Below, in pieces: positions 1 to 64,000 of a stretch of DNA of 64,000 bases. Source of the stretch: Methylophilaceae bacterium. GTDB taxonomy: Bacteria > Pseudomonadota > Gammaproteobacteria > Burkholderiales > Methylophilaceae. The notes below the pieces were generated by a model. The model was not told where the DNA came from and ran no database searches. It saw only the letters and a list, made by a program, of their open reading frames with translations. Every line of letters begins with the position of its first letter. Within the stretch, counting starts at the first letter, position 1. The DNA is taken from NCBI GenBank assembly GCA_013141125.1, contig JABFRO010000002.1:372001-436000 (forward strand), read 5' to 3'. A program made the translations under genes and the position numbers.

Positions 1-2
1 GG

Positions 3-785
3 CGGCACATCAAAACGCCGCTTACCTTGTTATTGGATGCAGATATTGCACTGGAGCCGGGTTTGCTGTTTGCCCTGCGTGAAAAAATGCAAACCAAGCA
101 TATTCAGTTTGCCTCGCTCATGGCGGCGTTGCGCATGCAAAGTTTTTGGGAAAAACTGCTCATGCCGGCGTTTATTTATTTTTTTAAATTGCTTTACCCG
201 TTCAAGCTTTCCAACAAGCCCTGGCGCGGAAGCTTGCAGCCACGTGTGGCAGCGGCAGCAGGCGGCTGCATCCTGTTGGAAACGCGCATTCTGGCCGAGA
301 TGGGTGGTTTTGGTGCATTGCGCGAGGCGCTGATTGATGATTGCACCCTTGCGCGCAAGGTTAAAACGCTGGGTTACCGTACTTGGGTTGGCCTCACGCA
401 TTCCGTCATCAGTTTGCGCCCTTACCCAAATTTGCAAAGCATCTGGCAAATGGTGACGCGCACGGCCTTTACCCAGCTGCATTATTCCGTGCCACTGTTG
501 TTGCTATGCACCCTGATGATGACCATGACCTTCTGGGCACCCGTCGCCGGTTTGCTGCTAAACGGTTACGCCGCCATCGCTTCCGTATTGGCGCTCGCGG
601 CCATGTTGCTAAGCTATATCCCAACGCTACGTTTCTACCGATTATCCATTTTTTGGGCGCTTGCCATGCCCATCATTGGCACTCTCTTTCTTGCCATGAC
701 CTGGGCTTCAGCCCTTAGTTATTACTCCGGCAAACGCTCTCAGTGGAAAGGCCGCACCTATAGCAAAACGCTGGATACTGATTAA
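3..785 (+). CDS. hpnB: Hopanoid-associated glycosyltransferase HpnB-like, 5' end outside window
   Basis: The frame is open to the left window edge, so the N-terminal half and true start are missing. What remains begins with the family 2 glycosyltransferase metal-binding motif (LLLDADI), followed by AAAGGC and IDDCTLA, the acceptor/catalytic region of GT-A enzymes. A QxxRTAFTQL segment and about three C-terminal hydrophobic helices follow, so it is an inner-membrane enzyme with a cytosolic catalytic domain. This combination resembles HpnB, annotated as a hopene-associated glycosyltransferase in hopanoid-producing bacteria. Other hpn genes would have to lie upstream, outside the window. The GT2 call is firm. 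The HpnB assignment is recognition by motif order only, and another membrane GT2 is possible. Confidence 0.7.
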   Translation, partial: RHIKTPLTLLLDADIALEPGLLFALREKMQTKHIQFASLMAALRMQSFWEKLLMPAFIYFFKLLYPFKLSNKPWRGSLQPRVAAAAGGCILLETRILAEMGGFGALREALIDDCTLARKVKTLGYRTWVGLTHSVISLRPYPNLQSIWQMVTRTAFTQLHYSVPLLLLCTLMMTMTFWAPVAGLLLNGYAAIASVLALAAMLLSYIPTLRFYRLSIFWALAMPIIGTLFLAMTWASALSYYSGKRSQWKGRTYSKTLDTD

Positions 786-845
786 TGCGCCAAGGATGGA
801 TAGAAAGGTATTATCCATGAAGTCACTCAATTATTGAGGCGTGGG

Positions 846-1538
846 TTAAGGCACTTCAGCAAAGCGCATACGTGATTGAATAATGCGCGTTTTTCTGGAT
901 AAACCACGCGCTGATTGGTGCGCATCGTAATACCTGGGGTTGGGAATCATGGCAGCCAGTTTGGAGGCTTGTGCGCTTGATAAGCCAGCGGCGCTGGTTT
1001 TGTAGTAGTGTCTGGCGGCGGCTTCCGCACCAAATACCCCATTTCCCCACTCGATAACATTGAGATAAATTTCCAAAATTCGGCGTTTACTGAGCATGTT
1101 TTCCAGCATCAAGGTAATCGCCGCTTCTTCCAGTTTGCGCCAAGGCGTGCGCTTGGTGGAAAGAAACAGATTTTTCGCCAGCTGCTGGCTGATGGTGGAG
1201 CCGCCTGCCACGATTTTGCCTTTTTTCAGGTTTTTCTCGTAGGCCTTTTGTATGCCTTCCCAATCAAAACCTTCATGATCGACAAATTTGGCATCTTCAG
1301 AAGCAACGACCGCGCGCTTGAGATTAATCGAAATCTGCTGGTAGGCCACCCATTTGTGCCTTAATTCGGCATCCGGGTTGTTTTCCTGCAATACGGCTAA
1401 CTGATCTTCCATAAAGGCGCTGGTGGAAGGGTTGTGATTAACCCACCAACAGATATGCAGAAAAATCCATAGCTGATACAGCACGATCAATAAAATCAGC
1501 GCCAGCAGGCCGCGTGTTATCCATTGTTTGATACTCAT
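846..1538 (-). CDS. mtgA: Monofunctional biosynthetic peptidoglycan transglycosylase MtgA
   Basis: Polymerises lipid II into glycan strands at the outer face of the inner membrane. The 230 residues match the family's usual length. An N-terminal membrane anchor lies at about residues 8-29, then comes the GT51 domain with the signature SEDAKFVDHEGFDW, which carries the catalytic glutamate. GSTISQQLAKNLFLS, KLEEAAITLMLE and LEIYLNVIEWG follow. There is no transpeptidase domain, which distinguishes it from the bifunctional MrcA at 42.3 kb. Its ATG overlaps the stop of aroE by four bases (ATGA), so the two are probably cotranscribed and translationally coupled. The aroE-mtgA pairing is common in betaproteobacteria. 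Confidence 0.95.
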   Translation of the reverse strand: MSIKQWITRGLLALILLIVLYQLWIFLHICWWVNHNPSTSAFMEDQLAVLQENNPDAELRHKWVAYQQISINLKRAVVASEDAKFVDHEGFDWEGIQKAYEKNLKKGKIVAGGSTISQQLAKNLFLSTKRTPWRKLEEAAITLMLENMLSKRRILEIYLNVIEWGNGVFGAEAAARHYYKTSAAGLSSAQASKLAAMIPNPRYYDAHQSARGLSRKTRIIQSRMRFAEVP

Positions 1539-2365
1539 GATTGAAATTGCTCAATAACCGGAGCGGTTTGTGGACGCACCTTGCGCCATAGATAAAACGA
1601 TTCGGCTGCCTGTTCAATCAACATGCCCAGGCCGTCCGCGATCCTGCCAGCACCATGGCTACGTGCAAACGCCATAAACGGTGTTTCGCGGCCATACAGC
1701 ATTTCGTAAGCCAGGGCATCCTTGGCGAAAATATCGCCAGGCAATGGTAACTGCGTATCCGTTAAACCCGTAGAAGTGGCGTTAATAACAATATCAAATG
1801 ATTGTCCCTGCAAGCTGTCAAAAGTAGATGTGCTGGTCAAGGTGTGTTGCCCAAACTTTTCCGACTCGATTTTTCTTTGCATATTGAGGGCTTTTTCCAG
1901 GCTTCTGTTAGCAATGACTAGCTGCGCAGGCTGTTCTGCAAGAATCGGCAGTAACACTCCCTCAGCCGCGCCGCCTGCGCCAAGTAACAGTACGCGTTTT
2001 TGTTTAATGGGTACGCCTAAATTGTGCTGAATATCTTGAACCAAGCCTGCACCGTCTGTATTGTCACCAGAAATGCTATTGCCATCAAACATCAAGGTAT
2101 TCACAGCACCCGCAGCCCTGGCTCGCTCGGTTAGCTGATTTGCCATCTGAAAAGCTTCAAATTTAAACGGTACGGTAACATTTACCCCTTTGAATCCTAC
2201 CGCACGCAAAGTGTTGACTGAGCTAACGAAGCCATCCAGCGGTGCCAAAACGCGCAAGTACTCAATTTCTTGTTGCAGTTGTTTGGCAAAGGCCTGATGA
2301 ATTACTGGTGATTTACTGTGTTCGATGGGGTTGCCTATGACGGCGTAACGATCCGCGATTCCCAT
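1535..2365 (-). CDS. aroE: Shikimate dehydrogenase (NADP+)
   Basis: Reduces 3-dehydroshikimate to shikimate, the fourth step of the chorismate pathway, in the cytosol. The 276 residues are normal length. Visible motifs are the shikimate-binding SKSPVIHQAF near the N-terminus, NVTVPFK at about residues 62-68 with the catalytic lysine, NTDGAG, the Rossmann loop GAGGAAEG and the NADP-selecting NRSLEKA. The gene is the first of a two-gene unit with mtgA (four-base overlap). It is transcribed divergently from glnA across a 300-base intergenic region. aroB and aroK of the same pathway lie separately at 35-37 kb. Confidence 0.96.
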   Translation of the reverse strand: MGIADRYAVIGNPIEHSKSPVIHQAFAKQLQQEIEYLRVLAPLDGFVSSVNTLRAVGFKGVNVTVPFKFEAFQMANQLTERARAAGAVNTLMFDGNSISGDNTDGAGLVQDIQHNLGVPIKQKRVLLLGAGGAAEGVLLPILAEQPAQLVIANRSLEKALNMQRKIESEKFGQHTLTSTSTFDSLQGQSFDIVINATSTGLTDTQLPLPGDIFAKDALAYEMLYGRETPFMAFARSHGAGRIADGLGMLIEQAAESFYLWRKVRPQTAPVIEQFQS

Positions 2366-2485
2366 TTATATCCCCTGGAAAATGATGTGATAACAATTTT
2401 TTTGTAAGAACTGCTTTTAAAAAGCATAGTGCAATATTTTTACGCTTTATGCTGAGTCAGTTTGGACTAATATACCATTAGCCGA

Positions 2486-2502
2486 TGCGCCAGCTTGGTG
2501 CA
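2486..2502 (+). promoter_or_regulatory. NtrC binding site 1 upstream of glnA
   Basis: A 17-base dyad, TGCGCCA-GCT-TGGTGCA, matches the enterobacterial NtrC consensus (TGCACCA, three bases, TGGTGCA) with one mismatch in 14 arm positions. It is centred about 127 bases upstream of the start expected from the sigma-54 promoter. That is close to the spacing of the strong NtrC enhancer sites of E. coli glnAp2. The role is inferred from site quality and position. Confidence 0.75.
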
Positions 2503-2515
2503 GTTCAGGTCTTTT

Positions 2516-2532
2516 TGCACTAGCTTAATGCG
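2516..2532 (+). promoter_or_regulatory. NtrC binding site 2 upstream of glnA (weaker)
   Basis: TGCACTA-GCT-TAATGCG has a good left half and a degenerate right half of the NtrC dyad. Its centre is 30 bases downstream of site 1, about three helical turns, the arrangement used for cooperative NtrC oligomer binding at glnA enhancers. Weaker by sequence than site 1. Confidence 0.55.
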
Positions 2533-2594
2533 CTTTAAACCGCTTTCAATTAGGTAAGCTCATGTGAGACAATGAAAAGTTGATAAAATTTTAC

Positions 2595-2609
2595 TGGCAC
2601 AGTTCCTGC
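2595..2609 (+). promoter_or_regulatory. Sigma-54 (RpoN) promoter of glnA
   Basis: TGGCACAGTTCCTGC matches the -24/-12 consensus TGGCACG-N4-TTGC, with GG and GC separated by the obligatory 10 bases and two mismatches overall. Transcription would begin near position 2621, about 45 bases before the glnA ATG. Together with the two upstream dyads this predicts nitrogen-limitation control through NtrC and RpoN. Confidence 0.75.
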
Positions 2610-2665
2610 TTGCCTTGTGGAATAGCGCATATATTTTAATCCAATCCAAATCTTAGGAGAAATGA

Positions 2666-4075
2666 ATGGCAATAGCTGATGTTTTTAAATTAATTGAGGA
2701 AAACGACATCAAGTTTGTTGATTTCCGCTTTACGGATACTCGTGGTAAAGAGCAGCACGTGACTGTGCCTATTTCTGCATTTAATGAAGATAAATTCACT
2801 GAAGGCCATGCGTTTGATGGTTCCTCCATTGGTGGCTGGAAAGGCATTCAAGCCTCCGACATGCAATTGATGCCTGATCCTGATACTGCCAACATTGATC
2901 CCTTCATGGATGAGCCAACGCTTATTCTGACCTGTGATGTGGTTGATCCTACCGATGGCAAAGGTTATGACCGTTGCCCACGCAGCCTGGCAAAACGTGC
3001 TGAAGCCTATTTGAAATCCAGCGGATTGGGTGATACCGCTTATTTTGGTCCAGAACCAGAATTTTTCATTTTTGATTCTGTGCAATGGCATGCAGACATG
3101 AGCGGCAGCTCAGTGAAAATTGGTTCTGAAGAAGGTGCCTGGTCTTCATCAGACAAATTCGACGGCGGCAATATCGGCCACCGCCCGGGCGTGAAAGGTG
3201 GCTATTTCCCTGTGCCTCCCGTGGATTCACTGCAAGATGTACGTTCAGCCATGTGTATAGCACTGGAAGATATGGGTGTGCCCGTTGAAGTGCATCACCA
3301 TGAAGTAGCTACTGCTGGCCAATGCGAAATCGGTACTCAATTCAGCACACTGACAAAACGTGCGGATTGGACACAAATTTTGAAATACGTGGTATTGAAT
3401 ACCGCCCATGCGTATGGCAAAACAGCTACCTTCATGCCTAAACCGATTGTGGGCGATAATGGTTCCGGTATGCATGTGCATCAATCCATCTGGAAAGATG
3501 GCAAAAACCTGTTTGCAGGCAATGGTTATGCCGGTTTGAGCGAGTTCGCGCTGTACTACATTGGCGGCATCATCAAACATGCCAAAGCACTGAACGCCAT
3601 TACCAATCCTGGCACCAACTCTTACAAACGTCTGGTCCCTCATTATGAAGCGCCGGTGAAATTGGCTTATTCCGCCAAGAATCGTTCCGCTGCTATCCGT
3701 ATTCCTTTTGTACATTCAGACAAGGCGCGCCGCGTTGAGGCACGCTTCCCTGATCCTATCGCCAATCCATATCTGGCTTTCAGTGCCTTGATGATGGCCG
3801 GTCTGGATGGTGTGCAAAACAAGATACATCCAGGTGAACCAGCGACCAAAGATTTGTACCATCTGCCACCAGAAGAAGATGCCGCGATTCCAACCGTCTG
3901 CGCTTCATTGGAAGAGGCGCTGGAGAGTTTGGATAAAGATCGTGAGTTTCTGACGCGCGGTGGTGTATTTTCAGAAGATTGGATAGATGCTTACATTGCA
4001 CTCAAAATGGAAGAAGTCAACAAGCTGCGCATGACACCGCATCCTGTTGAGTTTGGTCTATACTACAGCTGTTAA
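2666..4075 (+). CDS. glnA: Glutamine synthetase, type I
   Basis: Makes glutamine from glutamate, ammonia and ATP; a cytosolic dodecamer and the main route of ammonia assimilation. The 469 residues are the standard GSI length. Visible signatures are the beta-grasp N-terminus ([14 protein letters not shown]), the ATP/metal region ([11 protein letters not shown]), GSGMHVHQS and the glutamate-binding [17 protein letters not shown]. The adenylylation motif [10 protein letters not shown] places the modified tyrosine at about residue 398, so the enzyme is probably controlled by GlnE. AGGAGA stands six bases before the ATG. A sigma-54 promoter and two NtrC-type sites lie upstream and a strong terminator follows. 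The ntrBC genes often found downstream are absent here; the island starts instead. Confidence 0.98.
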
Positions 4076-4109
4076 TCGCTTGGTCTAGTACCATTTGATC
4101 TAGTACAAG

Positions 4110-4143
4110 GCAAAAAGGCGGGTATCCCGTCTTTTTGCTTTTC
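4110..4143 (+). terminator. Rho-independent terminator after glnA
   Basis: A long hairpin with a three-base loop (arms GCAAAAAGGCGGG and its near-perfect complement, one G-T pair), ending in a T-rich run, lies 35 bases after the glnA stop. The A-rich left arm means it could also work in the opposite direction. Confidence 0.8.
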
Positions 4144-4285
4144 TACAGAGTGAATTAAAAAATAAATAAATTAAATAGTCGGGCTAAAATTGCCGTCAAT
4201 GCAGATGCTCGCTGGCGCTGATCGCTTAAATTAAAAAGCTCGGCATTTACTTGTTTTATTGTTAGGCGGATTCAACTCAACCATC

Positions 4286-4816
4286 ATGAATAAACACCTG
4301 TTACGCTGTTTGCTGCTCCTGCTTCCATGCCTGGCCTGGCCGGTTCACGCGCAAATTTACAAAAGCGTGGATGCCGATGGCCACATCACCTATTCCAATG
4401 TGCCCATAAAAGGCGCAGTGAAATTGAATATCGAAGTTGCCGAACCCAACGACAGCTCGGCAAACCGCAATAATGCCGAGGCTGCCAGAGGTACTTCAGG
4501 GTCTGGCTCCCGCAGCAAGCCAGCTGCCACACCGGGTAAATCACTACGCATAGACCCGGAAGTACAGGACAAGCGTGACGACAAGCGTAAAAAAATCTTG
4601 CAGGATGAACTTGAAGCCGAGAGAAAAGCTTTGGCTGAAGCCAAGCTGGCCTATCAGGAAGGCGAATCAAACCCTGAGGTTTACCGCGCCGCCAACGGCA
4701 AGACCTTTCGCAACGTAGCCAAGTTTGACGAAAAAATGCAAGGTTTGAAAAATGAAGTTGAAACGCACGAAAAAAATATTCAGCTATTACAAAAAGAGCT
4801 GGGTTCGTCAAAATAG
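4286..4816 (+). CDS. DUF4124 domain exported protein
   Basis: A protein of 176 residues with an N-terminal signal peptide: a positive start, a leucine-rich core at about residues 4-17, and a likely cleavage after VHA. A DUF4124 module follows directly (QIYKSVDADGHITYSNVP). The middle is polar and low-complexity, and the C-terminal third is a predicted coiled coil rich in Glu and Lys. DUF4124 proteins are common, functionally unassigned envelope proteins of beta- and gammaproteobacteria, and one often follows glnA. I chose the ATG at 4286 rather than the upstream in-frame codon at 4259 because it puts the signal peptide at the N-terminus. Function unknown. Confidence 0.85.
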   Translation: MNKHLLRCLLLLLPCLAWPVHAQIYKSVDADGHITYSNVPIKGAVKLNIEVAEPNDSSANRNNAEAARGTSGSGSRSKPAATPGKSLRIDPEVQDKRDDKRKKILQDELEAERKALAEAKLAYQEGESNPEVYRAANGKTFRNVAKFDEKMQGLKNEVETHEKNIQLLQKELGSSK

Positions 4817-4900
4817 CGGAAAGCTTGAATTGTTATAGTGGCATAGGGTTTGCGTCTTATTGTGTGAATCAAGCGGATGGCATACCGATAGTCCGTTATC

Positions 4901-6982
4901 ATGGATACATGGTTAAATTTTCAGGTATACATGATGAAAGACAAGCAAGACGCACATAAAACAACAAAAACTGCGCCGTCGAAAACAGAGCCGCTAGAAA
5001 AACAGCTTTGGAAAGCCGCCGACAAACTGCGTAAAAATATTGATGCCGCCGAGTACAAACACATTGTGCTGGGGCTGATATTCCTCAAATATATTTCAGA
5101 TTCTTTCGAGCAACACTTTACCAAACTACAAGCGGGCGAAGGCGAATATGCTGGCGCTGACCCGGAAGACAAAGACGAATACGCAGCAGAAAACGTATTC
5201 TTTGTGCCGCAGGATGCACGCTGGTCTTATTTGCAATCCAATGCGCGTCAGCCTGAAATCGGCAAGCTGGTCGATGCCGCCATGGATGCGCTTGAAGCTG
5301 AAAATGCCCCGCTTAAAGGCGTGTTACCCAAGGTTTTCGCCCGTGACAACTTAGACCCTGCAAGCCTTGGTCAGTTGATTGATTTAGTCGGCAACATTGC
5401 CTTGGGTGATGCCAAATCCCGCAGTGCCGATGTGTTAGGTCATGTGTTTGAATACTTCTTAGGGGAGTTTGCGCTAGCAGAGGGCAAACAAGGTGGGCAG
5501 TTCTATACGCCGCGCTCAGTTGTTGAGTTGTTGGTGGAAATGCTTGAGCCATATCAAGGTCGCGTGTTTGACCCCTGCTGTGGCTCTGGCGGAATGTTTG
5601 TGCAATCTGAAAAGTTTGTGGCAGACCACCAAGGCCGCGCCAATGATATTTCCATCTACGGGCAAGAGAGTAACCAAACCACATGGCGTTTGGCGAAGAT
5701 GAACCTTGCCATTCGTGGCATTGAAGCCAGTCAGGTGAAATGGAACAACGAAGGCAGCTTTTTAAATGATGCGCATAAAGATGTAAAAGCTGATTACATT
5801 ATTGCCAACCCGCCATTCAATGTAAGTGATTGGTCTGGCGAGCTACTGCGCACCGATGGCCGCTGGCAATATGGCGTACCGCCCGCAGGCAATGCCAACT
5901 TTGCATGGCTGCAACACTTTATCTACCACCTCTCCCCCACAGGCCAAGCAGGCGTGGTGCTGGCCAAAGGCGCACTCACCAGCAAAACCAGTGGCGAAGG
6001 TGAAATCCGCAAAGCGCTGATTGAGCAAGGCAATGTGATAGATTGCATCGTCAACCTGCCCGCCAAGCTATTCCTCAATACGCAAATTCCTGCTGCTTTG
6101 TGGTTTATGAGCCGCAACCGAGGCTCTAATAATCAAAGCAATGGCAAATTCAGAAACCGTAGTAACGAGATATTGTTTATCGACGCCCGCAACCTAGGCC
6201 ACCTCATCAACCGCCGTACCAAAGAGCTGAGCCATGAGGATATAAAACAAATCACCGACACCTACCACAACTGGCGCAACAATATACCCTCTCCCTCTGG
6301 GAGAGGGCAGGGTGAGGGAAGCAGTGAGGGCAATAAACTACCAGAGAAACTGCTTGAAAACGCACGAAAATTACGAAAAAATCAAACCGATGCTGAAGCT
6401 CTACTTTGGAGTTTGTTGCGCAGCTGTCAGCTTAATGATTGTAAATTTCGCCGTCAGCACCCTATAGAGCCTTATATTCTCGACTTTTACTGCCATGAAG
6501 AAAAGCTAGCGATTGAATTGGATGGCGGACAACACAATACAGAATCTGCCATTGCTAATGACCATAAAAGAACCGAGTATCTAAAATCACAAGGTATTAC
6601 CGTATTACGGTTTTGGAATAATGACGTATTGCAAAATACCGAATCTGTGTTGCAGCAAATATATAGCACCCTCACCCCAGCCCTCTCCCAAAGGGAGAGG
6701 GAGTCAAAAGCAGAACCCTCGCCCGCAGGCGGGAGAGGGCAGGGTGAGAGAAATGCCTACCAAGACATCCCCGGCTTCTGCGCATCTGTCAGCCTAGCGC
6801 GTGTTAAAGAACTCGATTACGTACTCACCCCAGGCCGTTATGTAGGCCTGCCCGATGATGAAGATGACTTTAACTTTGCCGAGCGCTTTAATGCCCTAAA
6901 AGCTGAATTTGAAGCACAGTTGGTGGAGGAAGAAAAACTCAATAAAGCCATTGCTGACAACTTGGCGAGGGTAAAGCTGTGA
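4901..6982 (+). CDS. hsdM: Type I restriction-modification methyltransferase subunit with inserted DUF559 nuclease domain
   Basis: Adenine-N6 methyltransferase subunit of a type I R-M complex (M2S, or R2M2S with HsdR). It has an N-terminal HsdM bundle (about residues 20-150), the SAM motif FDPCCGSGG at about 224-232 and the catalytic NPPF in [12 protein letters not shown]. The 693 residues exceed the usual 500-540 because about 155 residues (462-616) interrupt the region between YHNWRN and YQDIPGF. The insert holds a complete DUF559 PD-(D/E)XK domain (D528, E539, D541 visible) flanked by translated palindromic repeats. The frame is intact throughout. ATGs at 4931 and 4934 are alternative starts. 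hsdS follows with a GTGA overlap. Whether the chimera is still an active methyltransferase is unknown. Confidence 0.93.
6286..6318 (+). repeat. CCCTCTCCC palindromic repeat, copy 1 (forward)
   Basis: A perfect nine-base stem, CCCTCTCCC at 6287-6295 and GGGAGAGGG at 6299-6307, encloses the loop TCT. The tail CAGGGTGAGGG follows. It is translated within HsdM as [11 protein letters not shown]. Confidence 0.9.
6668..6703 (-). repeat. CCCTCTCCC palindromic repeat, copy 2 (inverted)
   Basis: The same nine-base stem (6681-6689 and 6693-6701, loop AAA), here with the tail on the other side (CCCTCACCCCAG before the stem), so it is inverted relative to copy 1. It is translated within HsdM as [11 protein letters not shown]. 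Confidence 0.9.
6715..6750 (+). repeat. CCCTCTCCC palindromic repeat, copy 3 (forward, diverged stem)
   Basis: Stem CCCTCGCCCGC with complementary GGCGGGAGAGGG, then the tail CAGGGTGAGAG. Same orientation as copy 1, 11 bases after copy 2. It is translated as [12 protein letters not shown]. HsdM homology resumes directly afterwards. Confidence 0.85.
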
Positions 6983-8133
6983 GTGAGTGGCGCGAATTAA
7001 CCCTGAACCAAATTACTGAGCCAGTTAAAAGCACGTATTTGCCAAAAGGTGATGAACAACTGGCTTATATTGGACTTGAGCATATTGAACAAGAAACTCT
7101 TAGGCTTACAGGCGTTGGCAAATCATCCGATGTCACTAGCAATAAATTCAAGTTTGAAACTAATGATGTACTTTTTGGAAAATTAAGGCCGTATTTCAGA
7201 AAAGTCTATAAACCAAAATTCTCAGGAATTTGCTCTACTGATATTTGGGTCTTCAGGGCAAAAAAAGGATTTGTACAAGATTATTTATTCTATTTTTTAG
7301 CTAGTTGGGATTTTGTAGATACGGCAAATAGCGGTGAAGGTGGCACTCGTATGCCTCGCGCTGACTGGAACTTCCTTAAATCTACAAGCTGGCTTGTTCC
7401 CTGTGAAGAAGAACAAAAAGCCATCGCCTCAGTCCTCAGCAGTTTGGATGACAAAATCGACCTGCTCCACCGCCAAAACACCACCCTAGAACGCATGGCC
7501 GAAACGCTGTTTAGACTGTGGTTTGTAGAAGAAGCGCAGGAGGTTTGGGAGGAAGTACCATTAAGAGATGTCTGCTCAATAAACAATGGTTATGCGTTTC
7601 AAAGCGAAACTTATAGAGAAACAGGTCAAAAAATCATCAGAACAATGAATTTTAATAATCATTGGATTGAATTTAATAGCCTAGTTTATATTTCAGAAGA
7701 ACTCGCAAGGAGTTTTGGAAAGTTTTATTTGAGACGCAATGATTTTTTGTTAGTGATGGTTGGTGCAAGTTTAGGTAATTTTGCAATTGTTACTGATGAC
7801 GTAATACCATCTTTGCAAAATCAAAACATGTGGTGCTTTAGATCTGATGAAAATATTTTCCAGCACTATCTAAATTTTGCACTACGTAACATCATTAATG
7901 ATGCGTTAAACGGTGCGTCAGGAAGTGCAAGAGAATTTTTCCAAAAAGGCGTTTTTTACGAAATTAAGATTCAAATACCTCCCAATGATTTAATTCAGAA
8001 ATTTCATAATATTTCTGAGAGTTATTTTTCAAAGATTGAATTAAACCGAAAGCAAATCAAAACCCTAGAAAATCTCCGCGATAACTTGCTCCCCAAGCTA
8101 ATGAGCGGTGACGTAAGAGTGCGCGATGACTGA
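6979..8133 (+). CDS. hsdS: Type I restriction-modification specificity subunit
   Basis: Recognises the bipartite DNA target and bridges two HsdM subunits. The 384 residues form two target-recognition domains (about 1-140 and 190-330). Each is followed by a conserved helical spacer: [30 protein letters not shown] and, at the C-terminus, [27 protein letters not shown]. Both spacers are typical of HsdS. The GTG start overlaps the hsdM stop (GTGA), implying translational coupling. The target sequence cannot be predicted from the protein. hsdR is 3.5 kb further on, separated by unrelated genes. Confidence 0.93.
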
Positions 8134-8142
8134 AATTAGCTC

Positions 8143-8219
8143 GTAGGTTGGGCTGAAAAGCCCAACAATCAATGCAACAAACGATTACCGTTGGGCTTCC
8201 AAATGTCAGCCCAACCTAC
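8143..8219. repeat. RAYT-associated REP pair (REPIN-like), copy 1
   Basis: A 77-base unit starts GTAGGTTGGGC, with an inner hairpin GGGCTGAAAAGCCC. It ends with an inverted relative (GTTGGGCTTCC to CAGCCCAACCTAC), so two REP sequences face each other. It stands directly between hsdS and the RAYT gene. Confidence 0.85.
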
Positions 8220-8263
8220 AAATGCAGGGTGTTGGGTGATACGCTTTGGGTTAGAGAGAGCTC

Positions 8264-8340
8264 GTAGGTTGGGCTGAAAAGCCCAACGCACAATGACACA
8301 TACGTTAACCGTTGGGCTTCCAAAAGTCAGCCCAACCTAC
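8264..8340. repeat. RAYT-associated REP pair (REPIN-like), copy 2
   Basis: A second 77-base unit of the same design and orientation starts 121 bases after the start of copy 1. It differs mainly in the central spacer. It ends 28 bases before the RAYT start codon. Confidence 0.85.
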
Positions 8341-8368
8341 AAGATGAGGTAAATTGGGAGGTCATGTT

Positions 8369-8908
8369 TTGCGTTATCGACGAGCGGATGTGGCAGGCGG
8401 CACTTATTTTTTTACGGTGAATTTGGCGGATAGAAAAGCCGATTTACTCACGCGCCATATTGATGTTTTGCGCGAGGTGATGCAACAGGTGAAACAGGCG
8501 CACCCGTTTGTGATTGAGGCGATGGTGGTGTTGCCTGAACATTTGCACACGATTTGGCGTTTGCCGCACGATGATGTGGATTTCCCTATGCGGTGGAGTT
8601 TGATTAAGGCAGGGTTTTCGCGGCGTTTGCCTAAAACTGAAACGATACGCGCCAGCCGCCAAGCAAAACGTGAGCGTGGTATTTGGCAACGCCGTTATTG
8701 GGAGCATTGCCTCCGCAACGAGATCGATTTTGAGCGGCATGTGGATTATATTCATTACAACCCTGTGAAACATGGGTATGTGCGCCGAGTGATTGATTGG
8801 CCGTTTTCAACGTTTCATAAATTTGTTGAGCGAGGGGTTTTGTCAGCGGATTGGGGCGATAGCATGGTGAATATTGAGGCGGGTGGTGAGTGTTTATTGG
8901 TGTGGTGA
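8369..8908 (+). CDS. REP-associated tyrosine transposase (RAYT, Y1 family)
   Basis: A single-domain Y1 transposase related to IS200/IS605 TnpA, which is thought to mobilise REP palindromes by single-strand cleavage. Features are the N-terminal RYRRADVAGGTYFFTVNLADR, the metal-binding HUH-type motif in PEHLHTIWRLP (about residues 55-60) and the catalytic tyrosine region DYIHYNPVKHGYV. The 179 residues are the usual RAYT length. I chose the TTG at 8369 because GGGAGG lies seven bases upstream and the family-typical N-terminus starts there; a TTG at 8354 is also in frame. It is flanked on both sides by GTAGGTTGGGC repeats, its probable substrates. Located inside the hsd operon in the same orientation. 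Confidence 0.9.
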   Translation: MRYRRADVAGGTYFFTVNLADRKADLLTRHIDVLREVMQQVKQAHPFVIEAMVVLPEHLHTIWRLPHDDVDFPMRWSLIKAGFSRRLPKTETIRASRQAKRERGIWQRRYWEHCLRNEIDFERHVDYIHYNPVKHGYVRRVIDWPFSTFHKFVERGVLSADWGDSMVNIEAGGECLLVW

Positions 8909-8910
8909 GT

Positions 8911-8940
8911 GTTGGGCTTCCTGAAGTCAGCCCAACCTAC
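8911..8940. repeat. RAYT-associated REP, single half copy
   Basis: GTTGGGCTTCC to CAGCCCAACCTAC, equivalent to the right half of the 77-base units, lies three bases after the RAYT stop. With the two upstream units it brackets the transposase gene. Confidence 0.85.
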
Positions 8941-9026
8941 AGACTACAGACTTGCTCGTTTCGTTTGTTTCGTTTAATCTAAGCAAAAAAGCATAATATA
9001 AGCTTAATTATTAGAGGTGATAAACA

Positions 9027-9482
9027 ATGAACGCAATTCAAAATGTGGTGCATTTGCCCACAACACCAGAGATTGAGGCGGCTAAACAATCTAGCCGCAT
9101 GTTGAGTAAATATGCGGATGCAGATAGGGTGCAACTGACACTGCGTGCTAATAATGGTGCGCCTGAAGATTTGGTGTTGCCTGGTCAAGTGATGCAATTA
9201 TTATTAGATATTGTCTCGGAAATGGCAAAGGGCAATGCGATTAGCTTGGTGCCGATTCATCATGAGCTGAGCACACAAGAAGCAGCCAATTTGCTAAATG
9301 TGAGCCGTCCACATTTGGTCAGTTTATTAGAAAAAAATGAATTGCCACATCGTAAGGTTGGGGCGCATCGCCGTGTGTTGGCCAGTGATGTGTTGGCTTA
9401 TAAAGCATCATTGTTAGATAAGCGAAATAAAGCACTGGATGAGTTAACTGCAATGTCACAGGAGTTAGGAATGGGGTATTAA
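9027..9482 (+). CDS. Excisionase-family HTH protein, probable antitoxin of the PIN gene
   Basis: A protein of 151 residues whose C-terminal half carries a MerR/excisionase-type helix-turn-helix (LSTQEAANLLNVSRPHLVSLLEKNELPHRKVGAHRRVLASDVLAYK), the HTH_17 pattern. The N-terminal half (LTLRANNGAPEDLVLPGQVMQLLLDIV) is typical of antitoxins paired with PIN-domain proteins. It ends five bases before the PIN gene, so the two are almost certainly cotranscribed. It probably binds its own promoter and neutralises the PIN protein; this is inferred from pairing and domain type. RBS-like AGAGGTG lies upstream. Confidence 0.8.
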   Translation: MNAIQNVVHLPTTPEIEAAKQSSRMLSKYADADRVQLTLRANNGAPEDLVLPGQVMQLLLDIVSEMAKGNAISLVPIHHELSTQEAANLLNVSRPHLVSLLEKNELPHRKVGAHRRVLASDVLAYKASLLDKRNKALDELTAMSQELGMGY

Positions 9483-9487
9483 AACCA

Positions 9488-10054
9488 ATGGCGCGTTTTG
9501 CCGTTTTGTTTGATGCTTGTGTGCTTTACCCCGCACCATTGCGCGATAGTTTGATGCGCTTGGCAACCAGTGATTTGTTTAAAGCGCATTGGACAGACGC
9601 AATTCATGAAGAGTGGATAAACGCTTTGATGCGTGAGAATAAGCACCCACGTGATGCACTTGAACGTGCACGAGATTTAATGGACAGCCATGTGCCCGAT
9701 GCAAAGGTGGTCGGCTATGAATGTTTGGTGGAAGGGTTGACCTTACCAGACCCAAATGACCGCCATGTGTTGGCGGCGGCGATTAAGTGCAAAGCCGATG
9801 CGATTGTGACATTTAATCAAAAGGATTTTCCTGCTGATTATTTGCAAACGTTTCAGATAGAGGTGATTCACCCTGATGATTTTATTTATTATCAGATTGA
9901 TATGGCACCTGCGATTAGTTGCACAGCGTTTAGGGCTCAGCGCAATGCTTTGAAAAAGCCGCCAATGACAGTCGATGAGTTTTTAACTTGTTTGCAAAAG
10001 CAACAATTACCGCAAACTGTTTCGTTGCTGAAGAATTATTCTGGTTTTATTTAG
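9488..10054 (+). CDS. PIN-domain ribonuclease, probable toxin
   Basis: A protein of 188 residues with a PIN fold: FDACVLYP supplies the first catalytic aspartate (about residue 9). Acidic residues in IHEEWINAL, the DPNDRHVLAAAI motif and AIVTFNQKDFP supply the rest of the metal site. PIN toxins of the VapC group cut tRNA or rRNA; the substrate here is not predictable. It belongs to the PIN_3 type that pairs with excisionase-like HTH antitoxins, as the gene just upstream does. Five bases separate the pair. Longer than classical VapC (about 130 residues), with a C-terminal extension beyond residue 140. Confidence 0.82.
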   Translation: MARFAVLFDACVLYPAPLRDSLMRLATSDLFKAHWTDAIHEEWINALMRENKHPRDALERARDLMDSHVPDAKVVGYECLVEGLTLPDPNDRHVLAAAIKCKADAIVTFNQKDFPADYLQTFQIEVIHPDDFIYYQIDMAPAISCTAFRAQRNALKKPPMTVDEFLTCLQKQQLPQTVSLLKNYSGFI

Positions 10055-10081
10055 GATTAAAGAAATAAGTAAGGACGGCTA

Positions 10082-10486
10082 ATGTATTACCCGATTGCGA
10101 TCCATCAAGATAGAGACACTTCATACGGAGTCACTGTGCCTGATGTGCCTGGTTGCTTTTCATATGGCGATACCATTGAAGAGGCGATTTCAAATGCCAA
10201 AGAAGCGGTTGTTGGTCATATTGAAACCTTGTTAGAGCTTGGTGAGCCTGTGGATTTTAAAGCTTCTGCGATTGAGGTTTTAAAATCGCAAGAAGCATTT
10301 AAAGATGCTGCTTGGGGCTTTGTGGAGGTTGATTTGACAGAGTTAGATAGTAAACCAGAGCGAGTAAATATTAGCTTGCCAAAATTTGTGCTTCACCGCA
10401 TTGATCAATATGTGGCGAGTAAGCACGAAACCCGAAGCGGTTTTATTGCCAGAGTTGCGTTGTCTGCACTGGCGCACGAGCAATAA
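10082..10486 (+). CDS. hicB: HicB-family antitoxin without adjacent HicA
   Basis: A protein of 134 residues. The N-terminal HicB partial RNase H-like domain (YPIAIHQDRDTSYGVTVPDVPGCFSYGDTIEEA) is followed by a C-terminal ribbon-helix-helix (RVNISLPKFVLHRIDQYVASKHETRSGFIARVAL) that would bind DNA. HicB normally neutralises the small RNA-cleaving HicA encoded next to it. No hicA-like frame lies in the 27 bases upstream or in the 143 bases downstream, so this looks like an orphan. It may have been left by loss of hicA, or it may act as a regulator. A terminator follows eight bases after the stop. Confidence 0.85.
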   Translation: MYYPIAIHQDRDTSYGVTVPDVPGCFSYGDTIEEAISNAKEAVVGHIETLLELGEPVDFKASAIEVLKSQEAFKDAAWGFVEVDLTELDSKPERVNISLPKFVLHRIDQYVASKHETRSGFIARVALSALAHEQ

Positions 10487-10493
10487 ATCTTTC

Positions 10494-10518
10494 AAAGCCC
10501 CGTTGGGGCTTTTTCTTT
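10494..10518 (+). terminator. Rho-independent terminator after hicB
   Basis: AAAGCCCC, two loop bases, GGGGCTTTTTC: a GC-rich stem with a T run immediately after hicB. It separates transcription of the toxin-antitoxin genes from rhuM-fic and hsdR downstream. Confidence 0.8.
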
Positions 10519-10629
10519 ATCTACGGACTACGGACTGGACTATGGTAAAAGTAGTTGAAAGCAGGGCAGCACAGGCTGGGTTTATGAGGCGATTTAGCAA
10601 ACCATGTCAGATGGTGAAAGAATATAACC

Positions 10630-11643
10630 ATGATCGATAACAACAATAACCCGCAAATTGTTATCTATCAAGCTGAGGATGGTCAAACCCAAATTGATGT
10701 ACGTGTGGAAGACGACAGTGTTTGGCTGACGCAACGGCAAATGAGTGCGGTGTTTGATACTTCGCCTGAGAATGTTCTCATGCATTTAAAAAATATCTTT
10801 CGGGATGTGGAGTTAACTGAAAGTGCAACTACTAAGGATTTCTTAGCAGTTCAAACCGAAGGTAAAAGGCAAGTGGAACGTAGTTTAAAGCACTACAATC
10901 TGGATGCCATTATCTCGGTGGGGTATCGCGTAAGCACCAAACGTGCTGTTCAATTTCGGCAATGGGCAACAATGCGCCTGCGTGAATATTTGGTGCGGGG
11001 TTACACCTTGAACCAATCACGTTTCGACCAAAATGCGGCTGAGTTGCAGCAGGCCTTGGCTTTGATTCGCAAGGCGGCACGTTCGCCCGAACTGAGCGCA
11101 GAAGCCGGTAGCGGTCTGGTGGAGATTGTTAGCCGTTATACGCAAACTTTCCTGTGGTTGCAGCGTTATGATGAAGGTTTGTTAAATGAGCCAGCAGGTC
11201 AATCTGGCGGCATTTTGCCAACGGAGGCTGGGGCGATGCAATCTTTGCTTTCACTCAAACAGTCGCTGATCGAGCGTGGCGAGGCGAGCGATTTATTTGC
11301 TCAGCCTCGTGGTGATGGTTTGGGGGCGTTGTTGGGTAATTTGGATCAATCCGTATTTGGTGAAGCGGCTTATCCTACAGTGGAAAGCAAGGCAGCGCAT
11401 TTGCTCTATTTTGTGGTGAAAAATCATCCATTTTCAGACGGTAACAAGCGCAGCGGTGCGTTTTTGTTTGTGGATTTTCTGCATCGGAATGGTCGGTTGT
11501 TGAATGCAAATGGCGAAGCGGTGATTAACGATACCGGTCTGGCGGCTTTAACGCTGCTGGTTGCCGAATCTGACCCGAAACAAAAAGAAATACTGATACG
11601 CTTGATTATGAATATGCTGAGCGTTTCTGACAGCGTACTTTAA
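10630..11643 (+). CDS. RhuM-family / Fic-Doc fusion protein
   Basis: A protein of 337 residues with two parts. The N-terminal RhuM-like module (about 5-115: VWLTQRQMSAVFDTSPENVLMHLKNIF, then YNLDAIISVGYRVSTKRAVQFRQWA) is typical of virulence-associated RhuM proteins. The C-terminal Fic/Doc domain has the motif HPFSDGNKRSGAF at about 266-278. The histidine and the GNKR loop are intact, so nucleotidyl- or phosphotransferase activity is plausible. The target is unknown. Such genes are frequently seen between hsdS and hsdR in type I R-M loci. Here it sits eight bases before hsdR and is probably cotranscribed with it. Confidence 0.88.
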   Translation: MIDNNNNPQIVIYQAEDGQTQIDVRVEDDSVWLTQRQMSAVFDTSPENVLMHLKNIFRDVELTESATTKDFLAVQTEGKRQVERSLKHYNLDAIISVGYRVSTKRAVQFRQWATMRLREYLVRGYTLNQSRFDQNAAELQQALALIRKAARSPELSAEAGSGLVEIVSRYTQTFLWLQRYDEGLLNEPAGQSGGILPTEAGAMQSLLSLKQSLIERGEASDLFAQPRGDGLGALLGNLDQSVFGEAAYPTVESKAAHLLYFVVKNHPFSDGNKRSGAFLFVDFLHRNGRLLNANGEAVINDTGLAALTLLVAESDPKQKEILIRLIMNMLSVSDSVL

Positions 11644-11654
11644 AGGATACTTTG

Positions 11655-14600
11655 TTGCGTCATTTGAATGAAAAGGCCATTGAAGCATTCGCCATAGCCC
11701 GCTTGCAGGCTTTGGGTTATGAATATATTTACGGCCCTGATATTGCGCCGGATACGGCCAGTCCTGAGCGCGAGAGTTTTGCCGAGGTGTTGCTCAGCAA
11801 GCGATTACGCAAGGCCGTTGCCCGAATTAACCCAATGCTCCCATCTGCCGCTTTAGACGAGGCGATTAAAACCATTGGGCGCATCAGCTCCCCTGAGTTG
11901 TTTGCCAACAATGAGGCGTTTCACCGCTTGCTGACCGAGGGAGTGAATGTAAGTTATCTAAAGGACGGCAACACACGCGGTGATTTGGTTTGGCTGGTGG
12001 ATTTTGCTAACCCTGACAATAACGAATTTGTGGTGGTGAATCAGTTCACCATTATTGAAAACAACCAGAACAAGCGCCCCGACATTATTCTGTTTGTGAA
12101 CGGCTTGCCGTTGGTGGTGATCGAGATTAAAAATGCCGCCGATGAAAACGCCACCATCCTAAGCGCCTATCAGCAAATCAGCACTTACAAAGCGACGATT
12201 CCCAGTCTGTTTACTTATAATGGCTTTGTGATTGTCTCGGATGGCTTGGAGGCGAGGGCGGGCAGTATTTCGGCGGGCTTAAGCCGTTTTATGGCGTGGA
12301 AAAGTGCGGATGGAAAAGCAGATGCTTCACATCTGGTGAGCCAGCTGGAAACGCTGATTGATGGCATGTTGAATAAAGCCACGCTGTTGGATTTAATCCG
12401 TCACTTTATCGTGTTTGAAAAAACGTCTCGTGAGGATGCCAAATCCAAGCAAATCAGCATCAGCACGGTTAAAAAGCTGGCGGCGTATCACCAGTATTAT
12501 GCAGTGAATGCGGCGGTGATTTCGACGTTAAGAGCTTGCGCGGAAGCTTCGGGTATCGCGCAAACTCCGGCCAGTTATGGTTTGAGCGATGTACGCAGCC
12601 AACCGCAAGGTGACCGCAAAGCGGGCGTGGTGTGGCACACGCAAGGCAGTGGAAAATCGCTGAGCATGGTGTTTTATACGGGCAAGATTGTTTTGGCGCT
12701 GAATAATCCAACGATCGTGGTGATTACTGACCGTAATGATTTGGACGATCAGTTGTTTGATACTTTTGCGGCATCCAGCCAGTTGTTACGCCAGGAACCA
12801 AAACAGGTTGAGAATAGGGAGCAACTTAAAGAGCTTTTGAAGGTTGCATCTGGCGGTGTGATATTTACCACCATCCAGAAGTTTCAGCCGGAAGAAGGCA
12901 ATGTGTATGAAACCTTGTCGCAGCGCAGAAATATTATCGTCATTGCCGACGAGGCACACCGCACCCAATATGGCTTTAAAGCCAAAACCGTAGACGATAA
13001 AAACGCAGCGGGCGAAGTGATCGGGCAAAAGATTGTGTATGGCTTTGCCAAATATATGCGTGATGCGCTGCCGAATGCCACGTATTTAGGCTTTACCGGC
13101 ACGCCGATTGAAAGCACCGATGTCAACACGCCTGCGGTGTTTGGCAATTATGTGGATATTTACGATATTGCGCAGGCGGTGGAAGATGGCGCTACGGTGC
13201 GTATTTATTACGAAAGCCGTTTGGCAAAAGTGCAGCTTTCCGATGAAGGCCGTAAGCTGGTAGCGGAATTGGATGAAGAGCTGGAACAAGATGAACTCAA
13301 CGAAACGCAAAAGGCCAAAGCGCGCTGGACGCAGGTTGAAGCGCTTATTGGCAGCGAAAACCGTATTAAAAATATAGCGCAAGATATTGTGACGCACTTT
13401 GAACAGCGTCAGGAAGTGTTTGTCGGCAAGGGCATGATAGTTAGCATGTCGCGCCGTATCGCCGCCGCGCTGTATGCTGAAATCATCAAGCTCAAACCTG
13501 ATTGGCATTCGCATGATTTAAACAAAGGTGCGATTAAAGTCGTGATGACCGCTTCTTCCAGTGATGGCCCGCAACTTGCCAAACACCATACCACCAAGCA
13601 ACAACGCCGCAACCTTGCCGAGCGCATGAAAGACCCGGACGATGAATTAAAACTCGTCATCGTGCGCGATATGTGGCTGACCGGCTTTGACGCGCCCAGC
13701 ATGCATACGCTTTATATTGATAAGCCGATGAAAGGCCACAACCTGATGCAGGCCATTGCGCGAGTGAACCGTGTGTATGGTGACAAACCTGGCGGTTTGG
13801 TGGTGGATTATCTGGGCATTGCCGCTGATCTTAAACAAGCGCTGTCATTTTATTCGGATGCCGGCGGCAAGGGTGACCCAGCGCTGGCGCAGGAACAAGC
13901 GGTTAATTTGATGCTGGAAAAGCTGGAAGTGGTGGCGGATATGTATCATGGCTTTGCTTATGAAAATTACTTTGAGGCGGATACCTCGCGCAAGCTTTCA
14001 TTGATATTGGCGGCTGAAGAACATGTATTGGGTTTGGACGATGGTAAAAAGCGCTATCTCAATGAAGTAACCGCTTTGTCGCTGGCTTTTGCCATTGCTA
14101 TTCCGCATGAGCAAGCCCTGGATGTCAAAGACGAGGTGGCGTTTTTTCAGGCCGTTAAGGCGCGTTTGGCAAAATTTGAAAGTTCTGACAATGGCAGGAC
14201 GGATGTTGAAATTGAAACCACTATTCGCCAAGTTATCGACCAGGCCCTGGTTTCAGAGCAGGTGATTGATGTGTTTGATGCCGCAGGCATCAAGAAGCCG
14301 GATATTTCCATTTTAAGCGACGAGTTTTTGCAGGAACTTAAAAACCATGAGCATAAAAATATCGCGCTGGAAGTGCTGAAAAAACTGCTGAATGATGAGC
14401 TGAAAGTCCGTACTAAAAAGAATCTGGTGCAAAGCCGCAGCTTGATGGAAATGCTGGAAAATGCCATCAAAAAGTATCAGAACAAGGTACTCACTGCCGC
14501 CGAGGTGATGGACGAGCTGATACGTATCAGTAAAGAGATTGTGGCCTCGGATACGCAAGCCAAAAATCTGGGCTTGAGTGAATTTGAATATGCCTTTTAC

Positions 14601-14861
14601 ACCGCTGTTGCCAATAACGATAGTGCCAAACAGCTCATGCAACACGAGCAATTGCGCGAGCTGGCCGTTGTGCTCACACAGCGCGTGCGTGAAAATGCAA
14701 CTATAGATTGGACTATCAAGGAAAGCGTGAAAGCCAAACTCAAAGTGATTGTTAAACGCACATTAAGGCAATTTGGCTATCCGCCGGATATGCAATTATT
14801 GGCGACTGAAACGGTACTCAAGCAGGCTGAAATGATAGCCAACGAGCTTGCTACGCATTAG
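11655..14861 (+). CDS. hsdR: Type I restriction enzyme endonuclease/translocase subunit
   Basis: The motor and nuclease subunit, which translocates DNA in an ATP-dependent way and cleaves away from unmethylated sites. About 1068 residues, normal length. The N-terminal PD-(D/E)XK nuclease has [20 protein letters not shown] (about residues 150-170). The SF2 helicase core has Walker A (HTQGSGKS, about 329), DEAH in [11 protein letters not shown] (about 431) and FTGTPIE. A C-terminal helical domain binds HsdM. Two TTG codons are possible starts (11652, 11655); I prefer 11655 because AAAGGA lies seven bases upstream. Its 3' end overlaps the convergent trmB by 11 bases. Confidence 0.95.
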
Positions 14862-15600
14862 TGTTGCGCAAAAAAATCAAATCCCAAACCCCGTGTCCCA
14901 GGCGTAAACCGCGATTCTCAAATTTGGTTAACGGCCGGTAATTTGGTCTTGGTGCATAATCAGCCACCGTATTTTCAAGTAAAGTCTCGGCGCGCAATAC
15001 TTCCAATATCCATTCGGCGTATTCCTGCCAATCGGTTGCCACATGAATATACGCCCCCGGTTTCATTTTTCCGCATAAGGCACGAATGAAAGCGGCTTGA
15101 ATCAGTCGCCGTTTGTGATGCTTGGTTTTATGCCAGGGATCAGGAAAGAAAATGTGGATGCCATCCAGGCTGGCATCCGGCAACATATGCTGGAGCACTT
15201 CCACTGCATCATTCTGAATGATGCGGCAATTGCCCAGTTGCTGGGTATCAATCAGCTTTAGCAAATTGCCCACACCCGGGCCGTGTACCTCTATCCCCAG
15301 ATAATCTAGTGCCGGATTATTCAAGGCAATATTGGCCGTGGTTTCGCCCATGCCGCAGCCTATTTCCAGAATGCGCGGTGCCTTGCGTCCGAATATGGCA
15401 TCAAAATCCAGTAGCTCAGTGGCATATTGAATACCAAATTGCGGGTATAGCGTTTCAATCGCCCGTGTTTGTCCCGGCGACATGCGGCCTTGGCGCAGCA
15501 CAAAGCTGCGAATAGGGCGTTGTTTTGCTTGTGCTGCGGGTTCGTCTTGCACGGGATGGTCTTGCAGACTTGGCGGTATTGGTTGTTTGGTATTTGGCAT
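14851..15600 (-). CDS. trmB: tRNA (guanine-46-N7)-methyltransferase
   Basis: Methylates G46 in the tRNA variable loop using SAM, in the cytosol. The 249 residues include the SAM motif [22 protein letters not shown], the family signature [19 protein letters not shown] and [14 protein letters not shown] short proline-rich N-terminal extension precedes the catalytic domain. It converges on hsdR: the last 11 bases, including the stop, lie within the end of hsdR. The gene therefore marks the right edge of the restriction island. Confidence 0.95.
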
Positions 15601-15683
15601 GAAAGTGCATTTTGTTGGATTAAGCGGGAATTATACGCGGCTTGCAGCAACCTGGTTTTCCGGGGAACCGGTCGGATTCAAGT

Positions 15684-16859
15684 TTAGAGTGTGTGCCGTT
15701 TATCGCCTTGAGCGAAACCAAGCAAGGGGATGGCCACGTTTTTACCGAAGGCAATGGTCTTAAACAATTCTCCCATTTCATTAGGCGATAACAACTTTTG
15801 TGCCTGGGCAACCAGAGGCAAATACTTGGCCATATCCTCGGGTGAGTTTTGCGCCAGAATTTCGGTAATGCCGCAATTAATTAAAAATTGTGTTTGGTTG
15901 CAATAGCCCAGCAATAGCAAGCCATTAGCCAGGCCGATTTCTGCCAGACGGGTAAAATCTACGTGCGCAGTAATATCCTGCAAACCGGGATAGAAGAATG
16001 GATTGTCGTGGGCGTATTGGCGATAGTGGCACATTAAGGTACCCTGATGGCGTTGCGGATGATAATACTCGCGCTGTGAAAAGCCATAATCTATAAATAA
16101 TATAACGCCTGTTTGTAACATGGTCGCCAAGCTGGAGAGCAAGCCTGTGGCCGCCGGGCAGAATTCACTGGTATAACCTGGGGGCAGCGAGAGTGCATGA
16201 GCCAGATCGAACAAATGGCCGGAGGTTAGCGCTTGATCCGCCCAGATGAAATTCTGACCATCCCACGCCACACCGCGCTCATGAATGCTGGTTTCATACT
16301 GGCTGATAATATGCACCGGAATTGCATCCAGAATCTCGTTTCCCAGCACCAGACCGCTAAAAGTGGGCGGCAGGCTGTCCAGCCATTCTATGCGCTGCAT
16401 AAAATGTTCCGGTAGCGCTGCTTGCAGGGTCTCACGTTGCACTTGTTGCAGATGGGCGCTGACTTCCAGTATTTTGTAGCAGGCGGGGAATTTGCCCAGG
16501 TTTGTTAATTCGGTTAATAATCCGGCGGCCAAACGCCCGGTACCCGCTCCCAGTTCCAGAATTTGGTCTGACGAAGCTTGCAAAATCTGGGCAACTTGTC
16601 GTGCCAACGTTTGCGCGAACAGCGGTGAAATCTCCGGTGCTGTAACAAAATCACCAGCTGAACCGAACTTTGTGACGTTACTACTGTAATATCCAAGCTC
16701 AGGTGTGTATAACGCCAGGTGCATATAGCGTGCAAAGTTTATCCAGCCGCCAGCGCTGTCTATTTCAGATTGAATGTGTAGCGAAAGATGTTGGCTATGC
16801 TGCAAGGCATGGTTGTTGGGGGTCGGCAATAAAGTTTGGGGGGGCGATAATAAAGTCAT
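15684..16859 (-). CDS. MidA-like SAM-dependent protein methyltransferase (DUF185/COG1565)
   Basis: A protein of 391 residues. Signatures are the N-terminal INFARYMHLALYTPELGYYS with GDFVTAPEISPLFAQTLARQV, the SAM loop ILELGAGTGRLAAGLL, GLVLGNEILDAIPVHI and LFIDYGFSQREYYHPQRHQGTLMCHYRQ. It is the bacterial homologue of MidA/NDUFAF7, which in mitochondria methylates an arginine of complex I subunit NDUFS2. The bacterial substrate is not established. Encoded upstream of trmB in the same direction with an 83-base gap, and divergent from the pteridine reductase gene. Confidence 0.88.
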   Translation of the reverse strand: MTLLSPPQTLLPTPNNHALQHSQHLSLHIQSEIDSAGGWINFARYMHLALYTPELGYYSSNVTKFGSAGDFVTAPEISPLFAQTLARQVAQILQASSDQILELGAGTGRLAAGLLTELTNLGKFPACYKILEVSAHLQQVQRETLQAALPEHFMQRIEWLDSLPPTFSGLVLGNEILDAIPVHIISQYETSIHERGVAWDGQNFIWADQALTSGHLFDLAHALSLPPGYTSEFCPAATGLLSSLATMLQTGVILFIDYGFSQREYYHPQRHQGTLMCHYRQYAHDNPFFYPGLQDITAHVDFTRLAEIGLANGLLLLGYCNQTQFLINCGITEILAQNSPEDMAKYLPLVAQAQKLLSPNEMGELFKTIAFGKNVAIPLLGFAQGDKRHTL

Positions 16860-16924
16860 AGTGTACTAGTCAAGTTTAGGGTGAATTCGTATAATCGTTC
16901 GCGGTTAATTTCTGGGAGCAATAA

Positions 16925-17677
16925 GTGGGTTCAAGTTTGGAAAATCAAGTCGTTCTTATTACCGGTGGAGCCAAGCGGGTAGGTGCGTCTATTTGCCGCT
17001 TGTTACATGCCGGTGGTGCCAAGCTGATGATTCACTACCGTACTTCCGTGGTAGAAGCGCGGGCTTTGCAGGCCGAGCTAAATTTGCAGCGTGCTGATTC
17101 CGTGGCGATTATTCAGGGCGATTTACTGAATTTGGCCGTTTTGCCCAGTTTGGTAAAAAGTACCATTAAACATTTTGGTCGTCTGGATGTGCTGATTAAC
17201 AATGCTTCCAGTTACTATGCCACAGAAATCGGCAAAATCAAGCAGGAGCAATGGCAAGATTTAATTGGTGCCAACCTCAAAGCGCCGTTATTTCTGTCTC
17301 AAGCGGCGGCACCCGAGTTGCGCCGCCGCCGTGGATGCATCATTAACATCACCGATATGCATGTGGAGCGTCCCAAAAAAGGCTATATCGTTTACAGCGT
17401 GGCCAAGGCTGGGCTGGTAACGTTAACCAAATCGTTGGCGCAGGAGCTGGGGCCTGACGTTCGTGTCAATGCCGTGGCTCCCGGGCCGGTACTGTGGCCG
17501 GAAGATAACGCGCAGTTTGATGAAGTTTATCGTCAGCGTGTGATTTCACAAACCTTACTCAAACGCATAGGTGAAGGCGATGATGTCGCCAAAGCCGTGC
17601 GCTTTTTAATTCAGGATGCGCCTTTTATTACCGGTCAGGTGATTGCAGTAGATGGCGGTAGATCCGTAAACTTATAA
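16925..17677 (+). CDS. Pteridine reductase (short-chain dehydrogenase)
   Basis: A 250-residue SDR enzyme, likely NADPH-dependent reduction of dihydrobiopterin, dihydromonapterin or dihydrofolate. The cofactor loop reads TGGAKRVG; the TGxxxRxG variant is the hallmark of pteridine reductases, unlike the TGxxxGxG of classical SDRs. NNASSYYAT, the catalytic YSVAKAG and VNAVAPGPVLWPE follow. The start is a GTG preceded by GGGAGCA. It is the usual neighbour of ttcA in betaproteobacteria, here separated from it by a 188-base palindromic element. A FolM-like role is possible. Confidence 0.85.
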   Translation: MGSSLENQVVLITGGAKRVGASICRLLHAGGAKLMIHYRTSVVEARALQAELNLQRADSVAIIQGDLLNLAVLPSLVKSTIKHFGRLDVLINNASSYYATEIGKIKQEQWQDLIGANLKAPLFLSQAAAPELRRRRGCIINITDMHVERPKKGYIVYSVAKAGLVTLTKSLAQELGPDVRVNAVAPGPVLWPEDNAQFDEVYRQRVISQTLLKRIGEGDDVAKAVRFLIQDAPFITGQVIAVDGGRSVNL

Positions 17678-17678
17678 A

Positions 17679-17866
17679 GGGTACTTCTATTAATTCACAA
17701 TCGTCATTAAGCTGCGCTGCCCGTAAAAAATTATTGGCTACGACGTAACCTAAAGGTTACGTCCCCACTGAAACGGCGTTTTCCTTACATAGATCCCATA
17801 GGCTGCGTCATAATTTTTTGTGTCCGTCCTTGTCTAACTTAGAAACTTGAATTAATAGAAATACCC
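17679..17866. mobile_element. 188-base MITE-like element with 19-base terminal inverted repeats
   Basis: The ends are inverted repeats of 19 bases with one mismatch: GGGTACTTCTATTAATTCA at 17679-17697 and TGAATTAATAGAAATACCC at 17848-17866. Inside, AAAAAATTAT (17725-17734) is matched by its complement at 17810-17819. A perfect ten-base hairpin GACGTAACCT with its complement lies at 17742-17763. No coding potential. It fills nearly the whole gap between the pteridine reductase gene and ttcA. No clear target-site duplication is visible. Confidence 0.65.
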
Positions 17867-17874
17867 CAAACCAA

Positions 17875-18792
17875 ATGATTAAACATATTCCCGATAACGC
17901 CTCAGGTAATTTCATTCGCTTACGTAATAGCCTCATTAGTGCGACAGGCAAGGCGATTGGCGATTACAACATGATAGAAGAGGGCGACACCATTTTGGTG
18001 TGCATGAGTGGCGGCAAGGATTCCTACACCATGCTGATGCTATTGCTGGCCTTGCAGGAAAGAGCACCGGTTAATTTCAAGTTGATTGCCATGAATCTGG
18101 ATCAAAAACAGCCAAATTTCCCTGAACATATCTTGCCCGAATATTTGAAAAACCTGGGCATAGATTATCGTATTGTAGAAGCGGATACCTACTCTATTGT
18201 TAAAGAGAAGGTGCCGGAAGGTAAAACCACTTGTTCGCTATGTTCTCGTTTACGTCGCGGTATTATTTATCGTACCGCCAAAGAGTTGGGCGCGAATAAA
18301 ATCGCCTTGGGACATCACCGTGATGACATCGTGGAAACCTTGTTTTTAAATATGTTTTTTGGCTCCAAACTCAAGGCCATGCCGCCCAAATTGGCCACCA
18401 ATAAAGGTGAGTTCATGGTGATTCGGCCACTGGCCTATTGCACGGAAAAAGATATAGCCTCTTATGCGAGGCAAATGGAGTTTCCGATTATTCCGTGTGA
18501 CTTATGCGGTTCGCAAGAGAATCTGCAACGGCAGAAGATCAAGGACATGCTGCACGGCTGGGAGCGCGAGCAACCCGGGCGCGTGAATAACATTTTTCGC
18601 GCACTCACCAATGTAGAGCCTTCGCACTTGGCCGATACCAATCTTTATGATTTTAAGGGTTTGTCTACTGCTCAGTATGAAGATGAAGATCCCTTATTTG
18701 GTGATATAGATAGCGACAACCATAAAAATTCAGCCTTAACGCTGACCAATGTTTCAGAAACGCGCATTGAATTTGTACGCAAAGCTTCATGA
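17875..18792 (+). CDS. ttcA: tRNA 2-thiocytidine synthetase TtcA
   Basis: Introduces 2-thiocytidine at position 32 of tRNA using an Fe-S cluster and ATP. The 305 residues show the PP-loop [12 protein letters not shown], the first cysteine pair in [20 protein letters not shown] and the third cluster ligand in [15 protein letters not shown]. All are typical of the TtcA/TtuA group. The start codon lies nine bases beyond the palindromic element, so that element forms its 5' leader and probably its promoter region. Confidence 0.96.
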
Positions 18793-18843
18793 AAATGCGA
18801 CATTCTTTATCTTATTAATTAAACCCTTGGTTATTTTTCATAA

Positions 18844-21531
18844 ATGTCAAAACTGCTGATTGTCGAATCGCCCTCTAAAGCCAAAACTCTGAAAAAGTAT
18901 TTGGGTGCTGATTTTGAGGTTTTAGCCTCGTTTGGTCATGTGCGTGATCTTGTTCCCAAAACCGGTGCAGTGGATACCGAGCATGGTTTTGCCATGAAGT
19001 ACGAAATCATCGAGCGCAACGCCAAACATGTGGATGCCATTGCCAAAGCGGTGAAAGCGGCTGATGCGATCTATCTGGCAACCGACCCGGATCGTGAAGG
19101 GGAGGCTATTTCCTGGCATATTGCTGAAATTTTAGCGGAAAAAAAGCTGCTCAAAAATAAAATTCTGAAGCGTGTGGTTTTTCATGAAATTACCAAAAGC
19201 GCGGTACAACATGCGATTGATGAGCCGCGCGATATTTTAATGCCGCTGGTGAACGCCCAGCAGGCGCGGCGTGCGCTGGATTATCTGGTCGGTTTCAATC
19301 TCTCGCCGCTACTTTGGAAAAAAATACGCCGTGGTTTGTCGGCAGGGCGCGTACAAAGCCCTGCGTTGCGTTTGATTGTGGAGCGTGAGCTGGAAATTGA
19401 GGCGTTTAAAAGCCAGGAATACTGGACCATTCATATGGAGTCGCGCAAGCATCAACAGGTGTTTGATGCCAGATTGGTGCGGCTGGATGGCGAAAAAGTA
19501 GAGCAATTCACCGTCATCAATCAGGATCAGCAAGCTGATATTGTCGGTCGCTTGCTGCTTCAAAGCGCAGGTAAAACCACGGTTAGCCGCGTAGAAAAGA
19601 AACAGCGCAGCCGCAGCCCTGCCGCGCCATTCACCACCTCTACGCTACAGCAAGAGGCCGTGCGCAAGCTGGGCTTTACCACTAGCCGTGCCATGCGAGT
19701 CGCACAGCAATTGTATGAGGGTATAGACATAGGCGGCGGTGCGGTGGGTTTGATTACCTATATGCGTACTGACTCGTTCAGCTTGGCGGCTGAAGCGGTG
19801 ATGCAGATTCGCGACCACATCAAAAAGAATTTTGATGCTGAGTATTTGCCAAAATCGCCGGTAATGTATAAAACCAAGGCCAAGAATGCGCAAGAAGCAC
19901 ATGAGGCCATACGTCCTACCGACATCAGCCGCACGCCAGCCAGTGTGCGAGCACATTTAACCGATGAGCAGTTTAAGCTTTACGAAATGATCTGGAAGCG
20001 CGCACTGGCTTGTCAGATGGCACCGGCTAAATTTGATGCCGTCAGTGTGGATTTGGCGGTAGGCAGCGAGGCCAATTTATTCCGTGCCACCGGTCAAACC
20101 ATGGTGTTTCCGGGCTTTATAGCTGTGTATATGGAAAGCCTGGACGACGCGGAAGAGGAAGGCGAAAGTAAATTGCCAGCCTTGGAAACCGGTGAGATAT
20201 TGGATGTGCAGAAGATTTTTGGCGACCAGCATTTTACCGAGCCACCGCCGCGTTATAGTGAAGCCAGTCTGGTAAAGGTGTTGGAGGAGTTCGGCATCGG
20301 TCGTCCTTCTACCTATGCGAGCATTATTTCCACCCTGCAAGACCGTGAATATGTGTTGCTGGATAAAAAACGTTTTACGCCTACCGATGTTGGGCGCGTG
20401 GTGAATAAGTTTTTGACTGAGCATTTCACACGTTATGTGGATTATGACTTCACCGCCAATCTGGAAAATCAGCTGGATAGCGTAGCTGATGGCGAGCGTG
20501 AGTGGATACCGCTCATGGAAGAATTTTGGCAGGGCTTTAATCAACAATTGCTGAGCAAGGCCGGTGTTGACCGACCCGGTAATGAACTCCTGGACGAGGC
20601 TTGTCCAAAATGCGGCAAACCGCTACAAAAACAATTAAGCCGCTACGGCAGCTTTATCGGTTGCACAGGTTATAACGACACACCGAAATGCGATTACAAG
20701 CGCAGTGCCGATGGCGCGGCACAAGCCGGTAGTGACCCTGTTGCCATAGGCACAGACGCTGAATCGGGTAAGGAAATTTTGCTCATGAACGGCCCTTACG
20801 GCCCCTATTTGCAATTGGGATTAGCCGAAGCCGATGCTAAAAAGAAACCCAAGCGCGTCAGCATCCCCAAGGATATTCCCCTGGCCAATGTTAATCTGGA
20901 CATCGCCTTGCAATTGATTGCATTGCCGCGTGATTTGGGCTTGCATACTGAAACAGGTAAAAAAGTCATCGCCAATATCGGGCGCTTTGGCCCTTATGTG
21001 AATCATGATGGCAAATTCAAATCCATTCCCAAATCGGATAGTGTGTTTGATATTGATCTAACGCGCGCGGTAGAGCTATTGTCGCAAGCCAATACCGGCC
21101 CGGCACCGTTAAAAGAATTAGGCGTGCACCCTGAAGACGGCGCGAATATCGCCATTTTCTCCGGCCGTTACGGGCCTTATGTACAGCATGGCAAGGTCAA
21201 TGCCACGCTGCCCAAAGGTGAAGAGCTAGAATCTATTACCCTGGAGTTTGCGCTGGAATTGTTGGCGGCCAAAGTGGCCAAGGATTTGGCTTCGGGCAAG
21301 ACAGCAAAAAGTGCGGCCAAAAAAGCCCCCGCCAAGAAGGCTGTGGTTAAGGTCGCTCCGGTCAAGGCCGCAACGGCTAAAAAAACGGAAGCTGCAAAAC
21401 CGGCAGTCAAAAAGACAGCGGTTGTAAAAAAAGAAGCCGCTAAACCGGAAGCCAGTGACACCATAGTAAGCAAGGCGGTGACCAGGAAAAAGCCTGCTGC
21501 TAAAGCAGTCAAAACCACGCCGCAAGAGTAA
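18844..21531 (+). CDS. topA: DNA topoisomerase I (type IA, omega protein)
   Basis: Relaxes negative supercoils. The 895 residues start with the TOPRIM domain (LIVESPSKAKTLKKYLG; ATDPDREGEAISWH). The catalytic tyrosine lies in LITYMRTDSFS at about residue 306. A zinc-ribbon region CPKCGKPLQKQLSRYGSFIGC and repeated C-terminal YGPY(L/V) modules follow. The last 80 residues are a Lys/Ala/Pro-rich tail resembling histone H1, common in betaproteobacterial TopA and presumably binding DNA nonspecifically. Confidence 0.97.
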   Translation: MSKLLIVESPSKAKTLKKYLGADFEVLASFGHVRDLVPKTGAVDTEHGFAMKYEIIERNAKHVDAIAKAVKAADAIYLATDPDREGEAISWHIAEILAEKKLLKNKILKRVVFHEITKSAVQHAIDEPRDILMPLVNAQQARRALDYLVGFNLSPLLWKKIRRGLSAGRVQSPALRLIVERELEIEAFKSQEYWTIHMESRKHQQVFDARLVRLDGEKVEQFTVINQDQQADIVGRLLLQSAGKTTVSRVEKKQRSRSPAAPFTTSTLQQEAVRKLGFTTSRAMRVAQQLYEGIDIGGGAVGLITYMRTDSFSLAAEAVMQIRDHIKKNFDAEYLPKSPVMYKTKAKNAQEAHEAIRPTDISRTPASVRAHLTDEQFKLYEMIWKRALACQMAPAKFDAVSVDLAVGSEANLFRATGQTMVFPGFIAVYMESLDDAEEEGESKLPALETGEILDVQKIFGDQHFTEPPPRYSEASLVKVLEEFGIGRPSTYASIISTLQDREYVLLDKKRFTPTDVGRVVNKFLTEHFTRYVDYDFTANLENQLDSVADGEREWIPLMEEFWQGFNQQLLSKAGVDRPGNELLDEACPKCGKPLQKQLSRYGSFIGCTGYNDTPKCDYKRSADGAAQAGSDPVAIGTDAESGKEILLMNGPYGPYLQLGLAEADAKKKPKRVSIPKDIPLANVNLDIALQLIALPRDLGLHTETGKKVIANIGRFGPYVNHDGKFKSIPKSDSVFDIDLTRAVELLSQANTGPAPLKELGVHPEDGANIAIFSGRYGPYVQHGKVNATLPKGEELESITLEFALELLAAKVAKDLASGKTAKSAAKKAPAKKAVVKVAPVKAATAKKTEAAKPAVKKTAVVKKEAAKPEASDTIVSKAVTRKKPAAKAVKTTPQE

Positions 21532-21561
21532 CTATTCCCAATAATTAACCCAAGAAATTTT

Positions 21562-22203
21562 ATGGATGCCATTTTTGATATTGTTGATACCGTACTCTGG
21601 CTGTTGGCGGCTTTATCCATCCTGACCTGGACTATTTTGATCGTCAAAGTTTATGTGTTTTGGCGACTCAAGCTGGCTAACCGGCAGTTTCTCGATGCTT
21701 ATACCCCGCTAACAAAGGTGGGGCAAGTTGCTGCCTTGAGGCATGATGTTCAAGGTACGTTAAGCTATCTTGCCCAGGCGGCTTTGTCTGAGCTGCGTGC
21801 ACGCAGCAGCGAAACCACGCTGGATGCACAATCACGAGTCGAGCAGTTGCGGCAAACGCTTAATCAGGAGCGCTATAACCTGCAAACCCGTCTGGAAAGC
21901 GGCATGACGGTCTTGGCCAGCATAGGCTCCACCTCGCCATTTATCGGTCTGTTTGGTACCGTATGGGGCATCATGCATGCGCTCAAGGGTATCTCGGCCA
22001 GCGGCTCGGCGGGCTTGGATGTGGTGGCGGGGCCGATTGGTGAGGCGCTGATTGCTACGGCTATGGGCATTGCGGCGGCGATTCCGGCGGTACTGGCCTA
22101 TAATTTTTTTCTGCGCAAAGTCAGGCTATCCGCAGCGGAAATGGATCATTTCTCCGAGCGCCTGCAATTGTTGGCAAAGCGTTCTGATTACAAGGTAGAT
22201 TAG
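21562..22203 (+). CDS. exbB: ExbB/TolQ-type proton channel subunit
   Basis: A 213-residue inner-membrane protein of the MotA/TolQ/ExbB family that couples proton flow to TonB. It has three hydrophobic segments (about 10-30, 125-148, 165-188). The conserved stretch is SIGSTSPFIGLFGTVWGIM followed by IGEALIATAMGIAAAIPAVLAYN. First of three consecutive genes with exbD and a tonB-like gene. Adjacent tonB favours ExbB over TolQ. Confidence 0.9.
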   Translation: MDAIFDIVDTVLWLLAALSILTWTILIVKVYVFWRLKLANRQFLDAYTPLTKVGQVAALRHDVQGTLSYLAQAALSELRARSSETTLDAQSRVEQLRQTLNQERYNLQTRLESGMTVLASIGSTSPFIGLFGTVWGIMHALKGISASGSAGLDVVAGPIGEALIATAMGIAAAIPAVLAYNFFLRKVRLSAAEMDHFSERLQLLAKRSDYKVD

Positions 22204-22204
22204 C

Positions 22205-22627
22205 GTGGCGATGAATGATTACGGCAGTGATGGCATGATGAGTGAAATCAATGTCACGCCGCTGGTGGATGTAATGCTGGTGCTGCTGACAGTGTTCATT
22301 GTGACTGCTCCTTTACTGATGAATGCGGTTTCAGTCAATCTGCCCAAAGCTTCGGCCAGTATTGCCTTGCAGAAAATCAGCGATGTGCGGGTTAGCATCA
22401 CAGCCAGTGGTGAGGTTTTTGTGGATAAAACTAAAATACCCGCTGCCTCATTGGAAAATACACTGAAACAACTCAAAGCCAAAGCCGATGTCCGCGTTGA
22501 AATTTTGGCTGATGAACGCGTGCCTTACCGTGAAGTAGCACGCGCGATGGCACAAATCCAGCGCGCAGGCATCAGCAAATTCACCTTCGTCATGTTGCCG
22601 GATAGCGCCATGCAAGCCAAGTCCTAG
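22205..22627 (+). CDS. exbD: ExbD/TolR-type biopolymer transport protein
   Basis: A 140-residue single-pass inner-membrane protein that works with ExbB. The signature INVTPLVDVMLVLLTVFIVTAPLL contains the membrane aspartate needed for proton transfer. A short periplasmic domain follows. The GTG at 22205 starts one base after the exbB stop; an ATG at 22211 is an alternative. Confidence 0.92.
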   Translation: MAMNDYGSDGMMSEINVTPLVDVMLVLLTVFIVTAPLLMNAVSVNLPKASASIALQKISDVRVSITASGEVFVDKTKIPAASLENTLKQLKAKADVRVEILADERVPYREVARAMAQIQRAGISKFTFVMLPDSAMQAKS

Positions 22628-22665
22628 TGGGTGATAGGTGACATCTGGCTAATCTGACTCAAAAT

Positions 22666-23490
22666 TTGTTTGCAAGAGAAGAATCATTGCAAATTAATAG
22701 CCATACAATTTTTGTTGCATTGCTAATCTCGCTGGCACTGCATTTTGCCATCATGCGCGCACTGCCTTGGCTAGAGACCGTGGCAGTAAGACCGGTAATC
22801 ACTATTGAGGCTGAGCTTGTGTTGCCGCCCCTGCCGATTACTGAGCCACAGCCGCAAGTTGAACCTCAAGCTAAGGTTAAACCTGAGTCTGTACAACCCA
22901 AACCAGCATTGCCGTCCAAGGCAGATTCTGCACAAGCGTTGTCGAAACCGGCCAAACCAGAAACACGCAAACAAAAATCGGAAGCACTCGCCTTGCCGAT
23001 ACTTGCTGCTGAAAAGGCCATGCCATCTGACAATGATTATAAAGTTGCAGATATATCCAAGACTCAAGCGGCTTCTCCAGCCAATGTGATTGGCATCACG
23101 CCAGCACCTCCCGCAGTAATACCTGCGGCACCCAGCCCGGCCACGATAAATGTCAGTAAAGAGGAAGCTTCTGATGCCACATGGGATGCCGAAACCTTAT
23201 GGCGAGAATACGGAAGAAACCTGCATCAGCTCGCTGCTCGTTACAAACAATATCCTATGGTGGCTCAAAGACGGGGCTGGGAAGGCAAAGTCAAAGTGGT
23301 AGTGCGTTTTTCTGCGGAAGGCAAGATGTTGAGTTTGACGGTTAAAAATCCGGGAGAACACCAGGTGCTGGATGACGAAGCTATGGCAATGGTTAAAAAA
23401 GGATTGAACGACCTACCTGCTCCCGGCAATTTGCGTGGTAGGGCGTTCACTCTGGTAATTCCGGTAGATTTTCATCTGGCTGAACCCTGA
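22666..23490 (+). CDS. tonB: TonB-type energy transducer
   Basis: Transmits the ExbBD proton motive force to outer-membrane receptors for iron chelates or cobalamin. Up to 274 residues: an N-terminal membrane anchor (FVALLISLALHFAIM), a Pro/Lys-rich periplasmic linker (about 45-160) and a C-terminal TonB domain (YPMVAQRRGWEGKVKVVVRF, then VIPVDFHL). The start is uncertain: a TTG at 22666, or a TTG at 22687 with AGAGAAG upstream, which places the anchor closer to the N-terminus. Which receptor it serves is not shown. Confidence 0.88.
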   Translation: MFAREESLQINSHTIFVALLISLALHFAIMRALPWLETVAVRPVITIEAELVLPPLPITEPQPQVEPQAKVKPESVQPKPALPSKADSAQALSKPAKPETRKQKSEALALPILAAEKAMPSDNDYKVADISKTQAASPANVIGITPAPPAVIPAAPSPATINVSKEEASDATWDAETLWREYGRNLHQLAARYKQYPMVAQRRGWEGKVKVVVRFSAEGKMLSLTVKNPGEHQVLDDEAMAMVKKGLNDLPAPGNLRGRAFTLVIPVDFHLAEP

Positions 23491-23507
23491 CTCGTCACCT
23501 TGACGGC

Positions 23508-25337
23508 TTATTCTACGGTCACTGATTTGGCCAAATTTCTTGGTTTATCTACGTCTGTTCCTTTAAGCAAAGCGGCATGATAGGCTAATAGCTGTACCGG
23601 TATGGTATGCAATATCGGCGAAAGTATACCAACGTGGCGCGGCGTGCGTATCACATGCACATTTTCACTTTCGCTAAATTGGCTATCCGCGTCGGTAAAT
23701 ACAAATAACTCACCACCACGTGCACTGACCTCCTGCATATTGGATTTTACTTTTTCCAATAAGGCATCATTGGGAGCAATGACCACCACCGGCATATCTT
23801 TATCCACCAAGGCTAATGGGCCATGCTTAAGCTCACCGGCAGGATAGGCTTCCGCATGAATATACGAAATCTCTTTAAGTTTTAATGCACCCTCCAAAGC
23901 GATTGGATAATGTACGCCACGACCAAGAAATAGCGCATGTTGCTTATTGGCAAAGGCTTTGGCCCATTCGCGGATTTGCGGTTCAAGATTCAAGGCATGT
24001 TGCACACTGCCCGGCAAATGACGCAAAGCTTCCAGATGCTGTGCTTCGTGTGTTGGCTCCAAGTAGCCGCGTTGTTTGGCCAGCGTAGCCGCCAAGGTAA
24101 ACAAGGCGACCAATTGTGTAGTGAAGGCCTTGGTTGAGGCCACGCCAATCTCTGCACCGGCACGGGTATACAGGATGAGTCTGGAGGCACGTGGTATGGC
24201 GCTTTCCTGCACGTTGCAAATGGCCAGTGTTAGCGTATGGCCAAGAGATTTTGCATGTTTGAGAGCTTCCATGGTATCCAGAGTTTCACCGGATTGAGAA
24301 ATGGTCACAATCAATTGCCGTGGATTAGGTACGGATTCACGATAGCGATATTCGCTGGATATTTCTACAGAAGTGGGCAGCTTGGCCAAGCTTTCCAGCC
24401 AGTATTTAGCCGTCATTCCGGCATAATAGCTGGTGCCAGCCGCTAAAATAAGCACACTATCAACTTGTGCAAAGACTTCAGCGGCATCTTTGCCAAACAA
24501 GGCAGGCGAGAAGCCATTGTCGTCAATTACGGCTTCAATCGTGTCAGTAATTGCGCGTGGTTGTTCGTGGATTTCCTTTTGCATGAAGTGCGCATAGGGG
24601 CCCAGTTCCATAGAGGCCAGGGAAACGTCACTCAAGTGGATTTTTCGTGTCAACTCGATACCATCTCGACCATAGATAGTCACGCCTTCACGGCGAATTT
24701 CGGCGACATCGCCATCTTCCAGATAAATAACACGGCGTGTGGCGGATAGCACGGCAGAGACATCGGAAGCGATGAAATTTTCACCTTCTCCCAAGCCTAT
24801 CAATAGCGGGCAACCCAAACGTGCACATACCATCAAATCCGGCGAAGCAAGTGCGATGACACTAATGGCAAATGCACCTGTAAGCTCGGCAACGGCAAGT
24901 TGCGTTGCTACTAATAAGGCATTGCCTTGTTTATAGTAGTAATGAATCAGATGCGCAATAACTTCAGTATCCGTTTGTGATTCAAACACATAGCCCAAGC
25001 CTTTTAAGCGATTACGCTGCGCTTCATGATTTTCGATAATGCCGTTATGCACAACGGCCAGTTCATCACAAGAAACGTGCGGGTGAGCATTGGATTCGGT
25101 TACACCACCATGCGTTGCCCAGCGTGTGTGACCAATACCAATTTGACCGGTAAGATTCTCTGCATGCGCCTTGTATTGCATTTCTGCCACACGGCCAACA
25201 GCACGCACGCGTTTGATGCCATCACCTAATACGGCAATGCCTGATGAATCATAACCCCGATATTCGAGGCGGCTAAGCCCTTCAATCAGAATGGGAACAA
25301 TGTTGCGTGAGCCAACTGCACCTACGATTCCACACAT
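23508..25337 (-). CDS. glmS: Glutamine-fructose-6-phosphate aminotransferase (isomerising)
   Basis: Makes glucosamine-6-phosphate from fructose-6-phosphate and glutamine, the entry to amino-sugar synthesis for peptidoglycan and LPS. The 609 residues begin MCGIVGAVG, with Cys2 as the glutaminase nucleophile (Ntn domain to about 240). Two SIS sugar-isomerase domains follow ([23 protein letters not shown]). The C-terminus is KSVTVE. Its start lies one base after the glmU stop, so the pair is an operon. No glmS ribozyme structure is evident in the tight glmU-glmS junction. Confidence 0.97.
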
Positions 25338-25338
25338 A

Positions 25339-26709
25339 TTATTTTTTCACTTTCTGAGGCCGTTTCCAGCCTTCAATCGTTATTTGTCTACCACGCGATA
25401 TAGTCAGCCTATCCGCTGGCGCATCTTTGGTAATGGTCGAGCCTGCGGCAATGGTGGCACCATCGCCAATAGTTACCGGTGCAATTAATTGTGTATCCGA
25501 GCCAATAAAAACATTATCGCCAATTTGGGTACGGAATTTATTGGCTCCATCATAATTGCAAGTAATGGTGCCCGCGCCTATATTTACACTCTTGCCAATG
25601 GAGGTATCACCCACATAACTCAAATGATTGATCTTGCTTCCCACATCCACCTGGCTATTTTTAAGTTCAACAAAATTTCCTATATGTGTATCTGTGTTGA
25701 GCGTTGTACCCGGGCGAAGTCGTGCAAATGGGCCGATGCGGCAGTCATCAGCAATAACTACTTGTTCCATATGTGTAAAGGGTGCAACCGTTGTACCAAC
25801 ACCTAAGTTTGAGTCTTTTATAACACAATAGGCGCCGATTTTTACACCATTAGCGAGTACAACTTTGCCCTCGAAAATACAACCAACATCAATTTCCACA
25901 TCGTGGCCTACCTCTAAGTCTCCGCGCACATCAATCCTTAAGGGGTCAAATAGGGTAACTCCAGCTTGCATTAATTTAAGCGCCTGCCGCTGCTGAAACT
26001 CACGCTCCAATGTGGCCAAGTCCGGCTTCGAATTTACACCGGCAACCGCAGCTTCGTCGTCAGTGATTTCAGTAGAAACCTCAAATCCGTCATTAACCGC
26101 CATAGCAACTATATCGGTTAGATAGAATTCTTTCTGCGCATTATTGTTATTTAATTGTTGTAGCCATGCGCTTAAGTGAGAGGTGTTTGCCGCAATAATG
26201 CCGCTATTAACTTCATTTATTTTTAATTGCACATCATTTGCATCTTTTTGTTCTACGATGGCAGTAACCTTGTTGCTGGCATCTCTGACTATGCGACCGT
26301 AACCCGATGGGTTTTGTTTTTTTACTGTCAATAAACCCAGTTGCTCGGTTTTACTCAGTAACGCTTTGCAGCTGCTAATATTTACTAGTGGCACGTCGCC
26401 TAATAAAATTAGCACCTTTGCATCTTTATCCAATAGTGGTGCTGCTTGCTGAACAGCATGACCAGTACCCAATTGTTCGGCTTGCTCAACCCAGCTAATA
26501 GTTTCATGTTCGAACGCATCCGGCACTATCTCGCCTCCATAGCCGTAAACAACTATGATCTTTTCTGGACTAAGTTGTTTGGCACAGTTTAATACATGCT
26601 GCAAAAGTGGTTTGCCAGCCAAGTTGTGCAACACCTTTGGTTTTGATGAGTGCATTCGTGTGCCCTTGCCGGCTGCAAGGATAACAATATTAAGAAGGTT
26701 TTTATTCAT
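25339..26709 (-). CDS. glmU: Bifunctional GlmU: GlcN-1-P acetyltransferase / GlcNAc-1-P uridylyltransferase
   Basis: Makes UDP-N-acetylglucosamine in two steps. Of 456 residues, the N-terminal half is a nucleotidyltransferase ([36 protein letters not shown]). The C-terminal half is a left-handed beta-helix acetyltransferase with hexapeptide repeats and [14 protein letters not shown], which contributes to acetyl-CoA binding. It lies downstream of the atp operon behind a terminator and upstream of glmS. Confidence 0.97.
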
Positions 26710-26770
26710 AATTTTACAATTGAAAATAAAGTTAACGGTTTTAATTTTAAAAAACTAAAATCGTTATCGT

Positions 26771-26801
26771 ATAAAATAAAAGCAGCCACAAGGGCTGCTT
26801 A
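26771..26801 (-). terminator. Rho-independent terminator of the atp operon
   Basis: Read on the minus strand: AGCAGCC, a five-base loop, GGCTGCT, then a run of T with single A interruptions. It lies just beyond the atpC stop and upstream of glmU, separating the two transcription units. Confidence 0.8.
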
Positions 26802-26829
26802 TATTAAGATCTAGTCATGGATAAATAAG

Positions 26830-27255
26830 TCAATGAGTATGCTTACGTAGACGCTCAATCGTCTGTAATTGTGCTAATGCTTCTGATAATTCAGCTTGCG
26901 CCTGCGCATAATTGATTTTAGTACTTTTGTTTTTTATAGCCTCTTCAGCCTGTTTTTTAGCTTCAATAGCCTTGGCTTCATCCAGATCCTGGCCACGAAT
27001 TGCTGTATCAGCTAACAGAGTTATCACGCCAGGCTGTACTTCCAAAATACCGCCGGAAACATAAATGAGCTGTTCTTGATCTGCATCAGGCATTTTCACT
27101 CGAAGCACACCAGGTTTAATTGTTGTAATTAGCGGGGCATGCCGTGGATAAATGCCAACTTCACCCATAGTAGCAGGCGCAATGACAAATTCTGCCAACC
27201 CGGAAAAAATAGATTGCTCAGCACTCACCACATCCAAATGTATTGTCATTGCCAT
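26830..27255 (-). CDS. atpC: ATP synthase F1 epsilon subunit
   Basis: Central-stalk subunit that also inhibits ATP hydrolysis. The 141 residues have the N-terminal beta-sandwich ([38 protein letters not shown]) and a C-terminal helical hairpin (about 88-135, Ala/Glu/Lys-rich). Last gene of the atp operon, 73 bases after atpD. Confidence 0.95.
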
Positions 27256-27328
27256 ATTAAATCTCTTTTACTTAAGCTGCAGAAAACTTCCAAGATAGCC
27301 GCATTAATTAAGAATGCGGCAACAAGCA

Positions 27329-28765
<1,437 letters not shown>

Positions 28766-28799
28766 TTACTGATTTTTTCAGACTTAATGTTAAATTCTG

Positions 28800-29666
28800 C
28801 TACGCAACAGCCGCTGCACCACCAACGATTTCAGAAATCTCTTTGGTGATTGCCGCTTGCCGTGCCTTGTTGTATACCAATTTAAGTTCACCGATGACAG
28901 TCTTGGCGTTGTCAGATGCTGATTTCATCGCCACCATGCGCGCAGACTGCTCTGAAGCCATGTTTTCTGCAACTGCGTTATACACCAAGGACTCTACGTA
29001 GCGCACCATCAAATCGTCGATCACACTTTTAGCTTCCGGTTCATAGATGTAATCCCAGTGACCTTCCGCACTACCAATTTTTTCGCCAGAAAGTGGTAGC
29101 AGTAGCTCCATTACAGGCTCCTGTTTCATGGTGTTGATGAAGCGAGTGTAGCAAATATGCAACTGGTCAATTTCACCTTTGGTATATGCATCAAGCATTA
29201 CTTTGATCGCACCGATAAGATTTTCCATATGCGGGGTATCGCCCAAACCTGTCACATGTGACTTCAAGTTGGCACCAAGGCGCGTCATAAAGCCAAATCC
29301 CTTGTTGCCAATTGCGCTGATCTGTAAACCCTTACCTTCCGATTCCCAAGCCTTCATTTGATTAAATGACAATCGCAACATGTTGGTATTCAAGCCTCCG
29401 CACAGGCCTTTATCAGAGCTTATAACGATCAAGCCGATATTTTTCACCACTTCACGTTTAATCAGAAACGGATGCTTATATTCTGCTTGCGCATGAGAAA
29501 GGTGAGCTGCCACGCTACGAATTTTTTCAGCATATGGACGCGATGCACGCATACGCTCCTGCGCCTTACGCATCTTGGAAGCAGCTACCATTTCCATAGC
29601 TTTGGTGATCTTACGTGTGTTTTCTACACTTTTGATCTTGGTTCTAATCTCTTTACTACCAGCCAT
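28800..29666 (-). CDS. atpG: ATP synthase F1 gamma subunit
   Basis: The rotating central shaft of F1. The 288 residues have the conserved N-terminal helix [32 protein letters not shown] and the matching C-terminal helix ([33 protein letters not shown]), which form the coiled-coil axle. [11 protein letters not shown] is the central signature. Third from the end of the atp operon. Confidence 0.97.
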
Positions 29667-29693
29667 TATCGTTCTGCCTGTAAATTATTTAGA

Positions 29694-31235
29694 TTAGTAT
29701 GCGTTAGTAGCTTTGAAGTCTTTAATTGCAGCTTCAACAGCTTTTTCATCATCACCAGCCAAGTCCTTTGTGGATTCAACCTTTTCCATCAAAGCTCTGT
29801 ACTTGGAGTTCATAAATCCATGCAATCCAGATTCAAATGCTAAAACCTTGTTGGTTGGCACATCATCGAAGTAGCCTTTGTTAGCCGCCAACAGCGATAT
29901 TGCCATTTGTGAAACGCTCAAGGGGGCATATTGCGCCTGCTTCATAAGCTCGGTAAACATACGCCCACGATCTAATTGTTTGCGTGTTGCCTCATCCAGA
30001 TCAGAAGCAAATTGCGCGAAAGCAGCCAATTCGCGATATTGCGCCAGAGCTAAACGAACACCGCCACCAAGCTTTTTAATGACCTTGGTTTGAGCTGCGC
30101 CCCCGACGCGTGATACTGAAATACCTGCGTTAATAGCAGGACGAACACCTGCGTTAAACAAATCGGTTTCCAGAAATATCTGGCCATCTGTAATTGAAAT
30201 TACGTTAGTTGGAACAAATGCAGAAACGTCACCGGCGGCTGTTTCGATTACCGGCAATGCTGTTAACGAACCAGTCTTGCCCTTAATTTCGCCATTAGTA
30301 AACTTTTCAACATAGTCTTCATTTACACGAGCCGCGCGCTCTAGCAAGCGGGAGTGAATGTAAAATACATCGCCTGGGTAAGCTTCACGACCCGGTGGAC
30401 GGCGTAGTAATAGGGAGATTTGGCGGTAAGCCCAAGCTTGCTTGGTTAGGTCATCATAAACAATTAACGCGTCTTGACCACGGTCGCGGAAATATTCGCC
30501 CATTGTGCATCCTGCATAGGGTGCCAAAAATTGTAATGCAGCAGAGTCAGAAGCCGTTGCAGCCACAACGATGGTGTATTCCATCGCGCCGTGTTCTTCA
30601 AGCTTACGCACTACGTTGGCAATGGTCGAGGCTTTCTGACCAATTGCCACATAGATACAGGTCATGTTTTGACCCTTCTGATTAATGATAGCATCTACTG
30701 CCACTGCTGTTTTGCCAGTTTGGCGATCGCCAATAATTAATTCGCGTTGGCCACGGCCTACCGGAACCATTGAGTCGATTGATTTTAAGCCGGTTTGTAC
30801 AGGCTGTGAAACTGACTTACGGGCAATTACCCCAGGTGCCACTTTTTCAATCTTGTCTGTAATTTTTGCATTGACCGGGCCTTTACCATCAATAGGCTGA
30901 CCAAGCGCATTAACAACACGGCCAATTAATTCAGGACCTACAGGCACCTCAAGTATGCGGCCAGTACATTTGCAGATATCTCCTTCAGTAATATGCTCGT
31001 ATTCTCCAAGAATAACAGCACCTACTGAGTCACGCTCAAGATTCAACGCCAAGCCAAAAGTGTTGCCAGGAAATTCAATCATCTCCCCAGACATTACATT
31101 GGATAAGCCGTGGATACGTACAATACCATCTGTCACTGAAACAACCGTACCTTGCGTACGAGCTTCAGCGCTAGTGGTGAAATTTTCTAATCTACTCTTA
31201 ATCAGCTCACTGATTTCTGACGTGGATAACTGCAT
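29694..31235 (-). CDS. atpA: ATP synthase F1 alpha subunit
   Basis: Non-catalytic nucleotide-binding subunit alternating with beta. The 513 residues include the Walker A loop [13 protein letters not shown] (about 169-181), [30 protein letters not shown] and the family signature [14 protein letters not shown]. Normal length; the N-terminus [19 protein letters not shown] is typical of betaproteobacteria. Confidence 0.98.
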
Positions 31236-31262
31236 TAATATGTCTCCTGACCTTTTTAAGGT

Positions 31263-31799
31263 CTAGCTTTTCAATGAATAGGCCATTTGCTGTAACTGGC
31301 CTTTGACTGATGCATCAATGACCGTATCGCCTACTAAAATTTTGATCCCGCCAATTAACTCAGGATCAACTTTAACGTTTACTTCAATTTTCTTGCTGAA
31401 TTTTGCTTCCAGCTTTTGTACCAGTACCGCTGCTTCAATGTCTGTCAACGCGCTGGCTGTCGTGATTTCCGCCTGCAATACGCCGCCATCTTCTGCTTTT
31501 AATACTTCAAAGGCTGAGGCTATTTCTGGCAAGATTGATAAGCGACCATATTCAACCAGTAGCTTAATCAAACTTTCACCTTGTGCATTCAGCCTGCCTG
31601 CACAAATAGCAAGAAATGACTGCAGTAAATCGCTTGATGTGACATTTGGATCAGTAATGTAGGCTTGCATTTTACCATCGGCCGAAACCGAAGCGGTAAA
31701 GGCAAGCATGTTAGACCAAACGGCTTGCGTGCTACTTTCCTTAGCTAAGCGAAAAGCTGCTACGGCATAAGGTCTTGCAATGGTTATAGTCTCAGCCAT
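31263..31799 (-). CDS. atpH: ATP synthase F1 delta subunit
   Basis: Joins F1 to the peripheral stalk (b subunits). The 178 residues show the N-terminal helical bundle (TIARPYAVAAFRLAKE) and the C-terminal signature VDPELIGGIKILVGDTVIDASVKGQL. 27 bases before atpA, 20 bases after atpF. Confidence 0.95.
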   Translation of the reverse strand: MAETITIARPYAVAAFRLAKESSTQAVWSNMLAFTASVSADGKMQAYITDPNVTSSDLLQSFLAICAGRLNAQGESLIKLLVEYGRLSILPEIASAFEVLKAEDGGVLQAEITTASALTDIEAAVLVQKLEAKFSKKIEVNVKVDPELIGGIKILVGDTVIDASVKGQLQQMAYSLKS

Positions 31800-31819
31800 G
31801 CTTAAACCCCTTGTCTTTT

Positions 31820-32290
31820 CTATAGCTCATTTGCGATGACGGATAACATATCAGCGTGGGCTTTAGCATCTATTTCGCGACGCAGAATTTTCTCCGCACC
31901 TGCGATAGCTAAAGTAGCTACTTGCTGACGCAAACCTTCTTTGGCGCGATTAACTTCTTGATCAATTTCCGCCTTGGCGCCAGCGACAATACGGTCACCT
32001 TCGTTTTTTGCATTCGCTTTTGCTTCTTCAATAATTTCACTGGCACGTTTATCTGCCAATGCAATAATCTCCGATGCTTTTTCTTTAGCTGTACGCAACT
32101 CTTGTGTCGCTTTTTTTGCAGCTAGCTCCAACTCATGCTTACCACGATCAGCCGCCGCTAAGCCATCAGCAATCTGCTTTTGACGTACCAGCAAAGCCGA
32201 TGTGATTGGAGGCCACACAAATCTCATCGTAAACCAAACGAACAAGCCAAACATAATGGCCTGTGCGAGAAGGGTTGCATTAATGTTCAT
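31820..32290 (-). CDS. atpF: ATP synthase Fo b subunit
   Basis: Peripheral-stalk subunit. The 156 residues have an N-terminal membrane helix ([23 protein letters not shown]) followed by a long, highly charged helix rich in Ala, Lys and Glu (about 30-140), which forms the dimeric stator. Normal length for the b subunit. Confidence 0.95.
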
Positions 32291-32334
32291 GCAAATACCT
32301 TTCTAAAATGTTAGCTGGGTTGATCTGACTAAAC

Positions 32335-32592
<258 letters not shown>

Positions 32593-32639
32593 TTATACCA
32601 CTAGATAATTAAAACACTACAATAAAAACAACTTAAAAC

Positions 32640-33897
<1,258 letters not shown>

Positions 33898-33903
33898 GAC
33901 TGC

Positions 33904-33933
33904 ATTTTAACAATTATTAATGGTCTGCGTCAA
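33904..33933 (-). promoter_or_regulatory. Candidate sigma-70 promoter of the atp operon
   Basis: On the minus strand, TTGACG (33928-33933), 18 bases, then TAAAAT (33904-33909). Five of six bases match in each box. The -10 ends only six bases before the atpI TTG, so the transcript would be almost leaderless. The real promoter or start may therefore differ. Confidence 0.35.
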
Positions 33934-34024
33934 CCAATTATGCCTGTTCTTGTCAAAGGGCTTTTTCAGAGCCCAGTAAAGATGCTCTGTATTTAAAGCG
34001 GTTTAAGGCAGGGTGTTAGCACCA

Positions 34025-35152
34025 CTACAATGGCTGCTCCTCAATGGCAAAAAGCCTTCTATATTCGCGTATGGCATAGCGGTCTGTCATTCCGGCAATA
34101 TAATCTGCTACTGCGCGTGGTTTGTCTTTGACTGCTCGTAATTGAAATTCGTCCGGCATTAGGCCTGTGTCTTGTATAAATACTGCAAATAGTTCTCGTA
34201 TTATGCGTTGCGCTTTTGCGCTCATACGATTAACGCGGTAATGTTGGTAGAGATTCTTGCGTAAAAACTGTTTCAGTTCAGCCTGTTGCTGACTCATGGG
34301 TTTGCTAAAGCTGATTAGTGAAGGCAGCGCTCGAATGTCGTTGATGTCCGTAGGCTCTGCTTTTTTAATATTCTCTTGGCTTTGCTGGCATACATCCATT
34401 ACTAGCGAATGTATCATTATACGTATGGTTTCATGCACTAATTTTCGGCCAGTGAGTGCAGGATATTTTTGTTTCACCCTGGCTAAATGTGTTGCAAATA
34501 TGGTTACTTCAGCCAGTTGTTCCAGCGTAATCAAGCCAGAGCGCAAGCCATCATCAACATCGTGATTGTTGTAGGCAATTTCATCGGCCAAATTGGTGAC
34601 TTGCGCCTCCAAAGAAGGTTGTTGTTTTTGCAGAAAGCGCGCACCCACATCGCCCAATGATTTTGCGTTTTTTGCAGAGCAGTGTTTAAGGATGCCTTCA
34701 CGCACTTCAAAGCTGAGATTAAGACCATCAAATTCTGCGTAGCGTTGTTCCAGGTGATCCACCACGCGTAATGATTGTATATTGTGCTCAAAGCCGCCGT
34801 CGTTTTTCATGCAGTCATTTAGTGCATCTTGTCCGGCGTGACCGAATGGCGTATGACCAAGATCATGTGCTAGAGCCACGGCCTCAACCAGATCTTCATG
34901 CAAATTCAAATTGCGCGCAATGCCGCGACCGATTTGGGCAACTTCCAGGCTATGCGTCAAACGCGTACGAAATAAATCGCCTTCATGATTTACAAACACT
35001 TGCGTTTTGTATTCCAGCCGACGAAATGCGCTGGAATGAATAATGCGGTCACGGTCGCGTTGAAACTGGTTGCGGGCTACTGGCGGTGGTTCAGGGTGAT
35101 TACGCCCCCGTGTTTGGTCTGGATTGGCCGCGTAACTTGCTAGCTTATTCAT
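34025..35152 (-). CDS. dgt: dGTP triphosphohydrolase-like HD protein
   Basis: Hydrolyses deoxynucleoside triphosphates (dGTP in the E. coli prototype) to the nucleoside and triphosphate. The 375 residues carry the HD metal site: H in [21 protein letters not shown] in [16 protein letters not shown] and a distal aspartate in [16 protein letters not shown]. The shorter length and [27 protein letters not shown] fit the type 2 dNTPase subfamily. Its start overlaps the aroB stop by eight bases, giving the order aroK-aroB-dgt. Confidence 0.92.
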
Positions 35153-36230
35153 GATCAGCTAACGCCAATGTTTGACGCAGCTGCGCTACATCATAATCAC
35201 TGCTGACGATGGCCTGGCCTATACCTTGTTGCAATATTAAACGAATTTTGCCATCTACTACTTTCTTGTCCAATCCCATGAGATCCAAGTAACGCTCTAC
35301 ACCTAGACTAGGAGCGGTGATTGGTAAATTGGCGGCTTTGAATATATTTGCCACACGCTGCTTATCCTTGTCACTTAACCAGCCCAATCTATGCGACAAA
35401 TCAGCCGCCAGCATCGTTCCAGCCGCAACTGCTTCACCATGCAACCAAACCCCATAGCCCATGGCATTTTCAATGGCATGGCCAAACGTGTGGCCAAGAT
35501 TCAGTAGTGCACGCTCACCGTGCTCGTGTTCATCGGCAATGACTACGTCGGCCTTGTTTTTGCAAGAGCGATAAATAGCATAACTCAAGGCTTCTGCATC
35601 AAGTGCCAACAATAGCCCTATATTATTTTCTAGCCAGCTGAAAAAATCTGCATCCCGAATAAGGCCATACTTAATGATCTCAGCCAAGCCGGCAGTTAAT
35701 TCACGTGCTGGTAATGTGGTCAGTGTCGTTATGTCTGCAAGCACTAACTTGGGCTGATAGAATGCACCTATCATGTTTTTACCTAGAGGATGATTGATGC
35801 CAGTTTTGCCTCCTACAGAAGAATCAACCTGTGACAGCAATGTTGTAGGTACCTGAATAAATGGTACTCCGCGCAGGTAGGTTGCGGCGGCATAACCCGT
35901 TATATCGCCAATTACACCGCCACCCAGCGCAATCAGTGTGGTGCTGCGCTCGCAACGGTTTTGCAGCAAAGCATCGTAAATTAAATTGAGTGTTTCGGTG
36001 CTTTTGTATGACTCACCATCAGGCAGAATAATAGGAACAATAGAGACTCCGGCCTCTCGCAATGGCTGCGATAAGGTTTCCAAATACAGTGGTGCCACCG
36101 TAGTATTGCTGACAATGGCAACTTGCTTGCGCTTTAAATGTGGCAATATCAGCGCTGTTTGCGCAAGCAAATTCCGACCAATATGGATAGGATAGGTGCG
36201 GCTAGCTAATTCAACGTTTAGTGTTTGCAT
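35145..36230 (-). CDS. aroB: 3-dehydroquinate synthase
   Basis: Converts DAHP to 3-dehydroquinate, the second step of the shikimate pathway, using NAD and a divalent metal. The 361 residues show the NAD-binding stretch [43 protein letters not shown] and the metal-binding [25 protein letters not shown]. It overlaps dgt downstream. A 180-base gap separates it from aroK, so it may have its own promoter. Confidence 0.97.
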
Positions 36231-36410
36231 GTTGATCTCATGTAGAGTTTTAATTTACGGATTTAGAGCTGCCACTATGTGTAAGGATTAATTAGTTGGT
36301 ATAAAAAGTTAATTAATTGACTACAGAGTGGTCACTAAGGGAATAGGGATCCAGATTAGTCTGCAGCGATGCAAGCAGAATTGCAGCTCAAAGCGAGCGT
36401 GTTTCATTAG

Positions 36411-36929
36411 TTAATATGTTTGCTGCTTGCTTAGGAGTTCTTCAAGGTGTTGCACGATATGGTTGACTGGCTGGCCACCGGTATCCACTACAATGGAAGC
36501 TATCTCGCTATATAACGGGTTGCGCTCCTCAAATAGTTGCTCTAACTTTGCGCGAGGATTCTCAGTTTGCAATAAAGGGCGGGTTTTGTCATTGCGTGTG
36601 CGTCGCCAAAGCTCTTGTACACTGGCTCGCAAATATATTACTGTGCCATTATTTTTAAGATGTTGCCGATTTTCTTCTGCCAGCACTGCCCCTCCCCCAG
36701 TAGCCAGCACAATATGCTGTAGCTTGGTTAGCTCCTCAATGGCTGAAATCTCACGCTTGCGAAAGCCATCTTCGCCCTCAACTTCAAAAATAATGGGAAT
36801 TTTAACGCCAGTACGCAGTTCAATTTCATGATCGGTATCATAAAACTGCATATCAAAATGCTTGGCTAATAGCCGACCCACCGTTGTTTTACCTGCACCC
36901 ATCAAACCTACCAAAAATACATTACCCAT
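36411..36929 (-). CDS. aroK: Shikimate kinase
   Basis: Phosphorylates shikimate with ATP. The 172 residues show the P-loop [17 protein letters not shown] at the N-terminus, the shikimate-binding [13 protein letters not shown] with its aspartate, GFRKRE, and the GGGAV loop in [10 protein letters not shown]. Standard length. No Shine-Dalgarno sequence is visible: the T run of a hairpin ends five bases before the ATG (see that entry), which is odd for a gene that usually follows pilQ in one operon. Confidence 0.96.
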
Positions 36930-36933
36930 TATG

Positions 36934-36966
36934 AAAAATGCCCATCATTCAAGTGATGGGCATTTT
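36934..36966 (-). terminator. Terminator/attenuator-like hairpin between pilQ and aroK
   Basis: On the minus strand, AAAATGCCCATCA and its perfect 13-base complement enclose a six-base loop, and the stem runs into TTTTT. It has the form of an intrinsic terminator for pilQ. It stands just before the aroK ATG, where a ribosome binding site would be expected. Confidence 0.75.
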
Positions 36967-37047
36967 AAGGGAAACTTTGGGTTTAAGGAAATTTACGGAG
37001 CTAATTAAATCTGGCCATAGTTAAATTTGTAACAATGTCATTTTTAG

Positions 37048-39246
37048 TTAGCGCACACTTAAGCTTTCATCCATGATTCTGGGTGTGACAAAAATCAGTA
37101 GTTCCTGTTTGTTATTTTGCCTGGTTTTGGTCTTGAATAAATTGCCAAGCACTGGCACATCACCCAGCATAGGCACTTTTTTAATGTCGCTATTTTCGGT
37201 TTGTTCAAATATGCCGCCTAATACAGCCGTTTCGCCGTTACCTACCAGTGCTTGCGTTTCAACTTTTTGCGTGGCAATGGCTGGCACATCGAGGATTCTA
37301 GGAACATCCAGTGCAATTTGCTCCTTTTTGACGATAAGATCCATGATTATTTTCTGATCGGGTGTAATTTGCGGGGTCACTTCCAAGCTCAATACTGCAC
37401 TTTTGAACGATACGCTAGTCGCGCCACTACTGGTAGCTTGTTGGTAAGGAATTTCTGTTCCTGCCGAAATTGTAGCTTTCTTTTGGTTGGTCGTTGTAAC
37501 TCTTGGGCTGGATACAATCTTGCCGCGTGCATCAGTTTCCATTGCAGAAAGCTCCAAGTTTAACATTAAGCCAGCAGGCAGGCGGAACCAGCTGAATGCC
37601 AAGCTTGCGGCTTTCGCTGCACCTAGAGCCGCAGCTGGTAAATTGACGTTCAAGTCCGGCTGATTATTAGGGCTTGTACCAGTAAAAATAGAGCCACCTT
37701 GAGCTAAAGCTGCTGAACCAATCTGCCCAGTATAGGTATCCGTTATTTTTCCAGTATTGTCAATGGCTCTTGCTGGCACATTGCCTACAGTGCTACTAAT
37801 GCCAACACTGTTGCTACCAGTTCCTTGCTTTTGTAATCCCAAACGTGCACCTAAGCTTTTACCAAAGCCTTCACTGGCAAGTACTAGTCTCGATTCAATC
37901 ATAACTTGTTGCACCGCTACATCGGTTTTATTGATGATACGTTGTACATCCTCAAGATTGCGAGCAATATCCTGTATAAACACAGTATTGGTACGCTCGT
38001 CTATTACGGCACTGCCGCGTTTAGAGAGGATTTTTTGCTTGGAATCGGTAATTATTTTCTGAAAATCCACGGCTTTCTGATACTTGAGCGTAAAAGCCTC
38101 GGTATGTAGTTGTTCCAGATCTTCAATCTGCTGATTTGCTTCCAGAGTTTGTTTCTCCTTGGCTGCCACTTCTTCGGTAGGCGCAATCCAGATCACATTA
38201 CCCGTTTTGCGTTGGGTCAAACCTTTGCTTTGCATGATAATATCCAGTGCCTGATCCCAAGGCACATCTTTAAGGCGCAGCGTAAGGTTGCCCGTTACCG
38301 TATCACTGGTAATGATGTTCAAGCCGGTGAAATCTGCGATGACCTGTAGCACTGAGCGAATATCTATGTTCTGAAAGTTCAGCGATAGCTTTTCGCCGGC
38401 GTAACCAGGCTTGGAGCCTTGTACTAGCTTGTTTGGGTCTTCTACCACTTTCTTTATGTCAATAATAAAGCGTTTGTCTGCCTGATAGGCTGATTGTTCC
38501 CAGTTGCCCTGCGGCTCTATCACCAATTGCGCGTTATTGCCCTTTTTCATGGCATCTACAAGAATGACTGGGGTGTTGAAATTGCTTACATTTAATCTAC
38601 GTTCAAGATTGGTCGGGATTTCAGTATTAATGAAATCGACGATGACTTTTTTACCCTGCTGACGAATGTTTATGCCGGTGCTTGCATCGGAAAGATCAAC
38701 CATGATGCGCCCCTCGCCATTTTTGCCACGCATAAAGTCAATATTTTTTAAGGTATGTGCTTTGCCATCCAGCCTGGCTTGCGCGAAACGTGTTTCCGTA
38801 TTGACTGCATTTGCGTTAGCGGCGTTACCTTGCAGGATGATTTCTGTTTGATTGCCATTGATATTGGCCGTGTAAGCCACCGCTTTTGACAAATTCAGTA
38901 CTAAACGGGTTCGATCTTTAGCTTGTGCCAAACTGACACTTTTAAGTGCGCCATAATCTGCGTTGAGGCTGCTCTTGTTTAAGCCATTTACGGTATTGGG
39001 AAAATCCAGAGCAATTCTGGAGGGGTTGCTTAAGGTGAAGCCCGCTGGTGGGTTTTTTAACGCGTTAGTGGTCTTTATGTTTACCGATACTCGACCGCCG
39101 GATAAATTAATGAATTCAACATTTTCGATTTTATTATTTAAAGCTACAGGCTCTGCCGCCACCGCTGTAGACATCCAAATAAATGTAGCAATCCCCAAGC
39201 ACAGGGCAGAGGTTAACTTTGTAATATTAGCAACTAATTTTTCCAT
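37048..39246 (-). CDS. pilQ: Type IV pilus secretin PilQ
   Basis: Outer-membrane secretin through which the pilus extends. About 732 residues: a signal peptide (core LCLGIATFIWMSTAVAA), two N-terminal AMIN domains for peptidoglycan binding (about 35-145, 160-270), an STN/N0 domain (IDIRSVLQVIADFTGLNIITSD), an N1 domain and the C-terminal secretin barrel (ISAGTEIPYQ, TPQITPDQKIIMDL, VLGGIFEQ, LPVLG-type PVLGNLFK). I prefer the ATG at 39246 over the in-frame GTG at 39258. Last gene of pilMNOPQ. Confidence 0.96.
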   Translation of the reverse strand: MEKLVANITKLTSALCLGIATFIWMSTAVAAEPVALNNKIENVEFINLSGGRVSVNIKTTNALKNPPAGFTLSNPSRIALDFPNTVNGLNKSSLNADYGALKSVSLAQAKDRTRLVLNLSKAVAYTANINGNQTEIILQGNAANANAVNTETRFAQARLDGKAHTLKNIDFMRGKNGEGRIMVDLSDASTGINIRQQGKKVIVDFINTEIPTNLERRLNVSNFNTPVILVDAMKKGNNAQLVIEPQGNWEQSAYQADKRFIIDIKKVVEDPNKLVQGSKPGYAGEKLSLNFQNIDIRSVLQVIADFTGLNIITSDTVTGNLTLRLKDVPWDQALDIIMQSKGLTQRKTGNVIWIAPTEEVAAKEKQTLEANQQIEDLEQLHTEAFTLKYQKAVDFQKIITDSKQKILSKRGSAVIDERTNTVFIQDIARNLEDVQRIINKTDVAVQQVMIESRLVLASEGFGKSLGARLGLQKQGTGSNSVGISSTVGNVPARAIDNTGKITDTYTGQIGSAALAQGGSIFTGTSPNNQPDLNVNLPAAALGAAKAASLAFSWFRLPAGLMLNLELSAMETDARGKIVSSPRVTTTNQKKATISAGTEIPYQQATSSGATSVSFKSAVLSLEVTPQITPDQKIIMDLIVKKEQIALDVPRILDVPAIATQKVETQALVGNGETAVLGGIFEQTENSDIKKVPMLGDVPVLGNLFKTKTRQNNKQELLIFVTPRIMDESLSVR

Positions 39247-39260
39247 GTTTATTCTCACCC

Positions 39261-39770
39261 TTATTCTTGCAGATTTACGCTAGCAGAACGCTCTACCCAA
39301 TCTCCGGAGAGTTCATCCTGTACTACTTCTTTAATAGTTATTCCACTTTCGGTGATTTCGGTGATTATGCCGAAATTTTGCCCAATGTAATTACCCACCT
39401 TGGCCTGCTGTATGCTGTTATCCGGCGCTTTAATTAAAGCGTATTTCAACTTGGCTTTAAATATTGCCCCTACAAATTTCAAACTTTCCAGAGGAAACGT
39501 CTCCAGTGCTTCTTTGGGGCGATTCAAGTTTGGCTGTAAGCTACTGGATCCTGTTGATTGTGTCTTGCGTATTTTAAACGGGTTGGCCAGCGAGTTGTCA
39601 GCGTTGTATTCCAATGGCACGTAAGGCTTCACTTCTGGTAGCGGCTCTATCCTGCCGTGCAAGTTTTTACCAGCCTCACGCATAAATTGATCCAGATCAT
39701 CTCCATTTTCTGCACTACATGCCGCTAGAAGCAGGAGTGAATGAATAATCAAAGCTCGCTTGATATTCAT
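39261..39770 (-). CDS. pilP: Type IV pilus lipoprotein PilP
   Basis: Inner-membrane lipoprotein that links PilNO to the PilQ secretin. The 169 residues have a signal sequence ending in the lipobox LLAAC (cysteine about 18), a disordered proline-rich segment and the C-terminal beta domain (LESLKFVGAIFKAKLKYALIK, VGNYIGQNFGII). 15 bases from pilQ. Confidence 0.94.
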   Translation of the reverse strand: MNIKRALIIHSLLLLAACSAENGDDLDQFMREAGKNLHGRIEPLPEVKPYVPLEYNADNSLANPFKIRKTQSTGSSSLQPNLNRPKEALETFPLESLKFVGAIFKAKLKYALIKAPDNSIQQAKVGNYIGQNFGIITEITESGITIKEVVQDELSGDWVERSASVNLQE

Positions 39771-39813
39771 AACCCCCTCCCTTGCATAAAGTTGTATTCA
39801 AAATTAATCATGG

Positions 39814-40458
39814 TTAATTCTTTTTACCCTTATTATCTTTTTGATCGGCTTTTTTCTTGCTGGCAATTTCACCGGCATCGAGATAACGGTAGGTTTTCGC
39901 TATGGCCTCCATCACCAATTTGCCATCTTTACTATCTTTAGTTTGTTGAGTAATTGTGAGATCGTTTAAGGTAACAATGCGTGAAAGCTTTGAAATGTCG
40001 GCGGCAAAGTTACCCAGCTCATGATAGTTCCCATTCACTTTAATGGAGATTGGCATTTCGGCATAAAACTCAAAAATAGTTTCCTGCCCCGGCTTGAATA
40101 ATTCGAACTCTAGTCCGCGTGCCAGCCCTGCCTGATTTATATCGGTCAATAACCCGTCCATTTGAGACTTATCTGGCAATTGTTTTAAAAGCGCACCAAA
40201 AATGCGCTCAATTTCTATCATTTGCTGCTTGTAGTCCTCTAATTTCACCGCCTGTTTCTTTTTAGTAACAAACACTTCTCGCAGTTCTTGTTCCTTTGCT
40301 TTTTCCTGCCCCAGCAACTCCAAAGCAGGAGCCCAGAAAAACCAATAGCCTGCGGCAACCAGAAAAACAAAAATAACGCTCAGAATTACTGTCTTAACAG
40401 GTGTTGGCAGATTGCCCGCGTTGTTGAAATCAATATTATTAAAATCTTCTAATTTCAT
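39814..40458 (-). CDS. pilO: Type IV pilus alignment protein PilO
   Basis: Bitopic inner-membrane protein that dimerises with PilN. The 214 residues have one N-terminal membrane helix (VILSVIFVFLVAAGYWFFW), a coiled coil (about 50-95) and a ferredoxin-like periplasmic domain (YAEMPISIKVNGNYHELGNFAADISKLSRIVTLNDLTI). The C-terminus is Lys/Asp-rich. The start overlaps the pilN stop (ATGA). Confidence 0.95.
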   Translation of the reverse strand: MKLEDFNNIDFNNAGNLPTPVKTVILSVIFVFLVAAGYWFFWAPALELLGQEKAKEQELREVFVTKKKQAVKLEDYKQQMIEIERIFGALLKQLPDKSQMDGLLTDINQAGLARGLEFELFKPGQETIFEFYAEMPISIKVNGNYHELGNFAADISKLSRIVTLNDLTITQQTKDSKDGKLVMEAIAKTYRYLDAGEIASKKKADQKDNKGKKN

Positions 40459-41048
40459 GGCTTATTACCCCCTATTTTTTTATGGTCAGAATCGCTTTCT
40501 GGGGGTTGTTGTGCTTTGAGCTGAACATTTAGAGTGAACTCATTCTGCTTCAAGCCGTTAACTGTCGAGGATTTGATTTCTACCAACCCTGGATTTTCCA
40601 TCCACTCTGATGAAGACAGATTTCTGACCAGCGTCGCAACGCGCGCATTGGTATCAGCCACACCTTCAGTAGTAATTAGATTCGCTTTTTGTTTGATGCT
40701 TTTTAAATACATGCCCTCTGGTAATTTTCGGCTAATTTCGTCCAAAACTACCACGGCTTGACTTCGATTGGTTTGCAGATTTTCCACGACTTGTTTGCGC
40801 GAAAGTACATCCTGTATCTGCCCCTTCAAATTTTTTATTTCATCTATTTCTTTTTCGAGCTGGGCGTTGGCGGTCTCTAAGCGCGCGTTACGTTCAGTCT
40901 GGGCATTCACGCGTGAATCAATCAGCGTTTGCCCTGCGAATACAACGGCACCTCCCAAGACGGTGATGACGGCAAGCATTAAAATGAACTGGCGCTGACG
41001 TTCCGCGCGTTTAATCTGGCGGTGAGGTAGCAGGTTTATACGTATCAT
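40455..41048 (-). CDS. pilN: Type IV pilus alignment protein PilN
   Basis: Bitopic inner-membrane partner of PilO and PilM. The 197 residues begin MIRINLLPHR, the conserved cytoplasmic peptide that docks into PilM. A membrane helix (FILMLAVITVLGGAVVFAG), a coiled coil and a periplasmic domain follow. Its ATG shares a base with the pilM stop (TAATG). Confidence 0.95.
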   Translation of the reverse strand: MIRINLLPHRQIKRAERQRQFILMLAVITVLGGAVVFAGQTLIDSRVNAQTERNARLETANAQLEKEIDEIKNLKGQIQDVLSRKQVVENLQTNRSQAVVVLDEISRKLPEGMYLKSIKQKANLITTEGVADTNARVATLVRNLSSSEWMENPGLVEIKSSTVNGLKQNEFTLNVQLKAQQPPESDSDHKKIGGNKP

Positions 41049-42118
41049 TAATCAAACCTCCGCAAGGCTAGCCCACAGGCAATCATCAAGGCTGGCGCAT
41101 CGGCAGCTAACTGCTGCTGCTTGATTTTTGCACTCATGGACATGCCAATAAATGGATTAGCAACCAGTGTATTTACCTGAGTTCGCTCTTGTACTAACCT
41201 ATCAATGCCAGCGATTGCCGCGCAACCACCCGCTAATAAAATATGATCTACACGATTATATTGGGTGGAGCTGGTAAAAAACTGTAGCGCACGCGTCACT
41301 TCTTGTGTCAAAGACTGTATGAACGGTTGCAATACTTCCACGCCATAACTATCCGGTAGCCCACCTTTGCGCTTGGCTATTTCTGCTTCTTCTGGAGAAA
41401 GCCCAAAGCGGCGCTGGATTTCCTGCGTAAGCTGTGCTCCGCCAAATGGCTGATCACGCATGAAAACAGATTGATTACCATGCAGCACATTGATGTGCAT
41501 GGTTTGCGGACCAATATCTATAATCATTACTGTTTGTTCTTTGCCGCCATTGGGTAACTGCTTCGCCACTAGCGCATAGGCTGACTCAGTGGCATAAGTT
41601 TCTACATCCATTACAACAACCTTGAGTCCAGCACCCTCTGCAGCAGCCACGCGATCTTCAATTTTCTCTTTACGTGATGCCGCTATCAACACTTCTACTT
41701 CTTCAGCATTGTTGGGTGCAGCCCCCAATATCTGGAAATCAATATTGACTTCATCTAATGAAAAAGGAATGTATTGGTTTGCTTCAGACTCAACCTGCAG
41801 CTCCATATCTTCTTCGCGCAAACCCGCTTGCATGATTACTTTTTTGCTAATAACTGCGGCCGCTGGCAATGCAAGCGCCACTCGCTTCTCTCGGCTATTT
41901 AAAAGTTTCCATGCGCGGCTGACTGCGTCAGAAACCTGGTCTAAATTTACAATATTGCCATCTACTATTGCATCTTTAGGTAGCGAGGATATGGCGTAGC
42001 TATCGAGACGGTATACGCCCTTTCCGCCATCAGTGAGCTCCACAATTTTGACGGACATGGAGCTGATGTCTACTCCGATCAGAGGTGGGGTTCGTTCAGT
42101 GAAGAAGTCGAATTTCAA
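41048..42118 (-). CDS. pilM: Type IV pilus inner-membrane platform protein PilM
   Basis: Actin/FtsA-like cytoplasmic ATP-binding protein that binds the PilN N-terminus. The 356 residues show phosphate-binding motifs of the actin fold (LIGVDISSMSVKIVEL, MIIDIGPQTMHINV, ILLAGGCAAIAGIDRLV). First gene of pilMNOPQ and divergent from mrcA, an arrangement common in beta- and gammaproteobacteria. The 157-base gap to mrcA must hold both promoters. Confidence 0.96.
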   Translation of the reverse strand: MKFDFFTERTPPLIGVDISSMSVKIVELTDGGKGVYRLDSYAISSLPKDAIVDGNIVNLDQVSDAVSRAWKLLNSREKRVALALPAAAVISKKVIMQAGLREEDMELQVESEANQYIPFSLDEVNIDFQILGAAPNNAEEVEVLIAASRKEKIEDRVAAAEGAGLKVVVMDVETYATESAYALVAKQLPNGGKEQTVMIIDIGPQTMHINVLHGNQSVFMRDQPFGGAQLTQEIQRRFGLSPEEAEIAKRKGGLPDSYGVEVLQPFIQSLTQEVTRALQFFTSSTQYNRVDHILLAGGCAAIAGIDRLVQERTQVNTLVANPFIGMSMSAKIKQQQLAADAPALMIACGLALRRFD

Positions 42119-42275
42119 ATGAAAATCCCTTTTCTATCTACGTAAGTTACGGAAAACATGAGTAATTCGCCTTCGATGCTAGCAACAACCCCAGCAGGAG
42201 TAAAGAAAATTTTATTAAATCTGACGCTTAGCATTTATAATGCGTCGTCTGCATTATTTCTGAAATGCTCATCTC

Positions 42276-44795
42276 ATGCTTCCCAAAAAATGGTGGCAAT
42301 TACTGGTTCTAGCGATTATTTCTCTAGGTTTGGTAATCACCGCACTCGTTGGTCTATCTGCACTGCTTATTTATCCTACGCTACCCTCGCTTGAGGCGCT
42401 GACCGATTATCGCCCAAAAATGCCGTTGCGCGTTTATTCAAGTGATAACTTTCTTATCGGTGAGTTTGGTGAGGAAAGACGTGCTTTCATCAAAATTAAT
42501 GATGTCCCGCAAAATCTTAAATCGGCTGTACTGGCGATTGAAGACCGACGCTTTTACCAACATGGTGGTGTGGATACCCGAGGAATTCTGCGAGCCGCTT
42601 TCACCAATCTTAGCGGTCGCGGTCACGAAGGTGCCAGCACAATTACCATGCAGGTGGCGCGTAATTTTTTCCTTTCAAGTGAGGTTACTTTCAAGCGCAA
42701 AATTAATGAAGCCCTGCTTGCTATTAAAATTGAACATAGTTTAACTAAAGATAAAATTCTCGAGCTCTACATTAATCAAATTTACCTTGGGCAGCGTGCC
42801 TATGGGTTCGAGGCTGCCTCACAAGTTTATTTCGGCAAATCATTGGAAAACCTTAATCTCGCAGAAGCCGCAATGTTGGCTGGCTTACCCAAGGCACCTT
42901 CAAGCTCCAACCCATTTGCCAATCTTAAACGCGCAACCAATAGACAGCGCGAGGTGTTGCGTGATATGTATCGGTTTGATTTTATAGATGAAAAAACCTT
43001 CAATGAAGCTATGGAGCAACCATTGCGCCTTAGGGTTACGCGTCAATCTCGCGACTTGTCTGCCGACTATGTGGCTGAAATTGCACGGCAGACGTTGCAT
43101 GAGCAATATGGAGATGCGATTTATAGTTCAGGCATGCGCGTCTATACCACTATCATCAAAAGCAATCAGCAAGCGGCTAATGGCGCTGTATTACAGAATA
43201 TATTGGAATATGACCGGCGCCATGGCTACCGTGGACCGGAAAAGTTTGTGCGTGCAGGAGAAGGTGAGGGCGTTACAGATAATAACTGGATGGATAAAGC
43301 ATTGGATGAATTTGAGACTTTTAATGGCTTGATCCCTGCCATTACCATGCAGGTTTCATCGCGAAGTGTTAAAGCTCACACCAAAACAGGTGAAGATATT
43401 GAAATTACAGGCGCAGGTTTGGCTTTCATACAAAACAGCTTAAACAAGAAAGAAAGCTCCAAATCAAAAATTGATATTGGTGCAGTGATACGGGTTATGC
43501 GTATCAATGATATTTGGCAAGTTGTCCAATTGCCACAAGTTGAATCTGCATTTGTTGCGCTTGACCCGGAAAGTGGTGCGGTACGCGCCTTGGTAGGCGG
43601 GTTCGATTTTAATCGTAATAAATTCAATCATGTTACCCAGGCCTGGCGTCAGCCAGGCTCGAGTTTTAAGCCCTTTATTTATTCGGCTGCTCTTGAAAAA
43701 GGTTTTACTCCAGCGAGCGTGATTCAGGATGCGCCTCTCTTTCTATCTGCTGAAGAAACCGGTAGCGGCTCAGCGTGGGAGCCGCATAATTATGATAATA
43801 AATACGATGGCTCAATCCGCATGCGCACGGCGCTGACAAAATCCAAAAATATGGTTTCCATACGAATTTTACGCGCCATAGGCGTGGGTTATGCGCAGGA
43901 ATACATCACCAGATTCGGTTTTTTGGCTAAGGATCATCCACCATACTTGGCAATGGCACTTGGTGCTGGTGCTGTCACACCGTGGCAAATGGCGGGTGCT
44001 TATGCCATATTCGCCAATGGCGGTTATCGTATCAAGCCATACTTGATTAGCAAAGTCACGGATAGTAAGGGCAAGGTTCTGGAGCAAACTAAGGTTGCTC
44101 TTGCCGCGAGGGGTGCTCCTAGAGCGATTGATGCGCGCAACGCATTTTTGATGACTTCGATGATGCAGGATGTTGTTCGCACAGGTACTGCAGCTAGAGC
44201 ACGACAACTCGGCCGCAATGATCTGGCGGGCAAAACGGGTACCACCAATAATCAATTTGACACATGGTTTGCGGGGTTTAGTCCAAAACAGGTTGCTGTT
44301 GCCTGGATGGGGTTTGATCAGCCACGTTCGCTGGGCAGCAATGAAACAGGCGGGCACGCAGCACTACCCATCTGGATTAGCTATATGGCGACGGCACTTA
44401 AAAATACGCCTGATTTACCCCTTGAAATACCAGAAGGTATCACTTCGATTAAAATTAATCCCTACTCGGGTACGCGAGCCAGTGATGATACCGATGGCAT
44501 TTATGAGTATTTTTATCACGAATATCCACCTCGGGCAGTTGGTGACAGTGATCCTCTTGGCGTAGAAGAAGATACTTCTACCATGCCTGGTATGCCAGAA
44601 GCTACTGAGCCGTCAGTGATACCTGGAATTCCATCAACGTCGACTGAGCCAGCTACGCATCCGGCACCTGCCACAGGTGCATCCGACATATCAGATACAC
44701 CACCAGTTAAATCCAAGCCACGGGCAGAACCTAAATTCTCTCCCATTCCAGGGCACTTATCTGCCTGGTTTGGAAACAGGTCAAGTTTTACCTGA
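42276..44795 (+). CDS. mrcA: Penicillin-binding protein 1A
   Basis: Bifunctional peptidoglycan glycosyltransferase/transpeptidase of the inner membrane. The 839 residues show an N-terminal anchor (about 4-30), a GT51 domain (AIEDRRFYQHGGVDTRG; GASTITMQVARNFFLS), an OB-like insert (about 320-420) and a transpeptidase with SxxK in PGSSFKPFIYSAALEKG, KSKNMVSIRIL and KTG in LAGKTGTT. A Pro/Thr/Glu-rich tail of about 90 residues ends the protein. Its last bases precede the following gene by only 22 bases. Confidence 0.97.
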   Translation: MLPKKWWQLLVLAIISLGLVITALVGLSALLIYPTLPSLEALTDYRPKMPLRVYSSDNFLIGEFGEERRAFIKINDVPQNLKSAVLAIEDRRFYQHGGVDTRGILRAAFTNLSGRGHEGASTITMQVARNFFLSSEVTFKRKINEALLAIKIEHSLTKDKILELYINQIYLGQRAYGFEAASQVYFGKSLENLNLAEAAMLAGLPKAPSSSNPFANLKRATNRQREVLRDMYRFDFIDEKTFNEAMEQPLRLRVTRQSRDLSADYVAEIARQTLHEQYGDAIYSSGMRVYTTIIKSNQQAANGAVLQNILEYDRRHGYRGPEKFVRAGEGEGVTDNNWMDKALDEFETFNGLIPAITMQVSSRSVKAHTKTGEDIEITGAGLAFIQNSLNKKESSKSKIDIGAVIRVMRINDIWQVVQLPQVESAFVALDPESGAVRALVGGFDFNRNKFNHVTQAWRQPGSSFKPFIYSAALEKGFTPASVIQDAPLFLSAEETGSGSAWEPHNYDNKYDGSIRMRTALTKSKNMVSIRILRAIGVGYAQEYITRFGFLAKDHPPYLAMALGAGAVTPWQMAGAYAIFANGGYRIKPYLISKVTDSKGKVLEQTKVALAARGAPRAIDARNAFLMTSMMQDVVRTGTAARARQLGRNDLAGKTGTTNNQFDTWFAGFSPKQVAVAWMGFDQPRSLGSNETGGHAALPIWISYMATALKNTPDLPLEIPEGITSIKINPYSGTRASDDTDGIYEYFYHEYPPRAVGDSDPLGVEEDTSTMPGMPEATEPSVIPGIPSTSTEPATHPAPATGASDISDTPPVKSKPRAEPKFSPIPGHLSAWFGNRSSFT

Positions 44796-44817
44796 AGGAT
44801 TAATATCAGGTATTTAT

Positions 44818-45468
44818 ATGCCCAAAGATAGCACCGTTCGGCTACAACAAATTCGCCAGATGATTGCCCAACAAGCGGCACGCATGATGGCCGAAGATGG
44901 TATTTCTGATTTTGCTTATGCCAAGAAAAAAGCTGGGCGTCAATTGGGGGCAGTTGACCTTAACTGTTTACCTACCAATGCGCAAATCGAAGAGGAAATT
45001 AAGCTTTTTCATGAAATTTATCAGGGTGAAGAGCAGCCAGCAACTTTGCTGCAACTGCGTAATGATGCATTGCTGGTGATGAAAATGTTGGAGAAGTTTA
45101 ATCCGTTTTTGACTGGATCCGTTTTGGATGGCACTGCAGGCCGCTATGCGGAAACGCATATACATTTGTTTGTGGATAGTCTTAAGGATGTTGAAATGTT
45201 TTTGCTGAACAATCAACTCCCTTATGAGTCGGATGAGAAATCATATCGCACATCCAATAGTAGGGGCGGTGCGGACAAAAAAGGCAATGGCCGCAAAAAA
45301 GTGCCGGTGTTTACTCTGGATGGTCCCAACGGACTGATTAAATTAAGCGTATTTGAGGTAAATGATGTACGTACTGGAACCATGCATAGCGTGAGCGGCG
45401 GCCATGCTGCCAAGGCTGACGTGAAGAGTGTGCAAGCCTTGATTGACGATGTCACAGCAGCCGTATAA
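44818..45468 (+). CDS. Conserved protein of unknown function, possible nucleotidyltransferase fold
   Basis: A protein of 216 residues, conserved in betaproteobacteria, where it is sometimes annotated as a nucleotidyltransferase or mislabelled as a Mur ligase. The N-terminal helices (RQMIAQQAARMMAEDGISDFAYAKKKAGRQLG) are followed by FLTGSVLDGTAGRYAETHIHLFVDSLKDVEMFLL. There GS and a D/E-containing strand could form a minimal nucleotidyltransferase site. A disordered glycine/lysine stretch lies at about 145-165. I chose the ATG at 44818, since the frame upstream lies inside mrcA. 22 bases after mrcA, probably cotranscribed. Function not established. Confidence 0.75.
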   Translation: MPKDSTVRLQQIRQMIAQQAARMMAEDGISDFAYAKKKAGRQLGAVDLNCLPTNAQIEEEIKLFHEIYQGEEQPATLLQLRNDALLVMKMLEKFNPFLTGSVLDGTAGRYAETHIHLFVDSLKDVEMFLLNNQLPYESDEKSYRTSNSRGGADKKGNGRKKVPVFTLDGPNGLIKLSVFEVNDVRTGTMHSVSGGHAAKADVKSVQALIDDVTAAV

Positions 45469-45497
45469 ATGACAATCGAACCAGTATTACGCAAAGC

Positions 45498-47308
<1,811 letters not shown>

Positions 47309-47311
47309 GGG

Positions 47312-48352
47312 TTACGCCGCCTGCTGCGATAATGCAGTAAATTGTTTGAGCTTGTTGATTGCAGCACCGTTATCAATCACTTGTGCTGCGGATTTAATGC
47401 CTGCCGCCAAATCTGGCACCAGCCCTGCCACATAGATCGCTGCGCCGGCATTGAGGAGGACGATGTCACGGGCTGCGCGATAAGACGGCTGATCTTGCTG
47501 CCCGCTCAAGACGGCCAGTATCAAGTGTTTCGATTCTTCGGCATTTTGCACACGTATGCCTTGCACATCATGTAGCGGCAAACCAAATAATTGTGGATTA
47601 ATGACATATTCGCTGACCTGGCCGTCTTTTAGTTCGGCTATGTAGGTATCGCCGGAAAAGGAAATTTCATCCATACCATCCGCGCCATGTACCACTAAAA
47701 CATGCTCACTGCCTAGCTTTTGTAGCACATGTGCCAGTTTTCCGGTGAGTGCGCGGTCAAACACGCCCATGACTTGTCGTTTGGCACCTGCCGGATTGGT
47801 GAGCGGCCCCAGCAAGTTAAACAAGGTGCGCACGCCTAATTCACGGCGCACAGGTGCTGCATATTTCATGGCGCTGTGATGGTTAGGCGCAAACATGAAG
47901 CCAATACCAATTTGGTCTACACTGCGTGCGACTTGTTCCGCTGTTGATTTCACATTTGCGCCCAAAGCTTCCAGTACATCAGCACTGCCGCAGGTGGATG
48001 AGACGGAACGTCCGCCATGTTTGGCTACTTTGGCACCAGCAGCAGCGGCTACAAAGGCACAGGCTGTAGAAACATTGAAGGTCTGGATGCCGTCGCCGCC
48101 AGTGCCACAGGTGTCAATGAGATGCGTAGCATCGCCAAGTTGCACATTGCTTGCCAGCTCGCGCATGACTTCGGCAGCAGCGCTGATTTCATCTACCGTT
48201 TCTCCTTTCATGCGCAAGGCAATCAATAAAGCGGCAATTTGCGTTGGAGTAAATGCGCCACTCATGATTTGACGCATCACAAACAGCATTTCCAGATGCG
48301 TGAAGTCGGTAAGATTTATCAGGGATTGCAGTGCATGCTTGTATGCTGGCAC
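47312..48352 (-). CDS. trpD: Anthranilate phosphoribosyltransferase
   Basis: Transfers phosphoribosyl from PRPP to anthranilate. The 346 residues show the PRPP site GTGGDGIQTFNVST, KHGGRSVSSTCGSADVLEALG, FMFAPNHHSAMKYAAPVRRELGVRTLFNLLGPLTNPA and the Mg-binding DGMDEISF. Two bases after trpG; not fused to TrpG, unlike the enterobacterial protein. Confidence 0.97.
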   Translation of the reverse strand: MPAYKHALQSLINLTDFTHLEMLFVMRQIMSGAFTPTQIAALLIALRMKGETVDEISAAAEVMRELASNVQLGDATHLIDTCGTGGDGIQTFNVSTACAFVAAAAGAKVAKHGGRSVSSTCGSADVLEALGANVKSTAEQVARSVDQIGIGFMFAPNHHSAMKYAAPVRRELGVRTLFNLLGPLTNPAGAKRQVMGVFDRALTGKLAHVLQKLGSEHVLVVHGADGMDEISFSGDTYIAELKDGQVSEYVINPQLFGLPLHDVQGIRVQNAEESKHLILAVLSGQQDQPSYRAARDIVLLNAGAAIYVAGLVPDLAAGIKSAAQVIDNGAAINKLKQFTALSQQAA

Positions 48353-48354
48353 TT

Positions 48355-48921
48355 TTAATAGGCCTTGAGAAAATTATTCAGGAGCTCGTGACCATATTCG
48401 GTGAGTATGGATTCCGGGTGAAATTGAACGCCTTCAATGGGTAGGGTTTTATGGCGTACCCCCATGATTTCATCATCTTCTGTCCAGGCGGTAATTTCCA
48501 GACAATCGGGGATAGTTGCGCGCTCAATCACCAGGGAGTGATAGCGAGTTGCGGTGTAGGGGTTTGGTAAGTCTTTGAACAAGCCTACATTTTTATGATA
48601 AATAAGCGAGGTTTTGCCGTGCATGAGTTGTTTGGCATGAATGATGTTGCCGCCAAAAGCCTGACCTATACTTTGATGGCCGAGACAAACACCCAAAATA
48701 GGAATCTTGCCGGCAAATTCATGTATCAGAGGCACGGAAATACCAGCTTCGTTGGGCGTACACGGCCCTGGTGAAATGACGATATGACGCGGCTTTAATG
48801 CTGCAACTTTGGCTAAATCAATTTCGTCATTCCGATAAACGCAAACTTCTTGCCCAAGCTCTGCCAGATATTGCACCAGGTTGTAGGTGAAGGAGTCGTA
48901 GTTGTCGATCATCAATAACAT
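48355..48921 (-). CDS. trpG: Anthranilate synthase glutamine amidotransferase component
   Basis: Supplies ammonia to TrpE. A 188-residue class I glutaminase with the oxyanion loop ISPGPCTP, nucleophile cysteine in [17 protein letters not shown] (about 79) and the His-Glu pair in [10 protein letters not shown]. It may also serve p-aminobenzoate synthesis (PabA). Nine bases after fabB rather than directly after trpE. Confidence 0.96.
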
Positions 48922-48929
48922 AGAGAGTC

Positions 48930-50156
48930 TTACAGCCTGCGTTTGGAAAAAGTAAGGGTGGCGTTGGTGCCGCCGAAGCCGAAGCTGTTGGATAATGCTG
49001 TTTCAATCTGCACATTATCCATGCGCTCACGGACGATATTCAGACCTTCTGCTGCCGGATCCAGGGTTTCAATATTGGCAGAAGCGGCAATAAAATGGTT
49101 TTCCATCATCAGCAAGGTGTAAATAGCCTCATTCACGCCAGCCGCACCCAATGCATGGCCGGAAAGTGATTTGGTGGAAGCAATGGCCGGGGATTGATCT
49201 GCAAATACAGCGCGTATCGCTTCCAGCTCTTTGGTATCACCGACAGGGGTGCTGGTGCCATGGGTGTTGATGTAATCCACTGGCTCTGCCACATTTTGCA
49301 ATGCCATCTGCATACAGCGCACTGCGCCTTCACCGGAGGGTGCCACCATATCGTAGCCGTCAGATGTGGCTCCGTAACCTATGACTTCGGCATAAATTTT
49401 TGCACCGCGCGCTTTGGCGTGTTCCAATTCTTCCAGCACTAAAATGCCGCCGCCACCGGAGATGACAAAGCCATCCCGATTGGCATCATAAGTGCGAGAG
49501 GCTCTTTCCGGCGTATCGTTAAATTTGCTGGAAAGCGCGCCCATGGCATCAAACATGAATGATAAGGTCCAGTGCTCTTCTTCGGCACCGCCAGCGAACA
49601 CAATATCCTGCTTGCCCATTTGAATTTGCTCAACACCCGCACCTATGCAATGTGCACTGGTAGAACAGGCGGAACTAATGCCATAGTTGACCCCTTTTAT
49701 TTTGGCACCGGTTGCCAAACAAGCCGAGACACCGCTGGCCATGGCCTTGGTCACCATATACGGCCCAACGCGGCGCACGCCTTTTTCGCGCAGCGTATCT
49801 ATGCCCTCTGAAATACTTTCATGTGAAGCACCGCCAGCACCTACTATCAGACCGGTGCGCACGTTGGAAACCAAGGCTTCCGGCAATTGCGCATCGGCAA
49901 TGGCTTGTTGCATCGCCAGCCAGGCATAGGCGTGACCTTTGGCCATAAAGCGCATTAACTTGCGGTCTATGTGTTCTTCAACATTCAAATTCTTGATCGA
50001 GCCGGCCACTTGCGAGCGCAAGCCTTTTTCAGCGTATTCCGGCTGATAAGTAATGCCGGAACGGCCTTCGCGCAAGCTAGCCAGCACTTCAGTTTGATTA
50101 TTTCCCAGACTGGAAACAATGCCCAGGCCTGTTACCACTACACGACGTGTTTGCAT
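48930..50156 (-). CDS. fabB: 3-oxoacyl-[ACP] synthase I (FabB-like)
   Basis: Elongates acyl chains with malonyl-ACP; FabB-type enzymes are required in anaerobic unsaturated fatty acid synthesis. 408 residues, Cys-His-His active site: cysteine in [15 protein letters not shown], histidines in [14 protein letters not shown] and [12 protein letters not shown]. FabB rather than FabF is supported by pairing with fabA. The ATG at 50154-50156 is chosen because GGGGAG lies seven bases upstream. Confidence 0.94.
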
Positions 50157-50176
50157 AATCGTGCTCCCCAAGTTTT

Positions 50177-50692
50177 CTAAAAGTTATCGGTACGAGTGAA
50201 CAGGCCGACACGCAGATCTTTGGCGACATAAATTTCTCTGCCATCCAGTTCCATCGTCGCATCGGCAATGCCCATGACCAGTTTACGTAAAATAACACGC
50301 TTCAAATCTATGCGGTAAGTAACCAGTTTGCCGGTTGGCAATACTTGACCGCTAAATTTAACCTCACCGGCACCTAGTGCGCGGCCTCGCCCCGGAGCAC
50401 CCATCCAGCCAAGGAAGAAGCCTACCAGTTGCCACATGGCATCCAGCCCGAGACAGCCAGGCATGACCGGGTCACCAGTAAAGTGACAGTCAAAAAACCA
50501 CAGCTCAGGTTTTACATCCAGTTCAGCAATAATCTGGCCGCAGCCATAAGCCCCACCGTCTTCAGTGATGGAAACAATGCGATCAAACATCAGCATGGGC
50601 GGTAGTGGCAATTGTGCATTACCGGCACCGAACATTTCACCGCGCCCGCAGGCCAGCAACTCATCATTATTGAAGCTATTTTGTTTTTGCAT
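50177..50692 (-). CDS. fabA: 3-hydroxydecanoyl-[ACP] dehydratase/isomerase
   Basis: Dehydrates 3-hydroxydecanoyl-ACP and isomerises the product to cis-3-decenoyl-ACP, the branch point to unsaturated fatty acids. A 171-residue hot-dog fold with the catalytic histidine in [23 protein letters not shown] and the aspartate on the same segment. 20 bases before fabB, together a two-gene unit. It lies between trpE and trpG. Confidence 0.96.
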
Positions 50693-50874
50693 TATGTTGG
50701 ATTCATGATTTTAAATAAATTAGTCCGCTATTTTCGCCGTATTTGGTTCCGAGTGAAAGCCTTAAGCGATTTTAATCAGTAATAAAGCCGTCTTGGCTGA
50801 CTGAATGATAATAGTGAGTGGCTTTAGCCATTTTCAAAACCAGCGCGTTTAACAGACGCTGCATGGCATCATGC

Positions 50875-52374
50875 TTAATCGTTATTATCCAGACCCGCCT
50901 GCACAATTTCAGCTGCGCGCAATACGGCACGCGCCTTGTTTTGGGTTTCCGTCCATTCACTTGCCGGTACTGAATCAGCCACGATGCCAGCGCCCGCCTG
51001 GGCATACAGCCTGCCATTTTTAATCACACCGGTACGGATGGCAATGGCTACGTCCATATCACCATTGAAGCTTAGATAGCCCACAGCCCCCGCGTAAATG
51101 CCGCGCTTGCTGGGTTCCAGCTCGTCTATGATTTCCATCGCCCGCACCTTGGGTGCGCCGCTGACAGTGCCCGCCGGGAAAGTGGCCTTGAGTACGTCTA
51201 TGGCATCCATGCCGGGTTTGAGTTTGCCTTCCACATTGGAGACGATATGCATTACATGTGAATAGCGCTCTATCATCATGTTGTCCGTCACTTTTACTGT
51301 GCCGGTTTGTGCAACGCGGCCTACATCATTACGCCCCAGATCCATCAGTTGCACATGCTCGGCACGCTCTTTGGGGTCAGCCAGCAATTCCTCTGCCAGT
51401 GCAATATCGTCCTCGCGCGTTTTGCCGCGTGGACGGGTTCCGGCAATCGGACGTGCAGTGACCGTATCGTTTTCCAGTCGCACCAGAATCTCCGGTGAAG
51501 CGCCCACCACATGATGATCGCCCATGTCGTAATAGAACATATATGGGGATGGATTCAGGCTGCGCAAGGCGCGATATAAAGATAATGGCGGGGCAGTAAA
51601 GGGTTGTGACATGCGTTGTGATAACACTACCTGCATGATGTCGCCATCAAAAATATAGCGTTTGGCTTTTTCGACGGCTTCCTTGAAGCCGGTTTCGCCG
51701 AATTCCGAAGTGGCTGTTGTGGCGGCAAAGGCTGGTGCTTCCGGTACTGCAACCGGTTTTCTCAGTTGCGCGATTAATGCTCGCAGTCTTGCTTGCGCAT
51801 GTGGGTAGGCATCTTTCTGCGCGGGGTCGGCGTAAACAATAAAATACAGCTTGCCGGAAAGATTGTCGACCACGGCCAGTTCTTCCGAAACCATAAGCAA
51901 TATATCCGGCGTTCCCAGCACATCCGGTTTTTTGGTATTGGCTAATCTGCGCTCAATATAACGTATGGTTTCATAAGAAAAATAACCTGCCAGACCACCA
52001 GTGAAACGTGGCAAGCCGTGATAGGGCAGACTTTGCGCAGGGGGCGTTTTGAAACGCGCCTGATAAGCCTGCACAAAATCCAAAGGATTTACATGATTGA
52101 CGCTTTCAATGACCTGATTATCCTGCAATACCTGTATTTCTCTGTCAACGGCCACAATACGTGTGCGTGCAGGCAAACCTATGATGGAATAGCGACCAAA
52201 GCGTTCGCCACCCTGTACTGATTCCAGCAAGTAGGAATAAGGCTGATTGGCGAGTTTGAGATAAAGAGAAAGCGGCGTATCGAGATCAGCAAAAGTCTCG
52301 ACCACTAATGGAATACGGTTGTAGCCAGCGTTGGCCAAGGTTTCAAAAGCTTGTTGGCTGATGGTTTGTAACAT
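50875..52374 (-). CDS. trpE: Anthranilate synthase component I
   Basis: Converts chorismate and ammonia to anthranilate. 499 residues with the N-terminal regulatory region [18 protein letters not shown], whose LLES element is part of the tryptophan feedback site. The chorismate-binding domain follows ([54 protein letters not shown]). I chose the ATG at 52374 with GAGGA upstream. Followed by fabA rather than trpG. Confidence 0.96.
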
Positions 52375-52542
52375 GGAAATCCTCAAATTCTAAAATTAGC
52401 GATGTGGCGACATACAGCCGCCCGATGAAAAGGCAAAATCAGTACCGCCATCGCCCATCGTAAAATTTGAAGTTTATTGGTTTAAGCATGGATTTTTAAT
52501 TCTGGGTGTTAAATTGCGAGGATTTTTCAAGTTCACTTGGCT

Positions 52543-53244
52543 TCAGCTTAAGGAGATGAGTTTTGTAGCATCAAGCAAAGTATCAACCACCGCATCCAAA
52601 TCCAACTCGCACACATCCTGTCCGCGATTGTAGCCATAAGGCACACAGAATATATGGCAGCCTGCCGCCCGCGCAGCTTGCGTATCGTTAAGCGAATCAC
52701 CAATCAGCAGCATTTCTTCAGGCTGCACTGCAAACTTTTCACAGGCATGTAACAAAGGCATGGGGTCGGGCTTCTTTTTCGGCAAACTGTCGCCGGATAA
52801 AATCAGCTCGAAATAATCATGCAAGCCCGTGTCTTTGAGCAAGGGCAGGGTAAAGCTTTCTGCTTTGTTGGTAATGCAAGCCAAGCGGTAACCGGCCTGT
52901 TTCAACACGTTTAAGCCATCGACCACGCCTGCGTAAGGCCGACTATTAAGGCTGACCACAGCATGATAATGTTTTTCGTAAATCGGCTGTGCTTGCGCAA
53001 ACAACGCGGCATCAGGCTCGGCTTCCATGTCGCGGGTTAATACACGCTTGATTAACTTGGCCACGCCATTGCCTATAAAGGTTTTAAGCAAAGTGCCATC
53101 AATCGGCGGCAACGCCAGCTCCTCTAACATGCGGTTGGCGGCTTCGGCCAGATCCGGCGCGGTATCCAGCAAGGTTCCGTCCAAATCTATGACCACAGCC
53201 TTAACCGCCAGCGGGAAAGTTTTTAGTTGTCGATTCACGTGCAA
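52543..53244 (-). CDS. gph: Phosphoglycolate phosphatase
   Basis: HAD hydrolase that removes 2-phosphoglycolate from DNA repair and oxygenase side reactions. 233 residues: motif I VIDLDGTLLDTAPDLAEAANRML, a helical cap, motif II CITNKAESF, and motifs III/IV KKKPDPMPLLHACE and LLIGDSLNDTQAARAAGC. The frame opens with TTG immediately after the rpe stop; a GTG two codons later is an alternative start. rpe-gph is a conserved pair in proteobacteria. Confidence 0.93.
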   Translation of the reverse strand: MHVNRQLKTFPLAVKAVVIDLDGTLLDTAPDLAEAANRMLEELALPPIDGTLLKTFIGNGVAKLIKRVLTRDMEAEPDAALFAQAQPIYEKHYHAVVSLNSRPYAGVVDGLNVLKQAGYRLACITNKAESFTLPLLKDTGLHDYFELILSGDSLPKKKPDPMPLLHACEKFAVQPEEMLLIGDSLNDTQAARAAGCHIFCVPYGYNRGQDVCELDLDAVVDTLLDATKLISLS

Positions 53245-53943
53245 TTAAACCTTGGCCAACTCGGCACGCAAGGCGCTGACGATGGTGTTGTAACGATTGG
53301 CATCGCTATCTTTGCCCGCGCCAAAAACCGCAGAACCGGCCACGAAGGTATCTGCACCGGCACGCGCGATTTCAGCGATATTGGCGACATTGACACCGCC
53401 ATCGACTTGCAGCCAGATTTCACGACCGGTTTTAGCTGTGTAGGCATCAATTCTGGCGCGGGCCTGTTTGAGCTTGTCCAAGGTGCCGGGAATGAATTTT
53501 TGACCGCCAAAGCCGGGGTTAACCGACATCAGCAGAATCATATCCACTTTGTCCATGACGTAATCCAGAAAATCCAGCGGTGTGGCCGGATTAAACACCA
53601 AGCCGGATTTACAGCCGTGCTCACGAATCAGCGACAGGCTACGGTCGATATGATCGGAAGCTTCAGGATGAAAGGTAATGATGTTGGCACCCGCTTTGGC
53701 AAAATCGGGAATGATGCGATCAACCGGTTTTACCATCAAATGTACGTCAATAATGGCATCGGTTACCGGGCGAATCGCCTCGCAAACCAGCGGGCCTATG
53801 GTCAGGTTGGGAACATAGTGATTATCCATCACATCAAAATGAACAATATCCGTGCCGGAAGTGATGACATCGGTAATTTCCTGCCCCAACTTGGCAAAGT
53901 TGGCGGAAAGAATACTGGGAGCAATGCGGAAGGTTTTAGCCAT
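53245..53943 (-). CDS. rpe: Ribulose-phosphate 3-epimerase
   Basis: Interconverts ribulose-5-phosphate and xylulose-5-phosphate. A 232-residue TIM barrel with [37 protein letters not shown], the second signature [19 protein letters not shown] and LQVDGGV. Metal-binding His and Asp residues are present. First gene of the rpe-gph-trpE run. In a methylotroph or autotroph it would also serve the RuMP or Calvin cycle, but nothing here decides that. Confidence 0.97.
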
Positions 53944-54073
53944 GATTTTAGTCTGCCATTGGTAAAACGCTTATTTTAACCGGATTCAACCGCCAAGAAA
54001 CAGTGCGTGCATGATAAATCTCAGGCGCTGGCGAAGATTGTTTCCAATTAAGCCGTAACCCTTGGGCAATATT

Positions 54074-54097
54074 GCGTAATCCTGCGCAGGATTACGC
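54074..54097. promoter_or_regulatory. 24-base perfect palindrome upstream of hemA
   Basis: GCGTAATCCTGC is followed directly by its exact complement, giving a loopless 24-base dyad 97 bases before the hemA ATG, between hemA and the divergent rpe. It could be an operator for a dimeric regulator or a small dispersed repeat. No known site was recognised. Confidence 0.5.
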
Positions 54098-54193
54098 GAG
54101 CGATTCGCCAGGAGGATGTGTGATCTGTTGAATTTTTAGAGCCACGCTTTATAAATGGTTGCTTATGCTTCTCTGATACGGGAAAATTGCGGG

Positions 54194-55453
54194 ATGCATT
54201 TATTCACTGTTGGTCTCAACCACACCACCGCCCCAGTCTCCATTCGTGAACATGTGGCTTTTCAGCATGAAAAATTGGGCGAAGCCTTGCGCGATTTAAC
54301 CATGCACAGCGCGGCTTATGGAGTGAAAGAAGCCGCCATTCTTTCCACCTGTAATCGCATGGAGCTGTATTGCAATGCAGAAGATCCGCAGAAGGCGCTG
54401 AACTGGCTGGCGCAATATCATCAGTTGCAAGCGCATAATATTCAGCCATACATTTATACCTTGCCGCAGCAAGAAGCCGTCAAACATGCCTTCCGCGTGG
54501 CCTCCGGGCTGGATTCCATGGTGCTGGGCGAAGCGCAGATTCTGGGACAAATGAAGCAGGCGGTAAAAATAGCGGAAGATGCCGGTACGCTGGGTACCTT
54601 GCTGCACCAGCTGTTTCAACGCACATTTGCCGTAGCCAAAGAAGTGCGTACACAGACCGATATTGGTGCCAGCTCGATTTCCATGGCAGCGGCAGCGGTT
54701 AAGCTGGCGCAGCGAATTTTTGGCGATTTACGCAGCCAGAAAGTGCTATTCATTGGCGCTGGGGAAATGATAGAGCTTTGCGCCAATCATTTTTCTGCAC
54801 AAAATCCACTCAGCATCACTATTGCCAATCGCTCGCTGGAACGTGGCGTTGAATTGGCGGAAAAATTTGGCGCATCGGCTATTTTGCTGAGTGAAATATC
54901 TGAAAAACTGGCGGAATTTGATATTGTCGTCACCAGCACGGGTAGCCAATTGCCGATTGTTGGTCTGGGTATGGTAGAACGCGCGATAAAAACGCGCAAA
55001 CACAGACCCATGTTCATGGTTGATCTGGCCGTGCCGCGCGATATTGAACCGGAAGTGGCGGAACTGGACGACGTGTTTCTTTACACCGTGGATGACCTGG
55101 CGCAAATTGTGCAGGAAGGCATGGATAACCGGCAGGAAGCGGCTGTGGAAGCGGAGACCATTATCAGTGCGCGCGTTGACAACTTTATGCATTGGCTGCA
55201 AACGCGCAACGGCGTGCCCACCATACGTGCCCTGCGCGATCAGGCAGACAGATTGCGCCGTCATGAGCTGGAAAAAGCACACAAATCACTGGCGCGTGGT
55301 GAAGACCCCGCTACCGTGCTTGAAACCATGAGTAATGCGCTCATTAATAAACTTTTGCACGGTCCCAGCCACGCACTGAATAGCAGCCAGGGCGCAGAGC
55401 GCGAGCAGCTGGACGTACTCTTGCGTCAACTTTATCAATTGCATCAATCCTGA
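54194..55453 (+). CDS. hemA: Glutamyl-tRNA reductase
   Basis: Reduces glutamyl-tRNA(Glu) to glutamate-1-semialdehyde with NADPH, the first step of haem synthesis by the C5 route. About 419 residues from the ATG at 54194: [20 protein letters not shown], catalytic cysteine in [33 protein letters not shown] and the NADPH loop [16 protein letters not shown]-terminal dimerisation helix ends the protein. The frame to 54155 adds 13 residues atypical of the family. Followed by prfA and prmC, the classical hemA-prfA-prmC order. Confidence 0.97.
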
Positions 55454-55478
55454 AACAGAACACTATTTAAAAACCCCT

Positions 55479-56561
55479 ATGAAACCATCAATGATTAAAA
55501 AGCTTGCCACTCTGGGCGAGCGTTTAGATGAGCTAGATCGCCTGTTAAGCAGCGAGCAAGCCACAGCGGATATGGATAACTACCGCAAAATTACGCGTGA
55601 ACACGCGGAAATCACACCTATCGTTGAACAATACCGCGCGTTTGAAAAAGCCGAGGCCGACATTAGCGAAGCGCAAAGCATGTTGAGTGACCCGGACATG
55701 AAAGAATTTGCGCAGGAAGAAATCGAGCTGGGAAAAAACAAGCTGGAAGCCATAGAGCAAGCCTTGCAAACCTTGTTGCTGCCCAAAGACCCCAACGATG
55801 AAAGAAATATTTTTCTGGAAATTCGCGCCGGTACCGGCGGTGACGAATCCGGGCTATTTGCCGGTGATTTGTTCCGCATGTATAGCCGCTATGCCGAGCG
55901 CCAACGCTGGAAAGTGGAAATCATGTCCGCCAATGAAGGTGAGATGGGCGGCTACAAGGAAATCATTGCCAAGATAGAAGGTTATGGCGCGTATTCCAAA
56001 TTGAAATTTGAATCTGGCGGCCACCGCGTGCAGCGTGTGCCTGATACCGAAACCCAGGGGCGTATACACACCAGCGCCTGCACGGTGGCCGTGTTGCCGG
56101 AAGTGGATGCGGTGACCGACGTGGTTATCAACCCGGCGGATATTCGTATTGATACTTTTCGCGCCAGTGGTGCTGGCGGCCAGCACATCAACAAAACCGA
56201 TTCCGCCGTGCGTATTACCCATGCGCCAACGGGGATTGTGGTGGAGTGCCAGGAAGGTCGCAGCCAACACGCCAATAAAGCCCAGGCTTTTGCCGTGCTG
56301 GCGGCGCGCATCAAAGCCAAACAAGTGGATGAGCAACAATCAAAAATCGCTTCCGAACGCAAAAGTTTGATCGGTTCCGGTGATCGCTCCGAACGCATTC
56401 GCACCTACAACTACCCGCAAGGCCGTATTACCGACCACCGTATCAACCTCACCCTGTACAAAATCGACGCGATTACCGAAGGCGATATGGATGAGCTGAT
56501 AGGGGCGTTAGCCGCAGAACATCAGGCGGATCTGCTGGCGAGTTTGGGTGAAGATAATTAA
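55479..56561 (+). CDS. prfA: Peptide chain release factor 1
   Basis: Terminates translation at UAA and UAG. 360 residues: an N-terminal helical domain, the codon-recognition domain ([25 protein letters not shown]), the catalytic loop [18 protein letters not shown], whose GGQ glutamine is the substrate of PrmC, and [17 protein letters not shown]. Located between hemA and prmC. Confidence 0.98.
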
Positions 56562-56641
56562 TCTGTTTGTTGAGAAAAAGTGCCAAATGATGCATGTTTG
56601 CGTTGGCAATCACTAGCAATTTGCCGCTTTGTTCCATTGAA

Positions 56642-57511
56642 ATGACCAGCACTCAATCTATCAAATCCATGCTGGTTGCGGCTGCCGCTCAGCTGAAAAT
56701 AGAAGGTGCGGCTTTTGAGGCGCAGCTTCTTATGCAACATGCGCTAGGTGTCAACCGGGCATGGTTGATTGCCCATGACAATGATGTCCTGCCGGCCAAT
56801 GTCCAGTCAACGTTTCAAACCTTGTTGAAGCGTCGAGCAAGCGGTGAACCGATGGCTTATATTTTTGGCTACCGCGAATTTTATGGGCTGAAGCTGAAAG
56901 TCACGCCTGATACGCTGATTCCACGACCGGATACGGAAACGCTGGTGGAGGCGGCCTTGGCCAAAATTCCACCCCTAGCCCCTCTCACGGAGGGCGAGAG
57001 CGATAAATGCAGAGTGCTGGATCTGGGCACAGGTTCCGGTGCCATTGCCTTGAGCCTTGCCCAACATAGGCCGCAGGCCGAAGTCATTGCCGTAGATACC
57101 TCGCCAGCCGCACTGGTTGTGGCTAAACAGAATGCACAAAACCTGAAGATCGCCAATGTGCGCTTTGTGCTGAGTGATTGGTTTTCAGCGCTGGCGGGTG
57201 AGCAATTTGATGTGATTGTCAGCAATCCGCCGTATATAGAACAGCAGGATATGCACCTGCAACAAGGCGATTTGCGCTTTGAGCCACTCTCGGCGCTGGC
57301 TTCCGGTCAGGATGGGCTGGATGATATTCGCCGGATTGTGGCAGCAGCGGCATTACATCTCCAGCCGCAGGGCTGGCTGCTGTTGGAGCATGGCTATAAT
57401 CAGGCACAGTCAGTCGCCGATTTGTTACAGCAGGCCGGTTTTGTTGAGATTGACCATGCGCAGGATTTAGCGGGGATTCTGCGGGTTACTATGGGGCGAT
57501 TGGAGCCTTAA
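56642..57511 (+). CDS. prmC: Release factor glutamine methyltransferase PrmC
   Basis: Methylates the GGQ glutamine of release factors. 289 residues from the chosen ATG; the frame to 56594 adds an atypical leader. The N-terminal helical domain is followed by GEPMAYIFGYREFYGL, TPDTLIPRPDTETLVE, the SAM loop VLDLGTGSGAIALSLA and the NPPY motif in IVSNPPYIEQQDMHL. Between the two domains, about ten extra residues (PPLAPLTEGES) are encoded by a palindromic sequence resembling the repeats in hsdM. The site is a linker and the frame is kept, so the enzyme is probably functional. Confidence 0.96.
   Translation: MTSTQSIKSMLVAAAAQLKIEGAAFEAQLLMQHALGVNRAWLIAHDNDVLPANVQSTFQTLLKRRASGEPMAYIFGYREFYGLKLKVTPDTLIPRPDTETLVEAALAKIPPLAPLTEGESDKCRVLDLGTGSGAIALSLAQHRPQAEVIAVDTSPAALVVAKQNAQNLKIANVRFVLSDWFSALAGEQFDVIVSNPPYIEQQDMHLQQGDLRFEPLSALASGQDGLDDIRRIVAAAALHLQPQGWLLLEHGYNQAQSVADLLQQAGFVEIDHAQDLAGILRVTMGRLEP
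56970..57004. repeat. Decayed CCCTCTCCC-type palindrome inside prmC
   Basis: ACCCCTAGCCCCTCTC, then a short loop and GGAGGGCGAGAG: the arrangement (tail, CCTCTC, complementary GAGGG/GAGAG) parallels the inverted hsdM copy at 6668-6703, with several differences. It is translated as PLAPLTEGES, comparable to [12 protein letters not shown] in HsdM. Confidence 0.55.
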
Positions 57512-57525
57512 GAATGTGTTTTAAA

Positions 57526-57653
57526 GGCTCTATGTGAAACAGTGGGTAATGCAAGTTGTGGCAGTTGGCTCGCTAGTAGTTAGCAGAAGAATGTCTTCCC
57601 CCTTTTGCAAAGGGGGAAGACATTCTTCTACCCAATACAAACCACATAGAGCC
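57526..57653. mobile_element. 128-base nested palindromic element between prmC and the DUF455 gene
   Basis: Outer arms GGCTCTATGTG (57526-57536) and its exact complement (57643-57653); middle arms TGGGTA (57543-57548) and TACCCA (57629-57634). The perfect 21-base inner stem (57585-57605 with 57609-57629, three-base loop) can form a very stable hairpin. It could act as a two-way terminator for the convergent genes or be a MITE or large REP. No coding potential. Confidence 0.65.
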
Positions 57654-57686
57654 CGAAATATTCCGCCATCTGGGAACGTGTTCAAG

Positions 57687-58499
57687 CTATGGCGTTAACG
57701 CCGCCAATTCTTCCTCGCTAAAACCCGCCGCGCGTCTGGCTGGCAAATTGAACGGGCCGCGCAGTTTGGGCGCGGCATAATCGGCGGCCAAACCTGCATA
57801 AGTGGCAACAGGCTCCAGCCCGCGTTGCTGGCATAGCCAGTGGAACCAGCGGTTACCCGTGGCCACATGGCCGATTTCATCGCGCAGAATAATATCCAGA
57901 ATCTCCACCGCCGCCGTATCCTTGGCTTGGGCAAATTTGGCGCGCACCTGCGGCGTGGCATCCAGTCCGCGCGCTTCCATGGTTCTGGGGATAAGCGCGA
58001 TTCTGGCGAGTATATCGCCCTGCGTTTTGGCCGCCATTTCCCACAAGCTATTGTGCGCGGTGAAATCGCCATAAGCATAACCCTGTGTTTGCAAATGCGC
58101 CGCCAGCAGCGAAAAATGCAACGCCTCTTCCGCCGCCACCCGCAACCAGTCCGCATAAAATTCGCGCGGCATCCCGGCAAAACGCCAGATTGCATCCAGT
58201 GCCAGATTGATGGCGTTGAACTCGATATGCGCCAGCGCATGCAGCAAAACTGCGCGGCCTTCTATTGTATTCATGGCGCGGCGTTTAACCGCGAGTGGCG
58301 ACACCAGTTCCGGTTTGCTCGGCAAACCGGGGATATTGGCGGTTGGTCTTGGTAAGGCTTGCGTATCCAGCTCCAGCGTACCGGTTTGCCAGGCCTGCGC
58401 CAAAGCCTGCACGCCCGCCACTTTACCGGCAGGCTCGGTCTCAGCTAGCCAAGTCAACGCTAATTGGCGTAATTCAGGTATTTCAGGCGGGTTGGGCAA
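57687..58499 (-). CDS. DUF455 family ferritin-like protein
   Basis: A 270-residue protein of a family with a ferritin-like di-iron helix bundle. The pattern is ALAHIEFNAINLALDAIWRF (glutamate and histidine), AAEEALHFSLLAAHLQTQGYAYGDF and LDIILRDEIGHVATGNRWFHWLC, where paired E-x-x-H motifs would bind metal. The biological role is not established in general; oxidative or hydroxylating chemistry is inferred from the fold. It converges with prmC across the palindromic element. Confidence 0.85.
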   Translation of the reverse strand: MPNPPEIPELRQLALTWLAETEPAGKVAGVQALAQAWQTGTLELDTQALPRPTANIPGLPSKPELVSPLAVKRRAMNTIEGRAVLLHALAHIEFNAINLALDAIWRFAGMPREFYADWLRVAAEEALHFSLLAAHLQTQGYAYGDFTAHNSLWEMAAKTQGDILARIALIPRTMEARGLDATPQVRAKFAQAKDTAAVEILDIILRDEIGHVATGNRWFHWLCQQRGLEPVATYAGLAADYAAPKLRGPFNLPARRAAGFSEEELAALTP

Positions 58500-58646
58500 T
58501 GGAAATTATTCCAGGTTGAAATCAAGCGTATGTTTTTATAGGATGGAAAAGTGAAACGCATTTCGCCGTGGGTGGTGTTTCAAATGCAGGATAAGGCTAT
58601 GTGTATTCTCGTCCTGCGCGCATTGGAAAGCTGTTGTTGGCCCGAT

Positions 58647-59087
58647 TTATTGGGGTTTGGTAATGCCTAGAATTTTCTTGGTGTCGATATATTTCCCCGC
58701 GTCGGAAAAGCCTGCCGTCACATTGGGGTTTGACATCAGCTCTTGCATGGCGAGCTTGCCGAGAAATTCGAAACCCGCTTTGGCGGCGGTTTCACCCTCG
58801 AATTGAATCGCGACTTTCAGTTCTTTACTGCATACATCTCCCATCAGTTTGTTATAGATGAGGCCGCTTGATTTGTAAATGGCATCTCTTTTATCTGGCA
58901 GGATAGATGCAATGTCCGTCAGATCCGGGTGCAGTGCCATGACTGAAAACATCATGCGCGCCAGATCAATTCTATCTTTGCCAGTCGTGGAATTGGCAAG
59001 ACAACGCGTCATCGCATCGGTAAAAGTACCAGAATACGCGGCGATGGGTGTACTCAGCATGGCAAGCAGCAAGGCTGTATTTTTCAT
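58647..59087 (-). CDS. Small exported protein of unknown function
   Basis: A 146-residue protein with a signal peptide (MKNTALLLAMLSTPIAAYSG) and two cysteines (RCLAN, DVCSKEL) that could form a disulfide. The mature part is mostly helical. I chose the ATG at 59087 because it places the signal peptide at the N-terminus; the longer frame to 59195 adds an implausible charged leader. I do not recognise the family. It stands alone between the DUF455 gene and a palindromic repeat. Confidence 0.7.
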   Translation of the reverse strand: MKNTALLLAMLSTPIAAYSGTFTDAMTRCLANSTTGKDRIDLARMMFSVMALHPDLTDIASILPDKRDAIYKSSGLIYNKLMGDVCSKELKVAIQFEGETAAKAGFEFLGKLAMQELMSNPNVTAGFSDAGKYIDTKKILGITKPQ

Positions 59088-59177
59088 GAGATGAAGCCTA
59101 ACTAAGGGTTTAACTGTTATTAGTGTGTTCACTCGATTTCTCCAGATTGAAGTGATTGCCTTATTACATTGTAGTTT

Positions 59178-59259
59178 GCGCAGGGTGTATTTCATACAGC
59201 AAGCTATACGAATAGCTTGCTGTATGCAGACCGGCAGCTGTGCGTAAAACGCACCCTGC
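59178..59259. repeat. Nested palindromic repeat between pgm and the exported protein gene
   Basis: A perfect 15-base stem, CATACAGCAAGCTAT (59193-59207) with its complement at 59212-59226. Outer arms GCAGGGTG (59180-59187) and CACCCTGC (59252-59259). A separate hairpin GTGCGT-AAA-ACGCAC lies at 59240-59254. The GTGCGT/ACGCACCC motif resembles dispersed REP-type repeats of many proteobacteria. It may also terminate pgm transcripts. Confidence 0.65.
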
Positions 59260-59272
59260 TTTTTTGCAACAA

Positions 59273-61456
<2,184 letters not shown>

Positions 61457-62236
61457 ATGCCCATCTACGACAAGCCAGTCCGCGTACTGATCCGCGACAT
61501 GATTTTCACGTTGACCCCGACCTCGGGACAGCACTTCTCGAAAGATGCCGCCCTTGAGTGGTTTGCTCAGAACTATCCGAAGATCAAGGAAGGCACAATC
61601 TCCGCGCACCTCATTCGCTTTTCAACGAATGCCCCGAGCCGCTTGCACTACAGCGTAAAGGCAGACGAAGACCTCTTGTTTCAGATTGATGGCGCACATT
61701 TTCGCCTCTACGACGCAGCAACCGATCCAGCGCCAATACACTCAAAGTCAGACGCTTCCGCGTCTCAAGAGGAATTGGTAGAACCGATCGAAGTTCAAAG
61801 CCCAAGCGAATTTGCATACGAGAGCGATCTTCGAGACTTTCTGGCGAAGAACCTATCGCACATCGAGCCTGGTCTCCAGCTCTACCAAGACGAAGGTATT
61901 ACCGGAATTGAGTTTCCTGTCGGGGGTCGCTTCATCGACATCCTCGCCTTGGACGCCCAACGGAATTTCGTGGTTATCGAACTCAAGGTTTCTCGCGGCT
62001 ATGACCGAGTAATTGGGCAAATTCTCCGATACATGGCTTGGATCGAAAAGCATCACGCGGAATCCGGCCAAAGTGTCAGAGGAATCATCGCAGCCCGCGA
62101 AATATCCGAAGACTTGAAGTTGGCATGCTCATATTTGCCGAACGTCTCGCTCTACGAATATGAGTTGTCAGTTTCACTTCGAAAGGTTGCCGTAGATGCC
62201 ATCGTCAAGCAGAATTGGGGACAGACCACGGTTTAA
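61457..62236 (+). CDS. PD-(D/E)XK nuclease domain protein, NucS/DUF91-like
   Basis: A 259-residue protein in two parts. The N-terminal region (about 1-90: VRVLIRDMIFTLTPTSGQHFSKDAALEWFAQNYPKIKEGTISAHLI) looks like a winged-helix or DUF7669-type module. After an acidic linker, the C-terminal domain (about 115-230) has YESDLRDFLAKNL, GGRFIDILAL, FVVIELKVSRGYDRVIGQILRYMAWIE: the D-(E-x-K)-Q-x-x-R-Y pattern of NucS/RecB-like nucleases. Activity is inferred. Codon choice looks more GC-rich at third positions than its neighbours, suggesting transfer. It may be an integron cassette, since an attC site follows at 62488. Confidence 0.8.
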   Translation: MPIYDKPVRVLIRDMIFTLTPTSGQHFSKDAALEWFAQNYPKIKEGTISAHLIRFSTNAPSRLHYSVKADEDLLFQIDGAHFRLYDAATDPAPIHSKSDASASQEELVEPIEVQSPSEFAYESDLRDFLAKNLSHIEPGLQLYQDEGITGIEFPVGGRFIDILALDAQRNFVVIELKVSRGYDRVIGQILRYMAWIEKHHAESGQSVRGIIAAREISEDLKLACSYLPNVSLYEYELSVSLRKVAVDAIVKQNWGQTTV

Positions 62237-62340
62237 TGATATACTTTGGTTTTAATCTTCCTTCGGATTTTGGAGTTTTAAATTACCGCGCCGCCCCCGC
62301 ATTATTTTGTCCAATGTGCCACAACATCAGATCCAGCGTG

Positions 62341-62376
62341 GTAGGTTGGGCTTCGCTACCGCTCTGCCCAACCTAC
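62341..62376. repeat. GTAGGTTGGGC REP, distant copy
   Basis: GTAGGTTGGGC and its complement GCCCAACCTAC (last C of the left arm shared with the loop) enclose a short loop. The arms are those of the RAYT-linked repeats at 8.1-8.9 kb, 53 kb away, showing that this family is dispersed in the genome. Confidence 0.85.
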
Positions 62377-62487
62377 GCGCTAATAAAAGGGCTTCAGGTA
62401 GTTAACCAAGAATTAAGACGTTGTAATATCATCGCATGATCTGCTTAGACGGTCGTATTGAGCAAAACGCTCACGCTTTAGCATACG

Positions 62488-62552
62488 GCCTAACCTAACG
62501 TTCGAGCTGGACTGCCGCGAAGCAGCCCGCGACAGCCCCTCAACTTAACGTT
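62488..62552 (+). repeat. Integron attC recombination site, interrupted before its right end
   Basis: The left core GCCTAAC fits RYYYAAC. The site continues ACGTTCGAGCTGGACTG on the left and CAGCCCCTCAACTTAAC on the right; these are complementary apart from unpaired bases, as in attC hairpins where extrahelical bases set strand choice. The right core GTTGGGC (fits GTTRRRY) is found at 62652-62658, displaced by a 99-base insertion. Without the insertion the site would be about 69 bases and would end 15 bases before the VOC gene, the usual cassette geometry. Confidence 0.7.
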
Positions 62553-62651
62553 GAGGCTGTAGAAAATCCCCAAATTTGAAAAGTAGGATCATGAGAAATC
62601 AATCACTTACAATCGTCAAAAACTCCTTAAACAGGGTTTTTCTATAGCCTC
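62553..62651. mobile_element. 99-base MITE-like insertion inside the attC site
   Basis: Terminal inverted repeats of 18 bases with two mismatches: GAGGCTGTAGAAAATCCC at 62553-62570 and GGGTTTTTCTATAGCCTC at 62634-62651. The element is flanked by GTT on both sides (62550-62552, 62652-62654), consistent with a 3-bp target duplication within the attC right core. No coding capacity; it would need a transposase supplied elsewhere. The parent IS family was not identified. Confidence 0.7.
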
Positions 62652-62673
62652 GTTGGGCATAAAAGGATTCAGT

Positions 62674-63066
62674 ATGAAATTTGGCTACACTATCGTTTAT
62701 GTTAGCAATGTTGCTTCGTCGCTAGCGTTTTTTGAAAAAGCATTTGGTTTTTCTCGTCGCTTTCTTCATGAGGCAGGAGATTACGGCGAACTGGAAACTG
62801 GAGAAACAACGTTGGCTTTCGCTTCTCATACACTTGGGTCATCAAACTTTCCTGCCGGTTATGTTGCAGTTAATTCAACATCAAAACCATTGGGTATTGA
62901 GCTAGTTTTTGTTACTCAATCAGTGCAAGAAAGTCATAAAACCGCTATTTCTGCGGGGGCAGTTGAGGTTAGCCCACCAGAAACCAAGCCTTGGGGGCAA
63001 GTTGTTTCTTATGTGCGCTGTCCAGAGGGTACGTTAATTGAGCTTTGCACACCTGTTGGCGGTTAA
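62674..63066 (+). CDS. VOC (glyoxalase/bleomycin-resistance) family protein, probable integron cassette gene
   Basis: A 130-residue protein with a vicinal-oxygen-chelate fold: the N-terminal FGYTIVYVSNVASSLAFFEKAFGF and C-terminal GTLIELCTPVGG are paired beta-alpha-beta-beta-beta modules. A metal-ligand glutamate may lie in LIELC. Members include glyoxalases, dioxygenases and resistance proteins; the substrate is not predictable. I chose the ATG at 62674 with AAAGGA upstream. The start lies 15 bases after an attC right core (GTTGGGC) and the stop lies six bases before an attC-like left core (GTCCAAC), exactly as in an integron gene cassette. Confidence 0.82.
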   Translation: MKFGYTIVYVSNVASSLAFFEKAFGFSRRFLHEAGDYGELETGETTLAFASHTLGSSNFPAGYVAVNSTSKPLGIELVFVTQSVQESHKTAISAGAVEVSPPETKPWGQVVSYVRCPEGTLIELCTPVGG

Positions 63067-63072
63067 TATGTT

Positions 63073-63100
63073 GTCCAACCCATCATTCAAGCGCAAAGAC
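63073..63100 (+). repeat. Truncated attC-like site after the VOC gene
   Basis: GTCCAAC fits the RYYYAAC core and is followed by TCATTCAAGCG, similar to the left half of well-known aadA-type attC sites. The complementary right half (CGCTTGA and GTTGGAC-like core) is not found downstream, so the cassette is broken here. Confidence 0.5.
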
Positions 63101-63179
63101 AAATGGGTTCAGACACGATTGAAATTGCAATATCTTGTCTGAACCATGGTCTGAATCGATACCCTCCATATCAACCGCG

Positions 63180-63350
63180 TTAATCAGTGATCTTTCTCCA
63201 GCCATTCACCTTGCAATTTTGCCGTTCATAAGTTTCCGTTCCTCCATAAATGATCCATGGTGTTAAGGCTTGCTCTCCGGCAAAGCTACGCCATTTGTTT
63301 GTAAATATGGCCTTGGCCAAAGTGGTATTACCCGGCTGGCGCGGTCCATT
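63180..63350 (-). pseudogene. Remnant of an AAA+ ATPase / DUF4143 gene with a large internal deletion
   Basis: A minus-strand frame of 57 codons without a start. It begins NGPRQPGNTTLAKAIF, like the Walker A of DUF4143 ATPases (GPRQxGKTT) with the lysine changed to asparagine. It continues after a few residues with WIIYGGTETYERQNCKVNGWR and a stop, like the C-terminal end of the same family. The roughly 350 residues normally in between are missing. A TAA stands in frame just before the remnant. The reading is by pattern only. Confidence 0.55.
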
Positions 63351-63399
63351 TTATAAATGTAAAGTTTAACTTTTGATTTGTAAGCTTAAGGAAGCATTT

Positions 63400-63486
63400 A
63401 TTTATTCGTCATCCTCGCGAAAGCGGGGATCCAGCTTGTTGATTAAAATTGATTCCCGCCTTCGCGGGAAAGACGAGCGAATAAAT
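63400..63486. repeat. Dispersed palindromic repeat (CGCGAAAGCGGGGATCC type)
   Basis: CGTCATCCTCGCGAAAGCGGGGATCCAG on the left and GATTCCCGCCTTCGCGGGAAAGACG on the right form an imperfect palindrome, with outer ATTTATTCG/CGAATAAAT arms. This sequence type (GTCATTCCCGCGAAAGCGGGAATCC) is a widespread REP-like repeat in many proteobacteria. Confidence 0.75.
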
Positions 63487-63576
63487 CAGTGTTACCTTAA
63501 TAAATTTACTAAAACGACAAACACAGATAGGCCTCTTAGCCAAAATTCAGCACCAACCAAGGATGCTGTGAACAAA

Positions 63577-63643
63577 CATGGTTAGACAAGCGCACCATGA
63601 ACGGAATCAGTCAGTTATCGTGCGTCCCCAGCTTGTTAAAGGA
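63577..63643. repeat. Degenerate dispersed repeat (CATGGTTCGACAAGC type)
   Basis: CATGGTTAGACAAGCGCACC with the inverted relative CGTCCCCAGCTTGTTAAAGG resembles the widespread repeat CATGGTTCGACAAGCTCACC. It is often mistranslated as short proteins containing VRQAHHER or PELVEG, and the same peptides appear here in one frame. Confidence 0.55.
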
Positions 63644-63715
63644 TTTAATCAGAGCCTCCAAACCCATGCTCAATTTTCCCGGGCAAGCCTTGGATGAAGC
63701 GTAGCGTAATCAAGG

Positions 63716-64000
63716 CTACAGTTGCTCTGCATACTTGCCGTGCACTTTTACCAGCCGCCTTAATTCAGGCATACATGAGCCGCATTCGGTGCCGCATTTT
63801 AGTTTGGCCTGTAATGCAGGCAAATTGCCGCCTAGCTTGATGACTTCAATAATTTCATTCTCGGCCACATTCATGCAGTTACAGAGGATTTTGCCGCGAC
63901 TGTGTTGGCTCACAGGCGGGGCGCTTAACGGGGCGAGCGCCCAGCGCCGCAGTTCATCGTTGAATTTGCCTTCGCTCATGACTTCTTTTAGCCATGCGCT
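63716..64000 (-). CDS. nasA: Assimilatory nitrate reductase C-terminus (NasA-like), 5' part outside window
   Basis: The frame is open to the right window edge; only the last 94 residues are present. They contain a BFD-like [2Fe-2S] domain: cysteines in GKILCNCMNVAENEI and in LKCGTECGSCMPELRRLV. This domain forms the C-terminus of many molybdopterin-dependent assimilatory nitrate reductases, where it passes electrons to the active site, and of some NirB-type nitrite reductases. The preceding residues (WALAPLSAPPVSQHSRG) fit the NasA linker. Nitrate assimilation would agree with the NtrC-type control seen at glnA. NasA is more likely than NirB but not proved. Confidence 0.7.
   Translation of the reverse strand, partial: SAWLKEVMSEGKFNDELRRWALAPLSAPPVSQHSRGKILCNCMNVAENEIIEVIKLGGNLPALQAKLKCGTECGSCMPELRRLVKVHGKYAEQL

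Follow-up and report, generated by a model that had tools for sequence, protein, structure and literature searches.

The window, by which we mean the whole 64 kb stretch of DNA analysed, contains a type I system in which the hsdM gene is interrupted in frame by a nuclease domain set between palindromic repeats (Table 1). The Pfam domains HsdM_N, N6_Mtase and DUF559 (PF04480) follow one another along this open reading frame, which ends with the HsdM C-terminus. The limits of the insert were placed against three insert-free HsdM proteins of the same family (L112, L113 and L114; 87-90% amino acid identity to HsdM of the window), to which the DNA match ends at 6278-6280 and restarts at 6757-6758. 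The insert size assumes a native linker of about four codons, and the ends carry one base of ambiguity; the first-pass annotation had the length of 465 nt right and placed the insert at 6286-6750, one base from the position given here. Its description of 155 in-frame codons holding DUF559 and three palindromes in forward, inverted and forward order is confirmed by Pfam, by the motif finder and by the insert-free relatives. It had further proposed that the nuclease would exist only as an HsdM fusion. The first in-frame ATG, GTG or TTG within the insert is a TTG at 6413, 22 residues inside the Pfam match, and the proposal thus holds with respect to these three codons upstream of the domain.

Table 1. 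Features of the interrupted hsdM locus, in window positions.
Feature	Position	Strand	Basis
hsdM ORF, host gene, 693 aa with the insert	4901..6982	+	Pfam; insert-free homologues L112-L114
Native HsdM linker, left remnant	6281..6286	+	Junctions against L112-L114
Entire in-frame insert, 465 nt = 155 codons (boxC+ / DUF559 / boxC- / boxC+)	6287..6751	+	
boxC-type triplex motif, third arm toward the nuclease	6287..6318	+	
DUF559 PD-(D/E)XK nuclease domain, HsdM residues 483-591	6347..6673	+	Pfam E 1.1e-39; PDB profile; predicted fold
boxC-type triplex motif, inverted, third arm toward the nuclease	6669..6701	-	
Third boxC-type motif, forward, left arm CCCTCGCCC	6716..6750	+	
Native HsdM linker, right remnant, then YQDIPGFC	6752..6757	+	Junctions against L112-L114
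hsdS of the same type I system (context)	6979..8133	+	Pfam Methylase_S

The repeat boxC has been known from E. coli since the 1990s, all this time as an orphan. The palindrome of the hsdM insert is this known motif, an identification that goes beyond the first-pass annotation, as do the importance of the third arm, the variant palindromes of other lineages and the essential-type host genes described below. An arm-loop-arm-arm finder detects three such motifs in the window, all of them in the insert, and each consists of two complementary arms and a third mirror arm, as boxC/TM_ECO does in Table 1 of PMC4666352; sequence and layout, CCCTCTCCC-loop-GGGAGAGGG-nn-GGG(G)TGAGGG, are the same as in that table. 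According to the account in PMC4666352, boxC (PIT, TM_ECO) is an intrastrand-triplex motif of the form arm1-loop-arm2-arm3 that is intergenic in E. coli, and mobility-conferring activities were never found around it. Inverted boxC pairs are common to E. coli and to the elements described here. Unlike the E. coli motif as described, however, the motif here flanks DUF559 and also lies inside coding genes; all three window motifs are inside hsdM and so depart from the "always intergenic" trait. The strict palindrome has three copies in the 3.2 Mb window genome, two of them in the insert, against none for a reversed-pattern control, which excludes a chance origin of the insert palindromes. A high copy number of the REP kind was expected in this genome and was not found, the three perfect palindromes being all; DUF559 has a single match there. 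As a separate observation, the window also contains, 1.6 kb away, a RAYT-like ORF that is accompanied by GTAGGTTGGGC palindromes of its own and lacks boxC.

The nuclease scores 135.1 bits against PF04480 (curated cut-off 20.6), and its PD-(D/E)XK-like residues (D..E.DG..H) are conserved in alignment. Profile matches in the PDB are 3hrl and 3r3p, and the predicted fold is nearest to 3hrl and to the homing endonuclease I-Bth0305I (3r3p), with Vsr lower. The YcjD/DUF559/COG2852 Vsr-like nucleases belong to the same Pfam family; YcjD has been handled as a PD-(D/E)XK member, and its profile detects Vsr (PMC1189080). The portions of the literature on YcjD/DUF559 nucleases covered by our survey mention no link to repeats. 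I-Bth0305I, the nearest characterised enzyme in fold and profile, resembles the window nuclease also in that one site is occupied repeatedly. Unlike I-Bth0305I, the window element ends in boxC repeats and keeps the reading frame, and by scan it is neither an intron nor an intein: splicing domains were detected neither in the window ORF (Pfam E <= 1e-3) nor in 29 fused ORFs (E <= 1e-5), whose Pfam domains are host-type, DUF559 and an overlapping MTES_1575.

The association of nuclease and repeat extends over many phyla. It was surveyed at 80 DUF559 loci, the best 80 of at least 581 confirmed, a choice that leans to relatives of the window nuclease. Within this set the D..E.DG..H expression matches at 75 loci (among the five misses, L087 lacks the first D and the others deviate at the C or F position). 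A three-arm motif, lineage variants of the layout included, lies within 250 nt at 75 of the 80 loci and on both sides at 54, and the exact CCCTCTCCC/GGGAGAGGG arms are present at 56, on both sides at 45; the finder detected no motif at L074, L083, L090, L100 and L101. Motif density at these loci is 8.6 per kb at 0-100 nt, compared with 63 motifs in 700 kb at 500-6100 nt, a difference of about 95-fold. Among the 54 two-sided loci the usual arrangement is +/-, with third arms toward the gene (42 loci), followed by outward (7), ++ (3) and -- (2). The motif was absent from all 30 Y1_Tnp control loci and from all 400 shuffled flanks. The test proposed at first pass, of whether the palindromes accompany DUF559 beyond chance, is thus positive, and the converse outcome, DUF559 genes elsewhere unlinked to them, is not what was found.

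Other samples give a similar picture. In a class-wide sample of 30 loci drawn from 73 DUF559-positive genomes the motif is present at 22 and absent at 8. Among relatives it is present at 13 of 15 loci and absent at 2, the 15 being the matches with E <= 1.6e-27 out of 26, the window included. Of the 11 matches dropped, L017 has the motif on a truncated contig, and 9 of the ten weaker ones (L018-L022, L025-L029) have no motif in their 3.1-3.3 kb; the one with a motif, L028, and L024 are two halves of a single gene. A plasmid search returned 45 matches among 72,556 records, some of them chromosome-sized records filed as plasmids. With relaxed finder settings, three of five matching plasmid records are two-sided within 250 nt (N. 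gonorrhoeae ++, Synechocystis -/+, Deinococcus -/+), Azospirillum has a motif upstream only and Picosynechococcus has none. Many of the loci come from metagenome-assembled genomes, which might favour an explanation by assembly artefact or chance palindromes. The linkage is nevertheless seen in genomes whose records carry no metagenome-assembly mark (Mariprofundus erugo, Methylomonas sp. WSC-7, Stagnimonas aquatica) and in E. coli K-12 beside ycjD, and the reversed pattern has 0 copies in 61 of 61 relative genomes and in 367 of 369 of a wider set. Motif counts against these controls and the shuffled flanks already refute that explanation, whose probability we consider negligible.

Genome-wide counts, a comparison proposed in the first-pass annotation, follow the nuclease as well. 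Across 369 genomes the palindrome occurs in 55 of 73 with DUF559 and in 59 of 296 without it (odds ratio 12.3, p 1e-18, in a test that ignores phylogeny), with means of 15.7 and 2.2 copies respectively; among 61 relatives the figures are 8 of 14 genomes with a strong DUF559 match and 5 of 47 others. Eighteen of the 73 DUF559 genomes do not have the exact palindrome. One genome with no DUF559 match holds 78 copies, and the 59 palindrome-bearing genomes of this kind indicate that the repeats persist where no nuclease is detectable, through loss, incomplete assemblies or another driver. A single variant repeat, CCCTCTTA..TAAGAGGG, was counted in 18 genomes. It has 18, 2 and 66 copies in the three genomes whose DUF559 it flanks, flanking copies counted, 3 copies in the L108 genome, whose flanking repeat differs from it by one pair (CCCTCTTG..CAAGAGGG), 2 copies in one other genome and none in the remaining 13. 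Copies of this variant are therefore almost wholly confined to genomes whose DUF559 carries it.

The element is found in frame within metG, valS, mfd, priA, metH, hrpA and hsdM. Host Pfam domains flank DUF559 in one frame at 12 of the best 80 of at least 581 loci, in addition to HsdM in the window, L030 and L032. Extensions of at least 55 aa are present at 37 loci, of which the Pfam scan covered 29, all but L038, L041, L042, L048, L063, L070, L089 and L101; L005 was likewise outside the scan. The methylase label of L005 and the HsdM label of L038 were assigned by eye. Four HsdM proteins, those of the window, L030, L032 and L038, have the linker before Y.DIP.[FY]C filled; the insert of L035 is elsewhere in or near that region. 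The histories of nuclease and host disagree here: window and L030 are 76% identical in DUF559 and 54% in HsdM, whereas L030 and L032 are 61% identical in DUF559 and 88% in HsdM. A single ancestral HsdM-nuclease fusion was rejected on the grounds of these identities and of the insert-free nearest relatives. The possibility raised at first pass, that close relatives share the insert as a fixed domain, thus does not apply to the nearest relatives, and in the other HsdM lineages the linker is occupied by nucleases whose histories are discordant with those of their hosts.

Comparison of 21 of 24 hrpA loci showed three states at one site, where seven carry the nuclease, one carries a single boxC, 11 are empty and two are not covered. 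The DUF559 domains of L033 and L037 are 81% identical and occupy different HrpA positions. Within hrpA the nuclease is under purifying selection (dN/dS 0.04-0.13, from the 11 of 21 pairs that allowed an estimate). Transposition or excision events were not observed, and a search for target-site duplications in hsdM, at hrpA sites A-C and at the E. coli hrpB-mrcB pair, made without an exact empty site, found nothing clean. Ordinary domain acquisition, in which selection fused the nuclease to HsdM as a second cutting activity for the restriction system, would fit the repeated filling of one HsdM linker, the conserved catalytic residues and the frequency of restriction-type genes among the hosts. 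However, the same element and the same kind of repeat occur in MetG, ValRS, Mfd, PriA, MetH and HrpA, proteins for which a part in restriction would be meaningless, and the HsdM linker of relatives also accepts unrelated translated repeats (L112, L119). We regard this explanation as very improbable.

The hsdM insert is probably one copy of a minimal mobile element, a DUF559 nuclease gene between inverted boxC-type repeats, in which DUF559 would mobilise the repeats; sequence comparisons thus support the candidate nuclease-linked palindromic element of the first-pass annotation. The recurrence of nuclease and palindrome as a pair across bacteria, often within other genes, points to an unrecognised kind of mobile DNA. 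Each repeat is predicted to fold as a single-strand hairpin, with which the third arm could form an intrastrand triplex by folding back. In the mechanism that we infer, recognition of its own repeat by the nuclease most likely leads to a cut there or at a target, after which repair or copying would put the unit elsewhere; gene-less boxC pairs would be non-autonomous derivatives, as REPINs are for RAYT. Most frames of the repeat are stop-free and the gene itself is open; insertions in sense orientation that keep the frame would for this reason survive in tolerant protein loops, and the element would persist as a translated domain in hsdM, metG, priA, hrpA and others.

Alternatively, the repeats could be the target, with a homing-endonuclease-like DUF559 gene inserting into existing boxC copies that something else has spread. 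The likeness to I-Bth0305I in fold and profile would suit this history, as would the persistence of boxC in genomes without DUF559. So would the repeated filling of the same loop in HsdM, in MetG and at hrpA site A; for HsdM and hrpA, the nuclease and host histories are discordant. Against it, the window genome offers just one other perfect copy as a target, inverted pairs of one polarity surround the gene at 42 of the 54 two-sided loci (best 80 of at least 581), and copies of the single variant repeat examined go with the resident nuclease; pair polarity and variant together suggest that nuclease and repeat spread jointly. We consider insertion into pre-existing boxC unlikely. Less likely still is an absence of mobility, with DUF559 a resident structure-specific repair nuclease and the nearby boxC-type hairpins regulatory elements or attenuators. 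The superfamily includes Vsr and MutH, which nick DNA in repair (PMC1189080), the repeats have predicted hairpin folds, and PMC4666352 links triplex repeats to instability in E. coli. However, the elements lie in frame at varied places in unrelated genes, with empty sites in close relatives, and two-sided flanking with inward polarity is not what a leader attenuator would lead one to expect.

A mobile nuclease between boxC-type repeats would have parallels. As described for RAYT/REP systems (REPtron, REPIN), a small nuclease gene is flanked by inverted palindrome copies, gene-less inverted pairs are dispersed and repeat variants are tied to particular nucleases (PMC3116915, PMC3733652). Unlike RAYT, the enzyme is a PD-(D/E)XK nuclease rather than an HUH tyrosine transposase: in Pfam the interrupted hsdM ORF has a match to DUF559 and none to Y1_Tnp. 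Unlike REP, the repeat has a third, mirror arm, and in-frame insertions inside genes are frequent; the GTAG tag of REP is not at the window repeats, and the two occurrences of GTAG or its complement in the insert, at 6338 and 6401, both fall within the nuclease part. Palindromic repeats in frame within genes are also known as Rickettsia palindromic elements (RPE) and CGTC REPs (PMC10969869, PMC3733652), and REPs inside tRNA synthetase and repair genes have been reported, the CGTC kind having no known dedicated transposase in these accounts. They differ from the present element in repeat sequence and in the nuclease gene, of which the accounts cited describe none.

A broader proposal, for and against which we find the sequence evidence about evenly weighted, sees in DUF559/YcjD nucleases the mobilisers that boxC-type triplex repeats of bacteria have so far lacked. 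Nuclease and repeats would then form a new class of minimal element (465 nt here, with a lone PD-(D/E)XK nuclease and triplex-forming ends) that enters loops of essential genes repeatedly and in frame, is kept as a selected, catalytically intact extra domain and moves in a homing-like manner between homologous sites. If so, a PD-(D/E)XK route would be added to a repeat world known for HUH enzymes. The link between nuclease and boxC, or boxC variants alike in layout, reaches from Deinococcus and a cyanobacterium to E. coli and makes the identity of the boxC mover directly testable with YcjD in a laboratory strain. Natural nuclease inserts of about 150 residues that leave the frame of MetRS, PriA, Mfd and HrpA unbroken are also of use in protein engineering and in the annotation of "fusion" proteins.

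In E. coli K-12 ycjD (DUF559) adjoins boxC copy no. 9, with the full motif on one side only and in a polarity that is not the common one. The ycjD query of 1001 nt is covered to at least 80% in 3333 of 5426 genomes. No clean empty ycjD site was found; in the one ycjD-less strain examined, UTI89, TetR and RND efflux genes occupy the place, which PMC12817139 describes as the eefRABCD operon. Most E. coli boxC sites were assigned the same place in 56 of 56 strains compared in PMC4666352, which suggests that movement in this species is slow or past. The boxC site between hrpB and mrcB is polymorphic: a 481-nt query reaches a coverage of 80% or more in 3521 of the 5375 genomes that match it, a difference that may represent gain or loss. 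The pair is absent in three strains, EC958 among them, and a fourth, EH2252, has a single hairpin.

The first-pass annotation had described a DUF559 nuclease domain with three palindromes, in forward, inverted and forward order, inside hsdM, and the Pfam match and the motif finder bear this out (Table). The finder takes arm1-loop-arm2-gap-arm3, with arm2 the complement of arm1 and arm3 the mirror of arm2, and returns exactly three motifs in the whole 64 kb window, all within the hsdM insert and on either side of DUF559. The comparison with insert-free homologues that had been proposed gave the ends of the insert: the alignment with HsdM proteins of the same family (87-90% amino acid identity) breaks off at 6278-6280 and picks up again at 6757-6758, which sets the bounds tabulated. 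In the same linker, the relative L112 carries a different translated palindromic repeat (SHCEEQSDAAIQ type) and L119 a third kind (HSGESRNP type): the loop tolerates insertions, and more than one repeat family makes use of it. The nuclease also occupies this linker in L030, in L032 and, judged by the C-terminal side, in L038; in L035, another HsdM, it lies some 80 residues past the methylase domain, in or near the same region. The host of the only other perfect palindrome in the window's genome reads by eye as a DNA methyltransferase.

Table. Features of the window and host genes at DUF559 loci (host domains on both sides of the nuclease or, among others, on one side).
Feature	Position or locus	Strand	Remark
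hsdM ORF	4901-6982		hsdS next downstream
DUF559 nuclease in hsdM			between N6_Mtase domain and C-terminal YQDIPGFC segment; PF04480, E 1.1e-39
Insert	~6287-6751		465 nt; junctions against insert-free HsdM
boxC-type motif	6287-6318	+	three-arm finder
boxC-type motif	6669-6701	-	three-arm finder
boxC-type motif	6716-6750	+	three-arm finder
GTAGGTTGGGCTGAAAAGCCCAAC palindromes	8143-8166, 8264-8287		beside RAYT-like ORF
RAYT-like Y1_Tnp ORF	8354-8908		E 1.8e-4, just under Pfam cut-off
Other perfect palindrome/boxC	L004:1434-3002 (G000:C4)	-	in frame near ORF C-terminus
HrpA	L033, L037		both sides
ValRS	L034		both sides
MetH	L040		both sides
MetG	L047, L053, L056, L057		both sides
Class I tRNA synthetase	L052		both sides
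Mfd	L058		both sides
PriA	L061, L106		both sides
HsdS	L036		one side
Other DNA methylases	L031, L039, L051		one side
DUF1156	L059		one side
Mur ligase	L100		one side
GATase_5 protein	L082		one side
GHMP kinase	L046		one side
M14 peptidases	L081, L093		one side
SMC-like protein	L099		one side

The association of nuclease and repeat extends well beyond this locus. Species genomes were scanned with the DUF559 domain alone, the palindromes being left out of the query. Among the best 80 of 581 loci, strict half-arms occur at 10.1/kb within 100 nt of the gene versus 0.06-0.2/kb at 500-6100 nt, and lie within 250 nt at 56 loci (both sides at 45). When lineage variants are allowed for, as in the three-arm finder, a motif lies within 250 nt at 75 of these 80 (both sides at 54; none at L074, L083, L090, L100 and L101), as against 0/30 Y1_Tnp control loci of the same class and 0/400 shuffled flanks (five shuffles per locus), so that the anticipated excess over chance is found. 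Motif density there falls from 8.6/kb at 0-100 nt to 63 motifs per 700 kb at 500-6100 nt, a difference of about 95-fold. A class-wide sample (22/30) and relatives (13/15) also carry the motif at DUF559 loci. Nine of ten weaker matches (L018-L022, L025-L029) have no motif, the exception being L028, the other half of whose gene is in L024; the association thus seems to be a property of the family's YcjD-like core rather than of every DUF559-bearing protein. Third arms face the gene (+/-) in 42 of the 54 two-sided pairs, with 7 -/+, 3 ++ and 2 --. The seven outward pairs (L034, L046, L061, L080, L081, L093, L099) all have open extensions into neighbouring frames except L080.

At the genome level, the first-pass annotation's proposed count finds the palindrome commoner where the nuclease is present. 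Across 369 genomes of the class (DUF559-positive at E up to 1e-20), the strict palindrome occurs in 55/73 genomes with DUF559 versus 59/296 without (odds ratio 12.3, p 1e-18, uncorrected for phylogeny), with mean copies of 15.7 versus 2.2; counting against the link, 16 of the 296 hold ten or more copies. The flanking hairpins are CCCTCTTA..TAAGAGGG at L048, L055 and L075 and CCCTCTTG..CAAGAGGG at L108. Across 18 genomes searched, the CCCTCTTA form was counted 18, 2 and 66 times in the genomes of the first three, totals in which at least 2, 1 and 1 are the flanking copies themselves; the L108 genome has 3, the L041 genome 2, and the remaining 13 none. Matches of this sort between nuclease and repeat variant, here for one variant only, are what linked RAYTs to their REPs (PMC3116915, available text).

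The motif CCCTCTCCC-loop-GGGAGAGGG-nn-GGGGTGAGGG is the boxC (PIT, TM_ECO) repeat of E. coli. The accessible portion of PMC4666352 describes a potential intrastrand triplex, seen with single strands in vitro but given no support by in vivo footprinting in the same study; it counts 23 K-12 copies, each in an intergenic position, and states that mobility activities were never found around them. One hundred palindromes of the form CCCTCTCCCXX(X)GGGAGAGGG are present in Enterobacter sp. 638 (PMC2869309, in extract), and a stem-loop survey also recovered BoxC (PMC2267715, in extract). The DUF559 gene of K-12 is ycjD (b1289); a degenerate hairpin overlaps its 3' end, and a full boxC about 170 nt beyond is, by coordinates, no. 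9 of the TM_ECO copies in the accessible portion of PMC4666352. Elsewhere in K-12, boxC pairs (L171, L172, L173) have the +/- polarity, their third arms pointing inward as at most DUF559 flanks, and the hrpB-mrcB pair is missing from other E. coli strains. No paper combining boxC and ycjD was found in the open-access literature. Between fabI and sapF (L110, L202), ycjD with boxC alternates with an efflux operon (eef) among E. coli strains.

In-frame insertion is common among DUF559 loci. Of the best 80 of 581, 37 have an open extension of at least 55 aa on one or both sides, and a Pfam scan of 29 of these places host domains on both sides, in a single frame, at 12 (Table). On cyanobacterial plasmids (L273, L275), the gene immediately downstream of DUF559 is of a defence type (PglX methyltransferase, DUF1156), which fits the frequency of restriction-type genes among the hosts.

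Judging from sequence comparisons, the DUF559-boxC unit behaves like something that moves. At hrpA site A (21 loci from Sideroxydans and relatives), seven have DUF559 with boxC, one a single boxC (L183), eleven are empty and two not covered. Further hrpA sites hold boxC pairs or unrelated palindromes: in Gallionellaceae-type genomes, pairs of boxC and repeats of an unrelated GTCATTCCGG type occupy sites B (L190-L195) and C (L186, L189, L176, L178), so that this single gene collects several repeat families. L033 and L037 share DUF559 at 81% identity at two different HrpA positions. Histories of nuclease and host disagree: the window and L030 are 76% identical in DUF559 and 54% in HsdM, L030 and L032 are 61% and 88%, and in hrpA of L178 and L188 pN is 0.03 for the host and 0.16 for the nuclease. 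DUF559 inside hrpA evolves under purifying selection, with a dN/dS of 0.04-0.13 (11 of 21 pairs estimable; dS saturated in the other 10).

The profile of the nuclease matches 3hrl (Neisseria endonuclease-like protein) at 5e-38 and 3r3p (mobile intron protein) at 1.2e-4. When its predicted model (pLDDT 90.6) is compared with known folds, 3hrl and the catalytic domain of I-Bth0305I come out on top, ahead of Vsr. YcjD was already placed in PD-(D/E)XK in 2005, its profile detecting Vsr (PMC1189080, available sections). The repeats are predicted, with the third arm left out, to fold as hairpins in single-stranded DNA. The nuclease might recognise such a hairpin, or a triplex, exposed at replication and cut the repeat or the target, whereupon repair would copy the unit; the strand cut, and transposition versus homing as the mode of insertion, we infer. 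Such a scheme would explain the inverted ends, the gene-less pairs and the recurrent occupancy of the same loops. Because only one of the six frames of the repeat contains a stop (the TGA read there in the third arm), survivors would be sense in-frame copies.

The REPtron works alike, but it features a HUH transposase and a GTAG tag; the DUF559-boxC system has no such transposase and, in the window insert, no GTAG tag at the repeats, and falls outside the REPtrons. The two differ in enzyme class, in end structure and in the habit of in-frame gene entry. Autonomous elements built on a lone PD-(D/E)XK nuclease are not known to us. Among titles and abstract openings of the open-access literature (subscription papers and preprints excluded), none links DUF559, YcjD or COG2852 to a repeat. 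In the window itself, a RAYT/REP-like pair without boxC lies 1.6 kb from the boxC element (Table).
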